Below the pieces are notes generated by a model that made no database searches, was not told the DNA's origin, and was given only the letters and a program-made list of their open reading frames with translations. From Oscillatoriaceae cyanobacterium M7585_C2015_266 (GTDB lineage Bacteria; Cyanobacteriota; Cyanobacteriia; Cyanobacteriales; Oscillatoriaceae), in contig DVEG01000005.1 in NCBI GenBank assembly GCA_015295835.1, positions 186,001-250,000 of the forward strand: DNA of 64,000 nucleotides, written 5' to 3'. Position numbers and translations under genes: made by a program. The first letter of the stretch is position 1. Every line of letters begins with the position of its first letter. This document shows, one piece after another, positions 1 through 64,000 of this stretch.

Positions 1-2636
1 ACTTTCGGATAACGCTTATAAAACCGCTCAATAAACACTTTCCCTTCTGCTGTTGTTTTGCCTAGCGCGCGTGCAAACCGTGCTGAACCCATTCCATATA
101 TTACGCCGAAATTAATAGTTTTCCCCAATCTTCTTTCTTCTGACGTCACTGTTTCTTTCTCAAACAACAGTTGTGCTGTTACACTATGCACATCTCGATT
201 ATTTTGGTATGCTTCTATCAACACTGGCTCCTGACTCAGGTGTGCCAAAATTCGCAACTCGATTTGTGAATAGTCTGCCGACACCATTAACCATCCTGTT
301 TCCGGCAGAAATGCCTTACGAATTTGCCGTGAAAATTCTGTGCCTATGGGAATATTCTGTAAATTAGGATCGGAAGACGATAGCCGCCCTGTTTCTGTAA
401 AAGTCTGATTAAATTCTGTATGCAAACGCTGAGTATCGGCACGCATCCGCTGTAATATTCCTTCTACATAAGTCGAGTAAAGTTTGTGCAGCATGCGGTA
501 TTCTAACAAAGCGTCAATAATCGGATGGTTGCCTTGCAGGTTTTCTAATACAGTGACGTCGGTTGAGTAAATACCTGTTTTTGTTTTGCGAGACTTTTTT
601 TTGTTAAGTTTAAGTATTTCAAACAGTAGCTCGCTCAACTGTGCTGGGGAGTTCAAATTTACGAGCTCACTAACTGTTGCTGTGTCTATTTTTTCTTTAT
701 TCTCTGCTAAATTTTTTTTTGTATTTTTCGAGATCTTTTTCAGATAAGCTTTTAAAATTGCACTGGGTACACTGTCGAAATCTTGTTTGGCTATAGCTCC
801 CCAATTCCCCTCTATATTTTGCCATATTTTTTCTATATAATCCTTTAAATAAACCCTAGGTATAGCGTCAATTGCTTGCTTTTCACTCGCTGCTAATTGC
901 GGTTTTATATGTTGCTCAGATAATTCTTTCAGATAGTCAGTATCGATGCGAATACCTGTATATTCCATTTCAGCCAATACCGGCTCTAGACGCATTTCTA
1001 TCTCAAACACTTGCCGTAGTTTCGGCGCTTCTTCTAATTTCTTTTGCAGTTTCGGCAGCAGCAGGAAAGTTGCATAGACATCCATTCCGCAATAATCTGC
1101 TACTGTCAGTATATCTAAATCGGCAATAGTTTTTCCCTTCGGTATATTTAAAGACTTATAGTTCTTTGAAACACCTTCTTTTTTAAGGTATTTATTGGAT
1201 AAATCGCTGAGGTTGTGTTTTTCTTCTGGATTGATTACGTAGCTGGCTAGCATCGTATCGAATACGACGCCTTTCAGTTTAACCTCTTGACATAATAGCA
1301 CAAGTCTGTCAAATTTTGTATTATGCAATACTTTGCAATAACAATCTCCTTCAAGAATTGGGCGCAAAGTTTCTAAAACTGTTTTTAAATCTAATTGCTT
1401 TCCTTTTGTATGTGCGATGGGAATATAGGCAACATCTTCTGCGCCTGTACCCCAACAGCAGCCAATACCTACTAATTTAGCGTCTCGTGGCTCTAAATCG
1501 GTTGTTTCTGTATCCCAAGCTACAGGGTTATCGGGATTAGTAAAGTTTTGTAAATGTTTTACTAGCTTTGTTAGTTTTTCCGGGGTGTCGATAATTTGGG
1601 GTTTTATGGGTACAGCTTCTTTTACAGTGGTTTCTGCGGTTTTTTCGGTTTGAGGTTGGTTAAATAATGACAGTTGCAAGCCTTCTGTTTCTTTTTCTTC
1701 TTTTTGCGATTTATCAATCCCGCCGCCAAACTGCTGCTGTAGTTGTTCGAGTTGTTTTAAATATTTTTGAAACTCTAATTTTCTAAAAATGGGTTCGATC
1801 ACAGTATGATCGAACCCTTGTAACTTGCAGTCTGCTAAATCTATTTCTAACGGCACGTCTAGTACAATTTGTGCGAGGTGCCGTGAGTGGTAAGCTGCGT
1901 CTTTTCCCTCTGCTAGTTTTTTCTGAGTCGTACCTTTAATCTGGGGTAGTGCGGCATAAATTCCGTCGAGGGAGCCGTATTCTGTGAGTAATTTTACTGC
2001 TGTTTTTTCGCCTATCCCTTTGATGCCGGGGATGTTATCTGATGCATCGCCGCAGAGGGCTTTGTAATCGACTATTTGCGTCGGCAGGATGCCGAGTTTT
2101 TCTTTTATTTCTTCTGCCCCCATTTCTATCGGGGTGCTGCCTTTACTAGGAGTAAAGTAGAGCACACTGATGTTTTTTTCTGTATCGACGAGCTGAAATA
2201 AATCGCGATCGCCGCTGAGTATTTTTACTCTATAGCCTGCCTCAGATGCCCGTCTGGCTAATGTTCCCAGAATGTCGTCAGCTTCGTAACCGGGGCTGGT
2301 GACTACGGGCACATTTAATGCCTTTAATAATTCTTCTAGATTTTTCAGCTCTTCGATAAACTCTGTTGCCGGGGTGTCTACTCTATTGGCTTTGTAGGCA
2401 TTGTCTGCTTCGTGGCGGAAAGTCGGCAAGTTTCTGTCAAATGCGCTCGCCATATATTCCGGCTTGTGCGCTTGCATAACGCTTAGCAAACTTGTCAGGA
2501 ACCCATAACATACGCTAGTGGGGATACCTGTAGAAGTTCTAAGCCCTCCCTCTCGCCCTTTGGCATATGCGTAGTAGCTGCGATAGGCCAAAGAATGGCC
2601 ATCAATCAGGATAAAGGTAGGAATATTGGCTGACAC
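1..2636 (-). CDS. polA: DNA polymerase I, C-terminal end cut by window edge
   Basis: Replication and repair polymerase of family A. The gene reads leftward from a GTG at 2634-2636 (MSANIPTFILIDGHSLAYRS after the start) and leaves the window, giving about 878 residues. The 5'-3' nuclease domain fills roughly residues 1-290. A 3'-5' exonuclease domain follows, and it keeps its first acidic motif (WDTETTDLEP near residue 370), so proofreading is probably active. The polymerase domain contains TGRLSSSDPNLQNIP (about 750), motif A DYSQIELRILAHL (about 790) and the O-helix KTINFGVIYGMGS (about 845). Motif C (VHDE) would lie beyond position 1, so roughly 100 or more residues are missing. The frame is the same at both ends and I saw no stop within it. 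An ATG start is absent upstream; GTG is chosen because the protein then begins like other cyanobacterial PolA proteins. Confidence 0.95.
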   Translation of the reverse strand, partial: MSANIPTFILIDGHSLAYRSYYAYAKGREGGLRTSTGIPTSVCYGFLTSLLSVMQAHKPEYMASAFDRNLPTFRHEADNAYKANRVDTPATEFIEELKNLEELLKALNVPVVTSPGYEADDILGTLARRASEAGYRVKILSGDRDLFQLVDTEKNISVLYFTPSKGSTPIEMGAEEIKEKLGILPTQIVDYKALCGDASDNIPGIKGIGEKTAVKLLTEYGSLDGIYAALPQIKGTTQKKLAEGKDAAYHSRHLAQIVLDVPLEIDLADCKLQGFDHTVIEPIFRKLEFQKYLKQLEQLQQQFGGGIDKSQKEEKETEGLQLSLFNQPQTEKTAETTVKEAVPIKPQIIDTPEKLTKLVKHLQNFTNPDNPVAWDTETTDLEPRDAKLVGIGCCWGTGAEDVAYIPIAHTKGKQLDLKTVLETLRPILEGDCYCKVLHNTKFDRLVLLCQEVKLKGVVFDTMLASYVINPEEKHNLSDLSNKYLKKEGVSKNYKSLNIPKGKTIADLDILTVADYCGMDVYATFLLLPKLQKKLEEAPKLRQVFEIEMRLEPVLAEMEYTGIRIDTDYLKELSEQHIKPQLAASEKQAIDAIPRVYLKDYIEKIWQNIEGNWGAIAKQDFDSVPSAILKAYLKKISKNTKKNLAENKEKIDTATVSELVNLNSPAQLSELLFEILKLNKKKSRKTKTGIYSTDVTVLENLQGNHPIIDALLEYRMLHKLYSTYVEGILQRMRADTQRLHTEFNQTFTETGRLSSSDPNLQNIPIGTEFSRQIRKAFLPETGWLMVSADYSQIELRILAHLSQEPVLIEAYQNNRDVHSVTAQLLFEKETVTSEERRLGKTINFGVIYGMGSARFARALGKTTAEGKVFIERFYKRYPK

Positions 2637-2731
2637 AAACAGACACCAGAAAGTAAGACTTTCTTATTTTATCTGGCGAAAGCAGGCAGGCATTGTACAC
2701 TGAAGGCAGAGCTGATACTTCAGTTAATTAA

Positions 2732-3577
2732 TTATATTTTGTTTTCCCTCTGACGTTGGCGGCGACTTCCCAACACTCCAACGGCTGCGAATCCCAGCAA
2801 CGCTAAAGTCATACCCGGTTCGGGAACTCTTGCTTCTGGTGTGACGATTCGTGCCGATATGACGAAATCATTATAATCGGCATCTCCCCACCGAGATTCC
2901 CACAAATCCGAATCTTCCATTAAAATTAATGCTTCCCCTGCTGCGGCGGTTATAGTTTTTGTGGGAATGGTGCGGTTGGGATTATTGAGAATCCAATCTG
3001 GTCCTACTAGATTAATAGTAGCTGTTTCCCCACTGGCTATGAATTTGCTTTTACTACCTGAATAGAGGGGGTTAACGCTGTTGGGGTCGCTGTTGTAACT
3101 GCTGAGACCAAAAAAGTAGTCTACTCCCGCTTGGAAAGTAAAACTATTTTTGCTTACTGAATAAGTTTTTCCGGCAGTTCCCAACCAGTCGCCATTGGTA
3201 TCACTGGCATTGGCTATTTCAGAAGTTATCCAGTTGCCATCACTGGCGTAGGGGTTGATACGGTAGGTGGTGGCATCAAACCCTCCTAAATCTTCGCTAA
3301 ATAACTTCTTTACCAAGGTCCCACTTGGTCTGAAAATTACTTCTCCGGTTCTTGTGTCTGTAACTGTTCGGGTTCCTGTCAGTTGGTATACTGCAAAGTC
3401 TGACTGATTTCTGCCGCGAGTTTCTAGTAAGTTGAATTCGACGGTGGTGTCTTTTTCAAACCTAAACACTTGGCTGTGTCTAGAACCAAAGCTAAATGCG
3501 TTTGCTGGGGCTATTGAGCAAGCAATGGCCGCGGCAGCCGTTGTAGCCCCCAGAATTGCTGTATATCTTAATTTCAT
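2732..3577 (-). CDS. PEP-CTERM secreted protein, DUF4114-like
   Basis: A 281-residue exported protein. The start is ATG at 3577, preceded by a strong Shine-Dalgarno (GGGGAGGAG, 3 bases away); a longer in-frame reading to 3664 lacks this. A signal peptide (MKLRYTAILG...APANA) is followed by a beta-rich body. An acidic segment near the end (WGDADYNDFVISARI) looks like the end of a DUF4114-type domain. The C-terminus is a PEP-CTERM sorting signal: VPEPGMTLALLG, a short hydrophobic helix, then a basic tail (RRQRQRENKI). Such proteins are cut and anchored by exosortase in exopolysaccharide-producing bacteria. It lies downstream of a paralogue (3907-4662) on the same strand. The ligand or role is unknown. 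Confidence 0.85.
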   Translation of the reverse strand: MKLRYTAILGATTAAAAIACSIAPANAFSFGSRHSQVFRFEKDTTVEFNLLETRGRNQSDFAVYQLTGTRTVTDTRTGEVIFRPSGTLVKKLFSEDLGGFDATTYRINPYASDGNWITSEIANASDTNGDWLGTAGKTYSVSKNSFTFQAGVDYFFGLSSYNSDPNSVNPLYSGSKSKFIASGETATINLVGPDWILNNPNRTIPTKTITAAAGEALILMEDSDLWESRWGDADYNDFVISARIVTPEARVPEPGMTLALLGFAAVGVLGSRRQRQRENKI

Positions 3578-3906
3578 AGCTCCTCCCCTATAACAATATG
3601 TTTTTTTTAGCCCCGATTGTGTTTCCCTATTTATGTTATATCTTGCTGTACTATTCTTCAGCAAAAATTAATTCTTTTATTAAACTTTTTTACCTATTTT
3701 CTAATTTTATTTTAGATTTTATGAATTTTTATAAACTAAAAACTGGCTTATTTTTCACTGGAAACTCCATAGAAAAATGCCAGCTGCATTAAAAACTGAG
3801 TAAAAGTCAAGAAAATTACCATTTTTGAATTAGAAGTATATGACAGACGCACTCTAGAATTTCAGGCTTTGACAGCTGACAATAATTTCTCTGGGAGAAA
3901 ATTATG
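3578..3906. other. Intergenic region between PEP-CTERM paralogues
   Basis: 329 bases, very AT-rich. It carries the ribosome binding site of the gene ending at 2732. I see no gene, no clear terminator and no clear promoter; a small imperfect palindrome sits around the CAGCTG at about 3780. Confidence 0.6.
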
Positions 3907-4662
3907 TTAAGTAATAGAACGTTGGCGACGGCGTGCTGCGAGCGCACATCCTACCAATCCCAAGCCTCCCAAGGTAGCGGGTTCGGGAACAGAAGCAACT
4001 GGGCGAGCCTGCGCTGTAACACTAAAATCCTGGTAATCTAAATCTGGAATACCTAGTGCATTCCTTGCTCCGCGATCGTCAAAGGAAATTTTTACAAGCC
4101 CTGCAAATGGATCAGCTGATTGAAAATTCTGGGGATTGTCAAATCTTGTTCCATCCGCACCCAGCGAGCCAAATGAGCCAAACACCGCTTGTTGACTGCC
4201 TGCGGGGCTAAGCTCAGAAAGCCACAGCGTACCGTTTTCCGCTGTATTCAAAGCGCTTGTTGAGTATACTTTGCCGTTTTCACCGCTGTCAAGACCCAGT
4301 GTATACATCGTACCCTTTAAAAAGGTAAAAGATACGCTACAGCTTCCTTGTACGGTTTTACCTTCGCCGCAAGTTCCCAACCATCCGTTTGCACTCCAAT
4401 TATCTGAGGCTCTTGTTTCCGCAAATAAATCTTTAACCCATGTAAGCGTATTGTCAGTATTGACTTGAAAAATTTTCAAGATTGACTGAAATGCGCCTCT
4501 CGACTGATAGAAGGTAAACTCGACTTCCGTATCGAAATCAAACTGGATGCCACTCGTTCCAAACTTGAAGGCTTGTGCTGGTGCTTGCCAGGTAGCCAGT
4601 GCTGCAACTGTAGCAGTCAAGTTAACCAACCACAGCTTTTTTATGCTTCCTGTAATACCCAT
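3907..4662 (-). CDS. PEP-CTERM secreted protein
   Basis: A 251-residue exported protein from ATG 4662; a TTG at 4719 would add 19 residues in front of the signal peptide and is less likely, although it has an AAGGG upstream. The signal peptide runs from MGITGSIKKLW to QAPAQA. The body resembles the neighbour at 2732-3577: both start with a phrase like FDFDTEVEFTFYQSRG or FRFEKDTTVEFNLLETRG, and both have an aromatic/acidic stretch before the end (here LDYQDFSVTAQA). The C-terminus is VPEPATLGGLGLVG plus RRRQRS, a PEP-CTERM signal. The two genes look like an old tandem duplication. Function is unknown; surface or matrix location is inferred from the sorting signal. Confidence 0.82.
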   Translation of the reverse strand: MGITGSIKKLWLVNLTATVAALATWQAPAQAFKFGTSGIQFDFDTEVEFTFYQSRGAFQSILKIFQVNTDNTLTWVKDLFAETRASDNWSANGWLGTCGEGKTVQGSCSVSFTFLKGTMYTLGLDSGENGKVYSTSALNTAENGTLWLSELSPAGSQQAVFGSFGSLGADGTRFDNPQNFQSADPFAGLVKISFDDRGARNALGIPDLDYQDFSVTAQARPVASVPEPATLGGLGLVGCALAARRRQRSIT

Positions 4663-5196
4663 TTTGTTTTTATGTTCTAAGTGGGAATAATATCTCTTGT
4701 TATATCTGTTATAGGCCAAGTAACCCTTCTTGGTCTATGCTTTTAGCCTTTCTTTACCAATTCTTTACACTAAGGTCTATTTTGTAAATTTTATGCTAAA
4801 AATTTTTAAATCCGATTGATTCTTTATACTTACAATTTAATTTAATATAAGAAAAAAAATAAAAAAAAATACTTTTCGCTATTTCTAAAAAAGACTGATT
4901 AGTCGTATTTTAAATTAAGCATTTCTCCCTGCAAGTCAGTATAAGGGGCGGTATTGCAAATTATTTCCCATATGTAATTGTGACATCAGCCAGTTTTTTA
5001 ACTGGTACAATACTGGATAGTGCTTCCTTGACAAAAACTCTCTCTAATACTATTGACAAAAATAAAGTTTTATGGTATAATGATAAGTGTTGTTTGTTAT
5101 CGTTGCTACCAGTTGCATATTTGTAGTCAGTAAAGCTAAGATTAAAAACCCCAATTATAATTCCTACCCATCAGCTCATGAATGACTGGAGCAAAA
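4663..5196. other. Divergent intergenic region with promoter
   Basis: About 530 AT-rich bases between the divergent PEP-CTERM gene and the yjbQ-like gene. It holds a consensus promoter at 5053-5081, listed separately, and a leader of roughly 110 bases before the start at 5197. No other gene is visible. Confidence 0.6.
5053..5081 (+). promoter_or_regulatory. Consensus sigma-70 type promoter
   Basis: TTGACA at 5053-5058 and TATAAT at 5076-5081 with exactly 17 bases between them: both hexamers are perfect. Transcription would start near 5088 and run into the yjbQ-like gene. A second TTGACA at 5028-5033 has no well-placed -10 partner. Confidence 0.75.
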
Positions 5197-5616
5197 ATGA
5201 CTCACTACCAGCAGATATTAAAAATTCAAACCAGTGGCAAGTCTTTATTAAAAATCACTTCCAAAGTACAAGCAGTGGTAACAGAATCGGGAATACAGAA
5301 GGGTATTTGCACTGTATTCGTGCGCCATACCTCTGCCAGCTTGCTCATCCAAGAAAATGCTGATCCAGATGTACTGCGAGATTTAGAAAATTTCTTTGCC
5401 AAATTGGTGCCAGAAGATTCGCAGCGCTATTTTCATAATACTGAGGGTCCAGACGATATGCCTGCTCACATCCGCTCTGCTCTCACACAGACTTGCGAAC
5501 AAATTCCTATCGCCGGAGGTCGCTTGCTGCTTGGAACTTGGCAGGGAATTTATTTATGGGAACATCGACAGCAGGGGCACCTTCGAGAAGTGGTTATTCA
5601 TGTGGCAGGGGAGTGA
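5197..5616 (+). CDS. YjbQ family protein (UPF0047)
   Basis: A 139-residue protein spanning the whole YjbQ/UPF0047 family. Start ATG 5197 is chosen over ATG 5182 because GGAG at 5188-5191 sits five bases before it. Recognisable blocks are CTVFVRHTSASLLIQENADP, a central PEDSQRYFHNTEGPDDMPAHI and the C-terminal GTWQGIYLWEHR..GHLREVVIHV. Some members have weak thiamine-phosphate synthase activity in vitro; the true role is not settled. The gene stands alone and has its own promoter at 5053-5081. Confidence 0.88.
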   Translation: MTHYQQILKIQTSGKSLLKITSKVQAVVTESGIQKGICTVFVRHTSASLLIQENADPDVLRDLENFFAKLVPEDSQRYFHNTEGPDDMPAHIRSALTQTCEQIPIAGGRLLLGTWQGIYLWEHRQQGHLREVVIHVAGE

Positions 5617-5866
5617 GCTTAGAGGGGATAAGAGAAATCGCGCTCGCTGGCAGTAAAGGTAGTTCTGGCGCGACTGCTTCATTATTGCTTCATTACTGTA
5701 CACATACGCATTAAAACACTTTTACTCCAAAAAACGGCTTTTTATTTTTTTAATCTTTAGATAAATTACTATCTGTAAAAAATTTTTAAAATTTTATTAA
5801 AAAATAAATTAATTTTTAAAAATGTTATATGATGAATAGTAGTTGTTTAATAGATGGTTTTTGGCA

Positions 5867-7615
5867 ATGCACCACCTTAAGCAAGATATCAATCAAGGAC
5901 CAATACAGCAGTTTTGGGTGCCTAAAAAAAGAAAGACTTCTAATAATTGCTCTCAAACTTGGTTAGACAAACTGCTCAGACGTTTGGCAATCTATCAGAA
6001 AATTGCTTTGGGATATAGTTTGGCTTTCGGTATAGTTGTATTGGGAAGTGCTGGTGGACAATTTTTAGCAGAAAATTTTATTAAAAATCCGGCTTTAGAG
6101 AAAAGCGATCGCGCTCATCAAGAAGAACGTCTCCTGAGGGCTTTAAAAATTGCCATCTTAGAAGCTCGCTTCCAGCAGCAACAGTTTATTTCTTTAATGG
6201 AAAATCCCAAACAGTGGAAAGTAGAACAAGAACAGTTTTTGAGTAATGTTTATAAACTAAAAGAAAGTTTATCAGAGGTTAATTTAAATAATTTGGATGA
6301 TTCAGCGGATTTAAAAATTTTTATTTTTAATGCGAGAAGTAAAATTAATATTTATCAAAAAAATCTAGAATCAACGTTAAAGCAAATCGAGGCGATGCAG
6401 TTGCTGCCTGAGAGGGTGGAAGAGGCTCGCTCATTATTTTTAGAATTTACAAACAGCAATGTAGCGAGAAAATTAAACAAGATCTCAGATGATTTGAATG
6501 ATTTGATAGAGGCGGCGCAAAGAAAAGTAGAAAAAGCCAAAGTAGATTTAAAAGAAGCGGAGAAAATAAAAGCAGGAATAACTTATGCTAGTTTATTTTT
6601 GTCAGGAGTGAGCGCAGCAGTTATAGCTTACTGGACGAGTCGAGCGATCGCATGTCCAATTAACATGACAACAAAATTTACCCAGAGAGTAACCAAAGAA
6701 GCAAATTTTGAACTGCAAGCACCGGTGTTCACAAATGATGAAATCGGAAAACTAACAACTTCTATAAATCAACTACTCCAAAGAGTAACCATCTACAACC
6801 AAGAATTAAAACAAGCACAAAATGAGCGCGATCGCCTCTTCAATCTCTCATTAGATATGCTCTGCATAGCTGATTTTAACGGCTATTTTAAGCAGCTCAA
6901 CCCAGCCTGGGAAAAAACTTTAGGCTTCTCCATAGAAGAACTGAAAGCAAAACCATACATCGAATTCGTTCATCCGGAAGATCGAGCAGCAACAGTAGCT
7001 GAAACCCAAAAGCTGGCAACTGGTATAATAACAACTTCTTTTGAAAATCGTTATTTATGCAAAGACGGCTCCTATAGATGGTTAACTTGGATAGCTTTTC
7101 CCTCACTTGCAGACGGTTTAATATATGCCGTAGCTCGTGACATCACCAGCGCCAAGCAAAGCGAACAAGAAAAAATACAATTAGCCGAACGCATTCGCCT
7201 ACTACTCGATTCTACCGGGGAAGGGATTTACGGCATCGATTTGGAAGGGCGCTGTGTCTTTATCAATCAAGCGGGGGCTTGTATGCTCGGATACACCCCC
7301 GATGAAATTATAGGCAAAAACATGCACGAGTTTATCCATCATAGTCACGAAGACAGCTCATATTATCAAAATACTGAATGTCCAATTTTTATCAGTTTTC
7401 AAAAAGAACAACCTGTTCGGGTAGAAGGTGAAGTTTTTTGGCGACGAGACGGAACAAGCTTTATTGCCGAATATTCATCTTATCCAATTGTTGATGCTGG
7501 AGAAATTAAAGGGGCTGTTATCGTCTTCAAAGATATTACTGAGCGCCAACAAATGGAAACTGCTCTCAGACAGGCAAATGAGATGCTAGAAATGCGCGTG
7601 CAAGAGCGCACATAA
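5867..7615 (+). pseudogene. Sensor histidine kinase, N-terminal part before in-frame stop
   Basis: Sensory half of a membrane histidine kinase. Read from ATG 5867 (or TTG 5843) it gives 582 residues. There is a first membrane segment near residues 44-65, a mainly helical external region of about 170 residues resembling CHASE3, a second membrane segment near 235-255, a HAMP linker, and two PAS domains with PAC-type ends (VARDITSAKQ, FKDITERQQ). It then runs into the coiled-coil phrase MLEMRVQERT and a TAA at 7613-7615. The same frame stays open directly after the TAA and continues as the rest of the kinase, so this is one gene split by a nonsense codon. ERT followed by any residue and EL is a very common phrase in this family; TAA is one change from CAA, GAA or AAA. 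It may be a true mutation, a sequencing error, or a functional split. Confidence 0.8.
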
Positions 7616-9931
7616 GAATTAAACCGTATTGTAGCTTCACTAAAACAGGAAATCCAAAAACGCCAGGAAATTGAGGAAAATTTATACAAAGAACAAGAGT
7701 TTTTAAATGCTCTGTTAGAGAACCTCTCAGATGGCATCGTTATTTGTGATGCCAATGGAATTGTGACTCGATTCAATCGAAAAACACGCGAGTATTTTGG
7801 ATTGCCGGAATCCTCTATCCTGCCACCGGAAGAATGGTCAAATTACTATGAATTGTACTTTTCAGATGGCAAAACACCGATGCCAAAAGAAGATATTCCT
7901 TGGTATCGGGCATGGCAAGGAGAAAAAATTCAGAATATAGAAATGATAGTCGTACCAAAAAACCAGAAAATGCGAGTGCTCCTAGCTAGCGGAAAAACAC
8001 TCATAGATGCTAAAGGAAATAAAGTAGGGGCTGTGGTGGTAATGCGCGATATCAGCGAGCGGATTCAAAACAAAAAAACACTACAGCAGCGGGAAGAGCT
8101 ACTGCGACAAATCATCCAAAATATGCCAGTGATGATGGTGGCATTAGATCCTTTCAAAAATGTTGTTGTTTGGAACCGAGAGTGCGAACGAGTGACTGGT
8201 TATAGTGCTGCGGAAGTAATCGGTAGTAATAAAGCCTTTGAGTTGCTATATCCAGATCCAGAATATCGTGCAAAGTTGATGGCTGAATGGCAGGAGCGCG
8301 GCAACAACTATCGCAATTGGGAATGGAATGTTACTGCGAAAGATGGTAGTATTAAAGTAATAGCGTGGTCTAATATTTCCGATGAATTCCCGATTCCTGG
8401 TTGGGCTACTTGGGGGATTGGCATAGAGGTGACTGAGCGTGTTCAAGCTGAGGAAGCGCTACGTCTTTCAGAAGAGCAATTCAGGAAACTCGCCCAGCGA
8501 GAAGCACTGCTTAATAAACTTGCCAGCGAAATTCGCAATTCTCTTAATATCGATAGCATTCTAGAAACAACGGTGCAGCAAATCCGCAATATATTACAGA
8601 TTGAGCGCTGTAACTTTGTTTGGTATCGAAACTCTGACTCAGGGCAATCAATCTGGCATGTTGTCAAAGAGTCGAAATTGCCTATTCTTCCCAGTTTTTT
8701 GGGAGAGTATTCAATTCCATTAACTCCCGCCCTCGAAAGATTGCTGAATCTGGAAATAATCTGTGCTGACGATTTGGCAATTTCTACAGATGCCGCTTTC
8801 CAGGAATTTTATAATATTTGGGGCTACACGGCTATTTTATCTCTGCCTATTCAGATGCCTTCTGGTGATATCGGCTTGTTAATTTGTGGTCATCATAGTA
8901 GCCCTCGAATTTGGAGTGAGGATGAAGTGGAATTGCTTACAGCTGTAAGTGATCAAGTGGCGATCGCTATTCAGCAAGCCGAACTCTACAATAAAGCCTG
9001 CTATTCCGCAAAATTAGCTGAGGAGAAAGCAATTCAACTTGAACAAACATTGCGGCAGTTGCAACAAACTCAAGCCCGACTTATTCAAAGCGAAAAAATG
9101 TCGTCTCTTGGGCAGTTGGTTGCCGGAATTGCTCACGAAATCAATAATCCTCTTAGTTTTATCCATGGCAATATCACGCACCTTGATGAATACATCCATA
9201 ATCTACTCGCTTTAGTCAAACTTTACCAGCAACATTTCCCCTACTTTAGCCCCGAAATTCAAAACTTTATCGAGGAGATAGAGCTGGATTTTATTATCGA
9301 AGATATACCTAAACTTATCGCTTCAATGAAAAAAGGAGCCGAGCGGATTAGCAAGCTTGTGCTTTCCTTGCGCAATTTTTCGCGTCTAGATGAAGCGGAT
9401 ATGAAAAAGGTAGATCTTCACGAGGGAATAGAAAATACTTTGCTGATTTTACAAAATAGGTTTAGAACTGCTAATACAAATGGTTCTGAAATTCAGGTAG
9501 TTAAAGAATATGGTAATTTGCCGCTGGTGGAATGCTATGCAGGGCAGTTGAATCAGGTGTTTATGAATATTATTTCTAATGCGATCGACGCTTTGGAAAA
9601 TAAATCAGGAGCTCGTGTAATTAAGATTCGGACTTCCCTAGAAAATGAAGAAGAAGAGATGGGTAATGGAGAATCGCTAATAAGTAATGCCTACGCTGTG
9701 ATTCGTATTGCTGATAACGGTTGCGGTATTAGCGAGGAAATTCGCGATCGCATTTTCGATCCTTTCTTTACTACTAAACCAGTCGGCAAGGGTACTGGGT
9801 TAGGGCTGGCTATTAGCTATCAGATTGTAGTCGAAAAGCACAAGGGTCAATTGCGATTTGTTTCTGCGCCCCATCAGGGTACGGAATTCGAGATTTTTAT
9901 TCCCATTCATTCTCGCAACAATAATGTCTGA
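7616..9931 (+). pseudogene. Sensor histidine kinase, C-terminal part after in-frame stop
   Basis: Continuation, in the same frame, of the gene starting at 5867. It encodes two further PAS domains (about 7690-8075 and 8090-8455), a GAF domain (about 8500-8980), a coiled coil and the catalytic core. The phospho-acceptor histidine lies in AGIAHEINNP. The ATP-binding domain is complete: N box NQVFMNIISNAIDAL, G1 DNGCGI, F box DPFFTTK, G2 [14 protein letters not shown]. The first possible start after the stop is a GTG at 7763 inside the third PAS domain with no ribosome binding site, so this half is not an obvious independent gene. The core closely resembles the next gene (10259-12703). No response regulator lies nearby. 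Confidence 0.8.
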
Positions 9932-10258
9932 GCTGTGATTAGCTAAATTTGGTTTCTGGTATGTAATTTATCTTTATAATATATTTATTTTTTATATTTT
10001 TTTTAAATTTTTTAATTTTAAAAAATATTAAGATATCTTGCCGAGAGAACTTGCCAGTCAGTTAAATTATAAATAATAGAAAATCTATCTTTCTCTTTCT
10101 TGAAATAGAAGAAAGCACTCTGGAAGTGGAGCGATTTACTTGCGCTCGCCTTTTAAAGCTTAAAAGGGCAGCCGCTGAAGAGTGCAGGAGATAGAGTAAG
10201 AAGTCAGGGATAGTGTAGCCCTCAATAAGAAAAATCCTGTAAGTAGAAATAGCTAGAT
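9932..10258. other. Intergenic region between the two sensor kinases
   Basis: 327 bases. The first half is an AT-rich tract of T and A runs. A hairpin at 10149-10167 has arms CCTTTTAA and TTAAAAGG and loop AGC, without a following T run. No gene seen. Confidence 0.55.
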
Positions 10259-12703
10259 ATGTTCATCGTAGAAGCTGATCAATTTAAAAATTTCAGTGAT
10301 TGCAGACTCCCGGAAACAGGAGAAGAGATTTTTTTTCAACTGTCGTCAGATTTAATGGCAGTGATTGGTTTTGACGGCTATGTCAAGCGTCTGAACCCGA
10401 TGTGGGAAAAAACTTTGGGCTTTAAAAAGGAAGAGTTATTAGGAAAACCTTTAATGGAATTGATTCATCCGGAAGATTGGCCATCAACCATAGCTCAAGG
10501 GCAAAAACTTGCTAGGGAAATTAATTCAACAATCACGTTTGAGAATCGCTATCGCTGTCAAGACGGTTCGTATAAATGGCTGAAGTGGCAGGCGACGTGT
10601 GTACCGAAAGAACACTCAATATACGCGATAGCGCGCGACATTACGGCGACAAAACAAGCAGAAGAATTGCAAATTAAAGAGCAGAGATTTCAAGCAATTT
10701 TTGAGAATGCACCGATTGGGATGGTGATCGCAACATTAGAAAATCAACACATTCTCAAAACCAACAAAATGCTACAAAAGATATTGGGTTACAGCGAAGC
10801 AGAAATGTTGGGATTGAGTTTGAATGAGTTTGTACATCCAGAGGATTTAACCGAAGAGAAAGAAAATTACCAGCAACTTTTAACTGGTGAGCAAGAATAT
10901 GTTAAAACAGAAAGACGCTACTTGCGTAAAGATGGGCAATTCATTTGGATACGTTTGATTATTGCCGTAGTACCCAGAGAAGGAGAACCGCAATTGGCGA
11001 TTATTTTAGTTGAAGATATTACTGATAAAAGACAAATAGAGGAGCAACTACAGCGATCGCTAAAAGAGTTATCGGATATTAAAATAGCCCTAGATCGCTC
11101 TGCGATCGTTGCCATCACCGATCCGCAGGGTAAAATTACCCACATAAATGATAAGTTTTGCGAAATTTCCAAATATTCTCGACAAGAATTAATTGGCCAA
11201 GATCATAGAATCCTCAATTCAGGCTACCATTCTAAAGATTTTTTTAAAGAAATGTGGGCAACAATTGTCAGCGGAAAAATTTGGAAAGGGGAGATAAAAA
11301 ATAAAGCTAAAGATGGCAGCTATTATTGGGTAGATACTACTATTGTGCCTTTTTTAAATAACAGAGGAAAACCAGAACAATTTTTAGCAATACGCTATGA
11401 GATAACCAAAAGGAAACAGGCGGAGGAGCAAATAAAAGCATCGCAAATATTTTTAAAATCTTTGTTAGAGAATTTGCCGATAAGCGTTTTTACGCTCCAG
11501 GCGAAAGAAAATAAAATAGTATTTTGGAATCGAGCGAGCCAAAATTTATTTGGCTATAACAAAAAAGAAGTGATCGGCAAAAATTACAGAGAATTATTTA
11601 CAGCAATAGGAGCAGATTGGCTGAATAACAGCAGCCAGAAAGTGCAAGAAAACAGCCAAAAAGCAGAGCTAGAAGAAGAAAGTATTCACACGCCACATCA
11701 AGGTATTCGAATTGTTAGAACTCGCCTAATACCGATTTGCGATGCAGCTGGGAAGATAGAGTATATATTAGGAATTGCAGAAGATATTACAGAGCAGAAA
11801 AGAATTGAGGCAGCGTTAAAAAAATCGGAGACGCAGTGTAAAGAAAAATATCTGCAGTTGGAAAGAACGCTTTGGGAATTGCAGCACACTCAGAGCCAGC
11901 TAGTGCAAGCGGAAAAAATGTCAACATTAGGTCAATTAGTGGCGGGGGTAGCGCACGAAATTAATAACCCGATCAATTTTATTTACGGAAACTTGATACA
12001 CGCAGAAGAATACGTAGGCAATTTGCTAGAGCTACTGCAACTTTATAAGCAGAAATATGCGACAGAGCAGGAAATAGCGGAGCGGGCAGAAGCCCTAGAT
12101 ATAGATTTTATTACGGAAGACTTGCCGAAATTACTGGCTTCGATGAAAATGGGAGTGAACCGCATCCGTGACATAGTACTTTCTTTACGAAATTTTTCCC
12201 GCCTGGATGAAGCTAAAATGAAGCCCGTCGATATCCATGAGGGGCTAGAAAGTACCCTGCTGATTTTGCAGCACCGATTCAAAGCCAATGTAGAAAGAGT
12301 GGGAATCGAGATAGTAAAAGAATATGGAGATATACCGTTAGTAGAGTGTTTTGGCGGGGAACTAAACCAGGTGTTTATGAATATTATTTCCAATGCGATC
12401 GACGCTTTGGAGAATAAACCGGCGCCGCGAATAATAAGAATTAGAACTGAAAAAGGTAATGCCCAATCCGTTGTTATTCGCATTGCCGACAACGGTATTG
12501 GCATGACAGAAGACGTAAAAAGTCACTTATTCGAGCCTTTCTTTACGACAAAACCAGTTGGGAAAGGTACCGGATTAGGATTGTCTATCAGCTATCATAT
12601 CGTCGTGGAAAAACACGGCGGTGTTTTAAAATGCATATCCCAACCTGGGCAAGGCACTGAATTTATTATTGAAATTCCAATTGCTCAAAGACAAACAGCA
12701 TAA
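10259..12703 (+). CDS. Cytoplasmic multi-PAS sensor histidine kinase
   Basis: An 814-residue soluble histidine kinase with no membrane segment. Four PAS domains follow one another (about residues 20-135, 140-260, 270-390 and 395-515), each ending in a PAC phrase such as IARDITATKQ or VEDITDKRQ. A short coiled coil leads to the kinase core: phospho-acceptor histidine in AGVAHEINNP near residue 565, N box NQVFMNIISNAIDAL near 703, G1 DNGIGM, F box EPFFTTKP and G2 [14 protein letters not shown]. The core and the first PAS are clearly paralogous to the broken kinase upstream, including the linker LVLSLRNFSRLDE versus IVLSLRNFSRLDE. No cognate regulator is adjacent, so the output is unknown. The signal could be redox, light or a small ligand. 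Confidence 0.9.
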   Translation: MFIVEADQFKNFSDCRLPETGEEIFFQLSSDLMAVIGFDGYVKRLNPMWEKTLGFKKEELLGKPLMELIHPEDWPSTIAQGQKLAREINSTITFENRYRCQDGSYKWLKWQATCVPKEHSIYAIARDITATKQAEELQIKEQRFQAIFENAPIGMVIATLENQHILKTNKMLQKILGYSEAEMLGLSLNEFVHPEDLTEEKENYQQLLTGEQEYVKTERRYLRKDGQFIWIRLIIAVVPREGEPQLAIILVEDITDKRQIEEQLQRSLKELSDIKIALDRSAIVAITDPQGKITHINDKFCEISKYSRQELIGQDHRILNSGYHSKDFFKEMWATIVSGKIWKGEIKNKAKDGSYYWVDTTIVPFLNNRGKPEQFLAIRYEITKRKQAEEQIKASQIFLKSLLENLPISVFTLQAKENKIVFWNRASQNLFGYNKKEVIGKNYRELFTAIGADWLNNSSQKVQENSQKAELEEESIHTPHQGIRIVRTRLIPICDAAGKIEYILGIAEDITEQKRIEAALKKSETQCKEKYLQLERTLWELQHTQSQLVQAEKMSTLGQLVAGVAHEINNPINFIYGNLIHAEEYVGNLLELLQLYKQKYATEQEIAERAEALDIDFITEDLPKLLASMKMGVNRIRDIVLSLRNFSRLDEAKMKPVDIHEGLESTLLILQHRFKANVERVGIEIVKEYGDIPLVECFGGELNQVFMNIISNAIDALENKPAPRIIRIRTEKGNAQSVVIRIADNGIGMTEDVKSHLFEPFFTTKPVGKGTGLGLSISYHIVVEKHGGVLKCISQPGQGTEFIIEIPIAQRQTA

Positions 12704-12846
12704 AACAGTTTATTCAGGTGTCGTGAGATACTGAGGATGTTGCGCCAGCCAATTTTTGCCTTGTAGTCGCTGCCACAGGAACAAACCTCAGTCGTCTAAA
12801 TTCGATACAATCGACTCATAGCGTTAACATAACAAAAAATCAATCA

Positions 12847-13443
12847 ATGCTTAAGTTTATTTGCTCACAGAATAAAAAAGCCCAAAAAACCAAAGCCAAC
12901 CTTAGTGGCAGTAGCTTTTTCTTGTTATCTTTGGGGGCATTTGGCCTTTTGGTGGCCGCTGCTCCGACTTTAGCGGTGGAACGAATAAACGTGCGCCTCG
13001 GTTCGATAGAGCAGTCGGTAATGGTTGAAGATTTGGAACGTTTCGCCGAAACGGGGGAAGTTTCTTCTAATCTTAAACTTTTCGCATTTTTACTAACTCC
13101 CGACGTGCGACGAGTTTTCGGGGAACGCCTTTCTCTTGAACCAGAAAAATTGGCTCAGCAATTGAATGATTTGTTAAGATCCTCGGAAGGCGAGCGCATT
13201 CGCAAAGCCGTAGAGCTGGCATTTCCAGGCACAAGCGTCGAGCAAATACAAGTAGCCATAATGTTAGCCGCGCGGCAAGCAGATGGTATCAGTATTACGA
13301 GAATCTTGCGCGCTATACCGGGGGAGTCGCTAGATATTAATTTAACTGGATTGATTACTGCTGTTTCTCAAATTAAGCTCCCCCGTCTGGGTGACGCCTC
13401 TAGTAACTCTTTCCCCCAGCAGCAGTTAATTGGTTTGAAGTGA
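12847..13443 (+). CDS. Secreted DUF1400 domain protein
   Basis: A 198-residue protein with a long signal peptide or membrane anchor (about residues 20-42, FFLLSLGAFGLLVAAAPTLA) and a mature part of about 155 residues that reads as DUF1400 (VRLGSIEQSVMVEDLERFAETG, then a helical region with LTPDVRR and LNDLLRSSEGERIR). The family is mostly cyanobacterial, and in larger proteins it precedes an alpha/beta hydrolase domain. Here no hydrolase follows: the protein stops soon after LDINLTGLITAVSQIKLP. It is thus a stand-alone DUF1400 module; role unknown. It is read in the same direction as the paraslipin gene about 100 bases later. Confidence 0.75.
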   Translation: MLKFICSQNKKAQKTKANLSGSSFFLLSLGAFGLLVAAAPTLAVERINVRLGSIEQSVMVEDLERFAETGEVSSNLKLFAFLLTPDVRRVFGERLSLEPEKLAQQLNDLLRSSEGERIRKAVELAFPGTSVEQIQVAIMLAARQADGISITRILRAIPGESLDINLTGLITAVSQIKLPRLGDASSNSFPQQQLIGLK

Positions 13444-13540
13444 GTAGCTGTATTTAAGCTCAGCAGGGAAACAACTACACTAGACTAGATATATGCTGCA
13501 AACACCAATAGCAGCCTAGTCTAGCAGGAGAGCTTGGATT

Positions 13541-14377
13541 ATGGAAAATACTCTGGCAATGTTGATTTCTCTGACAACGGCTATTGTGTTGGCTGCGCGC
13601 TCAGTCAAAATTATCAGTGAAGGCAACCAAGCAGTGGTAGAGCGCCTGGGGAAATATCACCGCCTACTCCGCCCTGGAATTAATTTTATTAATCCCATTT
13701 TTGATGTGGTTGTTATTGAAGATAGGGAGGCAGAGCGCGTACTTGATATTCCTCCCTATCCAACTATTACAAAAGATAAGGTTTCTATCTTGGTTAATGT
13801 GGTGGTGTATTGGCGCGTTATGGATTTGGCCCTCGCATATTACAAAGTTGAAGATGTCGAAGAAGCTCTTAAAAATCTTGTGATTACAACGATGCGAGCG
13901 AAAATCGGTGATATGGAGCTACAAGAAACTTTTTCCGCTCGCAAAGAAATTAATAAGGCTCTATTAAAAGAGTTGGATGAAGATACTGTACGCTGGGGGA
14001 TTAAGGTTTATCGCGTTGATGTGCAAGACATCAAACCGGGGGCTTCAGTGCAGGAAGCCTTGGAGATGGAAAGAGCGGCTCAAAGTAAGAAAAGAGCAGC
14101 GATTTTGGAGGCTGAAGGCACGGTGGAGGCAATTGAAAAGCTTTCTAAGGCACTGCAAGCTCATACTAACAGTAGAGAGATTTTGCAATATCTGGTTGCT
14201 CAACGGTATGTGGATGCCAGTCAGAGACTTAGTGAAAGCTCGAATGCTAAAATTGTCTATATGAGCGGCGATGCAGTGAGCAAATCAATTAACGAGCTGC
14301 TGAGAAATACTGGCCCAAGTTTTCAGGAGGGGAACGGTCACAACCCTAATCCCCCTAGTGGTGATGGTCAAAGTTAA
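13541..14377 (+). CDS. SPFH/Band 7 protein, paraslipin (stomatin-like)
   Basis: A 278-residue membrane-anchored SPFH protein. One N-terminal hydrophobic segment (residues 3-20) precedes the Band 7 domain, with the typical entry SVKIISEGNQAVVERLGKYH, the middle VNVVVYWRVMDLALAYYKVED, and a helical tail starting at QEALEMERAAQSKKRA. Paraslipins of bacteria form membrane microdomain oligomers and are often paired with an NfeD protease; no NfeD gene is present here. An AGGAG lies about ten bases before the ATG. The last 25 residues are rich in Gly, Asn and Pro and probably disordered. Confidence 0.9.
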   Translation: MENTLAMLISLTTAIVLAARSVKIISEGNQAVVERLGKYHRLLRPGINFINPIFDVVVIEDREAERVLDIPPYPTITKDKVSILVNVVVYWRVMDLALAYYKVEDVEEALKNLVITTMRAKIGDMELQETFSARKEINKALLKELDEDTVRWGIKVYRVDVQDIKPGASVQEALEMERAAQSKKRAAILEAEGTVEAIEKLSKALQAHTNSREILQYLVAQRYVDASQRLSESSNAKIVYMSGDAVSKSINELLRNTGPSFQEGNGHNPNPPSGDGQS

Positions 14378-14444
14378 GTGAAAAGATTATTAAAGTGAGA
14401 TAAGCAAGAAAAAATTAAAGTTAGTTAAAAATAAGGTATTTTAG

Positions 14445-15296
14445 TTAGAATCGGAAAATAGCATCGGCGACGCGGCAGACTTCTTGCATCTGCTGGACAT
14501 CGTGAACGCGGAGGAGATCAGCGCCAGCAGCGATCGCAGCACAACAAGCAGCCGCAGTTCCCCAGACACGGGCTTTGGGATTGGGTTGGTTGAGAATATG
14601 GCCAATAAAACTTTTACGGGAGGGGCCAACTAACAAAGGACAGTTGAGAGTGTGAAATTCTCCCAGTCTGCGAAGTATTTCTAGGTTTTGGGAAAAGGTT
14701 TTTGCAAACCCAATGCCAGGATCGACGAGCAGGTGTTTTCTGGGAATGCCTGCAGCTTGAGCAGCTTGAATGCGGCTGTCGAGAAATTGAAGAATTTCTG
14801 CGATTAAATCTTTATAATCGGTTAATTGCTGCATGGTTTGGGGGGTTCCCCTAATGTGCATTAAGATTAGAGGCACACCTAATTCAGCTACCACAGACAG
14901 CATTTGCGGATCGAAAGTCGCCGCAGAAATATCATTGACTAGAGAAGCTCCGGCTTCAACTGCTGCCCGTGCCACCTCTGCACGAGTGGTATCTACAGAA
15001 ATCGGTACCGACAAGGTTTCACTGAGCGCTCGCACTACGGGAACTACACGAGCTAGTTCTTCTTCTAGGGGAACTTCAGTAGCACCAGGGCGAGTCGATT
15101 GCCCCCCGACATCGAGGATATCCGCACCCGCCTCAACCAGGAATTGCCCTTGTTTCAGAGCAGCATCTAAGGTATTGAACTCCCCCCCATCGCTGAAACT
15201 GTCTGGGGTGACATTGAGAATGCCCATTAAGTAAGTGCGCTCGCCCCACTTAAACCTTCGTCCTCTAATTGTCAATTCTCCTCTATCTTTTGTCAT
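14445..15296 (-). CDS. folP: Dihydropteroate synthase
   Basis: Joins 6-hydroxymethyl-7,8-dihydropterin diphosphate to p-aminobenzoate in folate synthesis. Family motifs are complete: GILNVTPDSFSDGG, the loop VGGQSTRPGA, SVDTTRAEVARAA, NDISA, LVDPGIGFAKT, GPSRKSFIG and the terminal RVHDV. The start is set at ATG 15296 (283 residues). The frame stays open upstream to 15392, but that extra part is encoded by a palindromic repeat and runs into tpiA, so it is not likely to be translated. folP follows tpiA on the same strand after about 70 bases that contain a hairpin. Confidence 0.93.
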   Translation of the reverse strand: MTKDRGELTIRGRRFKWGERTYLMGILNVTPDSFSDGGEFNTLDAALKQGQFLVEAGADILDVGGQSTRPGATEVPLEEELARVVPVVRALSETLSVPISVDTTRAEVARAAVEAGASLVNDISAATFDPQMLSVVAELGVPLILMHIRGTPQTMQQLTDYKDLIAEILQFLDSRIQAAQAAGIPRKHLLVDPGIGFAKTFSQNLEILRRLGEFHTLNCPLLVGPSRKSFIGHILNQPNPKARVWGTAAACCAAIAAGADLLRVHDVQQMQEVCRVADAIFRF

Positions 15297-15325
15297 TTTT
15301 TGGGCATCAGTATCCTTCCCTACAA

Positions 15326-15355
15326 AAACCCGGTTTTTTTCAAGAAACCGGGTTT
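15326..15355 (-). terminator. Hairpin between tpiA and folP, cyanobacterial AAACCGGGTTT repeat
   Basis: Two 11-base arms, AAACCCGGTTT (15326-15336) and AAACCGGGTTT (15345-15355), with an 8-base loop. Short T or A runs lie on both sides, so it could act as a weak terminator after tpiA. The unit AAACCGGGTTT recurs as a single copy near 49500, which suggests a dispersed repeat. I infer partial read-through into folP. Confidence 0.55.
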
Positions 15356-15366
15356 CTTTTTTATTT

Positions 15367-16092
15367 TTATCTATAGTTGACAATGCGGCCAAAACTCAAG
15401 GGCTCGAGACTAGCACCGCCCACTAAAACCCCATCAATTTCTGGCTGAGCCATAAGTTCGTCAATATTTTCCGGCTTGACAGAACCGCCGTACTGAATCG
15501 TCACATTTGGATTGCTCAGCTTGCTGCGAATTAAACCGATGACTCGGTTAGCTTCTTGCGATTCGCAGGTATCCCCCGTGCCGATTGCCCATATCGGCTC
15601 ATAGGCAATCACTAGATTGTTTTGATCTACATCCACTAGGTCTTTTTCCAACTGCCTAAAGATGTGGGATTCTGTTTCCCCTGCATCTCGTTGTTGCTTA
15701 CTTTCCCCCACACACAGGATCGGAATCAACCCGTTTTTCTGGGCTGCTTTCAGACGGAGATTGACGGTTTCGTCAGTCTCGCCAAAATATTGTCTCCGTT
15801 CGCTGTGACCTATAATCACGTAACGCACTCCCATTTCTACTAACATGGGGCCAGAAATTTCACCTGTGTAGGCTCCTGATGCCTCCCAGTGGACATTCTG
15901 TGCTCCCAAACGTATGCGCGAACCGTGTAGGTTTTGAGAAAGAATCGTCAGGGCTGTGAAGGGGGCACACAGAACAATTTCTCTCTCTTCTGGGGTTTCT
16001 TCCAGTTGGGGGATAAATTCCTTTAAAAACTCCAGGGCTTCTGCCTGGGTTTTGTACATTTTCCAATTTCCAGCGAGAACGATTTTCCGCAC
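15367..16092 (-). CDS. tpiA: Triosephosphate isomerase
   Basis: Interconverts glyceraldehyde 3-phosphate and dihydroxyacetone phosphate in glycolysis and the Calvin cycle. The protein is 241 residues, normal for the family. Catalytic residues are in place: Asn and Lys in GNWKMYKT (residues 8-15), His in [11 protein letters not shown], Glu in [12 protein letters not shown], and the phosphate loop [11 protein letters not shown] plus VGGASL. The start is a GTG at 16090-16092. It is upstream of folP on the same strand. Confidence 0.95.
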
Positions 16093-16319
16093 AGGTGACT
16101 CTGTTATGTAAAATACACGCTAAATAATGCACCCTCCAGTCTAAAGCTTTTTGGCTCTACTCTAGCTGTTTGCTCTGCAAATCTTACTTGCTGCTTTGAA
16201 AAGACTAGGATAGGGTATGATATACCTGAAAGCTATGATACTCTCGACAAGTGGGGCAATCCCATAAATAGATTTATCCCCACAAGGAGAAAAAACTAGA
16301 TTCTCCTCCGCCGCTAAAT

Positions 16320-16886
16320 ATGGCACCACCGACACTTCTGCAACTTGCTCAGCAGGGCGATCCACAAGCGATCGCAGCTCTGCTGAACCGTGAGCTACAA
16401 CCCCAAGGCGTGACAGCTAAAGTGGCTGTCAGAAAAGACGGCTTACACGTCTTGCTAGAATCACCAAATCAAGCACCCGATCGCAAAAAATTTGTTGATA
16501 CCATCCGCAGGCAACTGTTGAAGTGGGAACCGGCAGATATCGAGCGGGTAAAAATTTACGGTAGACAAATGGGAGAGAAACAGACTGCTTGGAGTCAAGA
16601 ATTTGCCTTAGAAGTAGGCGCTTATTCGATGATTTTAGCCTCTGCATCTGACAATGAAAATCTATCCCCTGCACCCGCCGCTTCAGAAAATCAGCCCCTG
16701 CAGACATCGGCAAACAAGTCACAAGCCAAGCACCACAAAATTTGGTTGTTAGTTTTCGCAGCGCTTGCTACTTGTGTGCTGGTAGGAATTGCCGCCTTTT
16801 TCGCTTCCCAATTTCTTACTAAATCTGGAAATAAGCCCGTACCCCAAGTAGAAAACCTAACGGCACCAGAGTCTGCCAATCCCTGA
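16320..16886 (+). CDS. Cyanobacterial protein with C-terminal membrane anchor
   Basis: A 188-residue protein. Residues 1-100 form a conserved cyanobacterial soluble domain (LLQLAQQGDPQAIAALLNRE, later VKIYGRQMGEKQTAW) that I recognise from many cyanobacterial proteins but that has no known function. A low-complexity linker rich in Ala, Ser, Pro and Gln follows, then one membrane helix (about residues 140-163) and a short polar tail. It is divergent from tpiA. Role unknown. Confidence 0.75.
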   Translation: MAPPTLLQLAQQGDPQAIAALLNRELQPQGVTAKVAVRKDGLHVLLESPNQAPDRKKFVDTIRRQLLKWEPADIERVKIYGRQMGEKQTAWSQEFALEVGAYSMILASASDNENLSPAPAASENQPLQTSANKSQAKHHKIWLLVFAALATCVLVGIAAFFASQFLTKSGNKPVPQVENLTAPESANP

Positions 16887-16902
16887 AAATCTACTACTAT
16901 TG

Positions 16903-17397
16903 TTAATCCCATACAATTTGCATGTTAAGAATAAAACCAGGCAAGACATCCTCTCCTGACAATTCTTGTGGAAATTCTAATACTTCTACAGGTAGCCCTT
17001 GGCTTGCATTTCTTTTAAATTATCTGTGGCAGAGATTAATTCTAAGACAAAATCCGGGGCAAGCGGAGGGAATTTTTCTCGTTCTTCCGGAGTAAGTGCC
17101 TGCCATCTTTCTTTTTTTACCCAAGAGACATCAGGAGAGCGATAGGAACCGTTGGGAAATTTGAAGCAGGTAGAAGAATCGAAAACTTTTCCTAATTTAG
17201 TTTGACGATTCCAGATAACAAACTCTGCGTTTATTTCGGAATTGCGGTTTCCAGTTTCTCCGCCTGTGGGAGAAATGAGCACAATTTCTCCTTTGGCATT
17301 GCGTTCAAATTTTATATCGGGGTTATCACGACAGAGTTGATAAAATTTATCGTCAGTAATCGGAGCGAACGCTCCGATTACTAGTGAAAGTTGTCAT
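16903..17397 (-). pseudogene. Uma2-family (DUF820) nuclease, broken
   Basis: Remains of a Uma2-type PD-(D/E)XK endonuclease. Reading leftward, an ATG at 17397 opens MTTFTSNR.. but stops after 14 codons. In the next frame the family sequence appears (DDKFYQLCRDNPDIKFERNA, LISPTGGETGNRN, KVFDSSTCFKFPNG, RSPDVSWV, PDFVLELISATDNLKEMQAK). It then stops at 16986. A third segment in another frame encodes the normal family end (LPVEVLEFPQELSGEDVLPG). About 50 residues between MQAK and LPVEV are missing, including the rest of the catalytic fold. So there is one frameshift near the start, an internal deletion and a second frameshift. A perfect palindrome lies at the 5' lesion. The 98-residue open piece alone is unlikely to be active. 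Confidence 0.85.
17355..17382. repeat. 28-bp palindrome within the Uma2 pseudogene
   Basis: Two perfect 13-base arms, AGTAATCGGAGCG and CGCTCCGATTACT, with a two-base centre AA. It sits where the normal Uma2 N-terminus should be and coincides with the frame change. The core GGAGCG-TT-CGCTCC resembles short palindromes dispersed in filamentous cyanobacteria. Confidence 0.8.
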
Positions 17398-17427
17398 AGT
17401 AATTCAGGAAAATGAATAAGAAAATCA

Positions 17428-17459
17428 AAAAAGCTTCTGCAAGCAATCAGAAGCTTTTT
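17428..17459 (-). terminator. Terminator after pnp
   Basis: Arms AAAAAGCTTCTG (17428-17439) and CAGAAGCTTTTT (17448-17459) with an 8-base loop. On the minus strand the stem ends in a T run, as expected 40 bases after the pnp stop. Because the stem is flanked by A on one side and T on the other it can also work on the plus strand. Confidence 0.8.
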
Positions 17460-17500
17460 ACTAGATGAGTTAAAGCTTAGTTTTCAGTAAGAGAGAGATT

Positions 17501-19654
17501 TTATTTAAACGCTGCTGCAGCATTTCGCGCCGCCGCTGCCTCATCGGGATGGATACCCAAACGAGTGAGATTAATGCGACCTTTTTGATCGATTTCGCGT
17601 ACTTTCACAATCACCTCATCGCCCACAGACAGCTCATCTTCAACCCTGCCGACGCGATACTCTGCGATTTGGGAAATATGAATCATCCCTTCCTTACCGG
17701 GTAAGAATTCAACAAACGCGCCAATAGGAATAATCCGAGTAACGCGCCCGACATAGACATCGCCAGCGCTGAGCTTGCGCGTCATACTTTGAATAATCAT
17801 GCTTGCTCGCTTGGCTTTTTCACTGTCGACGGCTGAAATAGTGACAGTACCATCATCCTCGATATCAATCTTAGCACCAGTTTCCTCAGTAATTCCCTTA
17901 ATCGTCTTACCACCAGGACCAATAATCAAACCGATGAGTTCGGGATCGATCTTAATCGTCAACAGACGCGGTGCATAAGGAGAAAGTTCAGAACGAGGTT
18001 TATCAATAACGCTGAGCATTTTCTCAAGAATATGCATCCGTGCTGGCTTAGCTTGATAGATAGCCTTAGCGATTATATCAATAGACAAGCCGCTAATCTT
18101 CATGTCCATCTGCAGGGCTGTAATTCCGGTATCCGTACCGGCGACTTTAAAATCCATATCGCCAAGGAAGTCTTCGATGCCCTGAATATCAGTCAGGATA
18201 CGGATTTCATCCCCTTCTTTAATCAGCCCCATTGCAGCACCGCTGACTGGTTTAGAGATAGGCACGCCGGCATCCATCAAGGCTAAAGTTGAACCGCAGA
18301 CAGAACCCATTGAGGTAGAGCCGTTGGAAGAAAGTACTTCCGAAACGACACGAATTACATAGGGGAATTGTTCTTGAGGGGGTAAGACAGGGATCAGCGC
18401 CCGTTCTGCTAGAGCACCGTGTCCAATTTCCCGGCGACCCGGTGCACGCAGGGGTTTAGTTTCTCCTACAGAGAAGGGCGGGAAGTTGTAGTGGTGGAGG
18501 TAGCGCTTTTCTTCTTCTGGGTGTAAGTCGTCGGCGAGTTCTTGTGCATCACCGGGGGTTCCTAGGGTTACAGCAGATAGAACTTGGGTGAGTCCTCGGT
18601 TGAATAATCCGCTGCCGTGTACTCGTCTGGGCAGGATGCCGACTTGACACGAGACGGGGCGGACTTCGTCGAGCTTGCGCCCGTCAACTCGCACGCCTTC
18701 TTCGATGATTTGGCGGCGCATTAGTTCTTTGGTAACTTCTTTAAATAGATTACTGACGATTTGACCGTTACTGGCGGCAATGCGGATGGGGTCATCTTCT
18801 GGCAAGGAGGCGATCGCTGTTTCTATCCCAGTCTTTATTTCTTCGAGGGCGGTATCCCGTTGATTTTTTTCTAGGTCAAATTGGGACAATATTTTTTTGA
18901 TTGGTTCGGTAGCGCGATCGCGAATGAAATTTACTAGCATTGGCTCAATTGGCGGCGGTTCTTCATTAACGATTTCCAGCCCCAATTCCGTCAATAGCTC
19001 TCGCTGTGCTTTTATTAAGTCACACGCTGCTTCATAACCAAAATCGATCGCTTCGATAATATCTTGTTCTGGTAACTGGTTCGCCCCAGCTTCTACCATA
19101 ATCACTCCATCTGGCGAACCCGCTACTACTAGATCTAAATCTCCCTCTTCGATTTCCCGGTATGTTGGGTTAATTATAAAGTCATCTCCTAGCAACCCTA
19201 CGCGCACTGCTGCCATTGGCCCGTAAAAGGGAATTTTAGCCAGCAACACCGCCACCGACGCTCCCGTGACGGCGAGGACATCTGGCGGTACTTGTTCATC
19301 CATTGACAGGGTTGTCGCCACTATTTGAATGTCATCCCGTAGCCATTGTGGAAATAATGGACGCAGGGGACGATCAATTAGACGGCTAGTAAGAATTACT
19401 TTTTCTGGGGGTCGCCCTTCCCGCCGCAAAAACCCCCCCGGAATTCGACCTGCGGCATATAATCTTTCTTCGTAGTCCACCAATAAAGGCAGAAAATCAA
19501 TGCCATCTCTGCTTGCGGCACGGGTTGCCGTCACCAAAACTGACGTGTCTCCTGATTCTATCAACACTGAACCGCCAGCTTGAGGTGCAAGTAGGCCAAC
19601 CTTTAGCCGAATATCCCGTCCATCAAAAGATATCGACTTGTTGATCTCTTTCAT
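17501..19654 (-). CDS. pnp: Polyribonucleotide nucleotidyltransferase (PNPase)
   Basis: Phosphorolytic 3'-5' exoribonuclease and RNA tail polymerase. The 717 residues cover the full family plan: first RNase PH domain ([29 protein letters not shown]), an all-helical linker, the second and catalytic RNase PH domain ([45 protein letters not shown]), KH domain ([20 protein letters not shown]) and S1 domain ([21 protein letters not shown]). It stops shortly after S1 with an Ala-rich tail. Start ATG at 19654 has an AAGGA upstream. It is transcribed alone, with a clear terminator. Confidence 0.97.
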
Positions 19655-20321
19655 GCAATACGCTTTTCCTTCTCTTTACTCACTTTTCTTTCCTGTGGCA
19701 ATCCTAGCACTGAATACAGTGCTGTTGCCGTTTCTTGACAAGCAAGCGAGCGCTTGAGATTTCTCTTTGCTTATCTTTTCCCAAGCAAGCACACTTTGCT
19801 TTAATGCCCCCGATTTCCCCTGCTGCCAGAAAAACGATAATTTTCCAACTGGTAGTAGAATAAATTTAAACTGCCAAATCTGGCCACAACGTTTAACAAG
19901 TTCGGCTTTGTACAAAAAGCACTAGGGCTTGTCGATACTTTCATGGTTTTGTCCATTCTTGTCGGGGTTTCATGAATCTACCACTCTTGTTCTCACTTAT
20001 GACATCGTTCCCTCCCTGACCTCAGACAATGTAAAACTCAATATTATTATACCTAATAAACCGAAATTTCGCTTGGTTTGAGGGACTTTTTATCTAGCTG
20101 TTAATTTAGTGACAACAAAATGATTATTTGGTTAAATACTACTTTGAATTTAAAATTGAAAAGGCTGTTTTTGAAAAAATAAACAACTTGAAAAGGTAAA
20201 ATGAAATTGGGGGAGAAAGAAAAAAGTATCAGACAAAGAAGTAAAAGAGTATTGTCAAAGATTGCAGAAACAGAAAAAATAGTTATTTCGGGAAGAAAAG
20301 CAAAGCGAGAGAAGATAATAC
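19655..20321. other. Divergent intergenic region, pnp / SNF2 helicase
   Basis: 667 bases. An open reading of 79 codons (19676-19915, minus) looks non-coding in composition and has no family resemblance. I see no small ribosomal gene, RNA gene or terminator. The part next to the helicase is A-rich and probably holds promoters for both genes, but no consensus hexamers stand out. Confidence 0.5.
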
Positions 20322-23300
20322 ATGGCGATTTTACACGGCAACTGGGTGATACAGCCACAAGCGGGCTATTTCTTCATCTGGGGAGAAACTTGGAGAAAAG
20401 TGAAACCAGCCAAATACCGAAAAGAAGAAGGGGCGTTACCCCATCCCTTAGCAATGACGCGGGAAGAATTAGCAGAATTTCTTCTATCCCTACAGCTCAA
20501 AGGCAATATTTCCCTGAAAACCCTGCCGATAGAAGCGCTTGCACAAGAAGAAAAACAAGCAAAAAAACAAAAATCAACAGCCAGCAATAAAAAAAACAAA
20601 TCAAATGTAGCAACAGCAACATTAAAGTGGCAGTGGCAAGAAATATCCCTGCCCACCTACATGCCAGAAAAAGGAAACCCGTACCCAGCGCATTCTGCAG
20701 CGCCAGCAGAAGAAAATCAACCGCCCCTCACCCTCTATCCCTGGCAAGTCGAGGGAATTTGTCTTACTCCCCTAGAAGCCGTGAAATTTTTGCAGTCACT
20801 TCCCCTAAACACAGTTGAAAGTACAGACTCGTTTGTGGGGGCGGAGCTACGTTTTTGGTCACACATGGCTCGCTGGAGTTTAGACTTATTGGCTCGCGGC
20901 AAATTCTTACCCACCCTTGAGCGACAGCCAGAAGGCACTGCCTACGCTCGATGGCTACCCCTACTCGATAGCGCCACTGAGTACGCACGCCTAGAGCGCT
21001 TCGCTCGTCAAATGCCGGCAGCCTGTCGCACCTATCAAAGAGACAGCTCTACTGCTAAAGCACTAGCAGTAGACTTACCGATAGAGCCACAATACTTACT
21101 GCGGGAATTCCTTAGTAGTATCCTCGATGCCCAAGTGCGCCACTATGTAAGACAGCATCCGGGAGAAACTGCTTCCTTTACCTCGAATAAACTACCGATA
21201 AGAGAATGGCTCCACGCTCTGGGAGCGGAAAAGGCAGAGGTGAAAGCATCCCCAGAAGCAATAGAAAGATTAGAAACTATTCTCAAAAAATGGATAGCAC
21301 CACTGCAAAATCAAATTAGAGAAAAACAGCTATTCCGCACTTGCTTTATTCTCCACCCACCGACAAATGATAAAAACGAGTGGAAATTAGAATACGCTTT
21401 ACAAGCAGCAGATGCTCCAGAGTTTCTAGTCGATGCTAAAACTATATGGAATAACCCCGTAGAGCGATTAGTATACCGAGGGCGAGGGATCCCACAACCA
21501 CAAGAAACTCTATTAAAAGGCTTAGGATTAGCATCACGGCTCAATCCTATTATCGAGCCTAGTTTGCAACAAGCACGCCCACTCTCTTGTAGCCTAACGC
21601 CGATACAAGCGTATCAATTTATTAAATCTGATGCCTGGCGGTTTCAGGATAGCGGTTTAGGAGTAGTGTTGCCGCCAAGTCTGGCAAATACAGACAGATG
21701 GGCATCTCGCTTAGGATTGAGTATTCGGGCAGAAATTCCTAAATTAAAGAAAAATGAGCGCCTAGGATTGAAAAGTTTATTAAACTTCAAGTGGGAATTG
21801 ACAATTGGCGGGCAGCGGATATCTAAGGAAGAATTCGAGCGCCTAGTAGCGTTGAATTCACCGCTCGTAGAAATTAATGGCGAGTGGGTGGAATTGCGAG
21901 CGCAAGACGTGCGCTCGGCACAAGAATTTTTCTCTAACCGCAAACAGCAAATGACTCTGTCTCTTGAAGATGCCCTCCGTCTTGCCACAGGCGATACCCA
22001 AACTATAGAAAAACTGCCAATTGTCAATTTTGAGGCGGGCGAAACCCTGCAAGAACTTTTGACTAATCTTACAAGTAATCGAGCGGTAGAAATAATTGCT
22101 GCTCCCAAAACTTTGCGCGGTGAATTGCGCCCCTATCAATTGCGCGGTGTCAGTTGGTTGGCTTTTTTAGAACGATGGAGTTTGGGAGCTTGTCTTGCCG
22201 ATGATATGGGATTGGGAAAAACAATCCAACTGATTGCTTTTTTGCTATACTTACAAGAGCAAGATGCCCTAGAAGCTCCTGTTTTAATTGTTTGCCCTAC
22301 TTCTGTATTGGGAAATTGGGAAAAAGAAGTGAAAAAATTTGCTCCTACTTTGAAAACTTTAGTGCATCACGGCGAAAAACGGGCAAAAGGTAAAGCATTT
22401 GCTAAAGCTGTCAGCGGTAACCATTTAGTTATTACTAGCTATCCGCTGGTGTTTCGAGATCTGAAAGATTTGCAGAGTATTTCTTGGCAAGGTGTGGTGC
22501 TAGATGAAGCGCAAAATATTAAAAATCCAGAAGCGAAACAGTCGCAAGCAGTACGCCAACTGCAAGCGCAGTTTAAGATTGCACTGACGGGAACACCTTT
22601 AGAAAATCGATTGACAGAATTGTGGTCAATTATGGATTTTATTAATCCAGGATATCTGGGAACAAAGAGTTTTTTCCAACGTAGATTTGTTATACCAATT
22701 GAGAAATACGGTGATGCTTCGTCGTTGTCGGCATTGCGAGCGCTCGTACAACCGTTTATACTCCGCCGCCTCAAAACCGATAAAGATATTATCCAAGATT
22801 TACCTGAAAAACAAGAAATGACGGTATTTTGTGGGCTTTCTGCTGAACAAGCAGAGCTTTATCAAAATCTAGTTGAGCAGTCTTTGGAGAAAATTGAAGA
22901 ATCCGAAGGAATTCAAAGACGAGGTATGATTTTAGCTCTGCTGGTAAAATTGAAACAAATCTGCAACCATCCAGCACATTTTTTAAAGAAAGATAGTCTA
23001 GAAGGGCACCAATCCGGAAAGTTACAACGTTTGGAGGAAATGTTAGAAGAATTGCTTGCAGAGGGCGATCGCGCTTTAATTTTCACCCAATTTGCCGAAT
23101 GGGGTAAACTATTACAGCCACACTTAGAAAATAAACTAGGAAGAGAGGTATTATTTTTATCCGGCAGCACCAGCAAACAAAAACGGGAAGAAATGGTAGA
23201 ACGTTTCCAAAATGACCCCCAAGGGCCAAAAATTTTGATTCTTTCCCTTAAAGCTGGCGGTACAGGTTTGAATTTGACGCGAGCAAATCATGTTTTTCAC

Positions 23301-23564
23301 TTCGATCGCTGGTGGAATCCAGCGGTAGAAAATCAGGCTACTGATCGTGCATTTCGTATTGGGCAAATTCGTAATGTGCTGGTGCATAAATTTGTGTGTA
23401 TGGGAACGTTAGAGGAAAAAATTCACGAGCTGATAGAAAGCAAAAAGGTATTGGCAGAGCAGATAATTGGAGAAGGGGAAAATTGGCTAGCAGAATTGGA
23501 TACAGAACAACTGCGTAATTTAATAATGCTAGATAGAAATGCGATCCTTGATGAAATAGATTGA
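20322..23564 (+). CDS. SNF2-family helicase-like ATPase
   Basis: A 1080-residue Swi2/Snf2 ATPase. The first 550 residues are the bacterial SNF2-associated region (starting MAILHGNWVIQPQAGYFFIW). The motor has motif I DDMGLGKTIQ (about residue 628), motif II DEAQ (about 728), motif III TGTPLENRL and, in the second RecA lobe, LSLKAGGTGLNLT and QATDRAFRIGQ (about 1006). These enzymes translocate on double-stranded DNA and remodel protein-DNA complexes; they do not usually unwind. It is followed after 23 bases by a SWIM zinc-finger gene, a pairing that is common in bacteria and suggests a two-protein complex. The cellular role is not known; repair or recombination is my guess. A 129-codon open frame overlaps its start and is a shadow. 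Confidence 0.95.
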   Translation: MAILHGNWVIQPQAGYFFIWGETWRKVKPAKYRKEEGALPHPLAMTREELAEFLLSLQLKGNISLKTLPIEALAQEEKQAKKQKSTASNKKNKSNVATATLKWQWQEISLPTYMPEKGNPYPAHSAAPAEENQPPLTLYPWQVEGICLTPLEAVKFLQSLPLNTVESTDSFVGAELRFWSHMARWSLDLLARGKFLPTLERQPEGTAYARWLPLLDSATEYARLERFARQMPAACRTYQRDSSTAKALAVDLPIEPQYLLREFLSSILDAQVRHYVRQHPGETASFTSNKLPIREWLHALGAEKAEVKASPEAIERLETILKKWIAPLQNQIREKQLFRTCFILHPPTNDKNEWKLEYALQAADAPEFLVDAKTIWNNPVERLVYRGRGIPQPQETLLKGLGLASRLNPIIEPSLQQARPLSCSLTPIQAYQFIKSDAWRFQDSGLGVVLPPSLANTDRWASRLGLSIRAEIPKLKKNERLGLKSLLNFKWELTIGGQRISKEEFERLVALNSPLVEINGEWVELRAQDVRSAQEFFSNRKQQMTLSLEDALRLATGDTQTIEKLPIVNFEAGETLQELLTNLTSNRAVEIIAAPKTLRGELRPYQLRGVSWLAFLERWSLGACLADDMGLGKTIQLIAFLLYLQEQDALEAPVLIVCPTSVLGNWEKEVKKFAPTLKTLVHHGEKRAKGKAFAKAVSGNHLVITSYPLVFRDLKDLQSISWQGVVLDEAQNIKNPEAKQSQAVRQLQAQFKIALTGTPLENRLTELWSIMDFINPGYLGTKSFFQRRFVIPIEKYGDASSLSALRALVQPFILRRLKTDKDIIQDLPEKQEMTVFCGLSAEQAELYQNLVEQSLEKIEESEGIQRRGMILALLVKLKQICNHPAHFLKKDSLEGHQSGKLQRLEEMLEELLAEGDRALIFTQFAEWGKLLQPHLENKLGREVLFLSGSTSKQKREEMVERFQNDPQGPKILILSLKAGGTGLNLTRANHVFHFDRWWNPAVENQATDRAFRIGQIRNVLVHKFVCMGTLEEKIHELIESKKVLAEQIIGEGENWLAELDTEQLRNLIMLDRNAILDEID

Positions 23565-23587
23565 ATTTTTAATTGACTGGTGAGAGA

Positions 23588-24400
23588 ATGAATAATAATT
23601 CACAAAATGAACGACAGTGGTGGATAGAACAATGGCTTGATTTGATAAATTCTTATCGCTTTAAAAAGCGGTTAGAGCGGGGCTGGAAATATGCAAGAGA
23701 AGGAAAAGTTCTGAGTATTGATTTTGAAGGGCAAATGGTGAAAGCTAGAGTTCAAGGTACTGAGCCGGAACCCTATCAAGTATCATTATGGATGGATACT
23801 TTTAGCGATGAAGATTGGGAATATGTAGTTAAAAATATGGCAGAGCAGGCAATTTTTTCTGCTCAACTACTAGCAGGAGAGATGCCAAAAAATATTGAAG
23901 ATGTTTTTACGGCAGCAGGATTGCGTTTATTTCCGTTCAGCTTATCAGATATAAAATCACATTGTAGTTGCCCAGATAAAGCTAATCCGTGCAAACATAT
24001 AAGTGCTGTATACTATTTATTAGGCGATCGCTTTAGTGAAGATCCGTTTGTACTATTTCAATTACGCGGGCGTTCAAAAGAACAAATTATCGCAGCACTG
24101 CGGAAATTGCGGGGTTCTGAAGTAGAGGGAAATAGCAATGAAATAGAAGAGAAAGAAAGCAATTATATTCAAAAATATCCATTACAAATAGCTGATTTCT
24201 GGGAATACAAACAACAGCTAGATCCATCTCTAGTGGTAATTGCACCACCAGCAAGTAGCGAAACAGTTCTAGATATTTTGGGGCCAATTCCTGTAGAGCC
24301 TTCCACAACAGCACAAGCAGTAATGAAATATTGGAATGCAGTATATAAAAACATTAGTCAGGAGGCAGTTTTAGCAGCGCTAAATCGAGAGGAGTTTTAA
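23588..24400 (+). CDS. SWIM zinc-finger protein, partner of the SNF2 ATPase
   Basis: A 270-residue protein with a SWIM finger near residues 126-139 (SHCSCPDKANPCKH), that is Cys-x-Cys, eight residues, then Cys-x-His. SWIM fingers bind DNA or proteins. The start is ATG 23588 with GGTGAGAG just before; an in-frame TTG at 23573 has no such site. The N-terminal part (WWIEQWLDLINSYRFKKRLE.GWKYAREGKV) is the usual start in this family. It is co-directional with the SNF2 gene and almost touches it, so they should be one transcript. Confidence 0.9.
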   Translation: MNNNSQNERQWWIEQWLDLINSYRFKKRLERGWKYAREGKVLSIDFEGQMVKARVQGTEPEPYQVSLWMDTFSDEDWEYVVKNMAEQAIFSAQLLAGEMPKNIEDVFTAAGLRLFPFSLSDIKSHCSCPDKANPCKHISAVYYLLGDRFSEDPFVLFQLRGRSKEQIIAALRKLRGSEVEGNSNEIEEKESNYIQKYPLQIADFWEYKQQLDPSLVVIAPPASSETVLDILGPIPVEPSTTAQAVMKYWNAVYKNISQEAVLAALNREEF

Positions 24401-24474
24401 GAAAAAACTATTACCCAAAAATAAAAGGGACACGAAATAAACAGTGCCCCAACAAAAAAAAAGACTAATATAAT

Positions 24475-26094
24475 TTAGACAAAATGTATGTTACCAGAGC
24501 CGCCGTTCGGGCGGTAAAAATCAGTACTTTCAGTTTCCAAGGGTAAATAAATAGTCAATACATCTCCTTGTAGGGGGCGCTGACGGACGATTAGTTTGCC
24601 GCCCAAAGCTTGGAAAAGATTTTTCGTCACACTAAGGTTGAGACTAATGTTACCAGTTTCGGGTTGGAACATTAACAATTGACCGAGAGATTTGAGAGTG
24701 GGCCATTTATTATTGGCGTTTTGGGCATGCTCTTTATTAGCGAGTTGACATTGTAACTGCACCTTCAGTTGGTGACCCGCGAGAGTGACTTCTACTTGAA
24801 CGTGGCCGCCGGGTGGTTGGCTGGCAGTGAAATTTTCGATCGCCCCGGTAAGAACTTGATCGAGCATAGTAGGATCGCTCACCACTGAAGGCATTTTTGG
24901 CGGCAGTAAGACTTCGAGGGTGAGATTGCGGCGACTAGCTTGTTTTTGCCAGCGGGGAATACAACTATTGAAGATTTGCGCGAGGGGGGTGGATGTCAGG
25001 TGAACGGGTGTGCGCCTAGTTTCTGAAGTTTCCATTTCCACGGCTCGGAAAATTAAATTAAATCGATCGATTTGTTCGGTACACTCGCGCTCGATACTTT
25101 CCAAGCGCTTAAGCATTTCTGGATCGGTAGCGCGTTTGAGTAAAAGCCGGGTGAGGGTGCGAATGGTAGTCAGGGGAGTACGGATTTCGTGAGCGAGCGC
25201 TTGTAGCAACTCCACATCCTGAAGCTGCGTCGGTTCTTTTCCTTTATCTTTGACAGCATTTTTATTTAATTTTCCATACCCGTATAATTTTTCTATCTGA
25301 TTTGCCAAGTAGCGCGATGCTCCTCCTGGGGAGCCGCTACGCGAACGCCCATTGCTAGCACTTCTTTGCGATGGTAATGCTCGCAAAGGTCCTCTTAGAT
25401 TTTCTTTTTCCTCCCAATCAGGCAAATTTTTCACAAGCAACTGCCCAAACAGCATTACCGTTTTGTAACTGGGCGCCACGGGTGGAAATTGCTCCACCAG
25501 CGCATCTAAATGACATGCCTGCTCGCCAATGTCTGCAAGACTAACACGCCCTCGCAGCGCTTGCCAAACCATTTTTATCGCTTCCGGCTCAAAGCTATAC
25601 TCAAATGTCACCTCTCCATTAGGGTTTTCTCCCACTACCATCGCCAGACTAAAATCTGCCGTCAGCACTACACAAAATTTTTCATTTATCAAAGGATCGT
25701 TAGCAACTAATTTGATAGCCTGCGGAGTAAGAGCGGAAGGTTCAACACAGTGGGGCAGGGGTTGAGACGGAAACCAAGTAGCCGGAGGTAACAGGGGAAG
25801 GAAAGCTTTCGCGTCGGTTGCGGTAAATATCCATGTAGAATAATTAGCTAAAATAGCCGGCTCACTGAAGATAGGGGCTGGCCCACACAAAATTAGGCCC
25901 TTGAGTGTAGGGGTGGGCTGATGCGGATACAGGAGAGAAGATAAAGTAGCGAGCGCAGAGCGCCAAAACCCCTCAGCTTTCCGGCGCGATGCCATAATCC
26001 GTGAGGCGTTATTACCATCATTGAGCACCTCAATACCTTTATCTACTCCTACTTTTAACACCTCACTAAGTGTCGGCAAGAACCATTTCGGCAC
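24475..26094 (-). CDS. Cytoplasmic histidine kinase-like protein with degenerate ATPase domain
   Basis: About 539 residues from GTG 26094 (AAGGGGG nine bases upstream, protein begins PKWFLPTLSEVLKVG); ATG 26154 would add 20 residues of poor quality. The first 270 residues resemble the sensory domain of a conserved cyanobacterial kinase family. The phospho-acceptor site is clear: LLQALAHEIRTPLTTIRTLT. The ATP-binding domain is divergent: LDQVLTGAIENFTAS stands where the N box should be, no DNG or FxPF motif is visible, and the G2 region reads SLNLSVTKNLFQALGG. So it may not phosphorylate. Between sensor and His region lies a Ser/Arg/Gly-rich stretch (PLRALPSQRSASNGRSRSGS..) encoded by an inserted DNA repeat (25315-25390). 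No membrane segment. Confidence 0.82.
   Translation of the reverse strand: MPKWFLPTLSEVLKVGVDKGIEVLNDGNNASRIMASRRKAEGFWRSALATLSSLLYPHQPTPTLKGLILCGPAPIFSEPAILANYSTWIFTATDAKAFLPLLPPATWFPSQPLPHCVEPSALTPQAIKLVANDPLINEKFCVVLTADFSLAMVVGENPNGEVTFEYSFEPEAIKMVWQALRGRVSLADIGEQACHLDALVEQFPPVAPSYKTVMLFGQLLVKNLPDWEEKENLRGPLRALPSQRSASNGRSRSGSPGGASRYLANQIEKLYGYGKLNKNAVKDKGKEPTQLQDVELLQALAHEIRTPLTTIRTLTRLLLKRATDPEMLKRLESIERECTEQIDRFNLIFRAVEMETSETRRTPVHLTSTPLAQIFNSCIPRWQKQASRRNLTLEVLLPPKMPSVVSDPTMLDQVLTGAIENFTASQPPGGHVQVEVTLAGHQLKVQLQCQLANKEHAQNANNKWPTLKSLGQLLMFQPETGNISLNLSVTKNLFQALGGKLIVRQRPLQGDVLTIYLPLETESTDFYRPNGGSGNIHFV
25315..25390. repeat. Repeat inserted in frame in the kinase gene
   Basis: The DNA contains GGAGCCGCTACGCGAACGCC, a member of the GCGTAGCG/CGCGAACG repeat type common in filamentous cyanobacteria, then an inverted repeat CTTTGCGA (25364-25371) / TCGCAAAG (25381-25388). 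It adds roughly 25 residues of low-complexity protein without breaking the frame. The boundary is approximate. Confidence 0.65.
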
Positions 26095-26309
26095 ATTTAC
26101 ACACCCCCTTGACAGTTCGAGAGCCGCTCCACCCATAGCAAGCCATAAAACCATTGATAAAAGTATTTATAAATCCCAGAGTTTAAAACCTTTCTTTATT
26201 AGAGTACCCACATTTTCCAGTTTTGAGGAGTAGCACAACCGAACTAAAGATTCGCAATCTCCGCGCTTGAGAAAAGGGAAAGGAGTCTCTAAATGCTAGC
26301 GCTTACGAA

Positions 26310-27195
26310 CCGCTTGATATTACCACTTTCCGGAATTTAGTCTGCCGATTTATTCTAATTCTCAACTTTACCGGGAGACGCTAGCTCGTCTTACTCCTGT
26401 CGCAGCCCTAGAATTAGAACTTTTAGAAAAACGCCTCTTAGCTCTCTACGAAGCGCGCTGGCATCCCGATTTTAGCTCTCTCTGCCCTCAGACTGGCAAT
26501 TGCTGTTGCTACTGTTATCTTCTTAGCCCTCTTTATTAAAAATACTGACTCAAATTAGAACACTAAAGGCATCAGTGGGCCAATTTTAAACCAGTACGTA
26601 TGCGCTCGCCTAGTAAGGCGACTGATAGATTTAGAATGCTTTCCATTTTCCGGCTTAAAAGCAAACAGGAGGAATGCCCCAGAAGTGGCCTTCATGTTCG
26701 GTGAACGCAATACTTTTGGCGTGGAATATCCCCTAGGCGGCAGCCGAGCTTTGATGCTATTGTGCGCGACTTAAAACGCTGGGGAGGCGAGTTGCGCCTG
26801 CGTTCCCATGTCGAGCAAATTTTGGTAGACTCTGGTAACGTTGTCGGCGTGCGGTTGCGTCGAGGCAAAATCATCAAAGCGCCGATTGTTATTGCCAACG
26901 CGACTATCTGGGATACTTACGGTAAACTCTTGCAACCAGCACTATACCGGGCAGCGGGTGATTCCAAATTTACAAACTCGTCTAGTGTTGGAAATTATTG
27001 GCACACCTCTAACCCACGCCCACTACTTGCGATGGGAACGAGGGATTTATGACTCTGCAAGCGCAGCTGGAAAAGGGATATTTCCCTTTACCCACACGTC
27101 AATCAGGGGTTTATACCGAGCTGGCGACAGCAAGATGCCGGGAATCGGCGTTCCCGCAGTAGCAGCGTCGGGTATTTTATGCGCAAATACACAAT
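26310..27195 (+). pseudogene. Decayed CrtISO-like FAD-dependent oxidoreductase
   Basis: Scattered pieces in several frames match, in the right order, the carotenoid isomerase/desaturase-like FAD oxidoreductases of cyanobacteria. Segments seen: PLDITTFRNLV (about 26310), YRETLARLTPVAALELELLE (about 26365), LIDLECFPFSGLKANRRNAP then VAFMFGERNTFGVEYPLGGS (frame of 26610), LKRWGGELRLRSHVEQILVD and IIKAPIVIANATIWDTYGKL (frame of 26762), and finally ILEIIGTPLTHAHYLRWERG-like text with GLYRAGDSKMPGIGVPAVAA (frame of 26841). The N-terminal dinucleotide-binding motif is absent and at least three frame changes are needed. It is dead. Which carotenoid enzyme it came from cannot be decided from fragments. 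Confidence 0.8.
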
Positions 27196-27283
27196 GGGAG
27201 CGCCGCAGCAAACGGAGAAACTATTGCAATCACTTTCTTTTACGCCTCAACTCAATATTGAGGGTGAGACGCGACAAAAATAT

Positions 27284-27379
27284 TCAACCTCCGGCAGCAA
27301 AAGTGGCCATAATCGCAATAGATAGGGCTAAACCAGGTAATAGCAACACTCCCAGCATGATTAAGTCGTGTGTATTCAT
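27284..27379 (-). CDS. Possible 31-residue membrane miniprotein
   Basis: ATG at 27379 opens MNTHDLIMLGVLLLPGLALS and 11 more residues ending in ATFAAGG. The product is a single membrane helix with a short polar N-terminus, like the small subunits of photosynthetic complexes, but I do not recognise it as any known Psa, Psb, Pet or Ndh subunit. A weak AAGAGA lies about nine bases upstream. It sits between the dead oxidoreductase and tkt. It could be chance. Confidence 0.45.
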   Translation of the reverse strand: MNTHDLIMLGVLLLPGLALSIAIMATFAAGG

Positions 27380-27758
27380 AATCTTATTCTCTTACGGTTT
27401 TTTATATTTTAAGTATTTTTGATCGCAGGTTCCCAATGCTAAAACAATCCTCTGGGGCGAGCGCTTCTATTTTCTCCTACTTCTATATAAACCTGTTCGT
27501 AGTCAGCGAGCGCTTTGCTCTTCTTCTTGCTCCAGCCTCATCACCCCTCTATCATAAATAAAAAAATTAAAAAGGCTCTCCATTTCTAGAGAACCTTTCT
27601 CACATCTTCTGATGCTCTTACTGATGCTACAGCACCTGCTTCCTTACTTACGATTAGAGTTTACTGCTTTTTGCCTCCATAAGCATACACCGTAAGTTCG
27701 TCAGTAGTAACTACTTTTACTACTGCGTACAACAGCTACTGTTAGCTGAAGCACGTAG
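27380..27758. other. Intergenic region after tkt
   Basis: 379 bases downstream of tkt. It contains the hairpin at 27571-27598, listed separately. I see no further gene. Confidence 0.5.
27571..27598 (-). terminator. Terminator-like hairpin downstream of tkt
   Basis: Arms AAAGGCTCTC (27571-27580) and GAGAACCTTT (27589-27598) pair with one mismatch (a G-U style wobble on one strand), loop 8. On the minus strand the stem is followed by a T-rich run. It lies about 160 bases after the tkt stop. Confidence 0.7.
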
Positions 27759-29777
27759 TTAACCCAAAAGTGCCTTTGCCTTAGCAACCACATTATCTAC
27801 CGTGTAGCCGAATTTTTCTAGGGCAACATTACCGGGAGCAGATACCCCAAAGCGTTCGATGCTAATCATCGCTCCTTCATTACCCAGGTAGCGGCACCAG
27901 CCGAAACTAGAAGCGGCTTCTACTGCCAGACGCTTGGTGACAGATTTAGGCAACACAGATTCACGATATGCCTCATCCTGTTCATCGAAAAGTTCCCAGC
28001 AAGGCATAGATACTACGCGAACCTTTTTGCCTTCAGCACGCAATCGCTCAGCTGCTTTAACGCAGAGTTCGGTTTCACTACCCGTACCGATTAAGATGAT
28101 ATCAGGCGTGCCACCGTCATCAGAGAGAATATAAGCCCCTTTGGCGGTTCCTTCGATAGAGGTGCCTGGCAGGTTAGCTAGATTTTGCCGAGACAGCGCC
28201 AGCAGAGTTGGACGAGGTACGGAACGACGGGTATTTTCGATCGCCACTTTATAAGCGCCAGAAGTTTCATTGCCATCTGCAGGGCGAATCACCAGAAGAT
28301 TAGGAATTGCCCGCAGAGAGGGAAGAGTTTCGATTGGCTGGTGAGTAGGGCCATCTTCCCCCAAAGCGATCGAATCGTGTGTCATTACCCAAATTACGCC
28401 AGCGTGAGACAGTGCCGAGAGGCGAATTGCTGGTCGCATGTAATCGGTAAATACTAGGAAGGTAGCACCGTAGGGAATCAATCCCGAACCGTGGAGGGCA
28501 ATACCATTGCAAATAGCCCCCATAGCGTGTTCGCGCACGCCGAAACGGAGGTTGCGGTTTTGGTACTGTCCTTTTTGGAAGTCGCCAAACCCTTTGAGCA
28601 AAGTATAGTTAGAGTGGGTGAGGTCAGCAGAACCGCCAATTAGTTCGGGCAGTACTTTAGCCAGTGCATTTAGGACGATTTCGGAGTGCTTGCGAGTTGC
28701 GAGACCTTTATCTTCTGGGGTGTAGGTAGGCAGGACTTTTTCCCAGCCATCAGGCAGCTTGCGGTTAATCATCCGCTCAAATTCAGCTGCTTCTTGGGGG
28801 TATTTTGTTTTGTATTCAGCCCAGGTTTTATTCCATTCTGCTTCTAGTTGGGCACCGCGATCAATTGCTTTGCGCATATGCTTGAGGGCTTCTTCGGGTA
28901 CCTCAAATTCGCCGTATTCCCAGCCTAGGTTTTCGCGGGTAGCTTTGACTTCGTCTTTTCCGAGGGGGGCACCGTGAACGTCGGCGGTGTTTGCTTTGTT
29001 GGGGGAGCCGTAGCCGATGGTGGTTGTTATTTTGATGAGGGAGGGTTTGTCGGTTACGGCTTTAGCGGCTTCGATCGCTTTTGCTATTGCTTCTATATCG
29101 GTATTGCCGTCTTTTACATGCTGAACGTGCCAGCCGTATGCTTCAAAGCGCTTGCCAACGTCTTCGGTGAAGGTGATTTCGGTGTTGCCGTCGATAGATA
29201 TGTGGTTGTCATCGTACAGGGCGATGAGTTTGCCGAGTCCTAGGTGGCCCGCTAGAGAGCAGGCTTCGCCAGAGACGCCTTCCATGTTGCAGCCGTCGCC
29301 GAGAATGACGTAGGTGTAGTGATCGACGAGGGTGCAGTCTGGTTTGTTGAATTTGGCGGCGAGGTGAGCTTCTGCGATCGCCAAACCTACGGCGTTAGCA
29401 ATCCCTTGTCCCAAAGGACCTGTGGTTACTTCTACCCCTTCTGTCATAAAGTTTTCCGGGTGCCCGGGTGTTTTGGACTCCCATTGCCGGAAATTTTTGA
29501 TGTCGTCTAGGGTTACGCTATCGTAGCCGGTTAGGTAGAGTAAGGCGTACTGCAACATGCAGCCGTGGCCCGCCGACAGCACGAAGCGATCGCGGTTGAA
29601 CCATTTGGGATTTTTGGGGTTATACCGCATAAAGCGATCCCAGAGGACAAATGCCATCGGTGCCGCCCCCATCGGCAGCCCTGGGTGGCCAGAATTTGCC
29701 TTCTGTACGGCGTCAATGGCCAGAAAGCGTATGGAGTTTATACATAGTGTTTCTAGGGATTGGGTTGCAACGGCCAT
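27759..29777 (-). CDS. tkt: Transketolase
   Basis: Thiamine diphosphate enzyme of the Calvin cycle and pentose phosphate pathway, moving two-carbon units between sugar phosphates. The 672 residues match family length. Visible motifs are the N-terminal [20 protein letters not shown], the ThDP-binding [20 protein letters not shown] with later [10 protein letters not shown], the active-site [18 protein letters not shown], and the C-terminal [11 protein letters not shown] and GASSFGW-like [17 protein letters not shown] 29777 is the start. It follows fabF and acpP on the same strand, an order I know from other cyanobacteria, but the 330-base gap suggests separate transcripts. Confidence 0.97.
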
Positions 29778-30108
29778 AATCTCTTCTACTCAACTACGGT
29801 TTTTATTGGGTTTGAGCGAGCTGGAATTTGACTTCTCGGGATCGCTTTCAAAAACTTTCTTTCTCATAATCCCATTAGGGGTATCTATAGGCAAGTCTTT
29901 CTTATCACTTATATCTTGGAGTGGCCTTCCCTCTTCTCTTTTTTTATTTACTTTTATTTACAACAGTTAAATTTCATAATCTTTTCTATTTATTTAAATT
30001 TATTTAGTGAAGACAAAATAAACAACAGAAGTGAGAGAGGGGAAAAGACAACCGCTTGATTTCCCCTTGCTCTCTGGTGGCGAGGGCGCTCGCCTGTTTG
30101 CCTTGCTT
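29778..30108. other. Intergenic region between fabF and tkt with inverted repeats
   Basis: 331 bases. Two inverted repeats lie just after the fabF stop: GGCGAG/CTCGCC at 30079-30094 (loop of 4) and GGGGAAA/TTTCCCC at 30039-30066. Neither has a clear T run on the minus strand. The rest is AT-rich and probably carries the tkt promoter. Confidence 0.55.
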
Positions 30109-31359
30109 CTAGACGTATTTTTTGAACACTAAAGTGACATTGTGACCGCCAAACCCGAAAGAGTTAGACAGGGCCACTTCCACTTTTTGGGCGCGACTGT
30201 AATTAGGTACATAATCCAAATCGCAATCTGGATCAGGATTTTCCAAATTAATAGTCGGGGGGATTTGGTCATTAGCCACAGCCAGAACCGTGGCCACGGC
30301 TTCTATTCCTCCAGAACCACCCAAAAGGTGACCAGTCATTGACTTAGTAGAGCTAATCGCCACTTTGTAAGCATTTTCTCCCAGTGCAATTTTAATGGCG
30401 GCGGTTTCCGTCGAGTCGTTAGCGGGAGTACTGGTGCCATGAGCATTAATGTAATCAACTTTATCAGGGGAAATACCGGCATCTTTGAGGGCCAGTTGAA
30501 TAGCCCGTGCGGCTCCGATGCCACCCGGTATGGGTGAAGTCATATGATAGGCATCGCAAGTCATGCCGTAGCCGACGATTTCGGCATAGATACGGGCGCC
30601 GCGCGCTTTGGCGCATTCCAGTTCTTCTAAAAGCAAGATGCCAGCGCCTTCACCCATAACAAAGCCATCGCGCTCGCGATCAAAAGGGCGACAGGCATGC
30701 TCTGGATCGTGATTGCGAGTTGAAAGTGCCCGTGCTGCTGCAAAACCTGCCACTCCCAGTGGTGTAACTGCTGCTTCTGTGCCGCCGCAAATCATAGCTT
30801 GGGCGTAGCCAGCTTGAATCAGTCGAAAAGCCTCGCCTATGGCATTAGAGCCTGCGGCACAAGCCGTTACTGTACAGGAGTTTGGCCCTTTGGCCCCAGT
30901 GTGAATTGCTGTCAGACCTGCTGCCATATTAGCGATCATCATTGGGATCATAAAAGGACTGCAGCGCTCAGGTCCACGAGTCAGGTAGACTTCCTGCTGC
31001 TCTTCGAGTACTTTCAAGCCTCCTATACCGGTGCCGATAATCGCCCCCACCTGTTCTGCGTTTAGTTCGTTGATAACGAATTTTGCGTCTGCGATCGCCT
31101 GCTTACTTGCTGATACTCCAAATTGAGCAAAGCGATCCATCCGCTTAGCATCCTTGCGATCCATATAATCGTGAGGATCAAAACCCTTCACCTCACCGGC
31201 AAAGCGACAAGCGTGCTTTTGGGCGTCGAACAAGGTAATTGGGCCAATTCCGTTACGTCCACTCAGCAACCCTTCCCAATACTCAGATACGGTATTGCCA
31301 ATCGGAGTAATCGCGCCCAAACCGGTGACAACTACTCGTTTCTTTTCAAAATTGGTCAT
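30109..31359 (-). CDS. fabF: 3-oxoacyl-ACP synthase II
   Basis: Condenses malonyl-ACP with acyl-ACP in fatty acid elongation. It has 416 residues with the thiolase fold. The catalytic Cys is in [16 protein letters not shown], the two His are in [15 protein letters not shown] and [18 protein letters not shown], and the C-terminal block is [15 protein letters not shown]. Start ATG 31359. It lies downstream of acpP on the same strand, as in other cyanobacteria. The 341-base spacer contains an 18-bp palindrome. Confidence 0.97.
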
Positions 31360-31700
31360 AATTCTGCTTCGAGGGCTTCAACAGTTTTAATAAATAGGGA
31401 CAGCTATTCCCCTATCGTTTTCCCGGATATTACCCTACCGGACGAACTGCACGCCTTTTCTCTCTCTAAAATGAGAATATTTTTGGCGCTACTATGGATT
31501 GAATACTTCCAATACCCAAAACGCAGAAGACAGGTGCAGGCATTGCTAAAGAGCAAAAGCCCGATAATGCTTCTAGCTAAAAGCGCTGTTACCTATAGCT
31601 TTTAGCTAAAAGCTTTATTGCTGTCAACTTTCAGCTTATCTTAAAAGCAAGCAACTAACCAGTGATTATACTGCCTCCGCAGAAGCTGAAAGCGAGAAAT
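31360..31700. other. acpP-fabF spacer with palindrome
   Basis: 341 bases between the acpP stop and the fabF start. AGCTTTTAG CTAAAAGCT at 31597-31614 is a perfect 18-bp palindrome; its right half TAGCTAAAAGC also occurs at about 31574. It may end acpP transcripts or form a fabF leader structure; no T run follows on the minus strand. Confidence 0.55.
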
Positions 31701-31961
31701 TTACTCCTTAACAGCCGGGGCGGCAAGTTTGTTACTGATATAGTCTACGGCTGCTTGAACCGTGAGAATCCCTTCGGCATCCTCGTCGGGAATTTCGATA
31801 TCAAACTCCTCTTCCAGAGCCATTACCAATTCAACGGTATCCAAAGAATCCGCTTCCAGGTCATTAGCAAAATTGGCTTCTGGCGTGACTTCACTTTCTG
31901 GTTTTTCTAGTTGCTCCGCCACAATTTTTCTGACTTTTGCAAAAATTTCATCTTTCGTCAT
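31701..31961 (-). CDS. acpP: Acyl carrier protein
   Basis: Carries growing acyl chains on a 4'-phosphopantetheine arm. It has 86 residues. The attachment Ser is in [19 protein letters not shown]. The start is ATG 31961 ([14 protein letters not shown]): GAGGA ends seven bases before it, whereas an ATG at 31967 is only one base from that site and a GTG at 31985 has none. It is upstream of fabF. Confidence 0.96.
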
Positions 31962-32321
31962 ACCCATGTCCTCATTCGATGCCACAGCAACTTACTAAGC
32001 TTGGCTAATTTCTAGTTTTTTGTTCTGTTTACTCAGTGACTGCACCCGTAACGTGTTTATCCTTCTACAGACAGTCCCGACAACTGGCTGACAGGAAGAC
32101 ACGAGTTTGGGCGTTTATTAATCTTATCGGAAAGCGGGATCATATTTGACTGCTTTTTAGGGACTTTTGATAAAAAACTAAGGTTGAGGGAAGAGAGCAG
32201 AGAGAGTTAACAGAATTTAACAAATCCTCCTAGAATCACAGGCGATCATAGAAAAAGAGCGCCTGCACAGCGCCAATCAAAGAATCAGAGGCTAAACAAA
32301 AGCCAATAAACAGCCACAGCT
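31962..32321. other. Divergent intergenic region acpP / CCG-domain gene
   Basis: 360 bases which must hold promoters for both divergent genes. No consensus hexamer pair, terminator or RNA structure stands out to me. Confidence 0.45.
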
Positions 32322-33227
32322 ATGCCAACCCAGACCCTAAAATACGCTTACTTTCCCGGCTGCGTTGCCCAAGGAGCGTGCCGAGAGCTTCATCAATCCA
32401 CCCTTGCCCTCAGCCAAACTTTAGGAATCGAACTGATCGAGCTAAAAAAAGCTTCCTGTTGTGGCTCCGGCACCTTCAAAGAAGATTCCCAACTTCTCGA
32501 AGATACAGTTAACGCTCGCAATATTGCTTTAGCCGAGGAACTAAATCTACCCCTGCTTACCCACTGCAGCACTTGTCAGGGCGTTATCGGTCGTGTAGAC
32601 GAGCGTCTTAAGGAAATGCAGACAACTACTCCCGCTTATGTAAGCCAGATTAATAGTTTATTGCAAAAACAGGGGTGTTCGCCCTACCGGGGTACTACCG
32701 AAGTCAAACACTTACTTTGGGCTTTAGTAGCGGATTACGGTTTAGAGGAGATTAAAAAGCGCGTCAAACGGCAACTAAACGGACTCAATTGTGCAGCCTT
32801 CTATGGCTGCTATCTACTGCGAGCGCAAACCAATCTCCCTTATGACGACCCTTATCAACCTGAGTCGATGGAAAATATCTTCCGCGCCGTTGGGGCCACC
32901 CCGGTTTATTACTCAGGACGTATCCAATGCTGCGGCTGGCCAATTTCCAGTTATGCCCCAGCTCAGTCTTTTAAAATGGCTGGCGAGCGCATTCAGGAAG
33001 CCCTGAAAGCAGGAGCTGATTGCATTGTCACCCCTTGCCCTTTGTGTCACCTCAATCTTGACTCCCGTCAGCCAGAAGTCGAAAAAGCCATTAATTGCCA
33101 GTTGGGTTTGCCCATACTCCACCTACCCCAGCTAGTAGCTCTTGCTCTGGGTATTGAGCCAAAAGCCCTAGGATTAGATCGTCATATTGTTTCCACCAAG
33201 CCTGTCTTGAAAAAATTAGGACTTTGA
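32322..33227 (+). CDS. CCG-domain protein (heterodisulfide reductase B / SdhC-E type)
   Basis: A 301-residue protein with two cysteine-rich CCG domains. The first reads YFPGCVAQG...ASCCGSGTF...HCSTCQG; the second reads AFYGCYLLR...IQCCGWPISS...TPCPLCH. In archaeal heterodisulfide reductase B these cysteines hold non-cubane iron-sulfur clusters. In cyanobacteria related proteins are annotated as the membrane-linking subunit of a succinate dehydrogenase of this type. No SdhA or SdhB gene is nearby, so the partner is not known from the window. ATG 32322 is the start. Confidence 0.85.
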   Translation: MPTQTLKYAYFPGCVAQGACRELHQSTLALSQTLGIELIELKKASCCGSGTFKEDSQLLEDTVNARNIALAEELNLPLLTHCSTCQGVIGRVDERLKEMQTTTPAYVSQINSLLQKQGCSPYRGTTEVKHLLWALVADYGLEEIKKRVKRQLNGLNCAAFYGCYLLRAQTNLPYDDPYQPESMENIFRAVGATPVYYSGRIQCCGWPISSYAPAQSFKMAGERIQEALKAGADCIVTPCPLCHLNLDSRQPEVEKAINCQLGLPILHLPQLVALALGIEPKALGLDRHIVSTKPVLKKLGL

Positions 33228-33814
<587 letters not shown>

Positions 33815-33850
33815 AAACAACGAAAAGTCCAGGTATCAGCTCTTTTCCGA

Positions 33851-33874
33851 GGGGGCATGAGCTCCCTTTTTTTT
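33851..33874 (+). terminator. psaC terminator
   Basis: Stem GGGGGC (33851-33856) with GCTCCC (33861-33866), loop ATGA, followed directly by eight T. It starts 37 bases after the psaC stop. Confidence 0.8.
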
Positions 33875-34065
33875 CAGGCCCTCTCACTAAAAAATACACT
33901 TAATTTACTTTTATTTTGGTCATTTAATGTAAAAATGGTAAAAAAGATAGGGTAGATAGAACCCTGAGCAAATAGATTAAAAATTCTTGACGTTTTCCCG
34001 ATCCGCGCGTAGCTTGTAGCAAGTAGATTCTTATCATCAAGCACAAAGCAGGAGTTGTATACTAG

Positions 34066-35955
34066 ATGTGCGGAATCGTTGGTTATATAGGCACCCAAGC
34101 CGCAAGTGAAATTTTACTAGCAGGGTTGGAAAAACTAGAATATCGCGGCTATGATTCTGCGGGAATGGCGACGGTTTGGGAGGGAGAAATTCATTGCGTC
34201 AGGGCAAAGGGAAAACTCAAAAACCTACGAGAAAAATTAGCTGAGAGAGTAACACCGGCACATATTGGCATCGGACATACACGGTGGGCTACTCATGGCA
34301 AACCAGAGGAATACAATGCTCACCCTCACATGGACATGGCGAAAAGGGTGGCGGTAGTGCAAAATGGTATCATTGAAAATTATCGAGAGTTGCGAGAAGC
34401 TCTAAAAGCAAGGGGTTGTGAATTTCGCTCCGATACAGATACAGAAGTAATTCCCCACCTGATTGCTGAATCTTTGTCTAAAACCGCAGTAGCGTCTTCG
34501 CCCTATCCGTTTTTAGAAGCAGTACGGGAAACAGTTAATAAACTAGAGGGAGCATTTGCGATCGCAGTATTATCAGCAGACTACCCCGACGAGCTGATAG
34601 TCGCTAGACAACAAGCCCCACTCGTCATCGGTTTTGGGCAGGGTGAATTTTTTTGCGCATCTGACACCCCTGCCTTGGTGCCCCATACCCGCGTCGTATT
34701 GCCTCTAGAAAATGGTGAAATAGCTCGCTTAACCCCCTTAGGAGTTGAAGTATACAATTTCGCAGGGGCTCGCCTCAAAAAATACCCGATTACCCTAAGC
34801 TGGAACCCGATACAAGTCGAAAAACAAGGCTTCAAGCACTTCATGCTCAAAGAAATCCACGAGCAACCAGGAGTAGTAAGAGCATGTTTAGAAACCTATC
34901 TCAACAATAACTGGCACGCGGGTAACAGTCAATCCCCCATAAACTTAGGCTTGAATTCCGATTTGCTAGCAGACATAGAACACGTTCAAATCATCGCTTG
35001 CGGCACCAGTTGGCACGCAGGTTTAGTCGGAAAATATCTCATCGAACAACTGGCAGGCATCCCCACCATCGTACAGTATGCCTCCGAATTCCGATATGCG
35101 CCGACACCGTTAATCCCCAACACCCTCACCATCGGCATTAGCCAATCTGGAGAAACAGCCGATACCCTAGCAGCACTAGCGATGGAACAACAGCGGCGAT
35201 TGAATCAGCCGGAAAAATTTGCAGCTCGCCTGCTGGGAATTACCAACCGCCCCGAATCCACCCTCGGTCACCTAGTCCCCAATATAATAGACACCAGAGC
35301 AGGCATAGAAATAGGAGTAGCAGCAACGAAAACTTTTGTCGCTCAATTAGTTGCATTTTATTGCTTAGCCCTGGATTTAGCATATCGGCGTCAAACCCTA
35401 TCCGAAAAACGAATCGAAGAAATTATCTCCAACTTGCGCCATTTGCCCTCTGAAATGGAAAAAATTTTAGAAAGCCAAGAAAACTATATCGAAGAGTTGG
35501 CGCACGAATTTACCGAAACAAAAGATGTTATCTTCCTAGGGCGAGGCATTAATTTTCCCATCGCTTTAGAAGGAGCGCTCAAACTCAAAGAAATTAGCTA
35601 TATTCACGCCGAAGGATATCCGGCAGGGGAAATGAAACACGGACCTATTGCATTGCTAGATGCTAAAGTTCCTGTGATTGCGATCGCTGTTCCCGGCAGT
35701 GTTTACGAAAAAGTTATCTCCAATGCCCAAGAAGCAAAAGCCCGGGATTCTCGTTTGATTGGCGTCACCGTTGCCAACCGACACGAGGCTACCGATATAT
35801 TTGACAAATTGCTGCCCGTGCCAGAAGTTGATGAATTACTCTCTCCTTTGGTTACAGTCATTCCCCTGCAATTACTTGCCTATCACATCGCCGCTCGTCG
35901 CGGCTTAGACGTTGATCAACCCAGAAATTTGGCGAAATCCGTCACCGTCGAATAG
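34066..35955 (+). CDS. glmS: Glutamine-fructose-6-phosphate transaminase (isomerizing)
   Basis: Makes glucosamine 6-phosphate from fructose 6-phosphate and glutamine, the first step toward UDP-GlcNAc for peptidoglycan and lipid A. The 629 residues hold the Ntn glutaminase domain (catalytic Cys2 in MCGIVGYIG, then GHTRWATHG and the D in RSDTDTEV) and two SIS domains (ACGTSWHAG, GISQSGETADT, FLGRGINFPIALEGALKLKE, EGYPAGEMKHGP, terminal QPRNLAKSVTVE). No glmS ribozyme is expected outside Firmicutes and none is evident in the leader. Confidence 0.97.
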   Translation: MCGIVGYIGTQAASEILLAGLEKLEYRGYDSAGMATVWEGEIHCVRAKGKLKNLREKLAERVTPAHIGIGHTRWATHGKPEEYNAHPHMDMAKRVAVVQNGIIENYRELREALKARGCEFRSDTDTEVIPHLIAESLSKTAVASSPYPFLEAVRETVNKLEGAFAIAVLSADYPDELIVARQQAPLVIGFGQGEFFCASDTPALVPHTRVVLPLENGEIARLTPLGVEVYNFAGARLKKYPITLSWNPIQVEKQGFKHFMLKEIHEQPGVVRACLETYLNNNWHAGNSQSPINLGLNSDLLADIEHVQIIACGTSWHAGLVGKYLIEQLAGIPTIVQYASEFRYAPTPLIPNTLTIGISQSGETADTLAALAMEQQRRLNQPEKFAARLLGITNRPESTLGHLVPNIIDTRAGIEIGVAATKTFVAQLVAFYCLALDLAYRRQTLSEKRIEEIISNLRHLPSEMEKILESQENYIEELAHEFTETKDVIFLGRGINFPIALEGALKLKEISYIHAEGYPAGEMKHGPIALLDAKVPVIAIAVPGSVYEKVISNAQEAKARDSRLIGVTVANRHEATDIFDKLLPVPEVDELLSPLVTVIPLQLLAYHIAARRGLDVDQPRNLAKSVTVE

Positions 35956-36000
35956 CAAGCGAGAAAAAGAAAAAATATTTCCTTCCCTTGCTGTATAATA

Positions 36001-36020
36001 GGCAGCCTCTCTTGGCTGCC
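36001..36020 (+). terminator. Hairpin after glmS
   Basis: Perfect 7-base stem GGCAGCC / GGCTGCC with loop TCTCTT, 45 bases after glmS. No T run follows, so termination is uncertain. Confidence 0.45.
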
Positions 36021-36101
36021 CAACTCCCCTCCATCCCCCAATCCCTAAATCCTGGCTTAAAAGGGGCGCAGTTTGTTGTCACGCCCCTGGCCACTTATCA
36101 T

Positions 36102-36365
36102 TTATACGTCGGACGAAGTCTGTTTACGGTTGATTACTTTAATATTACATTCTGTTTCCAGCCAGACTGTGGCGCCGCCATCTCGTGGGTGTAACGGATC
36201 GTATATCAGTTTAGCTAGCTGAGAACCATCTTCTGAAAGAAGAATGACCTCGTGTCCATAAATTGTTGTGCCCCTGACTTTACAACTAATTGGCGGTTCT
36301 AACTGACCGTTTTTTTTGTTTCTGTCGAGAATCTGTCGGTTGACTATAATTGTTTTTTTTGCCAT
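36102..36365 (-). CDS. Small cyanobacterial hypothetical protein
   Basis: 87 residues from ATG 36365 (MAKKTIIVNRQILDRNKKNG); an upstream in-frame ATG at 36410 adds 15 residues without a ribosome binding site. The middle (GTTIYGHEVILLSEDGSQLA, then DGGATVWLETECNIKV) looks like a small beta-rich fold. There is no membrane segment or known motif. Role unknown. Confidence 0.6.
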   Translation of the reverse strand: MAKKTIIVNRQILDRNKKNGQLEPPISCKVRGTTIYGHEVILLSEDGSQLAKLIYDPLHPRDGGATVWLETECNIKVINRKQTSSDV

Positions 36366-36691
36366 AATTTTATTAGAGAGAATCAGGGGAAAACTTTTGG
36401 CAAATAGCACAGGAAGCGCGATCGCACTAACTGGTTTGCCGCAGGCAGAAAGCGTTAGCTTTCATTAAAGTCTAAAATAAAATACAAAGCTATCGATATA
36501 CTTCCGGGGCAATCTTCAATTTAACTATTCAGACAAGGCAAAAAGTTATGATTTGAGATACTATTTTTCTTTAATTTCACCAACTTGAGAAAGCAGAAAG
36601 CTAGACGCTAGAACCAGCCGACAGTAAAAACGAGTTATTTTTTTGTTATAGTTGGCAATAGGAAAATACAACACTCTAGTCAAAATCGATA
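36366..36691. other. Divergent intergenic region before the ABC permease
   Basis: 326 bases, AT-rich, expected to hold promoters for both divergent genes. No DevB-type gene, terminator or clear hexamers seen. Confidence 0.45.
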
Positions 36692-38038
36692 ATGCCCTCT
36701 ATTGCCCGCAAAAATTTATTTGAAGATATTCCCCGCTTACTTGTTGCGCAGGCAGGAATTATGTTTGCTGTCAGTCTAATTAGTATTCAGACTGGGCTGC
36801 TGCAAGGGTTTACACGCTCAACTGCCTTAGTAATTGAGCGCTCAAAAGCTGATATATGGGTAGCTTCAAAATACATGATGAACTTTGAGCTTTCTCTACC
36901 TATACCCTACGAAATGCTGCAAGCGGCGCAAAAGGTGAAGGGAGTTGAGCGTGCTGAAGCATTGATAGTTCAAGGTGCCTTGTGGCGTGATACAAAAGGC
37001 AATGTTTCTTCCCTGCGGGTGATAGGATTCGATACCGACGGGGAATTGTTTGCTCTAGAACCGATTGCGCAAGGTAGTAAAAATGCGCTCAAACAGCCTT
37101 ATACGGTTATGGTAGATGAAAGCACTTTGGATTCGCTGAATGTGGGATGGGTGGGAGATGAAGTGGAAATCGGGGCGTATAAGGCAAAATTAGTCGGTTG
37201 GACAAAAGATACACAATCGATGGTATCGAGTGCTTTTACGTTCACTTCTTTGGAGAATGCTTATCTTTATGTCAATTCAACCCTGAGTACAACACCAAGA
37301 GGGCAACAGGCAGAGCCGCTGACTGCAGAAAAGCTAAAGCAAATAGCAGCGAGGGGAGAAATTGCTGAGCCGGCGCTCGCTGAAAAAATTGCTCTGCTTT
37401 CTACTGAGCAATTGCAGCAAGTTATTGACAGTGGTCAAATTCCAGAAAATCTACTGCCAACGGGTTTACAGCGCCCGCTAATGGCGCCAAGAAAGTTAAA
37501 AGCAGGCTCGCGCATTACCTACATTTTAGTGAAAGCACAACCCAACCTGGATATTAGGCTGCTCAAACAACAATTAGAAGCTGCTTTACCGAATACTCGC
37601 GCCTACACACGGGCAGAAATGGCAGAGCGAACTCGCCGCTACTGGTTACAGAGAACAGGAATAGGCTTTATCCTGGGATTGGGAGCAGCAGTGGGTGTGA
37701 TTGTAGGAGCGGTGATAGTTGCTCAGATTCTATATGCTTCTACTTCTGATCACATCAAAGAGTTTGGAACCCTAAAAGCAATGGGAGCGTCGGACTGGGT
37801 AATATATGGAATAATTTTAGAGCAAGCTTTGTGGATGGCAGTTCTGGGTTATTTGCCTGGTATCGCCCTTTGTTTGGCTCTTGCTTCGTGGACTGCAAGT
37901 AAGGGGATCGTGATATTGATAACGCCGATAACTGCCGCTGGAGTTTTTGGAATTACGGTAATCATGTGTGTCAGTTCGGCTGTATTCGCAATTCGCAAGG
38001 TGACTCGCTTGGATCCTGCGATTGTATTTAAGGCATAG
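36692..38038 (+). CDS. FtsX/MacB-type ABC exporter permease (DevC-like)
   Basis: A 448-residue permease with the MacB/DevC topology: one N-terminal membrane helix (about 18-38), a large periplasmic domain of about 280 residues, and three C-terminal helices (about 320-345, 372-395, 412-435). The cytoplasmic phrase ASTSDHIKEFGTLKAMGAS between helices 2 and 3 is the coupling region characteristic of DevC, and VTRLDPAIVFKA is the usual end. Such systems export lipids or peptides with ATP and a membrane fusion protein. The ATPase follows on the same strand after about 400 bases. No fusion protein gene of DevB type is present nearby. The substrate is unknown; the neighbouring lipid-type operon makes a lipid possible. 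Confidence 0.85.
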   Translation: MPSIARKNLFEDIPRLLVAQAGIMFAVSLISIQTGLLQGFTRSTALVIERSKADIWVASKYMMNFELSLPIPYEMLQAAQKVKGVERAEALIVQGALWRDTKGNVSSLRVIGFDTDGELFALEPIAQGSKNALKQPYTVMVDESTLDSLNVGWVGDEVEIGAYKAKLVGWTKDTQSMVSSAFTFTSLENAYLYVNSTLSTTPRGQQAEPLTAEKLKQIAARGEIAEPALAEKIALLSTEQLQQVIDSGQIPENLLPTGLQRPLMAPRKLKAGSRITYILVKAQPNLDIRLLKQQLEAALPNTRAYTRAEMAERTRRYWLQRTGIGFILGLGAAVGVIVGAVIVAQILYASTSDHIKEFGTLKAMGASDWVIYGIILEQALWMAVLGYLPGIALCLALASWTASKGIVILITPITAAGVFGITVIMCVSSAVFAIRKVTRLDPAIVFKA

Positions 38039-38442
38039 TTTATATTTATTAATTAATATATATATATAAAATGTTGAGGAGAAGCGCGATCGCCTATTAA
38101 TTTTTGCCTAGGTTTTGCAGGATAAATGTTTTTAATCTTCAACCGAAAAATAAGTCCTTATAGTAGCAATCAAGATTCTATCCCAGAACTTTTCCCAAAA
38201 GGATTTCCAACTTGTATCTATATCCGCGACTTACAGTCGCCGCAATACTGACAAGCAAGTGGAGGAGGTGGAAACTTTTATAGCACCTCAGCAGGGGTAA
38301 AACCAAGAAAGCTGTATATCTGCAAATATGGTGACAGTACCCCCCATGCTGAGAACCGCTCATACTGGTTACAGTAAAAATGGTTGGATTTCAACCGCTG
38401 CACTGTCTTCCTAAAGCTCTAAAGCACGCTGACATTCACCGC
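38039..38442. other. Spacer between ABC permease and ATPase
   Basis: About 400 bases (340 if the ATPase starts at 38380). An AT dinucleotide run (ATATATATAT near 38058-38067) follows the permease stop. The spacer is unusually long for a permease-ATPase pair and may be a remnant of a lost gene, but I could not recognise any family in it. Confidence 0.45.
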
Positions 38443-39231
38443 ATGACTGCTTCTCAAATCAAAATTGCTAAATCAACCCCAGTAGAAAGTAAACTGGTGT
38501 CGGGTTCGTTGAGCTTAGCTGCTACTACAACTGCAGCGATTGTTGCCCGAGGTGTGGAGATGGTTTTCCAGTCTGGAGGGCAGCAATTTCAAGCGCTCAA
38601 AGGAATTAACTTGGAAATCCAACACGGCGAATTGCAACTGCTGATGGGACCTTCTGGCTCAGGCAAGACTACTTTGCTGTCAATTCTAGGGGGAATGTTG
38701 ACGCCTACAGCAGGCAGCGTTTATCTCCTCGGTGAAGATATTACCAGCATGTCTAAACCAGAGCTGGCACGCTTTCGACTGAAAAATATCGGTTTTATTT
38801 TTCAGGGGTTTAATCTATTCCCGGCACTGACTGCTGCCGAAAATGTACAAGTGGCTCTGGAAATTAAAGGAATTCGGGGGCGTAAAGCTCGCGCCTCAAC
38901 TCAAGCTCTGCTAGAAGCAGTGGGGTTGGCAGATAAAGCTAATTTGCTGCCAAGGGATTTGTCAGGGGGTCAAAAACAACGTGTGGCGATCGCTAGAGCC
39001 TTGGCTGGCAATCCTAAACTGATTATGGCTGATGAACCTACCGCTGCTCTCGATTCTCATAATGGTCATGCTGTTATTGAACTGCTGCGTCAGCTAGCTA
39101 AAGAAGGCGGCTCCACCGTGTTAGTAGTAAGTCATGATACCCGTATTGCTGATGTTGCTGATCGGATTATTTGTATCGAAGATGGTATACTAAAAAATAA
39201 ACTAATTGCTACTAATATTTTAAGTTTCTAA
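38443..39231 (+). CDS. ABC exporter ATPase (DevA/LolD type)
   Basis: ATP-binding subunit for the permease at 36692. From ATG 38443 it has 262 residues; an in-frame ATG at 38380 would add 21 residues and cannot be excluded. Walker A GPSGSGKTTLLS, Q-loop IFQGFNLFP, signature LSGGQKQRVAIARAL, Walker B LIMADEPTAALD and H-loop VVSHD are all present. The short insertion pattern fits the MacB/LolD/DevA subgroup. Its last 20 bases overlap the end of the convergent SDR gene (39212-40177). Confidence 0.9.
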   Translation: MTASQIKIAKSTPVESKLVSGSLSLAATTTAAIVARGVEMVFQSGGQQFQALKGINLEIQHGELQLLMGPSGSGKTTLLSILGGMLTPTAGSVYLLGEDITSMSKPELARFRLKNIGFIFQGFNLFPALTAAENVQVALEIKGIRGRKARASTQALLEAVGLADKANLLPRDLSGGQKQRVAIARALAGNPKLIMADEPTAALDSHNGHAVIELLRQLAKEGGSTVLVVSHDTRIADVADRIICIEDGILKNKLIATNILSF

Positions 39232-40177
39232 CAATTTCTCGCAGGGTTTGCTCTGGTGAGCGTGGTTGCCAGCCAAGTTCTCTCCGTGCTTTACTGGCAT
39301 CTACGCGTACACAGCGCTCGTATATATAGTGAATGCGCTCACGGCTGAGGGGGGGTTGCCATGAGAAAAGCCGCCCCAGGGGTTCGAGGATATTTCCCAA
39401 AATTCTGACAAGAAATTCTGGCGCTTCGACTGGGGCGGGGATGCCACTTTCTTGGCTAAAAATTTCAAACATTTCTCGAAGCTTTAGTTCGCCGGCAGAG
39501 AGTATATAATATTCCCCAGGTTTGCCTTTTTCAGCTGCTAATATCATTCCTTCGCACAAGTCATCGACGTGAACTATGCCAGTGGGGCGCTCGCCTCCCG
39601 CCCACACTTTCAAACCTCCTTTGAGAAATGTCTGCATGACTGGACCAAAATGCGGATCATCTATACCAAATATTCCAGAAGGCATGACGCTGACTGCCCA
39701 GTAGCCTTGTTTTGCAAATTCATCTACAAGCTTTTGTGCTTCATATTTAGTACGATCATAGGCAGAAGAAAATCCTATTTGTTGGCGCTGAAAATTTTCA
39801 TTGATTACTTTTCCGCCTGTATCGCCAAAAATGCCGATTGTACTGCAATAAATTAATTTAGAAATGCCAGTAGTTTTGGCTACTTCTAAAACAGCGCGGG
39901 TTCCCTCTACATTTACCCGTTGCATTTCTGCTTCATTTACAAGCCCTAGTTCGACATAAGCTGCTGTGTGAAATACAATATCAACATCTGCCATCGCTAA
40001 TTTTAAGGCATCGCGCTCGGTAATGTCGCCGTACACTATTTTCAAATTGCGCTCGCTCAGACGTTTTAAATTGCTAGTTTTTCGCACTAACCCTGTAACA
40101 TTATAACCTTTATCCTGTAAAGTTTTTACTAAATGAGAGCCTGTAAATCCGCTGGCGCCTGTAACGAGTGCTTTCAT
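39212..40177 (-). CDS. NAD(P)-dependent extended SDR, candidate ceramide reductase
   Basis: A 321-residue epimerase/dehydratase-family (extended SDR) oxidoreductase. The Rossmann motif is TGASGFTGSHL (residues 6-16) and the catalytic Tyr-Lys pair lies in YDRTKYEAQKL. It resembles HpnA and dihydroflavonol reductase-like enzymes. It is the last gene of an operon with an alpha-oxoamine synthase and a GNAT protein, 22 bases behind the latter. In Caulobacter the ceramide reductase CerR is an enzyme of this family encoded near Spt, so reduction of a 3-keto lipid is my preferred reading. Acting on a sugar or hopanoid precursor is the alternative. Confidence 0.8.
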   Translation of the reverse strand: MKALVTGASGFTGSHLVKTLQDKGYNVTGLVRKTSNLKRLSERNLKIVYGDITERDALKLAMADVDIVFHTAAYVELGLVNEAEMQRVNVEGTRAVLEVAKTTGISKLIYCSTIGIFGDTGGKVINENFQRQQIGFSSAYDRTKYEAQKLVDEFAKQGYWAVSVMPSGIFGIDDPHFGPVMQTFLKGGLKVWAGGERPTGIVHVDDLCEGMILAAEKGKPGEYYILSAGELKLREMFEIFSQESGIPAPVEAPEFLVRILGNILEPLGRLFSWQPPLSRERIHYIYERCVRVDASKARRELGWQPRSPEQTLREIVRNLKY

Positions 40178-40199
40178 ATAAATAAAAATTTTCTTCTAT

Positions 40200-41333
40200 T
40201 TACAAAATTTTTTCGTAAATACGATAAGTTTTATAAATTTTGCCACCAGCTGCTTCTATCAACTTGCGAGAGGAAAAATTATCTTCCCAAACCCAAGATA
40301 GCTCAGCGCGTTTGTAGGGTTTGCCCTTGACGCCGCGCATCCCTAAATAAATTAGAGCCAGGGGCACCATTTTACTGCGATATTCAGGTAGGGAACAAAT
40401 GGCGATGACACGCCCTTGATTTATCTGACGGCGAAACCATATAAACTTAAGTATTCCTAATAAGTTAAGTTTTCCGCCGACGTGTTTAAGGGGAATGTTG
40501 TAGTCTGGTAAACCCATAAAAAAGCCTATCATTTTGCCGTTGTATTCTGCGATGGGGAAGACATCGGGATCTACTAATTGCTGGAGGGCTTTTGCTTCTT
40601 CGAGAAATTCAGCTAAACTACGGGGTGTAGAACTCCAATTATTGGCAAATGCTTTGTTAAATAGGTGATAGAGGCTGATACAATCTTGCTCGAATTCTTT
40701 GCCTTTTGTTCGCAGGGGGCGGAAGGTGACGCCTGATTGGCAAGCAATTCGATAGGCTTTTTCAAATTCTGGGGGTAAGGATTTATCTAGGGGGAAATTA
40801 TAAGCAAATGCATCTTTAGCTTTATACCAACCGCAGCGCTCGACAAATTCTGGGTAGTAGGGGGGGTTGTAAGGCATCATTACAAGCGGAGGGGAATCAA
40901 AACCATCGACTAAAAATAGACAATTATTGTGAGTGGATATATCTATTGGTCCTCGTGCTATAGTAATGCCGCGCTCGCGTAACCACTGGCAAGCTGTTTC
41001 TAAAAGAGCTTGTGCGACTTGAAAATTTTCAATGCATTCAAAGAATCCAAAAATACCGATATTTTTACCTTCTTTTTCGCTTAGGCGAGGATTAATAGCA
41101 GCGACAATGCGCCCTAATGGTTGACTATCTGCGGAGATGGCAATAAATTGCTGAAGTTCGCCATACTGAAAAAAGGGATTGCTGGGGGCAAATTGCTTGG
41201 CAATATTGCTGCGCAATGGTGGCACCCAGTTTGGATCATGGGAATAGACTCGTGTAGGCACATCCAAGAATATTTCCCTGTCTGCTGCTGTTGTGACTGG
41301 GCGAATTTGAATGGTTGTTTCTTGGTTGTTCAC
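40200..41333 (-). CDS. GNAT-type acyltransferase, candidate bacterial ceramide synthase
   Basis: A 377-residue protein of the GNAT superfamily, longer than simple acetyltransferases. Typical text of the long family: YSHDPNWVPPLRSNIAKQF, GIFGFFECIENFQVAQALLE, ITIARGPIDISTHNNCLFLV, MMPYNPPYYPEFVERCGW, and a C-terminal acyl-CoA binding-like region ending AELSWVWEDNFSSRKLIEAA. The start is GTG 41333. It lies between the alpha-oxoamine synthase (80 bases before) and the SDR (22 bases after). The bacterial ceramide synthase bCerS is a GNAT-superfamily protein, so N-acylation of a sphingoid-type amine is the inferred job. No experiment on this subgroup is known to me. Confidence 0.78.
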   Translation of the reverse strand: MNNQETTIQIRPVTTAADREIFLDVPTRVYSHDPNWVPPLRSNIAKQFAPSNPFFQYGELQQFIAISADSQPLGRIVAAINPRLSEKEGKNIGIFGFFECIENFQVAQALLETACQWLRERGITIARGPIDISTHNNCLFLVDGFDSPPLVMMPYNPPYYPEFVERCGWYKAKDAFAYNFPLDKSLPPEFEKAYRIACQSGVTFRPLRTKGKEFEQDCISLYHLFNKAFANNWSSTPRSLAEFLEEAKALQQLVDPDVFPIAEYNGKMIGFFMGLPDYNIPLKHVGGKLNLLGILKFIWFRRQINQGRVIAICSLPEYRSKMVPLALIYLGMRGVKGKPYKRAELSWVWEDNFSSRKLIEAAGGKIYKTYRIYEKIL

Positions 41334-41413
41334 TTGACTTGAGTGCGATTTATTTTACAGAAGAAAGAGTAAAACGGGGAGACGTTCACTTTTAGTTTTG
41401 AATTCTAAACTGA

Positions 41414-42694
41414 TTAGGCGCTAATAGTAGATTTGTAGAGTACATCTCGGGTAGAAACCATGGCGGCGATTAAGCAATCCATTTCTTCTTTTGTATGGAG
41501 AGCGTTAACGGTAATTCGCAGACGGGGTTTAGCGATAAACCAGATGGGAGAAACCCAAATCCCGTGTTGTTCCATGAGCTGTCGGGCAAATATTTTGGGA
41601 TTAAGTTCTGGGGGCAAAATAACGGGGATGACATTGGTTTCACCAATAATAGTGAAGCCTTGTTCGAGGAGACGCGCTCGCAAATATTTAGTATTTTCTT
41701 GCAGGGTTTTCACCAATTCGGGACGCTGGCGGAGTTGACGGATACTTTCGAGAGCGGCTGCTGCTTGGGGTGGGGAGAGGGAGATAGTGCCGATGGAAGT
41801 GGGAGAGACATTTAACAGCGGGATGAGTTCAGCAACGTGAGAGCTGATGGCAGCGCCGGCAGAGGCTGCAAATTTAGAGAAAGTGGTCATAATTAGGGGA
41901 ACGATGCCTTTTTCGATCGCCTGTTGGGGCAGAATACCGAAGTGTTCGTAAATGCCCCTACCGGTAGCACCGAGGGCTCCGGAAGCGTGGGCTTCATCCA
42001 TGACTAAGACACTGCCATCATAGGGTTGCATCACTTCGATCATATCGGGCAGGGGGGCGATATCTCCATCCATTGAGAAGACGGCATCGGAAATTACCAT
42101 AATCCGATCGCCTGCACGCACAAAGCGGCGCAACTTGCGAGCTAAATCTTCGACATCGCAGTGGCGGTAGGCGCGCACGCGCACACGGGGGCTATAGCCG
42201 AATAATTTACCGGAACGGGTGCCGGCATTAGCGATCGCTGATATGATACAACCGTGATTAAGGACATCAGAGAGAATCAGGGTCTCGCGGGTGTGGTGAA
42301 ACCCTGGTACAGGAATTGCTAAGTGGCAGAAGGCGTCCATCAGGGCTTGCATTGCCATCCATGCATTAATAAACAGCTGAGTGTAAGGCAGATGCTTGAA
42401 TGCCGAGATTTCTGCCTCTAACTCTCGGTGCAAGTCGATGCGCCCGCTCAATACTGAGCAGGAACTGTTTGAGGTGCCGTACCGGAGAATAGCATCTATC
42501 GCCGCTTGTTTAACGGCTTGTTCCTGAACCATTCCCAAGATATCATTTGTGCAGAAAGTCAGAACTGTTCTGCGCTTACCGGTTGCCGCCTCTTCAATCT
42601 CGACTAAATTTCTATTTTTTTGATGACAAATATACTCATCGGGATTGAGCCCGCTCTCATACCAGCGCTGGACGTACTCTTTGACAACTTGCAC
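41414..42694 (-). CDS. Alpha-oxoamine synthase family enzyme (serine palmitoyltransferase / KBL type)
   Basis: A 426-residue PLP enzyme that joins an acyl thioester to an amino acid with loss of CO2. The PLP Lys is in TTFSKFAASAGAAI (about residue 274), VMDEAHASGALGATGRG carries the Asp and His that hold PLP, and SDVLNHGC carries the stacking His (NHGC instead of the usual NHAS). The opening NRNLVEIEEAATGKRRTVLT and CTNDILGM correspond to the family start. A roughly ten-residue insertion lies before TLILSD. The start is GTG 42694 with AGGAG seven bases upstream. Sequence alone cannot tell serine palmitoyltransferase from 2-amino-3-ketobutyrate ligase or KAPA synthase, but the neighbours (GNAT, SDR) favour a sphingoid or capnoid type product. 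Confidence 0.88.
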   Translation of the reverse strand: MQVVKEYVQRWYESGLNPDEYICHQKNRNLVEIEEAATGKRRTVLTFCTNDILGMVQEQAVKQAAIDAILRYGTSNSSCSVLSGRIDLHRELEAEISAFKHLPYTQLFINAWMAMQALMDAFCHLAIPVPGFHHTRETLILSDVLNHGCIISAIANAGTRSGKLFGYSPRVRVRAYRHCDVEDLARKLRRFVRAGDRIMVISDAVFSMDGDIAPLPDMIEVMQPYDGSVLVMDEAHASGALGATGRGIYEHFGILPQQAIEKGIVPLIMTTFSKFAASAGAAISSHVAELIPLLNVSPTSIGTISLSPPQAAAALESIRQLRQRPELVKTLQENTKYLRARLLEQGFTIIGETNVIPVILPPELNPKIFARQLMEQHGIWVSPIWFIAKPRLRITVNALHTKEEMDCLIAAMVSTRDVLYKSTISA

Positions 42695-42775
42695 GGAAAT
42701 CTCCTCTCAGCTTTTCCTATATTGTCTGCAAACTAGATTACATGGATTGGTATTGGTCAGTTTGGCAGGAGGCCA

Positions 42776-43867
42776 TTACTTCACACAGAGAGACTGAGAG
42801 ATTTTTTCTTGCGATTGAATAGATTCTTGCATATAGTAATCGTATTGCCGCATAATTAACCGCTGGAGGGCGATAATTGCCGGATTGATTTCTACATAGC
42901 GGCGCTCGCGATTAGCCAGATAGCTGCGTTGTTCACTTTCAATCATTTCTATATCTTGGGCGAGAAATCGCCTGAGTACGAAACGTTCCAGAATTTTACT
43001 CAATACTGGTTTAAGTGGATTGAGCAGCCATTGGGGTAGGGGAAGTTTGAAAAAAAACAGGGCAAAGGAGCGGCTTTCAGTTGGCCCCACTGGCAGGCGC
43101 ATCAGGTATAAAGAAGAAACTCCTTCCAGAGAGCTGTAATAGTGTGGATAGCGATATTGTATAGAAATGGTACGGGTTGTCACCTTATTGCCTTTATCGC
43201 TTAAGCCGAGAAATTTAGCGATGCGGCTTTTATAAGAAACTTCATATTCGGCGCACAGGGTAGTTTCGGTTTCTCGCAAGCTTTTGAGTTGGGGGTTAAA
43301 CCACCCTTGTAAATTGCGATGCAGGTAGCCGTGGAAAACGTCCATCGTATTTTCATTACAGATGGAAAAATGCGCCTGGAATTGGGCTGCTAGAGGCACC
43401 ATTAACCATTCGGGCTGATGAAATTCGGGGATTTCTGGCAATGGTACATTGGCTGCTAGGGCGGCATTGCCAGGGAAAATCCAGATGAGGTTATATTTTT
43501 CCTGTACGGGATAGCTGCGGGCTTTGGCGCGGGGAAGTTTTTGTTCGGGGGGAAGGTAAGGAATGTGGACGCATTCGCCGCTGCCGTTGAATTGCCATCC
43601 ATGATAGGGACAAGCGAGGTGGCAGCCCTGGACTTGCCCTTTGTGCAGGGCAACGCCTTTGTGAGGACAAGCATCTTCGAGGGCGTGAAGTTGGCCATTT
43701 TCGTCGCGGTAAACAGCGATCGCTTGCTGCCAAATCATTACAGGCTGTATCTGAGAGGGCAGTAGCTGCGACGCCCAACCGACGGGATACCAGTAATTGG
43801 GATTAATACCGACTTCTCGGATTCGGTTCTGAACTGTCTGGCTTTTTAAAGTTGTAGCCAGTTCCAT
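42776..43867 (-). CDS. Rieske non-heme iron oxygenase
   Basis: A 363-residue oxygenase. The Rieske cluster ligands are CPHKG and CPYHGW (residues about 66-90). The mononuclear iron site is NENTMDVFHGYLHR with Asp and two His. The C-terminal half resembles lipid- or pheophorbide-acting Rieske enzymes more than aromatic dioxygenases, and a segment LPQWLLNPLKPVL could touch a membrane. It is the first gene of the minus-strand operon, 81 bases before the alpha-oxoamine synthase, so it may hydroxylate or desaturate the lipid made there. A reductase partner is not in the window. Confidence 0.85.
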   Translation of the reverse strand: MELATTLKSQTVQNRIREVGINPNYWYPVGWASQLLPSQIQPVMIWQQAIAVYRDENGQLHALEDACPHKGVALHKGQVQGCHLACPYHGWQFNGSGECVHIPYLPPEQKLPRAKARSYPVQEKYNLIWIFPGNAALAANVPLPEIPEFHQPEWLMVPLAAQFQAHFSICNENTMDVFHGYLHRNLQGWFNPQLKSLRETETTLCAEYEVSYKSRIAKFLGLSDKGNKVTTRTISIQYRYPHYYSSLEGVSSLYLMRLPVGPTESRSFALFFFKLPLPQWLLNPLKPVLSKILERFVLRRFLAQDIEMIESEQRSYLANRERRYVEINPAIIALQRLIMRQYDYYMQESIQSQEKISQSLCVK

Positions 43868-43928
43868 TGCTGGTGCCTCTATGTTTATATCTCGGTGATT
43901 ATTTTGCGTTTGAGTGACAGATAAGTCA

Positions 43929-45146
43929 ATGAAATTTAGATTTGAGGTTTGTCTGTCGCCTGGTTATTTCTTATCCTCTACTGCTATGTTGCGCGCTCAC
44001 CGATTATTAATCCTCTTGTCTGCTGGCTCACTTACGACTATGGCGGGGGGCGTCTTTGCTCCTGTTTTGCCGGAAGTAGTTAAACAACTCCACCTCGATC
44101 CTGCTTTAGCAGGAAGTTTAGTAAGTATACATTGTTTAACAATTGCTTTGTTTAGCGCTCCGCTGGGCATTCTTGCTGATCGATTTGGTAGGTTACGGGT
44201 GCTTGTTTTGTCTCTATTATTCTATGCGCTGTTTGGGGTTGCCGGTGCCCAATTTTCTACTTTTTGGCTTCTCTTGGCAACGCGGGCGCTGTTGGGTGTT
44301 GCCAGTGGAGGAATTGCTGCGGCGTCTATGGGATTGCTTGCAAGTTTGTATACTGAACCTGCTCGCACTCAGGCGCTCGCTTATGCTACTAGCACTCTTG
44401 CTCTGGCGGGAATTTTATTTCCTCTTTTAGGTGGCTGGGTGGGTACCATGAATTGGCACTATGTTTTTTATTTGTATGCTGTGGGTGTGCCCCTGGCGCT
44501 GCTGGCTTTATTGATTTTGAAAGAAAAGCAGTCTCAAGAAAACAAAGAAAAAGGGCTTCTATTTAATGGCTCTCAGCTGGCTTTTTTGTTTAAACATTAC
44601 CAAACTTTGCATTTGTTGGTGGCTATAAGCATCTCCTCAGCGATAATGTATGGATTTTTGATTTATGTCCCTTTCTATTTGAAAGCTATTCTGGCATCCA
44701 ATACATTTGTGAATGGAGTTGTCTTGGCATCTACGGCGCTTGGTGCTGCTTTTGTATCGGCTTTGGGAACGAGTCGTTTTATTCAGAAATGGGGTTTTGA
44801 AACTGCGATCGCTTTTGGTTTTGGCTTAATGGCTACTATGTTTATTGCGATCGCTCAATTCTCCCAGCTTATCTTTATTTTACCTGCTGCTTTAATTTTT
44901 GGCGTCGGTTTTGGTTTAGTTTTGCCTAGTCTCTACGCTGCTTTAGCCAATATTGCTCCTGCAGAATTGCGCTCTACTGTCCTCGCCGCCGGCACTGGCT
45001 CAGGATTTTTAGGTCAATTTCTTTCGCCTTTATTTTTGGGACCGATTTTGAGCTTTTTCTCTTTCAAATTTATCTTTTATGCAGTTGCTTGCGTGGCTTT
45101 AGCAACAGGATTATTGTTGTTGCTTCTAGACGCTAAAAATATTTGA
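43929..45146 (+). CDS. Major facilitator superfamily transporter
   Basis: An integral membrane transporter of about 405 residues with twelve predicted helices. The MFS signature between helices 2 and 3 is GILADRFGRLRVLV. The start is uncertain: ATG 43929 is given; GTG 43914 and ATG 43986 are in frame, the last starting close to the first helix. It is divergent from the Rieske operon (60 bases between starts) and convergent with the GH3 gene. Drug or metabolite export is likely from the family; substrate unknown. Confidence 0.88.
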   Translation: MKFRFEVCLSPGYFLSSTAMLRAHRLLILLSAGSLTTMAGGVFAPVLPEVVKQLHLDPALAGSLVSIHCLTIALFSAPLGILADRFGRLRVLVLSLLFYALFGVAGAQFSTFWLLLATRALLGVASGGIAAASMGLLASLYTEPARTQALAYATSTLALAGILFPLLGGWVGTMNWHYVFYLYAVGVPLALLALLILKEKQSQENKEKGLLFNGSQLAFLFKHYQTLHLLVAISISSAIMYGFLIYVPFYLKAILASNTFVNGVVLASTALGAAFVSALGTSRFIQKWGFETAIAFGFGLMATMFIAIAQFSQLIFILPAALIFGVGFGLVLPSLYAALANIAPAELRSTVLAAGTGSGFLGQFLSPLFLGPILSFFSFKFIFYAVACVALATGLLLLLLDAKNI

Positions 45147-45219
45147 GCAAAAATTTTTGGTGTCATATAATAAATATGCACTTTTTCTATAGGAGTAGCG
45201 GGATTTTCAGAGTTGGTTT

Positions 45220-46938
45220 TTAATTTGCGGTTGGCCATTTTATTTCGCGTTCGACGGTTAATCCGGCGAGAAATTGACGATTTTCACTAATATGAGGAAA
45301 TTTTAACTGGGAATCGGGGATGCCGCATTCTATTTGCCGTTGGCGGAGGAGGGCAAAACTACCTGGTGCTAAAATTCTTAGATAGGGTGGGGGGATAGAA
45401 TCTTTGCGAGAAATTTCATAATGGGTATTAGCTTCTTGCAGTAGGCGATCGCATCTTTTTAAAAACTCTTCCGGATTTTCCAGTTTATTCCCTGCTGCCA
45501 ATTCAATATTAATCAAATATCGGGCAGGAAAATCATTCTCAGACAAAGTAATACAAAAATCCTCTAAAGCAATTTTAAACTCCTGCTGTAGAGCTTTCAT
45601 CACCTGTGTCGCATGAGCTTCAGTTGTTTTTTCTGTTGTCGAGGATATTTGCCCTGCCAGTCGATAGCGAAAAACAATTAAAGGTGCTGTATTATAAAAT
45701 CCCAAAACTTCGATTACATCCCCGATATCATACCGGTAGAAACCGGAATAATTCGTCGTGAGTATGCGGTAGCGCTCTCCTACTTTAACTTCAGTAGCGA
45801 GTACAGTTTTGGGATGTTCTTTCTCCCACTGGTTTTCTGGTATAAATTCAAAAAATCCGCTTTCTACTGCTAAAACGCTACCATCTGTATTCACGTCGGG
45901 ATAAATACTGAACATACTCTCAGCCGATGAAAAAACTGCCCCAAAAATAGGCGTATCTCCAAAATATTCTGGGAATCGCTGGAAATAAAAATCTGAAGTG
46001 CCGCCTCTGGCGCTGGCAACAAAAGATAAATAAGGAAAAGCAAGTTTTGGTGTCAATCTTCCTTCGGATTTTAAAATTTCTCGCAATTGACGGGCGCGTT
46101 TGGTATCGGCTGAATGTAAGTGCTCTAATTTATTGCGTAGTTTGGGTTCTATTTCTAACCAGCTTGCTATGGTGCCTTTCTCGATATCTTCGATTAGGCT
46201 TTCGGCATATTTTTCTAAATAATTGCAGGTTCTCAAAATCAGCATGGGAAAGTTGGCGAGCATCCCGCTCATTAATGGCTCACGTAAGGCAAATAATAAG
46301 CAGAGATAATGACGAGCGGCGCTGTCTGCTACTTCTAAGGCTTCGTAAGGATGGGCAAAAAATTGCCGATAGAGGCGTTTATCCATGCGTAGCACCCCTG
46401 CACTGGCAGTACCGAAATCTATTCCTCCATCTGTACGCCCCCAATTTTGTACGGAATTTGTGACGAGTAGTTTACCAAATTTTAATCGCCGTTTCTGTAG
46501 GGCTTCGCTAAGAAATCCTATGCTGGTGAGGGTGGCTTGTCGGATGATATTTTGCGAGCGCCTGGTTGTAGGAATTAATTTTTTCTTTCCCGTCGAGCCA
46601 CTGGTTAATGTCAAGTAAACAACTGGTTCTGCAGTTAGCAAGTTTTGTTCACCTGCTGCTATTCTTTCTAGATATGGTTCGTAGCTGCTATATGGTAGGA
46701 TAGGAATGCGATCGCGAAATTGTTCTATACTTTTTATTTCGTCTATTCTATATTTTCGCCCTATTTCGGTATTCTGATGCGCTTGTAATACATTGTAGAG
46801 AAATTTTTCCTGTACGGCGTCGGTTTTTTTGGTTTGGCGAACGAATTTTGCTTTTGCATGTCTAGCAATAGTCGTGAGTAGAGGAAGTACTAATCCCATT
46901 TTAGATTTTTTTAATTTTTCTAATGTACTATCAAGCAC
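45220..46938 (-). CDS. GH3-family acyl-amide synthetase
   Basis: A 572-residue member of the GH3 family, adenylating enzymes that in plants join acyl acids to amino acids. The ATP-binding signature is LTLTSGSTGKKKLIPTT. Other GH3 text: SSAESMFSIYPDVN, GFFEFIPENQWE, TNYSGFYRYDIGDVIEV. The start is GTG 46938 or ATG 46899. Bacterial GH3 proteins have few known substrates. It lies beside an MFS gene and near a lipid-type operon; an N-acyl amide product is plausible but only inferred. Confidence 0.88.
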   Translation of the reverse strand: MLDSTLEKLKKSKMGLVLPLLTTIARHAKAKFVRQTKKTDAVQEKFLYNVLQAHQNTEIGRKYRIDEIKSIEQFRDRIPILPYSSYEPYLERIAAGEQNLLTAEPVVYLTLTSGSTGKKKLIPTTRRSQNIIRQATLTSIGFLSEALQKRRLKFGKLLVTNSVQNWGRTDGGIDFGTASAGVLRMDKRLYRQFFAHPYEALEVADSAARHYLCLLFALREPLMSGMLANFPMLILRTCNYLEKYAESLIEDIEKGTIASWLEIEPKLRNKLEHLHSADTKRARQLREILKSEGRLTPKLAFPYLSFVASARGGTSDFYFQRFPEYFGDTPIFGAVFSSAESMFSIYPDVNTDGSVLAVESGFFEFIPENQWEKEHPKTVLATEVKVGERYRILTTNYSGFYRYDIGDVIEVLGFYNTAPLIVFRYRLAGQISSTTEKTTEAHATQVMKALQQEFKIALEDFCITLSENDFPARYLINIELAAGNKLENPEEFLKRCDRLLQEANTHYEISRKDSIPPPYLRILAPGSFALLRQRQIECGIPDSQLKFPHISENRQFLAGLTVEREIKWPTAN

Positions 46939-47003
46939 CTCTGGCTGTTTAACAATATACCATATTTTTGTTATTTCTTGTCAACTCCCCCTGATATATT
47001 TGC

Positions 47004-48545
47004 TTACAGCATTGATTTGAGTTTTAAAGCGGCTTCATTCAGTTTTTCTGTGCCGATTTTGGTTTGAATGATGCCGTTTGCGGTTTCGGCTGCTCCCTGG
47101 TTGATGGATGCCATTGCTTCTATTATTTGCTGAATAGCGATCGCTTGTTGTTTTGCTGTCAAAGATATTTGCTGGCAGCTTTCCACTACTTGATTTATTG
47201 CCGCTACTGAATTCTCTTGATTGCTGAGAATAATATTTGCGATCGCCTGGGCGACATTTTTGAACGCCTCTGCTGTTTGTTTAGACATTGCTATACTTTC
47301 TTCTGCTTTTTTCTTTCCTTCATCTGTAACTATTACTGTAGAGCTAATACCGTTTTGAATATCCGTGACAATTGTATTAATTTTATCTGCTGATTCTTTA
47401 CTACGATCAGCTAGTTTACGAATCTCTGCTGCCACGACGCCAAAGCCTTTACCATATTCTCCTGCTCTCACTGCTTCTACTGATGCATTCAGTGCCAGAA
47501 TGTTTGTTTGATTGGCAATATCGCTAACTAAATTTATGATTTTCCCAATTTGACTCGCTTGCTGATTTAATCGTATTATTTGTTCATAAATTTCTTCTAC
47601 TTTTTCTTTCAATGTAGATATTTTTTCCAGTGTTTCCTTTACAGATTGTGTGCCTTCTTCTGCAAGAGATAAGACTTTATTTGCCCCGGCAGTTGAGGAT
47701 TCTGCTAGTTTTAAAAGCTGGCGGGCATTAGCGGCTGATGATTCGGCTTGCTCGGCTGCATGGCGAGATGATGCTCCCAATTCATCCATTGTGGAGGTTG
47801 TTTGATGTACCGAAGTTGCCTGTAGGTTTGCCGTTCGCTCTTGCTGGGCAATTGTGGCTGCAATTTCCATTGAAGAGCTGGAAATTGCGTTTGTTGCTTG
47901 GTTAATTGTGTTGGCAATTCCTGAAGAAATCAATAAAGCGATCACAACTGCTAGCACTATTAACAATACTGTTCCTAAAATTAGCGCCGTCAGTAAAAAA
48001 TTTAACGCTCGCTGAGTCTGAATCGATTTTTCTTTCAGTAATTCTATTTGTATATTATCAAAATCTTTTACTAACCGATCAAATTTCTTTACAAACAGAT
48101 TATCAGTTCCCGATTTAAATAAATTAATCGCTTTTTCTTTTTTTCCTTTTTTTATCAAATCAATTATAATTTTCCCGTGTATTTCATATTCATTTATAAT
48201 TTCATTTATCTCATCTAAACGTTGTTTTTTTTCTTGTTGGTCATTTAGCAATTCATTTATTTTTTTTATCGATTTATGTACAAAATATAAATTTCTTTCA
48301 AATTCTCTAACAAACATTTCATTTTTATCCACCAAATAACCGCGCACACTGCGGATTATTCCTTGCACTCCATAAGCCATTTGATTTGTCTCATTCAGTA
48401 CTGATTGAACTCTATCTACTTCTTCAAATGTTTGGAATACCTTATTGGCTGTTGCATAGGCTAGCCCTGCCATACCCAGGTATAATATCACCGGCATGGC
48501 ATATCCCATCAACATTTTACTTTTCAGATTTAGTTGTTTAAACAT
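47004..48545 (-). CDS. Methyl-accepting chemotaxis protein
   Basis: A 513-residue transducer. There are two membrane helices (about 10-30 and 188-212) around a helical periplasmic domain of CHASE3 type (residues 35-185). The long cytoplasmic coiled coil has the conserved hairpin tip [20 protein letters not shown] and [20 protein letters not shown]. No HAMP domain is obvious. No CheA, CheW or CheY genes are adjacent, so it is an orphan; in filamentous cyanobacteria such proteins serve gliding or phototaxis. AAGGAAAA precedes the ATG. It is AT-rich compared with the neighbours. Confidence 0.93.
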
Positions 48546-48774
48546 TGTTATTTTCCTTTTTTAATTTCAAAAATTATTACTCCTCAATATTCTATCATTG
48601 TTATTAAATTTATATATTAAATTTTAAATAAAAATTTATATTTTCATAGGTATAATAAATGTATAAACTTAGATTAATTATATTTTTAAAATGCCAGCAA
48701 TGCAAGAGTTTAGAAATTAATTTAAGCTAGTCTTTCAATTTTAGTTTTTATCCGTGTGAATTGACAATCAAATA

Positions 48775-49326
48775 TCACCACTGATATCGTTTCAAAATTT
48801 CTTGCGGATCGAGAGAAGTAGTAGGTTTAATTTCTGAGGATGCACTGGTTTGAGAGCGGGAAGAGTAAATGTCTGGCGACGGTTGATTGGGTTGACTGGT
48901 TGTCGTTTGGGTGAGATATTCTAATTGAGCAGCGATCGCTTGTACAGATTGTTCCAAAGTCAGAATCTGACCTTGAAGTTGCAGCATTGCTGCAATAATC
49001 CCCTTAATATCCTGACTGCCTTGAATTTTTTGAGCTTCTTGATTTAAATGGGCGATATCTTCTCTGAGGGCATCTACACGCTCCTCCGTCAAATTTTTAA
49101 CACTAGCGAGTTTTTGATCAAGCTGGCTGATTAAACTAGCGAGCGACTGTCGGCTGACTTGCTCCCAGCGGTAACGATTGAACAGATTCAGCAGTAACGA
49201 CAGCGATAGTGGCACAGCTGCATAAATGACTTGCTGCGAAATCACGGCTGCCACTGAGCCTACCACAGCACCGATTAGAGATAAATATTCAGCTATCTCT
49301 AGCCCATCAAGATTATTTGCTTTCAT
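48775..49326 (-). CDS. Membrane-anchored coiled-coil protein
   Basis: A 183-residue cyanobacterial protein. Two close hydrophobic segments (about residues 12-50) lead into a coiled coil (about 55-140, LISQLDQKLASVKNLTEERV) and a Ser/Thr/Gln-rich disordered part that ends in a conserved-looking DPQEILKRYQW. No enzymatic motif. Role unknown; the plan suggests a structural or scaffolding protein at the membrane. Confidence 0.7.
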   Translation of the reverse strand: MKANNLDGLEIAEYLSLIGAVVGSVAAVISQQVIYAAVPLSLSLLLNLFNRYRWEQVSRQSLASLISQLDQKLASVKNLTEERVDALREDIAHLNQEAQKIQGSQDIKGIIAAMLQLQGQILTLEQSVQAIAAQLEYLTQTTTSQPNQPSPDIYSSRSQTSASSEIKPTTSLDPQEILKRYQW

Positions 49327-49546
49327 GGTGGAGTTTACAAGGATTTTAGATTTTTTAGATTTAAGAGCAGAAGAGCGCTAAACTTTTTATATGCAAATTT
49401 ATAGTAAAATGCCATGAAACGCTTGGAGAAAATGCCAAGATATCAGTTAGCCTCATCCATTAAACCAGGGAAAAATGGCAAAATATCTCAGGAGTTATAA
49501 AAACCGGGTTTGTCAAGGGCATGAGTATCCCAAGTGAGGAGGCTTG

Positions 49547-50029
49547 ATGATTGCGATCGCTTATTTTATCGCCGCTTTTATTTTGGCTAGTCTAGTAGAA
49601 TACTGGATACACCGACTGATGCACGCTAATCCCCGCATCGGCGAACGCCATCGGGATCACCACCGCCGCAATCAAGGGCAAGGGGTAATCTGGGAATTTC
49701 GGGATTACCTAAAAGGCAGCTTCGTAGTTATGTGCCTAATGTTTTTCCACTCTTTCCAGGCAGGCTGCGGTTGGTTTCTCGGTGGGCTAGTGTATGCAGC
49801 TTTTTCTGCCTATGCCCATCAGCTCCAGCACGATAACCCAAAGAAATGTTTCTGGATGAAAATGCCCGTACATTATGTACATCACAAATATAATATGTGG
49901 CACCATAACTTTGGGCTGGCAGTAGATTGGTGGGATCGTGTATTTGGCACTTATAAGTTAGTGGAATGGCAAGAAACCTCAGAAATCGATGAGAGCGAGC
50001 GCAGTTTCTGGCAACTGCGCTGGTGGTAG
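49547..50029 (+). CDS. Fatty acid hydroxylase superfamily protein
   Basis: A 160-residue membrane di-iron protein. Start ATG 49547 with GAGGAGG four to five bases upstream. The histidine clusters of the fatty acid hydroxylase / sterol desaturase superfamily are present: HRLMH, RHRDHH, HQLQH and HYVHHKYNMWHHN. It is shorter than eukaryotic Scs7 or Sur2 and closer in size to bacterial CrtZ-like enzymes. It heads a plus-strand operon with a DUF962/Mpo1-like gene and an amidohydrolase. Hydroxylation of a lipid acyl or sphingoid chain is inferred; a carotenoid substrate is the alternative. Confidence 0.85.
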   Translation: MIAIAYFIAAFILASLVEYWIHRLMHANPRIGERHRDHHRRNQGQGVIWEFRDYLKGSFVVMCLMFFHSFQAGCGWFLGGLVYAAFSAYAHQLQHDNPKKCFWMKMPVHYVHHKYNMWHHNFGLAVDWWDRVFGTYKLVEWQETSEIDESERSFWQLRWW

Positions 50030-50110
50030 AAATTGAATAGCCGCTCGCCCTTTCCGCTTTCAGGTTGCAAATGCTACCTTTCCTCAGATATCAGTAATAG
50101 GAGATTCGTC

Positions 50111-50440
50111 TTGAGCTTATTTCAAAAAGCTAAAGCCCATTTTGTGGCCCAACACCAGCATCCCGTCAATCAAATGCTGCACCATTTAACTAATCTATTA
50201 GCGATCGCAGCAATTATATTACTCTTCTACAATTGGCGGTTAACGCTTTTGTGCTTAGTACTCACCCAAGTATTTGCGCTCGGGGGTCATACATTCTTTG
50301 AAAAAAACGAACCAGCCTTCCGCAAATATCCTGGTATTACCATCCTAGCCTCAATGTCGTGGTCTTTTGAAAATTGGTTTGGTTTGCGCCAGTTGTTGCT
50401 CTATATCAAAAATCAAATATCACAAAACCACAACCAATAA
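50111..50440 (+). CDS. Mpo1-like (DUF962) membrane protein
   Basis: 109 residues from TTG 50111, chosen because AGGAG at 50099-50103 sits seven bases upstream; a TTG at 50033 gives 26 more residues without such a site. Text such as HPVNQMLHHLTNLLAIAA and ALGGHTFFEKNEPAFRKYPG matches the DUF962 family, with its spaced His and Asn residues and two membrane helices. Yeast Mpo1 of this family is an iron-dependent dioxygenase for alpha-oxidation of 2-hydroxy fatty acids from phytosphingosine breakdown. The gene lies between a hydroxylase and an amidohydrolase. Confidence 0.8.
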   Translation: MSLFQKAKAHFVAQHQHPVNQMLHHLTNLLAIAAIILLFYNWRLTLLCLVLTQVFALGGHTFFEKNEPAFRKYPGITILASMSWSFENWFGLRQLLLYIKNQISQNHNQ

Positions 50441-50492
50441 AAGTAACACATTTGTACAAACAAAAATAGACCACTCAAAAAAAGGAGAATTC

Positions 50493-51878
50493 ATGTACGA
50501 AGGCATATTGGTGATTGATGCCGACGCCCATAAAATAGAAAATCCCCTGATCATGCGGGATTACCTAGAACCGGAATATCGCGATCGCATTGGCTTAGTC
50601 GTTGACAACCTTGGGGATCAGCGAGTGCGCATAGTAGACTTCAACCCCGCTACCGGCAAAAAAGATTTCAGCCGCATTTTCCCTCAACCCCAAGGTTTAG
50701 GCAAAGGTGGATTTCGCAACTTACATCCCGAAACCACCCTGGGCGGATTATTCAATCAGCGGCGAATCGAACACATGGATCAAGAAGGGATTGACGTACA
50801 AGTCATCTACGGCACCCTCAACCTAGTTTTTTCCAGCCTAATCGACAAAGATTTTGCCGTTGCCCTGTGCAAAGCCTACAACAACTACATTGCCGACGAT
50901 TGCCATAAATATAGCGAGCGCCTCAAACCAATCGGCGTTATCCCGCTACAGGATGTCGCAGAAGCGGTAAAAGAAATGTACCGCTGTATCAACGAATTAG
51001 GCATGATTGGCATCGCCGTTGCACCCAATATGCCAATTCCGCACCCGAAAGCTCCAGAAGCATTTCCCGATATCCGCACCTGCAAAACTATCAGTCATCC
51101 CGACTTTCGCCCTATTTTACAAGCAGCCGTCGATTTAGATATCGCCCTCGGGGTCCACGGGGGTCCTGGATCCTATATGGTAGGCGGCATTTCTGATTAC
51201 ACAGAGACTTTTATCCTTACACACATTTTTGTACAGCGTAACCAACAACAATTAGCACTGGCGCGGATGGTTTTTGACGGCGCTTTCGAGCAATTCCCTA
51301 CTCTGCGCGTCGGATTTTTAGAAGGCGGTTGTGGCTGGCTTCCCGATTTGGCACACGCCTTCCACGAACACTGGGAAAAACGTATTCGCGATTTCGATCC
51401 CAAACATCCTTATCGCCCTTCGCTGATGGAATTTACTAAGCTGCTAATTCAGGAGCGCGGTAATAATAATGTTAATATTATCTCTCAGGCAAAGAATCTT
51501 TTCGATTTGATGTGGAACGCGGAAAACGATCCGACGCAAATCGATGATGAGAGTTTGTATGAGCATTATTATTTGCGTCATCGCGATCCCTTGGAGTATT
51601 TCGAGCGCGGGCAAATTTTTACCTCGTTTGAATCTGATGACCCAGGGCCATCTTATTTGCATGTAGCAATGGGAGAAATTGGTAAACATTTGGCTTGTTT
51701 CTCCGGAGATTATGGGCATTGGGATGGTGTGCTAAAAGATTGTGTGAAAAATGCAGCAACAGTAGCAAATTATGAGCGTGAACATTTAGAGTTACTATTG
51801 GGAGGCAATGCGCTGGCATTATACGGCAAGCGTTTGCGCAATTCTCTCCCTACTGCAAATCTAGTTCATTCGGCTTAA
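50493..51878 (+). CDS. Amidohydrolase-2 family metal-dependent hydrolase
   Basis: 461 residues from ATG 50493 with AAAGGAGAA just before. It has the TIM-barrel layout of the amidohydrolase_2/ACMSD family: an N-terminal DADAHKIENP (metal site), DQEGIDVQVIYGT, a central His in LGVHGGPGS, GFLEGGCGWLPDL, and a C-terminal Asp in FSGDYGHWDG. The first metal motif lacks the usual His-x-His and has Asp-Ala-His. It may be a decarboxylase or hydrolase. It is the third gene of the operon starting at 49547. Substrate unknown. Confidence 0.88.
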   Translation: MYEGILVIDADAHKIENPLIMRDYLEPEYRDRIGLVVDNLGDQRVRIVDFNPATGKKDFSRIFPQPQGLGKGGFRNLHPETTLGGLFNQRRIEHMDQEGIDVQVIYGTLNLVFSSLIDKDFAVALCKAYNNYIADDCHKYSERLKPIGVIPLQDVAEAVKEMYRCINELGMIGIAVAPNMPIPHPKAPEAFPDIRTCKTISHPDFRPILQAAVDLDIALGVHGGPGSYMVGGISDYTETFILTHIFVQRNQQQLALARMVFDGAFEQFPTLRVGFLEGGCGWLPDLAHAFHEHWEKRIRDFDPKHPYRPSLMEFTKLLIQERGNNNVNIISQAKNLFDLMWNAENDPTQIDDESLYEHYYLRHRDPLEYFERGQIFTSFESDDPGPSYLHVAMGEIGKHLACFSGDYGHWDGVLKDCVKNAATVANYEREHLELLLGGNALALYGKRLRNSLPTANLVHSA

Positions 51879-51920
51879 TTTTTGTTTTATAGAGGCGCTT
51901 TTTCGCGTCTCTTAAAAAAA

Positions 51921-53393
51921 TTAGGATTTCGGCTTGAAAAACCAAAGCAGTAGGCTCCCTACTGTGGCTGCCCAAAATGCCAGTAATGTAGGAAGCCCAT
52001 AGCGAGAAAGATATCGATTTAAAAATTTTCCCTGAATGCGGTTAATAGGAGAATTGATATCTGTACCAACAGCAATAGAGCTGGCTTTTCCCTGAATTCT
52101 GACTTCTAAGCTTTGGGGTTTTTGAGAATGAATTCGGATATCCCCTAAACGCTGAATCCCAGGCTGACTCGGCAGGAAAAAGCGATCGCTTGTAATATTT
52201 AATTCTTGCCCCGCCATCTGAACTTTACCTTGAATTATGGTAGAATAAAAACTAGGTTCGCTCTTGGAAGGCGTCGTTTGGTAAAATTTGACATCCTGCA
52301 CGTTTAAATAGCCCCAAATCCACTGATTAGAAATATCCGGTTCGGCAGCTGGTAAGTTGATAGATATGCCTGTGGATTTTTCCAACACTATATTTACTTC
52401 TGCCTGAGTAGGCGTGAAAGTAAATTCCGTAAAATTAGTTTGGGTATGTTTGAGATTGCTATCTGGCAAGTTATAATTTTCTAGAGTAATATTAAGTGGT
52501 TGCTTGCCTAGTGAAAGTTTTAAAAAATTAGGCAGTTTAGCGCTTTCTGGTAGTAGGGAAATAGTAAGTTTATGCCCGTCTGGATTGTAGCTGAAATCTG
52601 TAACTTTTGTATTGGGTTGCAGCCGCAATTCAAATAATTCTAACTGGCTGTGTTGGGAATCGACAGGTTTGAGAATTAATTTGCTGCTGCGGCTTGGCAG
52701 TTGCACTGTCAGCTTGGTTAATGAGTTGAAGGTGGGAGTGGTTTGACTTTGAAATTTTCCGATTAAGGTGAGTTGTTGTCTGCCCTCGATTTCAATTTGC
52801 TTGAGCCTACGAATGGAGTTTAGAAATAGTTTGTTGTTGTAGGAACCTACATAGGTGAAACTCATGCCTTTTACGAGGAGATGCCCTTGAAAATTTATTT
52901 CTGCTGCGGTAAAAGAGGCGAGCGCTAATAAAACAGAAGGCAGCAGCAATATTATAGCAATAAGTAGCAGATATTTTCTTCTTTTTAATTTCTTTCGAAG
53001 CCAGAGCTGGTGGTTTGTTTTTTTCACACCAGATTTTAAATCAGATATACTTGGGAAAGTATTCGAAGAAAAAAATTCGCCCAGTTGGGAAAGAACCCAA
53101 ATGAATAACTCGATTGTTTGGATTAACAGCCAAAAAATTGCCACAATTACAGCCCATATTCCTAGCAGCAATTGTTTTAATGGCCAGGTAATTAAAGCTG
53201 TTTTATTGCGGTTGAGAGCGATTTTTACCATCCGCTGCATTCGCGCGATTTTTTCGCTGAGTGCAGACACTATCCAGGCTGCTAGTTCAATAACTTGAAT
53301 AAGCAACCACAAGCTGCTTTTGAAAACTTCCCAAAAAATGGCGATTATTAACTTGATAAATCTACGTGAAATATCAATAATAGCTTTTTGCAA
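51921..53393 (-). CDS. Membrane protein of unknown function, co-transcribed with a Ser/Thr kinase
   Basis: A 490-residue protein that I do not recognise. It has two similar N-terminal hydrophobic segments (about 12-45 and 70-105), each with LLIQxIEL (WLLIQVIELAAW and WLLIQTIELFIW), an internal duplication. A third helix (about 140-165) follows a very basic RKKLKRRKY. A large beta-rich domain (about 170-465) and a final helix at the C-terminus complete it. It starts 22 bases after the stop of the Ser/Thr kinase gene, so it may be its substrate or sensor partner. Confidence 0.75.
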   Translation of the reverse strand: MQKAIIDISRRFIKLIIAIFWEVFKSSLWLLIQVIELAAWIVSALSEKIARMQRMVKIALNRNKTALITWPLKQLLLGIWAVIVAIFWLLIQTIELFIWVLSQLGEFFSSNTFPSISDLKSGVKKTNHQLWLRKKLKRRKYLLLIAIILLLPSVLLALASFTAAEINFQGHLLVKGMSFTYVGSYNNKLFLNSIRRLKQIEIEGRQQLTLIGKFQSQTTPTFNSLTKLTVQLPSRSSKLILKPVDSQHSQLELFELRLQPNTKVTDFSYNPDGHKLTISLLPESAKLPNFLKLSLGKQPLNITLENYNLPDSNLKHTQTNFTEFTFTPTQAEVNIVLEKSTGISINLPAAEPDISNQWIWGYLNVQDVKFYQTTPSKSEPSFYSTIIQGKVQMAGQELNITSDRFFLPSQPGIQRLGDIRIHSQKPQSLEVRIQGKASSIAVGTDINSPINRIQGKFLNRYLSRYGLPTLLAFWAATVGSLLLWFFKPKS

Positions 53394-53415
53394 GGCTTCC
53401 TTGTAACTTTTTTAA

Positions 53416-54723
53416 TTAAAATATTCTCAAAAGCAGATTATAAAGAAAACGAAATATTGTAGTAATAACTAGAGAAAAAAAACTAGCAAAAACAGCTGAT
53501 AAGATAATAATTTCTCTAGGAAATCCTCCCCGCAATGGAGAAAATAAAACTATAATCAAGCTAATTATGGCAATAATTGGCATATGTTTTTCTTTTATCA
53601 GGCGGCGAGATTGAGCGAAAATCAAACTTAATAAAATTAACGCCCATAATACCAGTGAAATTTCAGGAGAATCTAAAATACTGCCTAGGGCAATAAATAG
53701 CAAACCGCTTTCAAATCCTGTAAAGGCTGCTGCCATCAATATTTCTAGGGTGGAAAACCGGGGTTGAGGTGAGAAAGCGGCTAGCACTTCGTCAGCTGAT
53801 TGAAAACGCTGCTCCGGTGTAGAGAGGAGCATTCGCTCTAAAATATCTGCAAGTTTATTGTTGACATTAGGAGCATAGTTTCTCCATATCCATTTATTTT
53901 TGTAAGTATCAAATAATTCAGTTGGTTGTTTGCCGGTGAGAAGAGTAATACAAGTAGCAGCTAAGGCATACAAATCGGTGGAGGGGTAAATCTCACCGCC
54001 ATATATTTGTTCTGGCGGCGCAAAGCCCGATGTGTAAATACCAGTATTGCTATTTGCAGAAACAGGCTTTCCTGGTACTTGCGTTACTTTCTTGACGGCA
54101 CCGAAATCTAAGAGATAAAGTTTGCCAGTGCGAGCGCGCATAATATTTGAAGGTTTTATATCCCTGTGAATAGAACCATTGTCATGAACGAATTTTAGCA
54201 CTTTGAGTATTTCTTTTAGTACTTCTTTTACTTCCATTTCAGAAAAGGGCCCTTTTTGCGCCAGTTCTTCTTCTAGATTCTGTCCATCAATAAATTCTTG
54301 CACTATATAGAAAAACTTTTCCTTTTCGCTTGTTTGTAGACTAGGAACTTCTAAGGGAAAAAATGCAAATAAATTAGGGATTTGAGGGTGTTTGTTGCCG
54401 AGTTCTTCTAATACTGTTGCCTCTCTTTCAAATAGCTCTTGAGCAGTTTGTATTTGTTGCGGTAAGAGATCTTTTGGAGGTTGAAACTGTTTGACTACAC
54501 AGTAGCCCATGGTAGGAGTATAGCGATCGCGTGCTAAGTAAGCCGTACCAAATCCTCCTTTCCCCAGCTTCTGAATCGGTATATATCGCCCGCCTAATAT
54601 TAATGGCATCCCACAACTGATACAATATTTTTGCTGCACTGTTTGCAGCGTATTCTTATTATCTATATCTGCAAAATAGTTTATCGGTTGAGGACAATTT
54701 GGTCTTGTACATTGAATTTCCAT
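53416..54723 (-). CDS. Membrane Ser/Thr protein kinase
   Basis: A 435-residue eukaryotic-type kinase. The N-terminus has a four-Cys zinc-ribbon-like motif (CTRPNC.. and ..CISCGMPL), then the glycine loop LGKGGFGTAYLARDR, VAIK-type Lys in CVVKQF, catalytic loop HRDIKPSNIM, and DFG in LLDFGAVKK; APPEQ follows. After about residue 320 come four membrane helices. So the kinase domain is cytoplasmic and the C-terminal half is in the membrane, the reverse of the PASTA-type order. It stands upstream of and almost touches a membrane protein gene. Substrates unknown. Confidence 0.93.
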   Translation of the reverse strand: MEIQCTRPNCPQPINYFADIDNKNTLQTVQQKYCISCGMPLILGGRYIPIQKLGKGGFGTAYLARDRYTPTMGYCVVKQFQPPKDLLPQQIQTAQELFEREATVLEELGNKHPQIPNLFAFFPLEVPSLQTSEKEKFFYIVQEFIDGQNLEEELAQKGPFSEMEVKEVLKEILKVLKFVHDNGSIHRDIKPSNIMRARTGKLYLLDFGAVKKVTQVPGKPVSANSNTGIYTSGFAPPEQIYGGEIYPSTDLYALAATCITLLTGKQPTELFDTYKNKWIWRNYAPNVNNKLADILERMLLSTPEQRFQSADEVLAAFSPQPRFSTLEILMAAAFTGFESGLLFIALGSILDSPEISLVLWALILLSLIFAQSRRLIKEKHMPIIAIISLIIVLFSPLRGGFPREIIILSAVFASFFSLVITTIFRFLYNLLLRIF

Positions 54724-55156
54724 ATTTTTACGTCTTGGGGCATCTCAATTAAGCAATAACTAATTATACTGAGAAGAGACGAAATCATACTCAGAACCCG
54801 CTAATAAATTATACTTTTTTATCAAAACAGATACGGAACTGCCAGAAAAAACGAAACATCAGTAGCACCCTTGCCGACACTCCCATCACCGCTGCTCAAG
54901 CCAAACGGTTGTTATTGAAAATATTCGCCTGGGTTCTTTAGGTTAATGCCCAGTCTAACAAATAGCCTCCAGGGGATAGTAAAATTAAAATAAAGCTGGG
55001 AAAAAATAATAATAATAATAATATCATTTTAAGTAGAGCATTGAATAGCGAGCGCGCTCGCTCCTTGATTCCTCTATTCTACCGGGCATTCTCATGAATT
55101 TGAAGTAACTTAAAAATTAACAAAAATTTATTAAATTTTGTAAAGGAGTAAATAAA
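54724..55156. other. Intergenic region with AAT microsatellite and palindrome
   Basis: 433 bases. A run of about six AAT units lies at 55005-55023, and a perfect 16-bp palindrome AGCGAGCG/CGCTCGCT at 55047-55062. The stretch 54860-54960 resembles degraded coding sequence but I could not identify it. The TPR gene has its ribosome site AAAGGAG just before 55157. Confidence 0.55.
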
Positions 55157-57190
55157 GTGAAGACTGAACTTGAAAAATTTTGGCAGCAACTCCAGGAAAC
55201 GAAACAAAGCGGAGGGAATAAAGCCGCAGTGCATCAGGTGATGCAGAAAAACATGGAGTTGATTGTACCAGCTTTGGGGGATATTATTGCTCAGTGGGTG
55301 GAGGCAGCCGTCGCTAAAGAGCCTAACCAAACTGAAAACATAGCAGACTTAGTCGAAGATATCTGTATCAATATTAGCAATTTTCGCTCTAGGCGGGATG
55401 CAGAAATACAAGAAATTGTCATACGCGGCTATGGGGCAGTGCTGCAACTGCGAGGCAATAATACCGAAAAACGAGCGCTTACCCTGTATAATCTGGGCAA
55501 TGCTCACTACATCCTTACCGACATGGGCATCAACCCTGCCGATAATTTGCAACAAGCTATTGCTTCCTACAATCAAGCGGCAGAAATTCAGCGGCAGTTG
55601 GGATTAGATAAAGTACTCTCTGATACTCTGAATAACCTGGGAGTAGCCCACCATACCCTTGCCAACATGGGCATTAATGCTGTTGATAATCTGCAACAAA
55701 CTATCGCTTTCTTATATCAAGCGGCAGAAATTCAGCGGCGGTTGAGATTAGATAAAGATTTCTCTAATACTCTGGAAAACCTGGGCAATGCTCACCGCGC
55801 CCTAGCCTCCAGGGGCATTAACCCTACCGATAATCTGCAACAAGCTATCGCTTTCTTCAATGAAGCGGCAGAAATCAAACAGCGGTTGGGATTAGATAAA
55901 GATTTCTCTAATACTCTGAATAACCTGGGAGTAGCCCACCATACCCTTGCCGACATGGGCATCAATGCTGCCGATAATCTGCAACAAGCTATTGCTTTCT
56001 TCAATAAAGCGGCAGAAATCAGGCAGTGGTTGGGATTAGATAAAGAGCTCTCTTATACTCTGAATAACCTGGGCAGTGCCCACTGCACCCTTGCCGACAT
56101 GGGCATCAATGCTGCTGATAATTTGCAACAAGCTATCGCCCTCTTCAATGAAGCGGCAGAAATCAAGCAGCGGTTGGGATTAGATAAAGAGCTCTCCAAT
56201 ACTCTGAATAACCTAGGCAGTGCCCACCGCACCCTAGCCTCCAGGGGCATTAACCCTACCGATAATCTGCAACAAGCCATCGCTTTCTTCAATGAAGCGG
56301 CAGAAATCAAGCAGCGGTTGGGATTAGATAAAGAGCTCTCTAATATTCTGTATCACCTGGGAGTAGCCCACAAAACTCTTGCCGACATGGGCATCAATAT
56401 TATTGATAATCTGCAACAAGCTATCGCTTCCTACAATCAAGCGGCAGAAATTCAGCGGCGGTTGGAATTAGATAAACAGCTCTCTGATACTCTGAATAAC
56501 CTGGGCGATGCCCATATAATCCTTGCCGACATGGGCATCAATGTTATTGATAATCTGCAAAAAGCTATCGCCCTCTTCAATGAAGCGGCAGAAATTCAGC
56601 GGCGGTTGGGATTAGATAAACAGCTCTCTTATACTCTGGAAAACCTGGGATTAGCCCACCACTCCCTTGCCTCCAGGAGCATCAATGCTGTTGATAATCT
56701 GCAACAAGCTATTGCTTCCTACAATCAAGCGGCAGAAATATTGCGGCGGTTGAGATTAGATAAAGAGCTTTCTTATACTCTGCATAACCTGGGCAATGCC
56801 CACAAAACCCTTGCCCAAATGGGCATCAATGCTGTTGATAATCTGCAACAAGCTATTGCTTCCTACAATCAAGCGGCAGAAATCAGGCGGCGGTTGAGAT
56901 TAGATAAAGAGCTTTCTTATACTCTGAATAACCTGGGCAATGCCCACATAACCCTTGTCGACATGGGCATCAATGCTGTTGATAATCTACAACAAACTAT
57001 CGCTTTCTACAATCAAGCGGCAGAAATATTGCGGCGGTTGGGATTAGATAAACAGCTCTCTTATACTCTGGAAAACCTGGGAGTAGCCCACCGCGCCCTT
57101 GCCGACATGGGCATCAATGCTGCTGATAATCTGCAACAAGCTATTGCTTCCTACAATCAAGCGGCAGAAATCAAGGGGCGGCTGGATTAG
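55157..57190 (+). CDS. TPR-like protein of twelve 48-residue repeats
   Basis: A 677-residue soluble protein, start GTG 55157 with AAAGGAG nine bases upstream. Residues 1-105 are a unique helical domain. From about 106 to the end, twelve head-to-tail copies of a 48-residue unit follow, each with a pattern LSxTLxNLGxAHxTLADMGI then NAxDNLQQAIASYNQAAEIQ and RRLGLDK. This is the tetratricopeptide helix-turn-helix pattern with a longer loop, similar to the TPR_10/kinesin-light-chain type. The DNA period is 144 bp. Copies 3 and 6 are almost identical, 432 bases apart. The last copy ends early because one G is missing near 57184. Probably a protein-binding scaffold; partner unknown. Confidence 0.88.
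   Translation: MKTELEKFWQQLQETKQSGGNKAAVHQVMQKNMELIVPALGDIIAQWVEAAVAKEPNQTENIADLVEDICINISNFRSRRDAEIQEIVIRGYGAVLQLRGNNTEKRALTLYNLGNAHYILTDMGINPADNLQQAIASYNQAAEIQRQLGLDKVLSDTLNNLGVAHHTLANMGINAVDNLQQTIAFLYQAAEIQRRLRLDKDFSNTLENLGNAHRALASRGINPTDNLQQAIAFFNEAAEIKQRLGLDKDFSNTLNNLGVAHHTLADMGINAADNLQQAIAFFNKAAEIRQWLGLDKELSYTLNNLGSAHCTLADMGINAADNLQQAIALFNEAAEIKQRLGLDKELSNTLNNLGSAHRTLASRGINPTDNLQQAIAFFNEAAEIKQRLGLDKELSNILYHLGVAHKTLADMGINIIDNLQQAIASYNQAAEIQRRLELDKQLSDTLNNLGDAHIILADMGINVIDNLQKAIALFNEAAEIQRRLGLDKQLSYTLENLGLAHHSLASRSINAVDNLQQAIASYNQAAEILRRLRLDKELSYTLHNLGNAHKTLAQMGINAVDNLQQAIASYNQAAEIRRRLRLDKELSYTLNNLGNAHITLVDMGINAVDNLQQTIAFYNQAAEILRRLGLDKQLSYTLENLGVAHRALADMGINAADNLQQAIASYNQAAEIKGRLD
55472..57190 (+). 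repeat. Tandem 144-bp repeat array, 12 units
   Basis: Coding repeats of the TPR-like gene. Units differ by point changes but keep exact length of 144 bases. Markers such as GATAATCTGCAACAAGC recur each period. Units 3 and 6 share more than 100 nearly identical bases, pointing to a recent three-unit duplication. No length variation within units seen. Confidence 0.85.
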
Positions 57191-57383
57191 ACAAAATACT
57201 TTCCACTACCCTGATTTGCCTGGGATTAGCTTCTCTAAGAAACAAACATCTTTAGAAAAAGCTTACTGGAGTTTTCTAGCTGCCCTCTAACAGGTGGAGC
57301 GGTATGATAGATTGCTTTCAGGGTTAAGCTGACTGGTGTACAATGGAAACCAGAAAATGTTGCTCAGGTACTTAAGCATTGTT

Positions 57384-57404
57384 GCGCCCCATTCAATGGG
57401 GCGC
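57384..57404. repeat. GC-rich hairpin GCGCCCCAT/ATGGGGCGC
   Basis: Nine-base perfect arms around a three-base loop in the intergenic region between the repeat gene and rbcR, flanked by AAATAAAAAAATTT. Its left half GCGCCCCATTC is repeated in the hairpin at 60168. It could end transcription of the repeat gene, but the downstream run is A, not T. Confidence 0.6.
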
Positions 57405-57478
57405 TGCCTAAATAAAAAAATTTAGCTATCAGCAATTTAACCGCTAATTGCTAATAGCTAATTTCTCATAAAATGCGT

Positions 57479-58492
57479 TCAAATACCTGTTTTCGCCGTC
57501 CAATTAGTAGCTGTTTCTAAATGGGTATTCTCTTTCTTGAGAACAGCATTATTATTTAGTGATTCTATAGGCTGAGTAGCAAATAGTGGTAAAATTTCGC
57601 GGCTGAATGCATCTGCTGCTTTTGAGCGATAGCGATTGGGATTGTAAATTACTGACAACATACGTTTGACTACAACATCTTCTATTTTTGCTCTGTGAAT
57701 TACACCCATTTGCAACTCTTTTTCTATCGCAGATACGGAAACAAATGCTGCTCCCAACCCTGCTTGTACGGCATTTTTTATAGCTTCAATAGAGTTTAGT
57801 TCCATCTCGATTTTGAGACGGCGGGGCTCAATACCAGAGCGAGATAATACCTGGTCAATTACTTTGCGGATAGTGGATTGAGAATCGAGGGTGATAAATC
57901 CTAATTTGTAAAGATCCTCTTTTTTAATGGTATCTATTTTAGCAAGGGGGTGAGAAACTGGCAGAATTAAAGCCAGTTCGTCTTCTGCGTAAGGAACAAT
58001 TTCTAAAGATTCTTGCAGTTCTGGTGGGACTTCACCGCCTACTATGGCCAGATCGACTTGACCGTTGGCCACGCTCCAGGAAGTGCGACGGGTTGAGTGA
58101 ACATGCAATTGCACGGCGACGTCGGGATACCGCTGTCGGAAAACCCCGATCATGCGAGGGAGTAGGTAAGTTCCCGTAGTTTGAGAAGCGCCGACAATTA
58201 GGGTGCCGCCTTGAAGGTTTTGCAGATCTTCGAGGGCGCGACAGGTTTCCTGGCACAAAGTAAGAATTTTTTCCCCGTAACTAAGAAGTAGGTGCCCTGC
58301 TTCTGTCAGTTGTGCCCGCCGGCCCCCTCGGTCGAACAATGGCACGTCCAACTGCCGCTCTAAGTTTTGTACTTGCAGGCTGACGGCGGGTTGTGAAACA
58401 TAGAGGCTGTCAGCAGCTCGTTTGAAACTGCCCTCGGCGGCGATCGCTTTGAGGATACGTAATTGATCTAGTGTGAAAGGAAGGTCGGACAT
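57479..58492 (-). CDS. rbcR: LysR-type regulator RbcR
   Basis: LysR-type transcriptional regulator of 337 residues. The start ATG 58492 ([20 protein letters not shown]) is the family start; an in-frame upstream reading to 58612 is probably not translated. The winged HTH contains [20 protein letters not shown], followed by the linker helix and a two-lobed effector domain starting [20 protein letters not shown]. It matches the cyanobacterial/plastid RbcR (Ycf30) group, which controls Rubisco and carbon-concentration genes. rbcR is next to Z-ISO and ndhF, an order found in other cyanobacteria, as I recall. NdhR or CmpR are less likely. Confidence 0.88.
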
Positions 58493-58782
58493 ATGGCTAA
58501 ACCTGAAAGGGGAATGGAGGCTTAAGGCAATCAACTGATGCAATCGGTTCCGACTGTCAGCAAGGTATAACCCATTGGGTAAGCGAGGCATCTTCGATAA
58601 CGACAGTAACACAACACAGGGAGCAAGTCCCTTTTAGTGGTTTGTTACCTCATTTGTAATAATATTTACCCTATTAAAAAAATATATAGAAGCGGGAAAT
58701 TAGGTATTTTCTGAATTTAGCAGCAAGTTCTCGACTTAATCTAACCTGTAACCTTGATTGTGTGTCAATTTGAGTGAGTGCA

Positions 58783-59496
58783 ATGTTTTATGACTGGCTG
58801 ACTTCTAGTCATTTCAAGATGTTCGTGATGTTATTAGGTTTTGCGAGCGCTCACAGTGGCCTAGCAGCCCTAAGACCCAGGGGCGAAAAGTGGCTAGGAG
58901 CAAGACTATACCGTATTTTGTTTGCCCTATTGAGTCTGCCGTTAGCAGTAGTGCTAATCATTTATTTTATCAACCACCGTTATGATGGCCTCCAGTTGTG
59001 GCAGTTGCAGGGCGTGCCAGGGATGCGGGCGCTTGTATGGGTATTGTCAGCGATTTCGTTTTTGTTTTTATACCCAGCCACATTTAATCTGTTAGAAATC
59101 GCAGCCATTAAGAAGCCCCAAGTCCACTTGTACGAAACTGGTATTATCCGCATTACTAGGCATCCGCAGATGGTAGGGCAGGTAATTTGGTGTATTGCGC
59201 ATACGCTCTGGATTGGGACCACATTTACCTTGCTGACGTCAGTTGGGTTAATACTTCACCACTTGTTTGCAGTTTGGCATGGCGATCAACGGATGAGCTC
59301 TCGCTATGGCGAGGCTTTTGCGGCAGTCAAATCTCGCACCTCTGTCATTCCATTTTTGGCCATTCTCCAAGGGCGGCAAACTTTTATCTGGCGCGAGTTT
59401 ATTCGACCTGCTTACTTAGGTGTTAGCGTATTTGTTTTACTGCTGTGGTGGCTTCACCCTCTCTTGCTGCGGGCTACTGCTAGCGTTCCTTTATAG
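58783..59496 (+). CDS. NnrU family protein, likely 15-cis-zeta-carotene isomerase (Z-ISO)
   Basis: A polytopic membrane protein of 237 residues from ATG 58783 (GTG 58774 adds three). It has about six helices. The signature HLYETGIIRITRHPQMVGQV with IAHTLWIGTTFTLLTSVGLI and HHLFAVWHGDQRM..RYGEAF matches plant Z-ISO, an NnrU-like heme protein which converts the central cis bond of zeta-carotene between phytoene and lycopene desaturation. NnrU itself was named for nitrite/nitric oxide metabolism. Histidines in HPQM and HHLF could bind heme. It is divergent from rbcR. Confidence 0.8.
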   Translation: MFYDWLTSSHFKMFVMLLGFASAHSGLAALRPRGEKWLGARLYRILFALLSLPLAVVLIIYFINHRYDGLQLWQLQGVPGMRALVWVLSAISFLFLYPATFNLLEIAAIKKPQVHLYETGIIRITRHPQMVGQVIWCIAHTLWIGTTFTLLTSVGLILHHLFAVWHGDQRMSSRYGEAFAAVKSRTSVIPFLAILQGRQTFIWREFIRPAYLGVSVFVLLLWWLHPLLLRATASVPL

Positions 59497-59625
59497 CTTG
59501 TTTTTGGTATCTAGACAATAATCTCGATTACCAATTACTTATTTTCAATTCTTTTGTCGTGACGTTCCCAAATAGAGGTAGCATGATCCCAATGTTGATA
59601 GTAAACAAAAATAGCTCGAGGGATC

Positions 59626-60021
59626 ATGCCATTGTCTTCTATTAGTGAGCGGGCTTTTACACAAGAAGTTTTAGAATCTCCTATTCCTGTGTTGGTTCAT
59701 TTTTGGGCCCCTTGGTGTGGCCTCTGTCGCTTGATTAATCCTCTGCTAATGCGCTATCAGGCAGAATGGGCGGATTCCCTCAAAATCGTAAGCTTTAACG
59801 CTGACCAAAGTTTAAAAATTGCCAACACTTACCGCCTGAAGAATCTGCCAACCCTGATTCTGTTTGTGGGAGGCAAGATACGCCTTCGAATCGATGGTTT
59901 TCAGGGAAGGGAGGATCTACGTCAAGCATTGGAAACAATCACCCTCAATTACGCCCAGCACTCTTCTACCCTCTGGGTACAGCCACAGGATAAACAATCA
60001 TATCAAAAAAACTGGATCTAA
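59626..60021 (+). CDS. Thioredoxin-fold protein with atypical CGLC active site
   Basis: 131 residues with one thioredoxin domain. The active-site motif is HFWAPWCGLCRLINPLL, CGLC in place of the usual CGPC. The cis-proline loop is NLPTLILF. The Asp near the N-terminus (buried in classical Trx) appears replaced. A 25-residue extension follows (HSSTLWVQPQDKQSYQKNWI). The loss of the middle Pro usually raises the redox potential and changes partners. It may be a TrxC-like or disulfide-sensing protein. It is transcribed toward ndhF but with a 420-base gap. Confidence 0.85.
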   Translation: MPLSSISERAFTQEVLESPIPVLVHFWAPWCGLCRLINPLLMRYQAEWADSLKIVSFNADQSLKIANTYRLKNLPTLILFVGGKIRLRIDGFQGREDLRQALETITLNYAQHSSTLWVQPQDKQSYQKNWI

Positions 60022-60044
60022 AACTCTGTTTTTAGGAGAGTTTT
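60020..60044 (+). terminator. Hairpin at the end of the thioredoxin gene
   Basis: Arms AAAACTCT (60020-60027) and AGAGTTTT (60037-60044), loop nine bases, with one more T after the stem. It overlaps the stop codon region. Confidence 0.6.
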
Positions 60045-60442
60045 TATGCTATAATTGGGTAGCTACGTAGAAGCACTCTAGAAAATAGTAGGGAATCCAA
60101 AAATCCCTGCCCTTCTGGGTAGTGGAGTGTCAATCAGATTGAATGTATTGTTTTATGCTTGTGAGCGCCCCATTCGTTTTAATGAACGAATGGGGGGTTC
60201 ACAGATTTTTATTTTTTATCTGCAATTTTAAATCAGAAATTGAGAACAGAAAGGTTATTATAAAATAAGAAATAAAAGAAGTAGGCGAGCGAGAAAAACA
60301 AACAAATATATTGCAAAAATCAAATAGAGAATTTTTAAAAATAGGCTTTGAAGGGGCAAGATAGATCTCTAGAGGATAGAGTGTGTCAAAATGTAAAAGA
60401 TTAGGCCACTAAGTAAAGAAACTTAAACTAAGGCGTTCAGTG
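60022..60442. other. Intergenic region before ndhF with hairpins
   Basis: 421 bases. A hairpin at 60020-60044 (AAAACTCT/AGAGTTTT) begins at the thioredoxin stop and can terminate it. A TATAAT at 60050-60055 with TG before it resembles an extended -10 element, but the -35 is poor. A second hairpin, CCCCATTCGTT/AACGAATGGGG, is at 60168-60195. The last 200 bases are A-rich; no gene seen. Confidence 0.6.
60168..60195. repeat. Inverted repeat CCCCATTCGTT/AACGAATGGGG
   Basis: Eleven-base perfect arms with a six-base loop. A T-rich run starts about 12 bases later. Its left flank GCGCCCCATTC equals that of the hairpin at 57384. Confidence 0.65.
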
Positions 60443-62512
60443 ATGGAACCAATCTATGAGTATGCCTGGCTGATTCCAGTGCTGCCTCTATTCGGGGCAA
60501 TGTTGGTAGGCTTGGGATTGATCTCGGTAAACCGATTTACCAACAGCCTGCGGCAATTGAATTCCGTATTTGTAGTTTCCCTACTGGGAGCGGCAATGGT
60601 TTTGTCTTTTGCGCTGCTCTGGAGTCAGATGCAAGGGCATCCTCCCTATACCCGCACCTTGGAGTGGGCAGCGGCTGGAGATTTTCACCTAAGCATGGGT
60701 TATACAATAGATCACCTGACAGCCCTAATGCTGGTGATCGTGACAACGATCGCTTTTCTGGTGATGGTGTACACAGATGGCTACATGGCTCACGATCCGG
60801 GCTATGTTCGCTTCTACGCATACCTGAGCTTATTCAGCTCTTCGATGTTGGGGCTGGTGGTGAGTCCGAATCTGGTACAGATTTACATTTTCTGGGAACT
60901 CGTCGGCATGTGTTCTTACTTGCTGATTGGGTTCTGGTACGAGCGCAAGGCAGCAGCAGATGCCTGTCAAAAAGCATTTGTCACAAACCGCGTCGGCGAC
61001 TTTGGCTTGCTATTAGGAATTCTCGCCCTCTATTGGTGTACCGGCAGTTTTGAGTTTGAAGAAATGGGCGAGCGCCTGCAAACTCTAGTACAAACCGGTT
61101 CCCTAAGTGCTAGTCTCGCCGCTCTATTTGGCATTCTCGTTTTTTTAGGACCAGTTGCCAAATCCGCGCAATTTCCCCTACACGTTTGGCTTCCAGACGC
61201 AATGGAAGGCCCAACCCCCATTTCAGCCCTGATTCACGCGGCCACAATGGTAGCGGCTGGAGTATTTCTAATTGCCAGAATGTACCCAGTATTTGAAGGT
61301 ATCCCGTTGGCAATGAATGTCATCGCCTACACAGGAGCCTTCACAGCGTTTTTGGGAGCTTCGATCGCAATTACCCAAAACGATATCAAAAAAAGCTTAG
61401 CCTACTCCACCATCTCCCAGCTTGGCTACATGGTAATGGCAATGGGAGTAGGCGCCTACACAGCCGGCTTGTTTCACCTAATGACTCACGCCTATTTCAA
61501 AGCAATGCTCTTCCTCTGCTCCGGCTCCGTCATTCACGGCATGGAGGAAGTGGTCGGTCACGATCCCATCTTGGCTCAAGATATGCGGCTGATGGGGGGA
61601 CTTCGTAAATACATGCCAATTACGGCAATTACATTTTTAATCGGCACTTTGGCAATTTGCGGAATTCCACCTTTCTCGGGTTTCTGGTCAAAAGATGAAA
61701 TTCTTGGCGCTACCTTGGCAGCCAATCCGATTTTGTGGAGCGTAAGCTGGCTGACAGCTGGAATAACGGCTTTCTACATGTTCCGAATGTATTTTATGAC
61801 TTTTGAAGGGCAATTCCGGGGTAATGAGTTAGATATCCGCAAGCAAATCCAAGAAGAAAATAATCTAGCTCTGCAACCAGTTTTTGGCCCAGGGGCAATG
61901 AACCCGAAAGAATTAGAAAGCCACAACCACAATCACGGTGGGCACGAACACCACAGCGAATATCCTCATGAGTCACCGCTGACAATGACTTTGCCATTAA
62001 TAGCTCTGGCTGTGCCTTCTGTAATAATTGGTTTCGTGGGCACCCCTTTTGCTAATTACTTCGAGGAGTTCATTTATCCCCCCAGGGAGACACTTTCTAC
62101 AGCAATAGAACACGCGCAAGAATTTAACTTAACCGAATTCCTGGTAATGGGCAGTTCTTCGGTGGGAATTGCTTTGATTGGAATTATTCTGGCTTCGCTA
62201 ATGTATCTATATCACAAGATAGATGCAGGAGCGATCGCCGAAAAAATCAAACCCCTCTACCTCTTCTCCCGCAATAAATGGTACCTGGACGATATCAACG
62301 ACTTCCTCTTCGTCCAAGGCTGTCGCCGTCTCGCCAGACAAGTAATGGAAGTTGACTATCGCGTTGTCGATGGAGTCGTAAATCTCACCGGCTTGATAAC
62401 CATGTTTAGTGGCGAAGGCTTGAAATACTTTGAAACCGGTCGCGCTCAATTCTATGCCCTCATCGTATTTGGAGCAGTTTTAGGCATGGTTATCGTCTTC
62501 GGCGTAACTTAA
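60443..62512 (+). CDS. ndhF: NDH-1 subunit 5 (NdhF)
   Basis: Proton-pumping membrane subunit of the cyanobacterial NDH-1 complex, taking part in respiration and cyclic electron flow around photosystem I. It has 689 residues from ATG 60443 (GTG 60440 is adjacent). Complex I antiporter-like features: FWELVGMCSYLLIGFWYERK, the Lys/His helix FPLHVWLPDAMEGPTPISALIHAATMV region, NDIKKSLAYSTISQLGYM, and a C-terminal long helix. A His-rich loop (HNHNHGGHEHH) near residue 495 may bind metal. The gene is followed by ndhD, as for the NdhF1-NdhD1 pair. Confidence 0.96.
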   Translation: MEPIYEYAWLIPVLPLFGAMLVGLGLISVNRFTNSLRQLNSVFVVSLLGAAMVLSFALLWSQMQGHPPYTRTLEWAAAGDFHLSMGYTIDHLTALMLVIVTTIAFLVMVYTDGYMAHDPGYVRFYAYLSLFSSSMLGLVVSPNLVQIYIFWELVGMCSYLLIGFWYERKAAADACQKAFVTNRVGDFGLLLGILALYWCTGSFEFEEMGERLQTLVQTGSLSASLAALFGILVFLGPVAKSAQFPLHVWLPDAMEGPTPISALIHAATMVAAGVFLIARMYPVFEGIPLAMNVIAYTGAFTAFLGASIAITQNDIKKSLAYSTISQLGYMVMAMGVGAYTAGLFHLMTHAYFKAMLFLCSGSVIHGMEEVVGHDPILAQDMRLMGGLRKYMPITAITFLIGTLAICGIPPFSGFWSKDEILGATLAANPILWSVSWLTAGITAFYMFRMYFMTFEGQFRGNELDIRKQIQEENNLALQPVFGPGAMNPKELESHNHNHGGHEHHSEYPHESPLTMTLPLIALAVPSVIIGFVGTPFANYFEEFIYPPRETLSTAIEHAQEFNLTEFLVMGSSSVGIALIGIILASLMYLYHKIDAGAIAEKIKPLYLFSRNKWYLDDINDFLFVQGCRRLARQVMEVDYRVVDGVVNLTGLITMFSGEGLKYFETGRAQFYALIVFGAVLGMVIVFGVT

Positions 62513-62532
62513 GGCGTAATTTAATAACAAGC

Positions 62533-62554
62533 AGGGCACTCCGAGGCGTGCCCT
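62533..62554. repeat. Short inverted repeat AGGGCAC/GTGCCCT
   Basis: Seven-base arms with an eight-base loop, 20 bases after the ndhF stop. No T run. Confidence 0.5.
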
Positions 62555-62623
62555 ACTGCCCTTAATTAATAAATCCTTAATCTAAAACGCTTCGGCACTA
62601 ATACCTGTTTAGTGATAATGATG

Positions 62624-62663
62624 AGGGGCAATGTATTAAGCGTCATTGCCCCTGGTTTTTTTT
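62624..62663 (+). terminator. Strong terminator-like hairpin between ndhF and ndhD
   Basis: Arms AGGGGCAATG (62624-62633) and CATTGCCCCT (62644-62653), loop ten bases, then GG and eight T. It ends 27 bases before the ndhD start. It may end ndhF transcripts or act as a partial terminator or processing site inside an ndhF-ndhD unit. Confidence 0.8.
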
Positions 62664-62690
62664 AAAAAGTTAACATCTGGTACTTAATCT

Positions 62691-64000
62691 ATGCCTTGGC
62701 TAACCACGATTATTTTGTTCCCGATCGCAGCATCCCTGCTCATCCCGCTGCTGCCCGATAAAGACGGCAAGACAGTGCGTTGGTACGCCCTAATTGTCGG
62801 GCTAGTTGACTTTGCCCTGATTATCTATGCTTTCTATACTGATTACGATTTCAGCAATCCAGGGCTACAGCTAGTCGAAAGCTATTCCTGGGTGCCCCAG
62901 ATAGATTTAAATTGGTCGGTGGGAGCAGATGGCTTGTCCATGCCCCTGATCATGCTCACCGGCTTTATAACAACTCTGGCAATTTTAGCCGCATGGCCAG
63001 TAACCCTAAAGCCCAAACTTTTTTACTTTTTAATGCTAGCCATGTATGGCGGTCAAATAGCTGTGTTCGCCGTCCAGGATATGCTGTTATTTTTCCTGGT
63101 TTGGGAACTGGAGTTAATTCCTGTTTACCTACTACTTGCTATCTGGGGTGGTTACAAGCGCCAATACGCAGCTACAAAGTTTATCCTCTACACGGCGGGG
63201 GGTTCCCTATTCATTTTAGTGGCTGGGCTGACTATGGCTTTCTACGGCGATACAGTAACTTTCGATATGAGAGCCCTTGCCACTAAGCAATACCCCCTCA
63301 ATTTTCAACTCTGGCTCTACGCTGCCTTCTTTATTGCTTACGCCGTTAAACTGCCGATTATCCCTTTTCACACTTGGCTGCCAGATGCTCACGGTGAGGC
63401 AACAGCTCCGGTTCACATGTTACTGGCGGGAATTCTGCTGAAAATGGGCGGCTACGCTCTCATTCGCATGAATGTTGGCATGCTTCCCGATGCCCATGTG
63501 GTGTTGGCGCCGATTTTGGTAGTTTTGGGGGTAGTGAATATTATCTATGCGGCACTGACTTCTTTTGCCCAGCGCAACCTTAAACGCAAGATTGCTTATT
63601 CGTCAATTTCCCACATGGGGTTCGTGACTATAGGAATTGCCTCGTTTACTGATTTGGGAATGAGCGGTGCGGTGCTACAAATGGTGTCGCACGGTTTGAT
63701 TGGGGCAAGTTTATTCTTTTTGGTGGGAGCAACTTATGATCGCACTCACACTCTCATGCTTGATGAAATGGGAGGTGTGGGGCAAAAAATGCGCAAAATC
63801 TTCGCCATGTGGACTGCTTGCTCTCTAGCTTCATTAGCACTACCGGGAATGAGTGGGTTTGTGGCAGAGTTGATGGTGTTTGTCGGCTTTGCTACAAGCG
63901 ATGTTTATAACCCGATTTTTAAGGTTGTGGTAATCTTTCTGGCAGCAGTAGGGGTGATTCTCACGCCTATTTACCTACTTTCTATGCTGCGCGAGATTTT
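62691..64000 (+). CDS. ndhD: NDH-1 subunit 4 (NdhD1 type), cut by window edge
   Basis: Antiporter-like membrane subunit of NDH-1. It starts at ATG 62691 ([20 protein letters not shown]) and runs off the window after about 436 residues; the usual length is about 525-560, so the C-terminus is missing. Motifs: [21 protein letters not shown] with the key Glu, the Lys in [40 protein letters not shown], and [20 protein letters not shown]. Position directly behind ndhF supports the NdhD1 form of the respiratory NDH-1L complex, rather than the CO2-uptake NdhD3/4. Confidence 0.95.

Follow-up and report, generated by a model that had tools for sequence, protein, structure and literature searches.

A multi-PAS sensor histidine kinase gene interrupted by a single in-frame stop codon in an Oscillatoriaceae cyanobacterium

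Organization of the interrupted locus

The window, i.e. the whole 64,000-nt stretch of the genome of Oscillatoriaceae cyanobacterium M7585_C2015_266 that was analyzed, contains a long coding region that starts with ATG 5867 and is interrupted by a TAA codon at positions 7613-7615 (surrounding sequence: CAAGAGCGCACATAAGAATTAAAC). The TAA lies inside the phrase QERT-stop-ELN and is in frame both with the ATG and with the downstream frame, which continues to position 9931 with no frameshift. The initial annotation had described a kinase split by a single in-frame TAA, with the same frame on both sides, and the frame and its translation bear this out. The upstream part is open to position 7612 and comprises 582 codons from ATG 5867, a start supported by alignment to relatives, or 590 codons from TTG 5843. 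The downstream part comprises 771 open codons, from 7616 to a natural stop at 9929-9931. At the genome's GC content of 44%, stops make up about 5.6% of random codons, and simple arithmetic gives a probability of about 1e-20 for a run of this length, so the open stretch that follows the TAA cannot be due to chance.

When the two halves are joined, the order of domains is membrane sensor, HAMP, PAS, PAS, coil, PAS, PAS, GAF, HisKA and HATPase (Table 1). Contiguous domains were thus found on both sides of the stop, in agreement with the earlier statement that the same protein plan continues through the GAF, His and ATPase domains. PAS families exceeded their curated cut-offs in both halves, TIGR00229 (PAS S-box) matched both halves, and the HATPase_c domain scored 82.6 bits (cut-off 26.4). 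The HisKA match, at 22.3 bits, did not reach its cut-off (26.9), although the region does contain the AHEINNP motif. A search of NCBIfam gave generic PAS and kinase matches, none of them above the equivalog cut-off among the matches listed. On the basis of these domains, the gene is predicted to encode a cyanobacterial multi-PAS membrane sensor histidine kinase.

Table 1. Features of the interrupted kinase gene (positions are those of the window).
Feature	Position	Strand	Remarks
N-terminal part, 582 aa: membrane sensor region, HAMP, two PAS domains, start of coil	5867..7615	+	ends at the premature TAA
HAMP domain	6680..6787	+	weak, below the Pfam cut-off; 62-67% conserved with relatives
PAS domain 1	6833..7156	+	domain match; about 70% identity to relatives
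PAS domain 2	7187..7537	+	domain match
Premature in-frame TAA	7613..7615	+	in the coil between PAS domains 2 and 3
C-terminal part, 771 open codons to the natural stop	7616..9931	+	no start codon of its own ahead
PAS domain 3	7715..8062	+	domain match; contains GTG 7763
PAS domain 4	8099..8356	+	domain match
GAF domain	8549..8971	+	domain match
HisKA region, phospho-acceptor motif AHEINNP	9107..9190	+	weak, below the Pfam cut-off
HATPase_c domain, N, G1, F and G2 motifs intact	9545..9907	+	domain match; motifs read in the sequence

The first potential start codon (ATG, GTG or TTG) past the TAA is GTG 7763, located 147 nt downstream. The initial annotation had placed this GTG inside a PAS domain and considered it the only start after the stop. 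It is indeed the first one and lies within PAS domain 3, but it is not the only one: further in-frame ATG, GTG or TTG codons are present at 7802, 7853, 7880, 7943, 7970, 8033, 8036, 8042 and other positions, and those listed up to 8042 all fall inside this domain or right at its end.

The gene that follows immediately on the same strand is intact and encodes another multi-PAS histidine kinase (10259-12703; 814 aa). Two genes on the minus strand (2732-3664 and 3907-4719) encode proteins with a PEP-CTERM-like sorting tail, recognized by eye from a VPEP motif, a hydrophobic stretch and a basic end.

Uninterrupted relatives of the kinase

The nearest genomes compared were seven of other genera of the same family, and a scan of named genomes revealed only distant relatives, nearly all of them from cyanobacteria. 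The genome that contains the window (35 contigs) has a size of 3.98 Mb, versus 6.4-8.6 Mb for near-complete genomes of its family, and its smaller size may reflect gene loss in the lineage.

The three closest relatives of the interrupted gene encode intact multi-PAS histidine kinases, each as a single ORF with a sense codon at the position of the TAA: G007:C3 (L065 6057-10346, minus strand; 1429 aa), G002:C9 (L067 10913-15283, plus strand; 1456 aa) and G005:C32 (L068 7915-12216, plus strand; 1433 aa). They share with the window gene an N-terminal membrane sensor, HAMP, PAS and coil and a C-terminal PAS, coil and kinase; unlike it, they are uninterrupted, carry two extra PAS-like segments and have no GAF domain. 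Each alignment begins near residue 26 of the window protein, passes through the stop position as far as PAS domain 3, and resumes over PAS domain 4 and the kinase. Identity amounts to 42-43% upstream of the stop and 62-63% downstream. Given the missing GAF domain and the extra PAS-like segments, the three are close relatives that differ in part of their insertions and are not necessarily one-to-one orthologues. In all three genomes the intact relative likewise adjoins another large multi-PAS kinase gene. A 1189-aa kinase of G004, a genome of another genus of the family, matches from the sensor region up to and including the stop region, and again from GAF to kinase.

The residue at the stop position is alanine in the three closest relatives. 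Most of the other relatives in which the ERT phrase is clear also have alanine, which is the commonest residue wherever the alignment is good; further residues occur as well, and none of the relatives aligning there has a stop. The 37 codons directly after the TAA, ahead of any start codon, share 51-54% identity with relatives, and this stretch therefore descends from coding sequence. The initial annotation had called for a comparison with sister strains; made with three species of the same family, it revealed uninterrupted genes with a sense codon at the site, from which it follows that the stop is derived and that the ancestral gene was in one piece. Single TAA or TAG codons in the frames of G010, G005:C34, G007:C1, G003:C2 and G032 were considered as conserved counterparts of the stop and rejected; they are the terminal stops of those genes, and the aligned stretches are stop-free.

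One relative of the same sensor family, G006:C179 (L145, minus strand), switches to another reading frame at about 3034-3061, on passing from an N-terminal part of 400 aa to a C-terminal part of 779 aa. The G006 genome is fragmented and 66% complete, and G004, with its uninterrupted 1189-aa protein, belongs to the same genus. The frame change is either a frameshift or a draft error.

Origin of the stop codon

We consider a recent nonsense mutation in a single multi-PAS sensor kinase gene, within the coil between PAS domains 2 and 3, to be the probable origin of the TAA. Relatives encode sensor and kinase as one uninterrupted polypeptide, which in the window is broken at 7613-7615; a premature stop where intact relatives have a sense codon is what is expected of a pseudogene. 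The frame and domain plan, which carry on past the stop, together with the downstream identity to relatives, count for a nonsense mutation. Against it counts the fact that the codons of alanine, the commonest residue at the site in well-aligned relatives, are two changes away from TAA; however, other residues occur there as well, and the ancestral codon in this lineage need not have been one for alanine. Three options had been named in the initial annotation, i.e. a fresh nonsense mutation, a sequencing error and a natural split. Comparison with relatives favours the first, leaves some room for the second and makes the third unlikely.

Neither a second stop nor a frameshift was found in the 771 downstream codons. 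If the downstream half evolved neutrally, about 104.5 new stops would be expected for each unit of substitutions per site, with transitions given a weight of 2; their lack limits the neutral divergence accumulated after the event to between ~0.007 (50%) and 0.03 (95%) substitutions per site. With no further lesions, the break is very recent, or it is an error, or the downstream half is still under selection. This total lack of other damage is equally expected from an error or from a downstream half that is still used.

The main rival explanation, to which we assign distinctly lower probability, is that the TAA arose by base-calling or assembly error and that the kinase is intact and in one piece in the living strain. 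The rest of the gene is undamaged, the relatives are intact and the draft assembly consists of 35 contigs, all of which suits an error. However, assembled genomes rarely contain single-base substitution errors; homopolymer indels are the commoner type, and the site is not one of these. A further argument against an error comes from the background rate of such breaks. Sixty stretches of the same genome and the window (1.23 Mb in total) were scanned for adjacent same-frame segments with coding composition. Among the 56 candidate pairs, only that of the window united two long halves, a strong coding signal before as well as after the stop, and a first start codon far from it. Five other pairs were translated, of which four look like neighbouring genes and one is a gene followed by a tail that is not coding in that frame; the remaining 50 were judged by scores and start distance alone. 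Since the window pair is unique in the 1.23 Mb, breaks of this sort, be they due to decay or to poor sequence, are not widespread in the genome. An error-rich or decaying genome was therefore rejected as an explanation.

It appears improbable that the locus is a working split, in which the sensor half and the PAS-PAS-GAF-kinase half would be separate proteins, the latter translated from an internal start, that work jointly or independently. The downstream half has kept all catalytic motifs, and the in-frame GTG codons 8033 and 8036 are preceded by the purine-rich sequence AGTAGGGG. However, no start codon overlaps the stop or follows close behind it, and the first one, inside a PAS domain, has a poor ribosome-binding site. 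In our judgement (no simulation was made), the best candidate sites are about what chance would give for some 30 start codons. Initiation at GTG 8033/8036 was rejected, as its putative ribosome-binding site is unremarkable among the ~30 starts and itself encodes the conserved PAS phrase GAVVVMRD. An internal promoter was also rejected: the segment 6474-8660, in which the second half begins, contains no forward promoter-like site. The whole region has 16 promoter-like sites versus 10.7 (sd 3.3) in shuffled sequences. The relatives are unsplit, so that the locus shows neither a start signal proper to a second gene nor the conservation in relatives expected of a natural two-gene split.

Low-level read-through of the TAA, yielding a little full-length kinase, is the least credible explanation: there are reports from across the prokaryotes of in-frame stops with purifying selection retained (PMC7918605), but the leaky codon in that study is TGA and not TAA, no stop occurs at this position in any aligned relative, and TAA is the ordinary main terminator in this genome, ending 263 of the 504 ORFs of at least 300 aa in the 1.23 Mb. 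We likewise doubt strongly that the stop is maintained, with the gene working either as a two-piece sensor kinase (a membrane sensor half and a soluble kinase half) or as a low-dose read-through kinase.

Predicted consequences and known parallels

If a nonsense mutation is the cause, translation from ATG 5867 to 7613 would yield a sensor that is anchored in the membrane and has two PAS domains but lacks the catalytic part. Little or nothing of the PAS-PAS-GAF-kinase half would probably be translated, and the signal output of the kinase would thus be lost. That the living strain truly carries the stop and makes nothing from the downstream half is inferred. At the DNA level, matches to other kinases number in the dozens in the same genome, and these many other kinases would probably make the loss tolerable.

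The product of the cyanobacterial gene spkA is a Ser/Thr-type kinase. In glucose-tolerant substrains of Synechocystis sp. PCC 6803 this gene is broken by a frameshift, while in other substrains it is intact; like the window gene, it codes for a cyanobacterial signalling kinase and has been disrupted by a single small mutation (PMC10068330). It differs in that its lesion is a one-base frameshift with known strains and a known phenotype, whereas the window contains a histidine kinase gene with a substitution-type stop, seen in one strain. Prokaryotic genes that, like the window gene, carry one in-frame stop and are otherwise intact tend to keep it for a short time only (Belinky et al. 2021, PMC7918605). 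That work was based on sets of close genomes, whereas the window gene was compared only with other genera.

The window case is of the same ordinary kind as spkA and is not a new kind of system. A true two-piece or read-through kinase would be an unusual way of tuning a sensor, and nothing found points there. The locus should be annotated as one disrupted histidine kinase gene rather than as two genes, and the finding has little importance beyond annotation.
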